From a virus: a DNA stretch of 20,886 bases. Positions 1 to 20,886 of the stretch are shown one piece after another. Within the stretch, counting starts at the first letter, position 1, and the number at the start of each line of letters is the position of its first letter. Both the position numbers and the translations under genes were made by a program. The DNA lies in IMG/VR virus record IMGVR_UViG_3300010373_000146, positions 1-20,886 of that record; one strand, written 5' to 3'. The notes under the pieces are model-generated. The model was not told where the DNA came from and did not search any database. It was given only the letters and a program-made list of their open reading frames with translations.

Positions 1-7
1 AAAGGGT

Positions 8-442
<435 letters not shown>

Positions 443-458
443 GAGCGGCGGAGGGGCC

Positions 459-704
459 GTGCGCAAGTTCTTGGTGGAGCATCTGACCAGCGAGATGGAG
501 GGCCAGCTCCTCACGGGCGGGCGCCTCCCTGCTGGTGCCTACAACCTCGAGGTCCGGCCGGCCTGCACCACGCGCGCGAATGAGTTCGACGTGCTCGTGG
601 ACGGCGTGGTGGTGCGTCATGGCCTCTCGAAGGGGCGCGCGCTGAAGGTTGCCGCGATGCTGCGCGCGGCCTACCGCGAGGCGTGGATGGGGAGGCAGGG
701 GTGA
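459..704 (+). CDS. Small conserved-looking phage protein, unknown function
   Basis: An 81-residue protein starting at GTG 459, with GGAGG at 450-454 four bases upstream. I do not recognise the family. The middle reads like a short beta-rich unit (AYNLEVRPACTTRANEFDVLVDGVVV) followed by a basic helix (KGRALKVAAMLRAAYREAW), an arrangement compatible with a small nucleic-acid-binding or accessory protein, but that is only inference. Its TGA (702-704) overlaps the GTG start of the methyltransferase gene (GTGA), so the two are probably translationally coupled. Confidence 0.6.
   Translation: MRKFLVEHLTSEMEGQLLTGGRLPAGAYNLEVRPACTTRANEFDVLVDGVVVRHGLSKGRALKVAAMLRAAYREAWMGRQG
689..695 (+). promoter_or_regulatory. 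Shine-Dalgarno site deciding the methyltransferase start
   Basis: GGGGAGG lies five bases upstream of GTG 701 and inside the end of the preceding gene. It supports GTG 701, not GTG 683, as the methyltransferase start. Confidence 0.6.
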
Positions 705-1432
705 AGTGCGCCTGTCGCCACGAGGCGCCGCACACGCCCGCGTGCACCGCGCCGGCCTGCCGCTGCCCGAAGCTTCGGCCGCTCGCGCCGCTGCCTTTCC
801 AGCTTGGCGGCTGGGCCTGCATCTACGCGGATCCGCCGTGGCCTGAAGAAGGCGGTGGTGGCCGTGGGTGCCAGAACCACTACGACACGATGGAGCCGGA
901 AGAGATCGCCGCGATGGAGGTGTCGACCATCGTTGCGCACGAGGCGCACCTCTGGCTGTGGCTCACCAACAACTTCGCCGAGGACGGTTTCAAGGTGGCG
1001 CGCGCGTGGGGCTTTCGCCCCGTCACGCTGATCACCTGGCCGAAGAAGCGCCAGGGACTAGGTCATTACGCGTTCGGGAAGACCGAGCACTGCCTTCTCG
1101 CCGTGCGAGGAGACCACAGCATTCGGATTGGGCAGACCACCACGCTCCTGGACCCTTGGGAGCACCCCGAGCGCAAGCACAGCGCGAAGCCGCCGCAGAT
1201 GCGCGAGCGAATCGAGCGAGTGACGCCGGGCCCGCGGCTGGAACTCTTCGCTCGCGTGGCTGCGCCTGGTTGGAGCGCGTGGGGGAATCAAGCGCCCGGC
1301 GCCGAAGTCATTTCGATCGCCGGCCGGGCGTGCGCTTGGTGCGGAAAGCCGGGCGAGCTCGCGCCATGCGACGGCGCAATGGCCTGCGAGGTGTGCCGTT
1401 CGACTCGAGCACGAGCTGGGGAGGCGATGTAG
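701..1432 (+). CDS. MT-A70 family DNA N6-adenine methyltransferase
   Basis: Predicted to transfer a methyl group from S-adenosylmethionine to the N6 amino group of adenine in DNA. The start is taken as GTG 701, which overlaps the preceding TGA and has GGGGAGG at 689-695 five bases upstream; GTG 683 is in frame but has no such site. The product is 243 residues. The catalytic DPPW motif is at 44-47 in IYADPPW, followed by the family pattern of a YDTM segment, HLWLWLTNN, ITWPKKRQGLGHYAFGKTEHCLLAVRG and a KPPQMRERIER block, all typical of phage MT-A70 proteins. The N-terminus (about 3-24) is rich in Cys and His, and the C-terminus has a likely zinc site C211-x2-C214 ... C229-x2-C232. No restriction enzyme is adjacent, so it is probably an orphan methyltransferase for self-protection or regulation. 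Target site unknown. Confidence 0.88.
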   Translation: MKCACRHEAPHTPACTAPACRCPKLRPLAPLPFQLGGWACIYADPPWPEEGGGGRGCQNHYDTMEPEEIAAMEVSTIVAHEAHLWLWLTNNFAEDGFKVARAWGFRPVTLITWPKKRQGLGHYAFGKTEHCLLAVRGDHSIRIGQTTTLLDPWEHPERKHSAKPPQMRERIERVTPGPRLELFARVAAPGWSAWGNQAPGAEVISIAGRACAWCGKPGELAPCDGAMACEVCRSTRARAGEAM

Positions 1433-2350
1433 ATGGCCCGGACGCGACAACTTCACCCGGAGTTCTTCAAGCACGAGGACCTTGGCGCGCTCTCGCCGCT
1501 CCACCGGCTGCTCTTCCAAGGCATGTGGTGCGAGGCCGACCGGGAGGGTCGGCTCGAGGACCGGCCGAAGCGGCTGCGAGCAACGTGGCTGCCTTACGAC
1601 GACGCTGACGGGGACAAGCTGGTTGACGACCTGGTCGCCCGCAAGCACGTGGTCCGGTACGAGGTCGGCGGCCTGAAGCTGCTCCTGATTCCGTCCTTCA
1701 AGCGGTGGCAGAAGGTCCACCCGAGCGAAGTGGAAAGCAAACTACCCGGTCCTACTACCGATTCCGGACGGAGTGAGAACTCACTCCACGTGGATTTGAA
1801 GCCCACTCCAGGTGGAGTTGGAAATCTGCCTTTGCCTTCTTTGCCTTCTCAGTCTTCTTTGCCTACCAGCGACCTGCAGCAGCCGGTCGCGGCATCGCCC
1901 CCGACTCCGCCTCCCGAGTCGCGCCTCACCGGCAAAGACCTGCGCGAGCGCTGGAACGCCTCGCTCGTCGACGGCTCGAAGCGACCGCCGTGGGAGGAGT
2001 TCTCGGCTGCCCAGGAGCTTCAGGCCGACCGTGCTGCGCTGGAGTTTGATCGCGGCAAGTGGGACCGCTTTTTCGCCGTCCTCCGCGTCTCGGCGTTCCT
2101 GAACGGCTTCGGGGCGAAGGGCTGGGCGCTGACGCCGCGCAAGCTGCTCGCGGAGCCGCGGCGCTGGGTCGAAGCGGCGCTCAACGGCGAGTACTCGGGC
2201 CCAGGCGACATGCGCGAGCCCGAGCAGGAACCGGAGCCGGCGGCCGTCATGTGCCGCGAGCACCCGGACCGCCGCGCAGTGAACCCAGTGGCTGCTGTTC
2301 CGCAGTGCGGAGACTGCGCCTTTGCCGACTTGCGACCGAGACCTGCATGA
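1433..2350 (+). CDS. Phage replication-organiser-like protein (winged-helix N-domain)
   Basis: A 305-residue protein from ATG 1433, directly after the methyltransferase stop, with GGGGAGG upstream. Residues 1 to about 100 follow a pattern common in phage replication-module proteins: FFKHEDLGALSPLHRLLFQGMW, then EADREGRLEDRPKRLRA, and RYEVGGLKLLLIPSFKRWQK, probably a winged-helix DNA-binding domain. Residues about 103-165 are a Pro/Ser/Thr-rich linker. The C-terminal domain (about 165-265) has W-DRFFAVLRVSAFLNGFG and GWALTPRKLLAEPRRW, like the second domain of phage O/DnaD-like initiators. The tail has C274-x2-H277 and C292-x2-C295, a possible zinc site. By analogy with lambda O it may bind the origin and recruit host helicase. 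The linker-coding DNA holds origin-like repeats. The domain pattern is recalled, not searched. Confidence 0.6.
   Translation: MARTRQLHPEFFKHEDLGALSPLHRLLFQGMWCEADREGRLEDRPKRLRATWLPYDDADGDKLVDDLVARKHVVRYEVGGLKLLLIPSFKRWQKVHPSEVESKLPGPTTDSGRSENSLHVDLKPTPGGVGNLPLPSLPSQSSLPTSDLQQPVAASPPTPPPESRLTGKDLRERWNASLVDGSKRPPWEEFSAAQELQADRAALEFDRGKWDRFFAVLRVSAFLNGFGAKGWALTPRKLLAEPRRWVEAALNGEYSGPGDMREPEQEPEPAAVMCREHPDRRAVNPVAAVPQCGDCAFADLRPRPA
1770..1863. other. Candidate replication origin inside the replication gene
   Basis: Three elements are seen directly. A perfect inverted repeat with 8-base arms around AA lies at 1770-1787 (GGAGTGAG / CTCACTCC). Two iteron-like direct repeats, CACTCCASGTGGA with 12 of 13 bases identical, start at 1782 and 1804, exactly 22 bases apart or about two helical turns; the first contains the 10-base palindrome TCCACGTGGA (1785-1794). 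A pyrimidine-rich stretch follows at about 1821-1863 with roughly 43% GC in its first 40 bases, holding a perfect tandem 9-mer TTTGCCTTC at 1831-1839 and 1840-1848 and a partial third copy at 1858. Lambda-type phages place their origin iterons and AT-rich stretch inside the initiator gene. Function is inferred. Confidence 0.4.
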
Positions 2351-2724
2351 GCTTCCGAGCGCGAAAGGTCGACGACAACCAGCGCGCCGTGGTCAAGGCG
2401 CTCGAGGCACACGGATGCCGCGTGCAATCGCTCGCCTCGGTCGGGAATGGCTGCCCGGACCTCGTCGTGGGTTACCGCGGGCGGCTGTACCTGCTCGAGG
2501 TCAAGAACCGCGACGGACGCGGGCTGGGACTCACCGAGGCCGAGGCCGCTTGGCACCAGCGCTGGGCGGGCATGGTCGCGGTCGTGGACGGCATCGACCA
2601 GGCGCTGCTCGCGGTGGGCATTCGGAAGCCGCAGCCTGGGTGCATGGTCTGCCAGGCCGGCAGCCTGGAGCACCCCATCGATTGCCCGTGTCTGTGCCAC
2701 GCCAAGAACCGGAGGGGAGAGTGA
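2347..2724 (+). CDS. VRR-NUC domain nuclease
   Basis: A 125-residue protein of the VRR-NUC branch of the PD-(D/E)XK nuclease fold, predicted to cut branched or other structured DNA during phage replication or recombination. Start ATG 2347 overlaps the previous TGA (ATGA). The N-terminal half has the whole family signature: DDNQRAVVKALEAHGCRV, then GNGCPD with P37-D38, LVVGYRGRLYLLEVKN with E51 and K53 of the E-x-K motif, and GLGLTEAEAAWHQRWAG, where the family usually has L-T-x-x-Q. The C-terminal tail adds a Cys/His cluster C99-x2-C102 ... H109 ... C113-x-C115-x-C117-H118, which is not part of the catalytic fold and may bind zinc. Small standalone VRR-NUC proteins are common in phage replication modules. 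Confidence 0.85.
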   Translation: MSFRARKVDDNQRAVVKALEAHGCRVQSLASVGNGCPDLVVGYRGRLYLLEVKNRDGRGLGLTEAEAAWHQRWAGMVAVVDGIDQALLAVGIRKPQPGCMVCQAGSLEHPIDCPCLCHAKNRRGE

Positions 2725-3062
2725 AGCCGATGGACAAAAGTGGAGTCGCGCCCGCCAATCTCGAGTACCCAGAGCCGCGCACGCCAGCGGAGGCCATCAA
2801 GCTCATCGATCGCGCGTGCTCAGACGCGCTCAAGGTGCTTCGGCAGTGCGGCCAGTCGGAGGCTGAAGCTCTGCCAGCTGTCGCGGGCCGCGCGCTCAAG
2901 AACGCCTGCATCGCGCTGTTCCTCGGCGGCCGCACCAACTACGAGATCCGCCGGCTCTTCAAGACCTCCATCCCGGTCCTGCGCGCCCAGTTCGAGGAGG
3001 AGCTGAAGCAGGCGGTGGAGCAGAGCCAGCGCCGCATCGTGCGGCCGGGAGAGCCCCATTGA
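2721..3062 (+). CDS. Small HTH-like phage protein, unknown function
   Basis: A 113-residue protein from GTG 2721, which overlaps the nuclease TGA (GTGA); GGAGG at 2711-2715 precedes it. ATG 2730 is an alternative start. I do not recognise the family. The central region is helical (AIKLIDRACSDALKVLRQCG). The C-terminal third, about residues 70-100, reads ALFLGGRTNYEIRRLF followed by KTSIPVLRAQFEEEL, which resembles the helix-turn-helix of small phage terminase or regulator proteins, where a short turn separates an eIrrlf helix from a recognition helix. Lying two genes upstream of terminase it could be a DNA-binding packaging or late-gene factor, but this is inference. Confidence 0.6.
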   Translation: MKPMDKSGVAPANLEYPEPRTPAEAIKLIDRACSDALKVLRQCGQSEAEALPAVAGRALKNACIALFLGGRTNYEIRRLFKTSIPVLRAQFEEELKQAVEQSQRRIVRPGEPH

Positions 3063-3355
3063 GCTGCGCGTTCGACGGCTGCCAGCGCCAGGCGGCGCGC
3101 GGTGGGTACTGCTGGGGCCACGTCCAGCAGCAGTCCCGCGGCCAGCCGCTGCACGAGCTGCGGTTCTACGGTGAGCCCCTCACCCGGCTCTACGAAGCGG
3201 CGATCCGGTTCTACGAGGTCGACGAGGACGACGAGCACCGCGCCGCGGCCGACAACCTCCGCACGGCCGCGCTGGCCTACGCGTGGCACGTGCTCCGGAA
3301 GCAGGTCCGCAAGGTGCCGAGTTTGTCCACCTTGCAGGCCATCCTGCGAGGGTGA
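3059..3355 (+). CDS. Small zinc-finger phage protein
   Basis: A 98-residue protein starting at TTG 3059, overlapping the preceding TGA (TTGA), with GGGAGAG at 3047-3053 five bases upstream. The N-terminus carries a compact likely zinc site: C3-x4-C8-x9-C18-x2-H21, in the context CAFDGCQRQAARGGYCWGH, followed by QQQSRGQPLHELR. This Cys-rich knuckle is known from phage HNH and related DNA-binding proteins, but no HNH catalytic motif is present here. The rest (about 35-98) is helical, with an acidic stretch EVDEDDEHRAAADNLR and a basic C-terminus. It ends overlapping the small terminase gene. Function unknown; DNA binding near the packaging genes is plausible. Confidence 0.65.
   Translation: MSCAFDGCQRQAARGGYCWGHVQQQSRGQPLHELRFYGEPLTRLYEAAIRFYEVDEDDEHRAAADNLRTAALAYAWHVLRKQVRKVPSLSTLQAILRG
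3316..3330 (+). repeat. 15-base repeat, copy 1 (ahead of terS)
   Basis: Identical to 7536-7550. It lies in the 3' end of the zinc-finger gene, 21 bases upstream of the terS GTG. A regulatory role is only inference. Confidence 0.3.
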
Positions 3356-3906
3356 GCCGGAGCCCCCAGAAGCCGCTGACGGCCAAGCAGCAGGCCTTCG
3401 TGGCGCAGTACCTGGTCGACAAGAACGCGACCGCGGCCGCGGTGCGCGCGGGCTACTCCGAGAAGACCGCGGCGAAGATCGCCTCGAACCTGATGAAGAA
3501 GCCGGCGGTGAGGGCTGCCGTCGACTCCGCCGTGGCCAAGCAGCTCGAGCGCGTGGAGGTCTCGGCCGACGAGATCCTGGCCGGCCTCAAGCGCGTGGCG
3601 TTCTTCGACATCGCCGAGGCGTACGAGGAGACGGGCAAGGGCGACGAGCGCGGCGAGAACCGCATGCGCTCAGTGCGGGACATGCCGCGCGACGTGCGTG
3701 ACGCCCTCGCCGGCATCGACGTGCACTACGACGGCAAGGACGAGCCGGGCTACGTGGTGAAGCTCAAGGTCGACGGCCGGCTCAAGGCTCTCGAGCTCCT
3801 CGGCAAGTACCGCAAGCTGTTCACCGAGAAGGTGGAGCACTCGGGCGCCGTGAGCGTCGAGATCGTCGACCCCTACGCCGAGCCGCCGAAGGAGCCGAAG
3901 CCGTGA
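3352..3906 (+). CDS. terS: Terminase small subunit (Terminase_2 family)
   Basis: Recognises the phage DNA and loads the large subunit for packaging. The start is set at GTG 3352, which overlaps the upstream TGA (GTGA); the frame is open further upstream but runs through the previous gene. The product is 184 residues. The N-terminal HTH domain is classic: LTAKQQAFVAQYLVDKNATA, AAVRAGYSEKTAAKIASNLM and KKPAVRAAVDSAV, close to the Terminase_2 consensus. The middle (VSADEILAGLKRVAFFDIAEAY) and C-terminus (KLKVDGRLKALELLGKYRKLF) also match this family. The end is Pro/Glu-rich. No strong Shine-Dalgarno site is visible, so translation probably depends on coupling to the upstream gene. Confidence 0.88.
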   Translation: MSRSPQKPLTAKQQAFVAQYLVDKNATAAAVRAGYSEKTAAKIASNLMKKPAVRAAVDSAVAKQLERVEVSADEILAGLKRVAFFDIAEAYEETGKGDERGENRMRSVRDMPRDVRDALAGIDVHYDGKDEPGYVVKLKVDGRLKALELLGKYRKLFTEKVEHSGAVSVEIVDPYAEPPKEPKP

Positions 3907-5264
3907 CGGCGTCCAATGCGGCCGCCACGCGTCCCAAGGTCCGCGTGTCGCTGCCCTACAAGCCCCGCGCCCATCAGCGCGCCGCGCACGCGCTGCTGAT
4001 GACCGTGCGCTTCCTGGTGCTCGTCTGGCACCGGCGGTGCGGCAAAACTCTCTTCGCGGTGCTCGAGCTCTTCCTTGGCGCCCTCCAGTGCAAGCTCGAG
4101 CGTGGCCGCTTCGCGTACATCGCGCCGCAGCTCAACCAGGCCAAGGGCATTGCCTGGGATTACTTGAAGACGCTCGCGCGCTCGGTCCCGGGCACGGTGA
4201 TCAACGAGGCGGAGCTCTGGGTCGAGTTGCCCACCGGCCACCGCGTTCGAATCTACGGTGCGGACAACCCCGACGCCTTCCGCGGCCTCTACTTCGACGG
4301 CGTTGTGATGGACGAGCTGGCGCAGATGAAGCCACAAGTGTGGGGGCAGATCATCCGCCCCGCGCTCGCTGACCGTCAGGGCTGGTGCATCTTCATCGGC
4401 ACGCCGAAGGGCGTGAACCTGCTCTCCGAGCTCTACTACCGCGCGCTCAAGGGCGAAGAGGGCTGGGCGGCCGACCTGAAGCGGCACTCCGACACCAACG
4501 CGCTCTCGGAGGAAGAGCTCGCGCAGATGCGCCGGGAGATGACCGAGGCCGAATGGGCACAGGAGATGGAGTGTGACTTCAACGCGGCGGTGGAGAACGT
4601 TCTCATCAACCTGGCCGACGTGCTCAAAGCCCAGGAGCGGAGCGCGCTCGAGGCGGACTTCTCGTTTGCGGCGCGCGTGATCGGTGTTGACTGCGCTCGG
4701 TACGGCGGAGACCGGAGCGTCATCGCCTTCCGCCAGGGCATCGTGGCCTTCCGTCCAAAGATCCTGCCCGGGATGGACACGATGTCCCTCGCCGGCGCCG
4801 TGGCCAAGGTAATCGACGACTGGCATCCGGATGCCACGTTCATCGACATCGGCAGCTTCGGCGCTGGCGTCTTCGACCGCCTCAGGCAGCTGGACTACGA
4901 CGTGATCCCGGTGGACTTCGGCGGGAAGCCGTCGAACCCCAAGTACGAGAACAAGCGCGCAGAGATCTGGGACGAGATGCGGGAATGGGTGGCCACCGTC
5001 GGCTGCCTGCCCGACATCCCAGAGCTGCGTGAGGACCTCCCGGGCCCGCGCTACACGTACAAGAACAAACGCGGCCACATGCAGCTCGAGAGCAAGGAAT
5101 CAATGCTCGCGCGCGGCGTGCGAAGCCCGGACGTGGGCGACGGCTACGCTTGCACGTTCACGATGCCGGTGCAGCCCAAACCGAAGATCAACATCCCTGG
5201 CCACCAAGAAGGCTACGCGGTGGGCCACGACTACGACCCCCTCGACGTGAAGCGGTTCAAGTGA
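3903..5264 (+). CDS. terL: Terminase large subunit (ATPase-nuclease)
   Basis: The motor that drives DNA into the prohead and cuts the concatemer. GTG 3903 overlaps the terS TGA (GTGA). The product is 453 residues and intact. The ATPase domain has a Walker A-like WHRRCGKT at 42-49 and a Walker B VVMDE with D137-E138. The C-terminal RNase H-like nuclease has its acidic residues in VIGVDCARYGGDRS (D263), TFIDIGSFGAG (D315) and SPDVGDGYA (D410 and D413). A conserved IFIGTPKG segment, the usual coupling region, follows Walker B. The packaging type (cos, pac or terminal repeats) cannot be told from the sequence alone. Confidence 0.95.
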   Translation: MTASNAAATRPKVRVSLPYKPRAHQRAAHALLMTVRFLVLVWHRRCGKTLFAVLELFLGALQCKLERGRFAYIAPQLNQAKGIAWDYLKTLARSVPGTVINEAELWVELPTGHRVRIYGADNPDAFRGLYFDGVVMDELAQMKPQVWGQIIRPALADRQGWCIFIGTPKGVNLLSELYYRALKGEEGWAADLKRHSDTNALSEEELAQMRREMTEAEWAQEMECDFNAAVENVLINLADVLKAQERSALEADFSFAARVIGVDCARYGGDRSVIAFRQGIVAFRPKILPGMDTMSLAGAVAKVIDDWHPDATFIDIGSFGAGVFDRLRQLDYDVIPVDFGGKPSNPKYENKRAEIWDEMREWVATVGCLPDIPELREDLPGPRYTYKNKRGHMQLESKESMLARGVRSPDVGDGYACTFTMPVQPKPKINIPGHQEGYAVGHDYDPLDVKRFK

Positions 5265-5278
5265 TTGGAGGCAGGACC

Positions 5279-5503
5279 ATGGGCACTCCCACCGGAAATA
5301 CTGCGGCGATCCCCGCACTGCCGAACAACGGCGACTACACCGACTGGCTGCTCAAGGGCCGCCAGGCCGCGATGCGCACCATCGCCGCTCGCCGCGGCCA
5401 GGCCAGCACCTTCCTGTCGATTCCCTCGACGGGCACGTCGTCTCTCTTGGGCGGCGGCATCGGCTCGACCGGCAACGGCACGGGCAACACCGGGGGTGCG
5501 TAA
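5279..5503 (+). CDS. Small phage protein between terminase and portal
   Basis: A 74-residue protein starting at ATG 5279, with GGAGG at 5267-5271 seven bases upstream. The middle has a short helix (DYTDWLLKGRQAAMRTIAARRG) and the second half is Gly/Ser/Thr-rich (GQASTFLSIPSTGTSSLLGG). Small proteins with an R-R-G-x-A-S-T-x-L motif and a Gly/Leu-rich end occur between terminase and portal in many podoviruses and siphoviruses; I recall the pattern but not a function. The gene ends in a run of five G (5492-5496) just before its TAA, immediately in front of the portal reading frame, which has no ordinary start codon. Confidence 0.6.
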   Translation: MGTPTGNTAAIPALPNNGDYTDWLLKGRQAAMRTIAARRGQASTFLSIPSTGTSSLLGGGIGSTGNGTGNTGGA

Positions 5504-5514
5504 GGGCTACCTCA

Positions 5515-7197
5515 ATCGAGAAGCGCAAGCGCCTGCAGCGGCGCCTGGACGCGCTGAAGTCTCATCGCAGCCAGTGTGAGATCCAGTGGCGCAAGATCTC
5601 CTGGTTCATCTCGCCGCGCCGCACTCGGTTCTTCACGACCGAGGCGGAGTCGTCGGGCCAGAGCAAGGAACAGCACATCATCAACAGCACGCCCACCACG
5701 GCCTCCCGCACGCTCGCGGCCGGGATGATGGCGGGCATCACGTCGCCGGCGCGCGAGTGGTTCCGGCTCACCACGCCCGACGAGGAGCTGGCCGACGAAG
5801 GGGACGTGAAGAACTACCTCTACGTCTCGATGAAGCGGATGCTCTCGGCGCTCGCCCGCGGGTTCGTCTACAAGGACCTGCACACGCTCTACGGCGACAT
5901 GGGGGACTTCGGCGTCGGCGTCGTCTTCATCGACTCCGACCCGGTCGACCTCATCCGCAGCTACTCGATCCCCATCGGCGAGTTCTACCTGGCGCAGGGC
6001 CCGAACGGCCGCGTGGACACGCTGTTCCGCGAGACCAGCCTCACCGTGGGCCAGCTCGTGAAGAAGTTCGGCATCGAGGCGTGCTCGAACCGCGTGCGCG
6101 ACCTCCACGGGCAGAACCTGCTGGACGAGAACATCCCCGTGATCCACGTGGTGATGCCGCGCGAGGACTACGACCCCGACAAGGCCGACTCGCTGAACAT
6201 GCCGTGGGCCTCATGCTGGTTCGAGGTGGGCGCCACCGAGATGGGACTGCTCGGCGAGAGCGGCTACAACGAGTGCCCCTTCATCGCGCCGCGCTGGAAC
6301 ACGACCGGCAACGACGTGTACGGCACGGGCCCCGGCCACGCCGCCATCGGCGACGCGATGACGCTCCAGCTCAAGGAGCGGAAGAAGAACCAGGGCATCG
6401 AGCGCATCGTGGACCCGCCGCTCATCGGGCCCAAGCCGCCCACGGGCAAGGCCATCTCGATGATGCCCGGCGCGCTCAACTTCTCGGAGGGCCCGGCCAC
6501 CGGCAAGCAGTTCGAGCCGCTGGTGGTGGTGCCGCCCGAGGCGATCTCGGTCATCGACAACTCGATCCGCCAGGACGAGCAGCGAATCGACACCGTCTAC
6601 TTCGCGAACCTGTTCCTGATGCTGAGCCAGGAGCAGGAGGGCGGCCAGCCCATCACCGCGCGCGAGGTCGCCGAGCGCGCGCAGGAGAAGCTGCTGCAGC
6701 TCGGGCCGGTGATGGAGCGGCTCGAGGGCGAGGCGCTCAATCCGCTGGTGGAGCGCATCTACGGCATCCTCAACCGCGCGGGCCGACTGCCGCCGGCGCC
6801 GGCGGTGCTGCAGGGCGCGAACTTGCTCGTCGAATACCTGTCGATCATGGCCCAGGCTCAGAAGGCCGTGGGCATGGGCGCGATCCAGCAGTTCGCCGCG
6901 TTCGTCCAGAACGTCGCCGAGGCCAAGCCGGAGGTCCTCGACAACGTGGACACCGACCAGATGGTGGCCGACGTGGCGGACATGCTCAGCGTGAACCCGC
7001 GCATCATCGTGGCGGCAGACAAGGTCGCGAAGCTCCGCGCCGCGCGTGCGCGCCAGCAGCAGGCGCAGGCGGCCTCTGAGCAGGCGATGGCGGGGGCGGT
7101 GGCTGCGAAGAACCTCGCGGGCGCGGACATGAGCGGTGACAACGCGCTCACGCGCCTCGGTGGAGTGCCTGCCGCGCAGGCCGGGAGCGTCCAGTGA
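5515..7197 (+). CDS. Portal (head-to-tail connector) protein
   Basis: Forms the dodecameric ring at one capsid vertex through which DNA enters and leaves. The portal signature is clear: EIQWRKISWFISPRRTRFF near the start, INSTPTTASRTLAAGMMAG and SPAREWFRLTTPDE, then the wing and stem region and a C-terminal alpha-helical barrel rich in Ala, Gln and Met. The length of about 560 residues fits T7 gp8-type connectors. The start is a problem: the first in-frame ATG/GTG/TTG is ATG 5725, which would remove about 70 conserved residues including the 'wrkisWFIsPRR' block. The reading frame is coding-like from about 5509. ATC 5515 sits eight bases after AAGGG (5502-5506) and is the best-placed initiation site; a one-base frame error after GTG 5496 is the alternative. 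The end overlaps the next gene (GTGA). Confidence 0.88.
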   Translation: MEKRKRLQRRLDALKSHRSQCEIQWRKISWFISPRRTRFFTTEAESSGQSKEQHIINSTPTTASRTLAAGMMAGITSPAREWFRLTTPDEELADEGDVKNYLYVSMKRMLSALARGFVYKDLHTLYGDMGDFGVGVVFIDSDPVDLIRSYSIPIGEFYLAQGPNGRVDTLFRETSLTVGQLVKKFGIEACSNRVRDLHGQNLLDENIPVIHVVMPREDYDPDKADSLNMPWASCWFEVGATEMGLLGESGYNECPFIAPRWNTTGNDVYGTGPGHAAIGDAMTLQLKERKKNQGIERIVDPPLIGPKPPTGKAISMMPGALNFSEGPATGKQFEPLVVVPPEAISVIDNSIRQDEQRIDTVYFANLFLMLSQEQEGGQPITAREVAERAQEKLLQLGPVMERLEGEALNPLVERIYGILNRAGRLPPAPAVLQGANLLVEYLSIMAQAQKAVGMGAIQQFAAFVQNVAEAKPEVLDNVDTDQMVADVADMLSVNPRIIVAADKVAKLRAARARQQQAQAASEQAMAGAVAAKNLAGADMSGDNALTRLGGVPAAQAGSVQ

Positions 7198-7529
7198 TCA
7201 CCCTCGAAGAGCTGCACAAGCACCAGGTGGAGCGCGACCTGCGCGAGGTCCTCAAGACGCCGCACGGCCGGCGCACGTTCTGGTGGCTGGTCGACGAGGT
7301 CTCGGGAGTCTTCAACACGAGCTTCGCCGGCGAGCAGACGCACCAGACGGCGTTCCACGAGGGCAAGCGCGCGGTCGGCGCCGAGCTCGTCGAGACCCTC
7401 CAGCGCCTCGCGCCCGAGGAGTACCAGCGGATGTTCCTCGACGCGATCGAGGACCGGAGGCTGGCGCGCGAGGAGTACGAGCGCCTGGAAAAGGAGCGGC
7501 TCGAGCAGGAGCAAAAGGCTCGTCCGTGA
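7194..7529 (+). CDS. Bbp19-like phage protein
   Basis: A 111-residue protein from GTG 7194, overlapping the portal TGA (GTGA). The pattern LREVLKTPHGRRTFWWLVDE, VSGVFNTSFAG, QTAFHEGKRAVGAELVETLQ and PEEYQRMFLDAIED matches the small Bbp19-like family (named after Bordetella phage BPP-1) that lies between portal and scaffold or capsid genes in podoviruses. Its molecular role is not established; position suggests a head-assembly or connector accessory protein. The C-terminus is a charged Glu/Arg/Lys helix, probably a coiled coil. Confidence 0.75.
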   Translation: MITLEELHKHQVERDLREVLKTPHGRRTFWWLVDEVSGVFNTSFAGEQTHQTAFHEGKRAVGAELVETLQRLAPEEYQRMFLDAIEDRRLAREEYERLEKERLEQEQKARP

Positions 7530-7535
7530 CCCTTC

Positions 7536-7550
7536 GCCGAGTTTGTCCAC
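7536..7550 (+). repeat. 15-base repeat, copy 2 (ahead of the scaffold gene)
   Basis: GCCGAGTTTGTCCAC here is identical to 3316-3330. Both copies lie just before a gene of the assembly module (terS start 3352; scaffold start 7597). This copy straddles little coding sequence and lies in one of the few intergenic gaps, so it could be a promoter element or a chance match. Confidence 0.3.
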
Positions 7551-7568
7551 GCACCGGTTGAAACTGCT

Positions 7569-7585
7569 TCCGTCGACGTAACGGA
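7569..7585 (+). promoter_or_regulatory. Short hairpin in the scaffold leader
   Basis: TCCGT (7569-7573) and ACGGA (7581-7585) can pair around a seven-base loop containing the GTCGAC palindrome edge, a few bases ahead of the Shine-Dalgarno site of the scaffold gene. The stem is only five pairs, so it could be chance. Confidence 0.2.
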
Positions 7586-7596
7586 CGGGAGCACGC

Positions 7597-8388
7597 ATGG
7601 CGGGCGAGACCGAGAACACCAACACCGGCAACGCGAGCGCGAACGGCTCCGGCGGCGGTGCGGGTGGCGGGTCCAGCACCAGCGGCCAGGGCGGCGCGGG
7701 CGACAAGACCGGCACGCAGACCTCGACCAGCACCACCACGGGCAAGACCACGGGCACGGAGTCGATGCTCGAGGTGAAGACGAGCACCGAGGGGCAGGGC
7801 GACAAGAACCAGGGCGACAAGTCCAAGGCCGACGACAAGGCCAAGGACGACAAGCAGGGCCAGGGCGACAAGGACAAGGGCCAGCCGGCCGAGCTGCAGC
7901 TGAAGCTCCCCGAGGGCCTGGACCCCAAGGCGCCCGAGGCCGTGGCGACTGTCGAGCGCGTGAAGGCCTTCGCCAAGGCGCATGGGCTGAACGCGGCGCA
8001 GGCGCAGGCCGCGGCGGACGAGCTCTTCAAGACCGTCGAGGCGGACCGCAAGGCCATCGCCGAGTACGACGCCCAGCAGAAGAGCTGGGCCGACGCCGTC
8101 CGCGCGGACCCGGAGATCGGCGGCAAGAACCTTGACGCGAGCCTCAACATCGCCCGCGGCGCGGTCGCGTGCTTCGGCGGTGCCGAGCTGGGAAAGGTGC
8201 TCACCGAGGCCGGCCTGGGCGTGAACCCCGTCGTGGTGAAGGCCTTCGTGAAGATCGGCAAGGCCATCGCCGAGGACTCGATTTCGGGCAGCGAGAACGC
8301 CGCACCCAAGACCGCGAAGAACGACGAAGAGACGTTCCATCGCGCGCTGTTCCCCACCATGTTCAACGGCCAGGGCGCGAAGCCCTAA
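7597..8388 (+). CDS. Capsid scaffolding protein
   Basis: Likely the internal scaffold that guides capsid shell assembly and is then lost. ATG 7597 has CGGGAG five bases upstream. The product is 263 residues. Residues 1 to about 100 are low-complexity: first Asn/Thr/Gly/Ser, then a highly charged Lys/Asp/Gln stretch (GDKNQGDKSKADDKAKDDK). From about 105 the protein is ordered: PAELQLKLPEGLDP, a long helical segment, then SWADAVRADPEIGGKNLDAS, LTEAGLGVNPVVVKAFVKIG and KAIAEDSISG. That C-terminal pattern is common in scaffold proteins encoded just upstream of the major capsid gene in BPP-1-like podoviruses. Position between portal and capsid supports the call. Confidence 0.75.
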   Translation: MAGETENTNTGNASANGSGGGAGGGSSTSGQGGAGDKTGTQTSTSTTTGKTTGTESMLEVKTSTEGQGDKNQGDKSKADDKAKDDKQGQGDKDKGQPAELQLKLPEGLDPKAPEAVATVERVKAFAKAHGLNAAQAQAAADELFKTVEADRKAIAEYDAQQKSWADAVRADPEIGGKNLDASLNIARGAVACFGGAELGKVLTEAGLGVNPVVVKAFVKIGKAIAEDSISGSENAAPKTAKNDEETFHRALFPTMFNGQGAKP

Positions 8389-8392
8389 AGCC

Positions 8393-8398
8393 AGGAGG
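8393..8398 (+). promoter_or_regulatory. Strong Shine-Dalgarno site of the capsid gene
   Basis: AGGAGG is the strongest ribosome-binding site in this part of the window. It is one base from GTG 8400 (wrong frame for the capsid protein) and 59 bases from the first in-frame ATG (8458). The best spacing falls on codons 8404-8407, where the capsid frame reads AGG ACC. Confidence 0.6.
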
Positions 8399-8403
8399 CG
8401 TGA

Positions 8404-9411
8404 AGGACCACCGCAAACACGACCGGACTTCCGAATCTTTTTGACCACGTCTCGCGCATGGACCCCGACGGGGCCATCGCGAAGGTGGTCGAGGGCCTCA
8501 CCAAGCGCAGCCCCGTGATGCAGGACGCGGTCGCGGTGGAGGGCAACCTCGCCGACGGCACGACGTTCACGACCCGCGAGGGTCTGCCGGGCATCGGCCG
8601 CCGCCGCTTCGGGCAGGGCGTGGCGCCGACGAAGAGCACCACCTCGAAGGTGAAGGAGCCGGTGACGCTGTTCGAGGGCAACAGCGCCGTCGACGTGGCG
8701 CTGGCCAACCTCAACGGCAACGCGCCCGCGTTCCGCGCCGACGAGGACCGGGCCTTCATGCAGGCCTTCAACAACCAGGTCGAGTCCGCGCTCATCTACG
8801 ACTCGCAGGCCGCGAACGAAGACCAGATGAACGGTCTCATCCACCGCCTCGACTCCACGTCGGGCCCGGCGGGTGGCCAGATCGTGAAGCTCGGTGCGGG
8901 CGGCTCCAACACCAACACGAGCATGCTGCTCGTGGGCTGGGGCAAGGACACCGTCCACACCATCTTCCCGAAGGGCACCAAGGGCGGCCTCGACCACAAG
9001 GACATGGGCGAGCAGCTCTGGGACCCGAACAACGACGGCAAGAAGTTCCGGGCGTACGTCACGAACTGGAACTGGCAGATCGGCGTCGCCGTCAAGGACA
9101 AGCGGTTCATCGCCGCGGTCCGCAACATCGACATGAGCTCGGAGTCGGGCGGCACCATCGCCGCGCCCGTCAACGACCTCATCATGGCGGCGATCGACGC
9201 CTACCACCTCATCTACTCGCCGGAGGACGTGCGCCTCTGCTGGTACGTGAGCCGCAAGCTCGCCGCGATCCTGCACAAGCAGGCGGTGAACTCCATCAGC
9301 AAGTCGACCCTCTCCTACGAGATGGTGGCCGGCAAGCCGGTGGTGAGCCTCATCGGCGTCCCCATCCGGATCTCGGACGCGATCATCAACACCGAGGCAG
9401 CGATCTCGTAA
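8404..9411 (+). CDS. Major capsid protein
   Basis: Forms the icosahedral shell. The pattern NLFDHVSRMDPDGAIAKVVE, EGNLADGTTFTTREGLPGIG, QGVAPTKSTTSKVKE, LANLNGNAPAFRADEDRAFM, AFNNQVESALIYDS and later RAYVTNWNWQIGVAVKDKRF matches the capsid family of BPP-1-like and many Xylella/Pseudomonas podoviruses, which usually begin with a short TTAN-x-LPNL-like N-terminus. That N-terminus is present in frame here (8407 onward: TTANTTGLPNLFDHVSR) but is preceded by an in-frame TGA at 8401 with no ATG, GTG or TTG. ATG 8458 is in frame but lacks a ribosome site and would cut into the conserved part. GTG 8400 followed by skipping one G at 8405-8406 would give a perfect N-terminus. Coordinates given are the coding-like extent; the end is firm. 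Confidence 0.9.
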   Translation, partial: RTTANTTGLPNLFDHVSRMDPDGAIAKVVEGLTKRSPVMQDAVAVEGNLADGTTFTTREGLPGIGRRRFGQGVAPTKSTTSKVKEPVTLFEGNSAVDVALANLNGNAPAFRADEDRAFMQAFNNQVESALIYDSQAANEDQMNGLIHRLDSTSGPAGGQIVKLGAGGSNTNTSMLLVGWGKDTVHTIFPKGTKGGLDHKDMGEQLWDPNNDGKKFRAYVTNWNWQIGVAVKDKRFIAAVRNIDMSSESGGTIAAPVNDLIMAAIDAYHLIYSPEDVRLCWYVSRKLAAILHKQAVNSISKSTLSYEMVAGKPVVSLIGVPIRISDAIINTEAAIS

Positions 9412-9434
9412 CCGCGAGCTCGCCCCCGCTCCCG

Positions 9435-9463
9435 CCCCGCTGCTGGCTCCGGCCGGCGCGGGG
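9435..9463 (+). terminator. Strong hairpin after the capsid gene, no U tract
   Basis: CCCCGC (9435-9440) + bulged T + GCTGG (9442-9446) pairs with CCGGC (9453-9457) + GCGGGG (9458-9463), about 11 pairs including one G-T, around a six-base loop. It lies 24 bases after the capsid stop in the largest intergenic gap of the assembly module. No T run follows, so it would be an attenuator, an RNA-stabilising 3' end or a weak terminator, not a canonical intrinsic terminator. Confidence 0.45.
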
Positions 9464-9477
9464 TTGAGGTGTCAGAA

Positions 9478-9492
9478 GGGGCCACGTGCCCC
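9478..9492 (+). promoter_or_regulatory. Small GC hairpin in the cement-protein leader
   Basis: GGGGC (9478-9482) can pair with GCCCC (9488-9492) around CACGT, just ahead of the AAGGAG ribosome site (9503-9508). It may be part of the same RNA structure as the hairpin at 9435-9463. Five pairs only. Confidence 0.25.
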
Positions 9493-9513
9493 GCGAACTT
9501 TCAAGGAGCGACC

Positions 9514-9990
9514 ATGGGACTGCGTGACCAGAACGTCATCATGTCGGACAGCCAGGACCTCACTGGCGCGGGCACCGGCGCCACCCTGTGCAGCAAGAGC
9601 ATCGACCTCTGGGGCGGCGCTTCGTCCGGCGGGCTCATCACCGACACCACCCTCCAGACCGACGTGAACGGCAACTCGCCGGCCCACGACCCCGGCCTGG
9701 CCGACATGGGCCTGGATGTGCGCGTGGACGCGGCCGTGACCAGCGCGGGCGCGGCGACGGTGCAGGCGCAGGTGATCACCGCCGACGACCAGGCGCTGAC
9801 CACCAACGTCACGATCATCCAGCAGACGGACGCGATCGCGAAGGCCACGCTGGTGGCGGGCTACCGCTTCAAGCTGGGCCGGCTGCCCCCGGGCATGAGC
9901 CAGCGCTTCCTGGGCGTCCAGTACAACGTCGGGACCGCCGCGCTCACCGCCGGCAAGGTCTCCGCGTCGCTCGTGGCCACCCCGCAGTAA
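9514..9990 (+). CDS. Bbp16-like capsid cement (decoration) protein
   Basis: A 158-residue protein starting at ATG 9514, five bases after AAGGAG (9503-9508). An in-frame GTG further upstream lies in the hairpin leader and is not used. The pattern IMSDSQDLTGAGTGATLCSK, SIDLW, then GLDVRVDAAVTSAGAATVQA, QVITADDQALTTNVTI and LVAGYRFKLGRLPPGMSQRF followed by LGVQYNVGTAALTAGKVSAS matches the beta-rich Bbp16-like family encoded directly after the capsid gene in BPP-1-like podoviruses, thought to stabilise the shell. It has no Cys pair or membrane segment. Identification is from recalled family pattern and position. Confidence 0.72.
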   Translation: MGLRDQNVIMSDSQDLTGAGTGATLCSKSIDLWGGASSGGLITDTTLQTDVNGNSPAHDPGLADMGLDVRVDAAVTSAGAATVQAQVITADDQALTTNVTIIQQTDAIAKATLVAGYRFKLGRLPPGMSQRFLGVQYNVGTAALTAGKVSASLVATPQ

Positions 9991-10016
9991 TCGGCTGTCC
10001 TTCGAGGAGCTGAGCC

Positions 10017-10244
10017 ATGAGCGGGACCAAGAAGTGGATCGTGTTGGGCGAGCCCTACTACCGGCCGGGGATCGGTCTCATCCCGGTCGGCGGAACGGTG
10101 GATCTCCCCGAGGGCGAGGGCGTCCCCAAGCGGTGGAAGCCGTTTGTGGAGCCCACGGTCGCCGAGTCGACCGAGGCATCCGGCGGCGAGCCCGCGCAGC
10201 CCCAGAAGAAGGGCAAGCGCCCTTCGGATTCCAGTCCGGCCTAG
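10017..10244 (+). CDS. Small phage head/tail-region protein, unknown function
   Basis: A 75-residue protein from ATG 10017, with a GAGGAG-like site about nine bases upstream. The first half is a short beta-type unit (KKWIVLGEPYYRPGIGLIPV and GGTVDLPEGEGVPKRWKPF); the second half is disordered, with Glu, Pro, Lys and Ser (SGGEPAQPQKKGKRPSDSS). I know no function. Small proteins of this kind commonly sit between the cement protein and the tail adaptor in podovirus genomes. Confidence 0.6.
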   Translation: MSGTKKWIVLGEPYYRPGIGLIPVGGTVDLPEGEGVPKRWKPFVEPTVAESTEASGGEPAQPQKKGKRPSDSSPA

Positions 10245-10249
10245 CTCGA

Positions 10250-10265
10250 GCGGCGCAGGCGCCGC
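10250..10265 (+). terminator. GC hairpin ahead of the tail genes
   Basis: GCGGCG (10250-10255) and CGCCGC (10260-10265) form a perfect six-pair stem around CAGG, directly after the preceding stop and 19 bases before the tail adaptor GTG. No T run follows. It may be a pause or processing site. Confidence 0.3.
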
Positions 10266-10284
10266 GGTTCCGTGAGGTGCGCAC

Positions 10285-11118
10285 GTGGCGTTGAACGACT
10301 TCGACATCGCCAACCGCGCTCTCGGCCGCATCGGGAACCGCGAGTTCATCACCAGCCTCGACACCACCGTCGACGGCAGCGAGAACGCCGCGCTGTGCGC
10401 GCAGTACTACGCGCCCGCGCGCGACCGCGTTCTGGCGCGTGCGCCCTGGCGCTTTGCCTCGCGTGTGGCCGCGCTCCTCGAGTGGGACGCCGGCGTGACG
10501 TACGCCGCGTGGGCCGTGGGCACCACGTACGCGAAGAACGCCCAGGTCACCGGGCCCGACGGCAACGTCTACTACTCGCGCCAGGCCGGCAACGTCGGCC
10601 ACACGCCCGTGGGCGACATGGATGACGTGTGGTGGGCGCCGGGCCCGAGCGCGCAGATCGTGCCGGGCTGGTCGTACGTCTACGCGCTGCCCACCGACTA
10701 CCACCAGGCCCAATACATCTTCAGCGGTGCACGCCCGGGCGCGATGGCCGTGCCCACGATCGACGCCGCGCTGATGTTCGGCGTGACCGACGTGGGCGTC
10801 CTACCCGCCATCAACGGCACGCCGCCGCCGATCCCCTTCGTCGTCCAGGCGGGCTACCTCTTCACGGACCTGCCCAACGCCAAGCTCGTCTACACGTACC
10901 AAGCGACGGACGTGACCACGTTCCCGCCGCTGGTGGTGGACGCGATCGCCACCGAGCTCGCGGTCGACCTGGCGCTGGCCGACGCCACCAAGGCGAAGCT
11001 CGCGGTGGGCCTACGCGGCGAAGCCGAAGCTGCACTCGAGCGCGCCGCGGCCGCCGAGGCCAACAGCGAGCAGCCCGACTGGCGCCCGGACAGCTCGTTC
11101 GTAGCGGTGAGGGGCTGA
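10285..11118 (+). CDS. Tail tubular protein A-like adaptor with inserted CBM-like module
   Basis: Adaptor ring that docks under the portal and carries the nozzle, like T7 gp11. GTG 10285 has GAGGTG five bases upstream. The product is 277 residues. The N-terminus (LNDFDIANRALGRIGNREFI, CAQYYAPARDRVLARAPWRF) and the C-terminus (FPPLVVDAIATELAVDLALA, then a charged helix and DWRPDSSFVAVRG) match the adaptor fold. Between them residues about 67-120 are an extra module with regularly spaced aromatics (W67, Y73, W76, Y82, Y96-Y97, W116-W117) in a GTTY...V...GNVYYSRQAGNVGHTP...WW frame. This resembles the chitin-binding type 3 / CBM5-12 fold, and a sister module occurs in the next gene. Confidence 0.82.
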   Translation: MALNDFDIANRALGRIGNREFITSLDTTVDGSENAALCAQYYAPARDRVLARAPWRFASRVAALLEWDAGVTYAAWAVGTTYAKNAQVTGPDGNVYYSRQAGNVGHTPVGDMDDVWWAPGPSAQIVPGWSYVYALPTDYHQAQYIFSGARPGAMAVPTIDAALMFGVTDVGVLPAINGTPPPIPFVVQAGYLFTDLPNAKLVYTYQATDVTTFPPLVVDAIATELAVDLALADATKAKLAVGLRGEAEAALERAAAAEANSEQPDWRPDSSFVAVRG

Positions 11119-11121
11119 GCC

Positions 11122-13905
11122 ATGGCCTCGATTCGGCAGCCCAGCTTCGCGAGCGGCGAGCTCGCGCCGCCGCTCTGGGGTCGCACCGACCTGCCGCGCT
11201 ATGCGGCCGGGCTGCGGCGCCTCTTCAACTTCTTCGTGAGCAAGCAGGGCAACGCGGTGTCGCGGCCCGGCGCGCAGTACCTGGGCACGGCGTCGCTCAA
11301 CACGGTGAACCTCAACGCGAACTCGCCGCCCGGCCTGCACCTGCCCACGGTGCTGGTGACGCAGGGTGCGGCGGTGCGGTTGATCCCGTTCTACTACTCG
11401 GACGACGAGACCACGCAGAACTACGTCCTGGTCTTTGGCGAGCAGTACCTGGGCATCCGCAAGAACGGCTCGGGGCTCACGTTCACGCTCACCGGATCGA
11501 TCCCGTACCACGCGGCAGATCTGCAGAAGCTCAAGTTCGCGCAGAGCGGCGACGTGATCACGCTGGCCTGCCCGGGCTACCCGCCCGCCACGCTCACCCG
11601 CGGCCTCTCCGGCACCACGGTCACGGGCAGCGAAAGCGACTGGACCTACGCGGTGCTGAGCTTCGACCGGCCCACGCCGCCCTCGCTGGTGGCCGGGCCG
11701 CCCTCGGGCGCGCGCATCATGGAGGCCTACTTCGGCACCGTCGATGCGCAGCACCCGGCGAAGGCTTGGGCGTGGCTGGTCACGGAGATCCGCAAGGACG
11801 CCTACGGCAACGTCTACGAGACGGCGCCGTTGCGCGCGAACGGCTTCGTCTGGAACGGGTCCCCGTGGAACCCGCTCATCACGTACAAGAACCGCACCGT
11901 CGTCTACATGGGCAACGTGCCCGGCCGGTCGAACACGTTCGATTACTGGTTCGCGCTCCACGATGGCGTGACCTCCCAGCCGCCGCTCACGAACGGAAAC
12001 CCGACCTCGGACTGGTATCCGGTGAGGAGCTACGACGGGTCACACACGTACGGCCTGGGCGACGTGATCTTGGACTCCGGCCCGGTGTTCCGGACCTCGC
12101 TGCAGGCCGGCAATCAGGGGAACGCTGAGACCAACACCAGCTTCTGGAGCGCGCAGTTCTCCGGCTTCACCTCGTTCCAGACCGACGACTACTCGCAGCT
12201 CGACGTGCAGGTGCCGGTGTACCCGGACATGCCCGTGCAGCTCTGGCTGACGGCCTCGAGCAATCCGCTCACGGACCCCAACTTCGTCGCCTTCCGGGTG
12301 TACCGCGGCCGCGCGAACCTCTTCGGCTGGGTGGGCGACTCCGCCGGCGGCTCGGTCTCGACCAACTTCTTCATCGACGACGTGGAGAACCCCGACTACA
12401 CGCTCCCGCCGCCGCAGGGGCTGAACCCGTTCCAGACCGGCGAGTACCCGAACTCGGTGACGTACTTCGCGGACCGCCGCGCGTTCGGTGGCACGAGCGG
12501 GAACGCGTCCACGGTGCGGCCGTGGTTCTTCTTCCTCTCGGCCGCGAGCGACTACTCCAACTTCGACCAGCACTACATTCCGCAGCCCGCGGACGCGCTC
12601 GTTGAGGCCCTCACCGCGCGGAAGAAGGAAGTCATCCGCTCGGTGGTTGGCGTGAAGAGCAAGCTCTTCGTGTTCAGCAACTCCGCGGTCTGGGGAGTGG
12701 GCGGCACCAACGAGTCGCCCATCGCGCCGGACAACGTCGACGCCGGCGTCGAGGTGGACATCGGCGCTGACTGGAACCAGCCGCTGGTGGTGGGCGGGCA
12801 CATCCTCTACGTGCGCGACAAGGGCACGGGCGTTCGCGCCATTCAGTTCGACTGGCAGCGCGGCGGCTTCGCGAGCTCGGACCTCTCGATCTGCGCCGAG
12901 CACCTGGTGCTGGGCCACGCCGTGGCGGATTGGTGCGTTGTCGAAGACCCCTGGAACCTGGTGTGGATCGTCCGCGACGACGGACTGCTCCTCAGCCTCA
13001 CCTACGCGCCGGATGACCAGCTTTGGGCCTGGGGCCAGCACCAGCTCGTCGTGGCCAACCAGCCGTCGACGGGCTACGGCGTGCCCAGCGGCATCGTGCA
13101 GTCGGTGTGCTCCATCCCCGAGGGCGACGAGGATGTGCTGTACCTCGCGGTGCAGGGCTGCGCCGCGGTGCCCTTCAACGGCGCAACCACGTACCGCGTC
13201 GGCGACCTGGTGGTCTCCGGCGGCCACTTCTTCCTGTCCAAGACCGCCGGCAACGTCGGCAACACCCCGCCAAGCGACGGCTCGAGCGACACGCATTGGT
13301 CGGGTACCACGACTCCTGTCGGGCCCGCTTGGATCTGCCGCCTCTCGACGCGTCTGATCACCACGCTGAAGCGGCCCGCGTGCGTCGATGCGTACGTGGA
13401 GTTCGACGGCAGCTACGCGCCCACGGACCAGGTGGGCGGGAGCCCAGGCGAGAACCTCGCAGGGCTCGCCCACCTCGAGGGCCAGCAGGTGATGGTGCAG
13501 TACGACAACGCCACGGACACCGCGGCCGCGGACACCTTCGGGCCCTACCTGGTGACCGGCGGCTTCATCGTGGCGGCACCGCCCACGCGCGCGTGCAGCC
13601 GCGTCTTCGTGGGCCTTGGCTACAACTGCGAGCTCGAACTCCTGGACCTGCCCGACGGTCGCACCAAGCGGAAGGTGGTGACCGAGGTCGGCCTCGAGGT
13701 GATCGGCGGCGGCGTGCTGCAGGCGGGGCAGTCGCTGGCCGACACGCTCAAGCCGTCGAAGGTGATGAAGCCGGGCGCGGATCTCCTGCGCGTCACGGTG
13801 GCCGGCTCCTGGAACACGGGCGGCCGCGCGGCGCTGCGTCAGACGAACCCGCTCCCCGTCACGGTGGTGGGCGTCACGCGCGAGGTGGACGCCGGTGACC
13901 TCTGA
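11122..13905 (+). CDS. Tail tubular protein B-like nozzle with two CBM-like modules
   Basis: Nozzle of the short tail, like T7 gp12, through which DNA leaves. ATG 11122 follows the adaptor stop by three bases and has GAGGGG upstream. The product is 927 residues, somewhat longer than T7 gp12. The N-terminus QPSFASGELAPPLWGRTDLP, YAAGLRRLFNFFVSKQGNAV, SRPGAQYLG is the classic nozzle opening; later EYPNSVTYFADRRAFGGTSG and FFFLSAASDYSNFDQHY are also typical. Two insertions, about 304-344 and 683-728, repeat the adaptor's small aromatic module: HTYGLGDVILDSGPVF...AGNQG...FW342 and TTYRVGDLVVSGGHFFLSK..AGNVGNTP...HW726. The end overlaps the next gene by 11 bases. Confidence 0.88.
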   Translation: MASIRQPSFASGELAPPLWGRTDLPRYAAGLRRLFNFFVSKQGNAVSRPGAQYLGTASLNTVNLNANSPPGLHLPTVLVTQGAAVRLIPFYYSDDETTQNYVLVFGEQYLGIRKNGSGLTFTLTGSIPYHAADLQKLKFAQSGDVITLACPGYPPATLTRGLSGTTVTGSESDWTYAVLSFDRPTPPSLVAGPPSGARIMEAYFGTVDAQHPAKAWAWLVTEIRKDAYGNVYETAPLRANGFVWNGSPWNPLITYKNRTVVYMGNVPGRSNTFDYWFALHDGVTSQPPLTNGNPTSDWYPVRSYDGSHTYGLGDVILDSGPVFRTSLQAGNQGNAETNTSFWSAQFSGFTSFQTDDYSQLDVQVPVYPDMPVQLWLTASSNPLTDPNFVAFRVYRGRANLFGWVGDSAGGSVSTNFFIDDVENPDYTLPPPQGLNPFQTGEYPNSVTYFADRRAFGGTSGNASTVRPWFFFLSAASDYSNFDQHYIPQPADALVEALTARKKEVIRSVVGVKSKLFVFSNSAVWGVGGTNESPIAPDNVDAGVEVDIGADWNQPLVVGGHILYVRDKGTGVRAIQFDWQRGGFASSDLSICAEHLVLGHAVADWCVVEDPWNLVWIVRDDGLLLSLTYAPDDQLWAWGQHQLVVANQPSTGYGVPSGIVQSVCSIPEGDEDVLYLAVQGCAAVPFNGATTYRVGDLVVSGGHFFLSKTAGNVGNTPPSDGSSDTHWSGTTTPVGPAWICRLSTRLITTLKRPACVDAYVEFDGSYAPTDQVGGSPGENLAGLAHLEGQQVMVQYDNATDTAAADTFGPYLVTGGFIVAAPPTRACSRVFVGLGYNCELELLDLPDGRTKRKVVTEVGLEVIGGGVLQAGQSLADTLKPSKVMKPGADLLRVTVAGSWNTGGRAALRQTNPLPVTVVGVTREVDAGDL

Positions 13906-14380
13906 GGCGCGAGTCCGGGACTACCTCGCCGGCGACGCCGAGCGCCTGGCCGCGGTGATGCGACCGGCCGACGCGGCGGAGGTGCAGGCCGAGACCGGCC
14001 ACGCTCCGCTCGAGGCGCTCCTCGAGTCGGTGCGGGTGTCCCGGAAGACCTGGGCGCTCGAGCTGGGCGGCGAACTCGCTGGGATCTTCGGGCTCCGCGA
14101 CGGCCCGCGGCAGTCGTTCCTCGCCCAGCCCGACTACATGGTGCCGTGGCTGCTCACCGGCGCCGCGGTGGATCGCCACCGGCGCGCGTTCTGGGCGACC
14201 AGCCGGCGCGTGATGGGCGCGTTCCTCGAGATGTACCCGGTACTCGCGAACCTGGTGGACGCCCGGTACGCGGCGGCTCTGCGGTGGGCGTGGCGCCTGG
14301 GCGGAGAAATCCACGACGCGGTGCCCATCGGGCCGTCCGGCGCGCTCTTCCACCCCGTCATTTGGAGGCGCCATGGGTAG
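13895..14380 (+). CDS. T7 gp13-like internal virion protein A (DUF2833, GNAT-like)
   Basis: A 161-residue protein from GTG 13895, overlapping the nozzle gene by 11 bases. The pattern YLAGDAERLAAVMRPADAAE, LGGELAGIFGLRDG, PWLLTGAAVDRHRRAFWATS, MYPVLANLVDARYAAALRWA, WRLGGEIHDAVPIGPSGALF, HPVIWRR is that of phage T7 gp13 and relatives, which have a GNAT acetyltransferase-like fold but a structural or assembly role: T7 gp13 is needed for proper core assembly, though it is not found in mature particles in all studies. Catalytic activity cannot be judged from sequence. It opens the ejection-protein cluster. Confidence 0.82.
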   Translation: MTSEARVRDYLAGDAERLAAVMRPADAAEVQAETGHAPLEALLESVRVSRKTWALELGGELAGIFGLRDGPRQSFLAQPDYMVPWLLTGAAVDRHRRAFWATSRRVMGAFLEMYPVLANLVDARYAAALRWAWRLGGEIHDAVPIGPSGALFHPVIWRRHG

Positions 14381-14912
14381 CCCTCTCGCACTCGGACTTC
14401 AGGGAGCCGGCCTCGGTACGGGGCTGGCGGGCTCGTACCTCCAGGCCAAGGCCGAGCAGCAGCAGCTCGCCGACAAGCAGGCCGCGGACCTTCAGAACCA
14501 GGACCTCGCCAAGATGCAGGCCGCGAGCGCGCTGCAGCGCGGCGGCTTCCAGGCGTTCCAGCTGCGCCAGCGCTCGGACACGCAGCAGTCCGAGCAGCGT
14601 GCGGGCTTCGCGGCCTCGGGCGTGAACTCCGGATCTGGCACGGCCGCGGCGGTGCAGGCGATCACCGGCGGCGTGGGCAACGCGGACGCCGAGCAGGCGA
14701 TGCACAACGCCGCGCAGCAGGCCTGGGGCTTCCAGGTCACCGCGAACCAGTACGGCGCCCAGGCCGAGCAGGACAAGCGCGCGGAGGGCCAGGTCCTCAC
14801 TGGCGCGGTGCTTGGCGGCATCGGCGGAGGCTTGGCCGGCGCCAGTCGCCTCTACGGCGCTGCCCGCGAAAACCTCGGCGGCGGCATCGGCGTTCAGCCC
14901 GGAGGCTTCTGA
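14373..14912 (+). CDS. T7 gp14-like internal virion protein B
   Basis: A 179-residue protein, close to T7 gp14 (196), from ATG 14373, which lies inside the end of the gp13-like gene, with GGAGG upstream. The N-terminal segment is hydrophobic and Gly-rich (LALGLQGAGLGTGLAGSYL), then a long Gln/Ala helix (AKAEQQQLADKQAADLQNQD), QRSDTQQSEQRAGFAASGVN, GSGTAAAVQAITGGVGNADA and a second Gly-rich end (LTGAVLGGIGGGLAGASRLY). This matches gp14-type ejection proteins, which are expelled first and form a channel in the outer membrane. Followed by a TGATG junction with the next gene. Confidence 0.78.
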   Translation: MGSPLALGLQGAGLGTGLAGSYLQAKAEQQQLADKQAADLQNQDLAKMQAASALQRGGFQAFQLRQRSDTQQSEQRAGFAASGVNSGSGTAAAVQAITGGVGNADAEQAMHNAAQQAWGFQVTANQYGAQAEQDKRAEGQVLTGAVLGGIGGGLAGASRLYGAARENLGGGIGVQPGGF

Positions 14913-17188
14913 TGAAGGTCCCGTACGACCCGATGTCGCAGGTGGCACCGCAGGGCACGCCCGACGTGCGCGCGCAGGTGATCACCAACCCCGGCGGCGC
15001 CCAGGCCGAGGCTCGCGGCGTGAGCCAGGTGGGCGCCGGCCTGGACGAGATGGCCGACCAGGTGGCGCGAGTCGCCCGGATTGCGAAGCGCCACGCGGAC
15101 GAGATCGGCGCGACCAATGCGGTCACGCGCTGGGAGAACGGCAACACCACGCTCGGCTACGGCACCACCGCAGCGCCGCAATCACAGCCGGACGCGACGG
15201 GCGCGAGCTCCGGCGGGCCAACGGCGGCGCCGGCGACGCCGCCCACCGACACCAACGCGCCGCACGAGCTGCCCAGCGGGCCGCCGGCCAGCGTCACCGC
15301 CGCGATCTCCGATCCCGACTCGAAGCTCCCGCAGCAGGGCTTCTTCAACACCAAGGGCATGGACGCGGCGAAGTATGCCGACCCCACGCTGCAGGCCATG
15401 GGCGCGAGCCAGGCGGAGATCGCCGCGGGCCTGCCGAACGACGAGCAGCGGCAGATCTTCCTCGAGCACTCCAACCAGCGGCTCGTGGACCTGCGTCGCC
15501 AGGTGATCCAGCACGCCACCCAGCAGCAGCAGGTGGCGCTCGAGCAGTCCACCAGTGCGGCGGTGGAGAGCTCGTTCGTCGCCATCAACAACGAGACCAC
15601 GCGCGCGGCCAACGCCGACGCGGCGATGACCTCGGTCGACACCATTACCCAGCCGGTGGTGGACCGCATCAACGCCATGTACCGCGGCCAGCCGGACGAG
15701 GCTGCGCAGAAGGTGGCCGGCTACAAGCAGGAGGTCGCGCTCGGCCTCGTGCAGCACTACATCGCCGCCAAGGACGCGACCGGCGCCCAGAAGGTGCTCG
15801 ACGCGCGCAAGGACGCGCTCGCCTTCGGGCCCCGCGGGGCGCGCGAGCTCGAGGAGCTGCAGAAGACGGTGTCGCTGCTCGGCGCCCAGCAGGACGGCGA
15901 GACCGCGGCCAACGAGCTCGTGGCCAACGCGAAGGGCAAGGGCGACCTCTACGACATGGCTCAGATCGCCGACGGGGCGATCCAGCGCGGGAAGGGCATG
16001 TCCAAGGAGCAGTTCTCGGCCTTCGACCAGGCCGTGGGCAAATGGCGCGGGCTCGCTGAGGATGCGAACAAGGCGAACGGCGCCAACCACTTCAACACCG
16101 CGCTCACCGCCCTGCAGAACCGCTGGTCCATCAACGACATCTCGCCCACGGATGCGACGTGGCTGCACGAGAACGACCCCAAGGGCTGGCAGGGCATCCT
16201 CGACGAGGCGGCGCGCCACGAGCGCGCCCAGGCCCGCGGGCAGAAGGTTGAGGAGACGCCGGATCAACTCCGGACGTTCTACGAGTTCAAGGACTCCATC
16301 GGCGACCTCAGCCCGGACGAGCTCGCGTCGGCCAAGCCCGGAAGCATCATCTCGTCGGCCGTGAAGATGGGCATCTCGCTGAAGCGCGCCGGCGAGCTCT
16401 CGGACTACCTGCTCAAGCTCAAGCACGACCCCGCGGCCGCGAACACGGGGCTCACGCCGTCGCAGAGCGACGTGATCAAGGACGAGCTGATCTCGGCCGG
16501 TTTCGGCGAGAACCACAACGGCGTGATGCGCATCAAGTCCAGCGCACTGCCGCTGCGCACGAAGCTGGAGCAGGAGGTCCTCAAGGAGCAGGGCACGCTG
16601 CGCGGTGCGTCCTCTGGCAAGGACAAGAAATACATGCTCGACGGGGACGACCTCCGGAAGTTCCTCGGGCCGGCCATCGCGCCCGTGGTCACCGAGACGC
16701 ACTGGTACAAGGCTGACGACACCAAGCCGGCGATCGAGACGCCGGGCTACAAGTCGCAGGCCGTGCCACAAAAGGACGCGGACCAGATCAGCGAGGCGCT
16801 CAAGGCTGCCGGCGAAGAGGTCACGCCAGCGAAGATCCGCCAGGTCTACGAGTCGCGCTCGGTCGCGCCCGCCGCGGCCCCGAGCTCCGGCGCAGCTCCG
16901 GCCGGCGGCACGGTGAAGATCGAGGACCTGGCCAAGGACCCCACGCAGGCGTCCCTGCTTGAGCCCGTGGCTCGCGCGGCGATCTCCCGGCTCAGCGGGA
17001 AGCCTGGCGAGCCCGACTTCGTGCCCGTGCAGCCGCGCGCGTCCCTGAAGCCGCCGGCGCGCCAGAAGATCGTGCTCCCCGAGATCCACCTGCCGGGGAA
17101 GGCGAAGCGGACCGAAAGCCCGCTGCCCGATGAGGACCAGCAGGCACTCGACGAGACCGCCTCGCTCACCAAGAACATGGGGACCTGA
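14912..17188 (+). CDS. Internal virion (ejection) protein at the T7 gp15 position
   Basis: A 758-residue protein, almost the length of T7 gp15 (747), starting at ATG 14912 in a TGATG overlap with GGAGG upstream. Residues about 75-125 are a Pro/Thr/Ala-rich spacer. From FFNTKGMDAAKYADPTLQAM the protein is almost entirely helical with TPR-like helix pairs (QQVALEQSTSAAVESSFVAI; DEAAQKVAGYKQEVALGLVQ; KVLDARKDALAF), compatible with the tubular core proteins that span the periplasm during ejection. The C-terminus about 635-720 is Pro/Ala-rich. I see no enzymatic motif. Identification depends mainly on order, length and helical character. Confidence 0.72.
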   Translation: MKVPYDPMSQVAPQGTPDVRAQVITNPGGAQAEARGVSQVGAGLDEMADQVARVARIAKRHADEIGATNAVTRWENGNTTLGYGTTAAPQSQPDATGASSGGPTAAPATPPTDTNAPHELPSGPPASVTAAISDPDSKLPQQGFFNTKGMDAAKYADPTLQAMGASQAEIAAGLPNDEQRQIFLEHSNQRLVDLRRQVIQHATQQQQVALEQSTSAAVESSFVAINNETTRAANADAAMTSVDTITQPVVDRINAMYRGQPDEAAQKVAGYKQEVALGLVQHYIAAKDATGAQKVLDARKDALAFGPRGARELEELQKTVSLLGAQQDGETAANELVANAKGKGDLYDMAQIADGAIQRGKGMSKEQFSAFDQAVGKWRGLAEDANKANGANHFNTALTALQNRWSINDISPTDATWLHENDPKGWQGILDEAARHERAQARGQKVEETPDQLRTFYEFKDSIGDLSPDELASAKPGSIISSAVKMGISLKRAGELSDYLLKLKHDPAAANTGLTPSQSDVIKDELISAGFGENHNGVMRIKSSALPLRTKLEQEVLKEQGTLRGASSGKDKKYMLDGDDLRKFLGPAIAPVVTETHWYKADDTKPAIETPGYKSQAVPQKDADQISEALKAAGEEVTPAKIRQVYESRSVAPAAAPSSGAAPAGGTVKIEDLAKDPTQASLLEPVARAAISRLSGKPGEPDFVPVQPRASLKPPARQKIVLPEIHLPGKAKRTESPLPDEDQQALDETASLTKNMGT

Positions 17189-20100
17189 TGGCCACCGACA
17201 ATCCGTACCTCGAGACGGTGCAGCGGATGTTCCCCCAGAACTCCGCGCCCGAGCCGCAGCCCGAGCAGGACCAGGGCGATGACGGCAACGAGCTCGCCAA
17301 CCCCAACGCGAAGCCGCGCGATGCGGACGCGACGCTGCGCAAGCGCGACGTGGACCCCAACAACCAGACCCCGGTGCTCGAGCCCACCCAGGCCGAGCTC
17401 GAGTCGATGGGCCTCGACCAGGACTACCGGAACCCCAAGACGGGCAAGGTCTCGCCGGGCGTAGCGATCCCCGACCAGGACCAGGAGCCGCAGCAGCCCG
17501 CGGAGCCGAACCCGTACCTGGCCACGGTGCAGAAGCTCTTCCCCAAGGAGGGCCAGCAGCCCGCGGCCACGGACGGCGGTGCCGACAACGACACGATCGG
17601 GCAGTTCCTCAACTGGCGCGCGCGCAAGCCGCAGTTCGACTCGGTCCAGGCGCTGGACGTGCTCCGCTACGCGGAAGCCTCGGGCAAGCCTGTCGACTGG
17701 GTGGCGGACCACCTGGACGACGTGCGCAAGAGCGTGGACGCCTCGCAGGTGGACCTGCAGGACCTCGCGCAGAAGGCGCCCGCGCTCCAGGACTACCTGG
17801 CCCGCCAGGGCGTCCGCGTCGACGCCCACAAGGACGACGTGCCGGTGCTGGCGCAGATCGAGGGTACGCTGGCCGACGCGGCCCACGCGGTGACGCAGGC
17901 GCCGCAGGCATTCGTAGACGCCTGGGGCGAGCAGGGGCTCATCTACCGGCAGTTTCTCGAGGCCAAGGGCATGGGCAGCGAGGAGAACCGCACCGCCATT
18001 GCGGCCGACAAGGCGGAGATCGCCGCGCGCCAGGACTACGGCGTCCACGGTGTGGTGGGCCAGGGCATCATCGGCGGCGTCAAAGCCATCCCCGTGATGG
18101 CGCTCGACTGGCTCGTGCGCAAGGCGGTGGGTTCTGCGATCGGTCGCCTCGCGCCCGTGGCCACAGACCTCGCCGGCGGCGGCCCAGAGAACCCCGTCGC
18201 CGACGTGGGCGCGGCCGGGACGGCCCTGGTGGGCGAGATCGCCGGACCCTCGGCAGCGTCCGCGGGCTTCAACTACGTCGAGACCCTGGGGCCGACGTTC
18301 GACGAGCTCTCGCAGCTCAAGGACGAGCACGGGCAGCCGTTCGACCCGCGGCTGGTGCGCGGCGCGTCCGAGTTCGTGGCCATGCTCAACGGCGGCGTGA
18401 TGGGCCTGGCGGGCCCGTTCGGCGGTGAGGTCTCGGGGCTCTCGAAGAAGCTCCTGCTGCGCGAAGGCGTCGACACCGCGAAGCGGTTCCTGCTCGAGCC
18501 GGGCGCGGCCGCGGTGGTGAAGCGGTTTGCCGCTCGGTACGGCGAGCACGAGCTCTCCGCGCTCTTCATGGGCGCGATGCAGGGCGCGATCGGCTCGGCG
18601 GGCTCCGAGGGACTGAAGACGCTCTACGGTCAGGACATCAACGAGAGCGCGCGCAACGTCATGGACGCGGCGTGGAAGAACGCTCTCAAGATGGCCAACG
18701 ACATGATGTTTGTGTCGGGCGCGAACGCCGGCCTGGAGACGTACGGCGAGGCGAAGCAGGCCGAGAAGCAGCGCGTGGTGTTCAAGGCCCAGGGTGACGA
18801 GGTCGCCAGCCAGCAAGGCGCCGCGCGGCTGCAGCAGCTCGTCGACCTGGCGCAGCAGTCCAAGACGCTCGGGAAGATGGCGCCCGGCGAGCGCGCCGAG
18901 CTCATCTCCTCGATGTTGCTCCACAAGGACGCGCCGGCGGAGATCCGCATCGACCGCCAAGCCTGGGACGAGCTCCACCAGCCCGAGAAGAAGGACCCGG
19001 CCAAAGCGGCGCAGGAGCTCACGGGCGACGACGGCGAGGCGTACGCCCACGCGAAGATCACCGGCGACCTGGTGGTGCCCACCGAGAAGTTCATGGAGCT
19101 GGCGGCGACCGATCCGGAGCGCGCCGCGAAGCTGCTGCCCGACACGCGCATCGCGGTCGACGACCAGAGCCCGCGCCAGATGCAGGAGGCGCAGGAGCAG
19201 CTGCAGAAGCGCGCGGCCGAGGTCGCCAAGCTCGAGCCGGGCGAGATGGAGGACAGCGCGCGCGAGGTCTACGAGGACTATCGCCGCAAGGCCGAGGCCG
19301 CGGGCAGTGACCCGAAGGAGGCCGACGCCAACGCGCGCCAAGTCGCCGGCGCCATGCAGAGCTGGGCGGAGCGCTTCCAGAAGAGCGGCTCGAGCGTCAC
19401 CGCTGCGGACCTCTACGACCTGCAGCGTGTGACCATCGAGGGCCCGCGCGGGCAGCAGCTCGAGCAGGAGCCCGAGACCATCAAGGCGCTCCGGAAGCGC
19501 TACGCGGCCATGCCGGAGGACGAGCAGAAGAAGTCGCTCTACATCGACCGCCTCACCGGGCTCTACAACGAGCGCGGGTACGAGGCGCGCGCGCACGACG
19601 AGTCCCGGCCGTACACCACCGAGGTCCAGGTGGCGCAGGCCAAGACCATCAACGACAAGCTCGGGCACGACGCCGGCGACAACGTGCTCAAGCTGTTCGG
19701 GAACGTGCTGAAGAAGAACGGCATCACCGACGCCGTGCGGCGCGGGAACACCGTGGCCTTCGACCACGCCACGCCTGAGGAGGGCAAGAAGATCGTCCAG
19801 GCGATGCGGGACGAGCTCGGCCACGACCAGGTGGTGACCAGCGGCACCGCGCGCGCGGAGGAAGGCGACAGCGGCGCGGACCGCCTGCAGCGGGCGGCGA
19901 AGGAGCACGACCGCCGCAAGACCGAAGGGCGCACGCCAGACAAGCAGGGCAAGACGAAAATCCCCGCGCGAGACGCTCCGTTCGCGGAGACCACCGACAC
20001 GGCCGCACTGAAAGCCCACCTCGAGGGCCAGGCGCGCCCGGAGACGGCCACCGTGTCACCGTCGCACGAGCAGGACTTCGAGCGGCTGAACGGCGGGGAC

Positions 20101-20886
20101 ATCTTCCGCGAGGCGAACCTCACGCCCGAGGGCCTGCTCAACGAGAACGGCTACCGGCTCGCCGTCGACGAGGCCAAGGAGCGCGCGAAGAAGACCGGCG
20201 GAAAGGTGCACTACCTCTCGGCCGACGTGCGCGGCGTCGGCGACATCAACAAGGCTTTCGGCAAGGGGCTGAGCTGGGAGGAGAAGGGCAAGCCCACCGA
20301 CGAGATCATGTCGGCGATCGCGGAGCAGATCGCGCGGCGCCCGGAGGGGAAGGAGTTCTTCATCGCCCGACCGCACGGCGACGAGTTCTACGCGGTGCAC
20401 GTCGGCGGGGAGGAGGCGCTCGAGGAACTCCACGATTTTTTCGACAACGCCGACCGCAAAGCTGCGAAGTCGCCCTTCTATCGGGAGGTTGTGCCGGCTG
20501 GCTCCCACGAGCCCACGCACGTTATCCTACAGCGTGGTCTGAGGATCGCCCACGGGACCGGAGAGACCTTCGATGAAGCCGACCGGCAAGCCCTCCCCGA
20601 AGCCAAGCTCGCCCAGGACAACCACCCCGACGCCGACGAGCGACCGGCCAAGCCCGAGCTCGTCCCCATCGACAAGTGGCAGCGGGTGGCGCGCGATCTC
20701 ACCAAGCGGCAAGGACATGAGCCTCAAAGAGTGGGGCGAGGACTTCGGGAAGAGGTTTCAGGAGGGCCTGGACCAGACGGCGGTGATGAGGGCGGAGGAA
20801 CGGGCGGCTCGGGCAGCGGGGGAGAACGTCCCCCGGATGAGGCTCGAGGAGCTGGAGAAGTGGTACGAGGCGAGGATGGCCAAGAA
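17188..20886 (+). CDS. Very large ejection/polyvalent protein (gp16 position) with two GGDEF-like domains, partial
   Basis: Starts at ATG 17188 (TGATG overlap) and stays open for 1233 codons to the window edge. A NPYLxTVQ-type motif occurs twice (5-16 and 108-119) in a disordered Pro/Gln-rich N-terminus. Residues about 140-270 are helical; about 285-420 are Gly/Ala-rich and hydrophobic (VVGQGIIGGVKAIPVMALDW), possibly membrane-active. A block GDLVVPTEKFMEL (about 626-638) is of a kind seen in large phage polyvalent proteins. A first GGDEF-like domain at about 784-900 has DRLTGLYNERGY and KTINDKLGHDAGDNVLK, but the signature loop is degenerate (RRGNTVAF, 852-858) and the metal Asp is Gln814. 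A second at about 978-1160 has LTPEGLLNENGY, the metal-site D1013, INK, and HGDEF at 1063-1067. T7 gp16's transglycosylase is not visible. Codon use degrades after about 20709, so the true end may lie near there. Confidence 0.8.
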   Translation, partial: MATDNPYLETVQRMFPQNSAPEPQPEQDQGDDGNELANPNAKPRDADATLRKRDVDPNNQTPVLEPTQAELESMGLDQDYRNPKTGKVSPGVAIPDQDQEPQQPAEPNPYLATVQKLFPKEGQQPAATDGGADNDTIGQFLNWRARKPQFDSVQALDVLRYAEASGKPVDWVADHLDDVRKSVDASQVDLQDLAQKAPALQDYLARQGVRVDAHKDDVPVLAQIEGTLADAAHAVTQAPQAFVDAWGEQGLIYRQFLEAKGMGSEENRTAIAADKAEIAARQDYGVHGVVGQGIIGGVKAIPVMALDWLVRKAVGSAIGRLAPVATDLAGGGPENPVADVGAAGTALVGEIAGPSAASAGFNYVETLGPTFDELSQLKDEHGQPFDPRLVRGASEFVAMLNGGVMGLAGPFGGEVSGLSKKLLLREGVDTAKRFLLEPGAAAVVKRFAARYGEHELSALFMGAMQGAIGSAGSEGLKTLYGQDINESARNVMDAAWKNALKMANDMMFVSGANAGLETYGEAKQAEKQRVVFKAQGDEVASQQGAARLQQLVDLAQQSKTLGKMAPGERAELISSMLLHKDAPAEIRIDRQAWDELHQPEKKDPAKAAQELTGDDGEAYAHAKITGDLVVPTEKFMELAATDPERAAKLLPDTRIAVDDQSPRQMQEAQEQLQKRAAEVAKLEPGEMEDSAREVYEDYRRKAEAAGSDPKEADANARQVAGAMQSWAERFQKSGSSVTAADLYDLQRVTIEGPRGQQLEQEPETIKALRKRYAAMPEDEQKKSLYIDRLTGLYNERGYEARAHDESRPYTTEVQVAQAKTINDKLGHDAGDNVLKLFGNVLKKNGITDAVRRGNTVAFDHATPEEGKKIVQAMRDELGHDQVVTSGTARAEEGDSGADRLQRAAKEHDRRKTEGRTPDKQGKTKIPARDAPFAETTDTAALKAHLEGQARPETATVSPSHEQDFERLNGGDIFREANLTPEGLLNENGYRLAVDEAKERAKKTGGKVHYLSADVRGVGDINKAFGKGLSWEEKGKPTDEIMSAIAEQIARRPEGKEFFIARPHGDEFYAVHVGGEEALEELHDFFDNADRKAAKSPFYREVVPAGSHEPTHVILQRGLRIAHGTGETFDEADRQALPEAKLAQDNHPDADERPAKPELVPIDKWQRVARDLTKRQGHEPQRVGRGLREEVSGGPGPDGGDEGGGTGGSGSGGERPPDEARGAGEVVRGEDGQE
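20560..20565 (+). promoter_or_regulatory. Shine-Dalgarno-like site for a possible overlapping gene
   Basis: GGAGAG lies seven bases upstream of ATG 20573, which opens a second frame inside the ejection-protein gene. Spacing is good, but a site in coding DNA can be chance. Confidence 0.3.
20573..20886 (+). CDS. Overlapping or frameshifted coding region, +1 relative to the ejection protein, partial
   Basis: A second + frame opens at ATG 20573 and runs to the window edge. Its first 48 codons give a Pro/Ser/Thr-rich sequence that looks like the shadow of the other frame. From ATG 20717 it reads as an ordinary protein: MSLKEWGEDFGKRFQEGLDQ, TAVMRAEERAARAAGE, VPRMRLEELEKWYEARMAK, with nearly all codons ending in G or C, whereas the ejection-protein frame there becomes Gly-rich with many codons ending in A or T. 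So real coding seems to pass from one frame to the other at about 20700-20717. This is either the start of the next gene (20717, with AAGGA only one base upstream, or 20573), or the same protein continuing after a one-base indel or a +1 frameshift. Function unknown. Confidence 0.5.
   Translation, partial: MKPTGKPSPKPSSPRTTTPTPTSDRPSPSSSPSTSGSGWRAISPSGKDMSLKEWGEDFGKRFQEGLDQTAVMRAEERAARAAGENVPRMRLEELEKWYEARMAK

Follow-up and report, generated by a model that had tools for sequence, protein, structure and literature searches.

GGDEF domains were predicted by Iyer et al. in 2017 as effectors of ejected phage polyvalent proteins, where the generation of cyclic nucleotides was proposed and the domain, exemplified by a firmicute prophage, was described as not particularly common (PMC5512222). 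The protein described here is alike in that its GGDEF domains lie within a giant multidomain phage protein for which packaging and delivery would be expected, so that the kind of protein is already known. It differs in the tandem arrangement of a degenerate and a signature-intact copy, in the gp16 position within a podovirus, and in the occupation of a slot that is swappable with ART and PBECR domains. New are this tandem of a degenerate and a near-intact copy, the evidence for a slot in the ejection proteins of podoviruses, and the extent of the family. Our literature search found no paper joining a diguanylate cyclase with an internal virion protein.

Two other groups of GGDEF proteins are useful for comparison. 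The small GGDEF proteins of phage YuA (gp44) and Vojvodinavirus are also compact and phage-type, with about 30% identity to the first copy described below, but they are standalone proteins of about 150 amino acids with an intact SGDEF or AGDEF, encoded in the pre-terminase region next to an antirestriction gene, and they are non-virion proteins. The canonical diguanylate cyclases PleD, WspR and DgcB share the palm fold and the aligned active-site positions. The phage pair, in contrast, has neither a sensory domain nor the product-binding I-site (RxxD upstream of GGDEF), which is absent from both copies and from the profile of the phage family.

The ejection proteins of podoviruses are the third point of reference. 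A model of T7 places gp16-C in the host cytoplasm, and ejection of internal proteins occurs in epsilon15 (PMC8954989). Like the gene studied here, T7 gp16 is the third of the ejection set and encodes a large, modular protein, the C-terminal part of which is proposed to enter the cytoplasm. Unlike it, the present protein has no match to the T7 gp16 family in Pfam and PHROG scans, and the lysozyme-type domain is located on the gp15-position protein. The giant ejection proteins of Carin1, BPP-1, DC33 and ctQRb9 are similar in gene position, LPD22 N-terminus and effector slot, but contain other effectors in place of GGDEF.

The probable giant ejection protein and its effector slot

The window is the whole analysed stretch of 20,886 nucleotides, derived from an epsilon15/BPP-1/Carin1-like, short-tailed podovirus. 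The structural genes and the first modules of the giant protein are the following:

5725..7197, + strand: portal or head-tail connector (PF12236, 2.5e-130; 42% identity to the Carin1 portal)
13895..14380, + strand: internal virion protein (phrog_308)
14373..14912, + strand: gp14-like internal virion protein (phrog_418, 4e-24; weak match to PF24072 T7_gp14, under the cut-off)
14912..17188, + strand: gp15-position protein, lysozyme/endolysin-type (phrog_10475, 7.9e-11; phrog_1044, 4e-7)
17188..>20886, + strand: giant protein, most likely the gp16-position ejection (polyvalent) protein (ORF call; 1233 amino acids visible, the contig end cutting the 3′ end so that the C-terminus is missing)
17656..17880, + strand: LPD22-type N-terminal module, residues 157-231 (profile from the LPD22 of relatives)
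18028..19374, + strand: conserved middle region, residues 281 to about 729-760 (phmmer)

The giant ORF is preceded by two internal virion proteins and the lysozyme-type protein, in the same order as in Carin1, BPP-1, PfDIW6 and ctQRb9. This placement, after gp14-like and gp15-like genes in the PHROG scan, is that of the podoviral gp16-type ejection protein, in agreement with the original prediction. The product is most likely such a protein, for which a location in the virion and ejection would be expected. It also has the build of a phage polyvalent protein, being giant and multidomain, with an LPD module and an effector slot, and encoded within the structural module. The LPD22 module has diverged and is not called by the Pfam scan of the ORF; the profile built from the LPD22 of relatives gives it 22-28 bits, with a top score of 10.6 in 2000 shuffles. 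The middle region is homologous to residues 170-588 of G001, a relative with a circular 42 kb genome and the same gene order as the window, and to residues 310-730 of Carin1 gp32 (phmmer); the PfDIW6 giant protein matches residues 542-730. No close relatives were found when viral contigs were scanned with the complete ORF or either GGDEF copy as single-sequence queries, or with the nozzle protein. An Rfam scan gave no match.

The region behind this N-terminus is variable among related phages. According to Pfam, LPD22 is followed by PBECR5 in Carin1, by PBECR1 in BPP-1, and by ART-PolyVal in DC33 and ctQRb9. LPD22 is present in 14 of 42 portal-related viral records, nine of which (9/14) contain ART, located 547-1040 codons downstream of LPD22 in eight of the nine. 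In the window, the GGDEF pair starts 609 codons downstream of the LPD22-type module. LPD22 and GGDEF occur together in eight family proteins, one of them from G001, whose one GGDEF domain spans residues of about 768-967. In seven of the eight, GGDEF is at residues of about 616-768; these seven LPD22 relatives have only one copy in the slot, each with the metal Asp and GDE. As judged from these domain comparisons, a swappable effector slot lies behind the LPD22-type N-terminus and the middle region, and here it is occupied by the GGDEF pair. An enzyme-delivery slot of this sort is occupied in many other phage giant proteins, and the pair represents a rare variant of it. The earlier proposal that an enzyme could be delivered at infection is plausible, and it is strengthened by the ART, PBECR or single GGDEF domains that related phages have in the slot.

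Two GGDEF copies with different active sites

The original prediction placed two GGDEF-like domains at positions 19537-20700, which correspond to residues 784-1171, and the motifs it quoted stand at the residues given, among them DRLTGLYNERGY at 787 and KTINDKLGHDAGDNVLK at 819 in copy 1. The features of the pair are:

19483..19977, + strand: GGDEF copy 1, residues about 766-930 (PF00990, family profile, residue map, AF2 and Foldseek)
19627..19629, + strand: Q814, in place of the metal-binding Asp, PleD D327 (sequence, profile alignment)
19738..19761, + strand: RRGNTVAF, residues 851-858, in place of the GGDEF loop (sequence, profile alignment)
20110..20682, + strand: GGDEF copy 2, residues about 975-1165 (phrog_14602, family profile, AF2 and Foldseek)
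20224..20226, + strand: D1013, metal-binding Asp position (sequence, profile alignment)
20299..20301, + strand: D1038, guanine-recognition Asp position, PleD D344, behind an insert (profile alignment)
20374..20388, + strand: HGDEF, residues 1063-1067, active-site hairpin (profile alignment; model strands 97-103 and 106-112)

The Pfam GGDEF model matches the protein above its curated cut-off (E=1.9e-8 for the whole protein; 2.6e-7 for copy 1 alone, 31 bits against a cut-off of 23.8). Copy 2 alone has no match in Pfam and no PDB sequence match, its tblastn comparison with named phages gives only chance matches, and it is detected with phrog_14602 and the family profile. Such behavior could suggest that copy 2 is no GGDEF domain at all, its HGDEF and D1013 resembling one by chance. 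This explanation is very improbable. The profile of 58 phage GGDEF domains, from which the window was left out, gives 69.2 bits for copy 1 and 35.2 bits for copy 2, whereas the top score among 2000 shuffles of the two segments is 10.6, and the motifs are in register: Q814 and D1013 fall on the metal-Asp column, and the residues aligned with GGDEF are RGNTV in copy 1 and HGDEF in copy 2. The phrog_14602 profile is likewise in register on both copies (9.2e-7 and 1.6e-3, respectively). The AF2 models have the nucleotidyl-cyclase palm fold in both segments (pLDDT 81.9 for copy 1 and 82.7 for copy 2), and among the PDB matches listed by Foldseek there are only GGDEF domains of diguanylate cyclases, including PleD, DgcB and Dcsbis for copy 2; this evidence is partly non-independent, because an alignment of GGDEF domains guided the models. 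Both folds and the active-site placement that had been read from the motifs are thereby upheld.

A third candidate domain at residues 498-557, with a weak profile match of 16 bits that exceeds all shuffles, was rejected: its position is within the part that relatives have in common with this protein, and their N-terminal 780 residues have no GGDEF resemblance.

The two copies differ in what they retain. In copy 1 neither metal ligand is present, with Q814 at the position of D327 and N854 at that of D/E370 in the residue map, but the guanine-contact residues N822 and D831 are kept. By these residues copy 1 is a dead pseudo-domain, predicted to be unable to bind metal, as had been proposed. Copy 2 has the metal ligands and the catalytic Glu (E371) in D1013, D1065 and E1066, and the guanine contacts N335 and D344 in N1021 and D1038. 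Its earlier description as near-active stands for this signature, but not for the surrounding segment: the equivalents of K332, D336 and H340 are replaced by G1018, K1022 and K1026, neither Lys332, which contacts phosphate, nor the conserved KxIND..GH..GD segment is preserved, 8-9 residues are inserted in the nucleotide-binding segment before D1038, and the tail Gly is absent.

These losses allow a different explanation, in which both copies are dead remnants or binders, originating from a once-active GGDEF effector that was duplicated or gained a second one beside it, and that is decaying or is kept for GTP or c-di-GMP binding or as a structural element of the ejection protein. The long branches of both copies in the tree (2.5 for copy 2) and the lack of another tandem among the family members found point in the same direction. 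Canonical cyclases require two competent domains, face to face, and a dead copy beside a weak one may be a sign of decay. However, copy 2 retains precisely the metal, catalytic and guanine residues while the remainder has diverged (19-28% identity), a pattern by which random decay is disfavoured. The remnant explanation is fairly possible, though less probable than the synthase proposed below. The tree of the two copies with the family is compatible with duplication within the phage as well as with separate acquisition.

The wider family of phage GGDEF domains

The family consists of 58 distinct domains, and the related single-copy domains sit in giant phage proteins. The metal Asp is conserved in 57/58, the guanine Asn in 58/58 and GDE in 56/57, values with some ascertainment in them, since [DN][SG]LK[WAR]IND and [YW][HL][LIA][SHG]GDEF were among the search patterns. 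Several "phage" records matched by copy 1 (Listeria phage LM 4-14-1 and Bacteriophage sp. scaffolds) were excluded, as the cyclases in them are bacterial membrane or response-regulator proteins and the records have the appearance of host contigs. The top matches in the genome-contig scan likewise appear to be ordinary cellular cyclases.

The tandem had been likened to enzymes in which one copy regulates the other. This parallel is not borne out by the family: since no other tandem is found among its members, a regulator and enzyme pair would be proposed for one protein.

The pair could also act as a decoy or sponge for nucleotides of host defence (CBASS, Pycsar, type III CRISPR). A general argument is that phage proteins delivered early are often anti-defence, and copy 1 has guanine-contact residues without metal ligands. 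Against this, what is conserved in the family is the catalytic residues, not a site for binding alone, the seven LPD22 relatives with one domain in the slot keep metal Asp and GDE, neither family nor window has the I-site, and PADLOC gives no match. The decoy role, including the earlier suggestion of a CBASS-signal binder, finds no support in this analysis and is quite improbable.

A predicted synthase and its proposed delivery with the virion

The preferred explanation, with a probability of about 0.5, is that the gene encodes an ejected gp16-position polyvalent protein in which copy 2 is a cyclic-dinucleotide synthase and copy 1 its non-catalytic partner. The giant protein would be packaged in the virion and would then pass through the tail, and the slot region would arrive in the host cytoplasm, as proposed for T7 gp16-C. 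ART and RNase effectors likewise require cytosolic substrates. Several ejected chains would be present and could pair via their GGDEF domains. Copy 2, in which catalysis is predicted from the intact signature residues, would convert GTP into a cyclic dinucleotide, most likely c-di-GMP, with copy 1 as a scaffold or a partner that takes no part in catalysis. Through this product, the second-messenger signalling of the host would be biased during the opening minutes of infection, to the presumed benefit of the phage. A bolder version, in which the pair is a self-contained, single-chain pseudo-heterodimeric nucleotide cyclase that makes a cyclic (di)nucleotide in the host ahead of all phage gene expression and the wider family is a common virion-delivered second-messenger synthase, is unlikely.

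The comparison indicates that a single effector slot in the ejection proteins of podoviruses alternates among RNase, ADP-ribosyltransferase and GGDEF. The single-copy family members, including the circular 42 kb podovirus G001, are candidates for a direct test of the 2017 prediction. If the GGDEF domains are active, such phages would inject a signal-making enzyme with or before their DNA, and the cyclic-dinucleotide signalling of the host would be rewired ahead of transcription.

GGDEF domains of the giant protein

The 20,886-bp IMG/VR virus record ends within a giant open reading frame, whose product carries the following features:

17188 to >20886: giant ORF (ORF call), 1233 aa, running off the contig
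17200-17235 and 17509-17544: NPYLxTVQxxFP, a 12-residue motif repeated at the N-terminus (residues 5-16 and 108-119)
Residues 157-231: LPD22-type segment (22-28 bits, against at most 10.6 bits in 2000 shuffles)
Residues ~766-930 and ~975-1165: copies 1 and 2 of the GGDEF-like domain

The original prediction described this tandem with a degenerate first copy, and all of its quoted motifs are found at the residues it gave. The Pfam GGDEF model, named there as a check, matches the protein at 1.9e-8, above the curated cut-off (best stretch 785-844), and copy 1 alone at 2.6e-7; searches with copy 2 alone gave no match in Pfam or among PDB sequences. Both copies are matched in register by the PHROG family phrog_14602, and single-sequence searches for close relatives found none.

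A DNA pattern for K.IND..GH..GD returned 119 stretches from viral contigs, including a handful within giant ORFs of phages. An alignment of four giant-ORF stretches, used as the query, recovered 69 viral loci, the majority lying in ORFs of ~1500 aa or longer with a single GGDEF domain. Against a profile of 58 distinct phage GGDEF domains, from which the window sequence was left out, copy 1 reaches 69.2 bits and copy 2 reaches 35.2 bits, whereas none of 2000 shuffled segments exceeded 10.6 bits. AlphaFold2 models made with the family alignment reached pLDDT 81.9 and pTM 0.67 for copy 1, and 82.7 and 0.75 for copy 2. The Foldseek PDB matches listed for both are all diguanylate cyclase GGDEF domains, including PleD and DgcB, in agreement with the fold proposed originally. 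Since GGDEF alignments guided the models, they support this fold rather than independently prove it.

A weak third match to the profile (16 bits; window 18679-18858, residues 498-557) exceeds 2000 shuffles of residues 1-760. It lies in the conserved ejection-protein region and was judged coincidental, because the N-terminal 780 residues of relatives hold no such match.

Several other records were noted. L103 (G005), a 24.5 kb viral contig, has equally scoring GGDEF matches at 9601-10011 (+) and 14484-14894 (-), suggesting a palindromic assembly artefact. Loci L007-L010 come from records named Listeria phage LM 4-14-1 and Bacteriophage sp. scaffolds; their GGDEF proteins resemble bacterial membrane or response-regulator proteins, and the records probably represent host contigs. 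The window itself starts with a GC-rich tandem repeat (15-241; 9-33-base units, CCGCCGACG-type, several frames open), which may be where the assembly broke.

Active-site residues and predicted catalysis

Reference residue numbers and their roles are those of PleD. In copy 1, the profile sets Q814 on the metal-Asp column and RGNTV, including N854 and T855, on the GGDEF column; K819, N822, D823, H827 and D831 are retained. In copy 2 these two columns are occupied by D1013 and HGDEF, respectively, as had been predicted. N1021 and D1038 are also kept, with an insert ahead of D1038 and the substitutions K332>G1018, D336>K1022 and H340>K1026. The RxxD I-site is absent from each copy. Within the family, the metal Asp (57/58), guanine Asn (58/58), guanine Asp (55/58) and GDE (56/57) are conserved, figures biased upward because the search patterns favour intact members. 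No second copy was found in other members, most loci being read ~4 kb to either side.

The pair is best explained as a putative cyclic-dinucleotide synthase, in which copy 2 would be catalytic and copy 1 its partner. Copy 2 is strongly divergent in the tree with the family and no longer has several of the secondary contacts, so the odds of catalysis in the window's phage are about even; activity looks likelier in the single-copy family. A type I inorganic pyrophosphatase domain occurs in nine of 24 giant phage GGDEF proteins (A7 members, L143-L196; only GGDEF-bearing giant proteins counted) and could clear the PPi that a cyclase would release.

The effector slot of podoviral ejection proteins

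The window portal shares 42% identity with its counterpart in Cobetia phage Carin1, followed by epsilon15-type and BPP-1 phages. The gene order runs from the nozzle through internal virion proteins (phrog_308, phrog_418) and a lysozyme-type protein to the giant ORF, and is comparable in Carin1, BPP-1, Limnohabitans DC33, ctQRb9 and PfDIW6. Their giant proteins (2039-3209 aa) share the LPD22 N-terminus and differ behind it: Carin1 carries PBECR5, BPP-1 PBECR1, and DC33 and ctQRb9 ART-PolyVal; otherwise no known domain follows. The middle region of the window protein is common to Carin1, PfDIW6 and the viral contig G001. Like the window protein with its NPYLxTVQxxFP repeat, which may be a motif for docking to the core or scaffold, the giant proteins of BPP-1, PfDIW6 and ctQRb9 start with repeated short peptides, though of different sequence.

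LPD22 was found in 14 of 42 portal-related viral records. ART occurs in nine of these 14, and in eight it lies downstream of LPD22 by 547-1040 codons; none gave a GGDEF hit. The window pair begins 609 codons past the LPD22 start. Eight family proteins combine LPD22 with a single GGDEF domain, at residues ~616-768 in seven. One of them, on G001 (~42.4 kb, circular by overlapping ends), shares the window's gene order, and its intact domain is collinear with copy 1 in the alignment. We interpret the window pair as occupying an effector slot in a polyvalent protein that is probably ejected. Internal proteins are ejected by epsilon15, and T7 gp16-C has been modelled in the cytoplasm (PMC8954989). 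A slot reaching the cytoplasm fits, as ART, PBECR RNase and GGDEF all use cytosolic substrates.

Relation to known phage GGDEF proteins

GGDEF in phage polyvalent proteins is of a known kind, since Iyer et al. 2017 listed it among their effector domains as "not very widespread" (PMC5512222), and Yuavirus and Vojvodinavirus have annotated GGDEF proteins that are small and stand alone (also PMC8471281). In these genera (L003, L005, L006, L011), a KlcA/antirestriction gene adjoins the small GGDEF gene; in phage BL8, the GGDEF frame lies partly in an unannotated gap upstream of a called 'anti-restriction protein'. Iyer et al. proposed that cyclic-nucleotide production interferes with host responses (PMC5512222). 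What is added here is the tandem of a dead and a near-intact copy, the evidence that the slot is swapped among ejection proteins of podoviruses, and the extent of the family.
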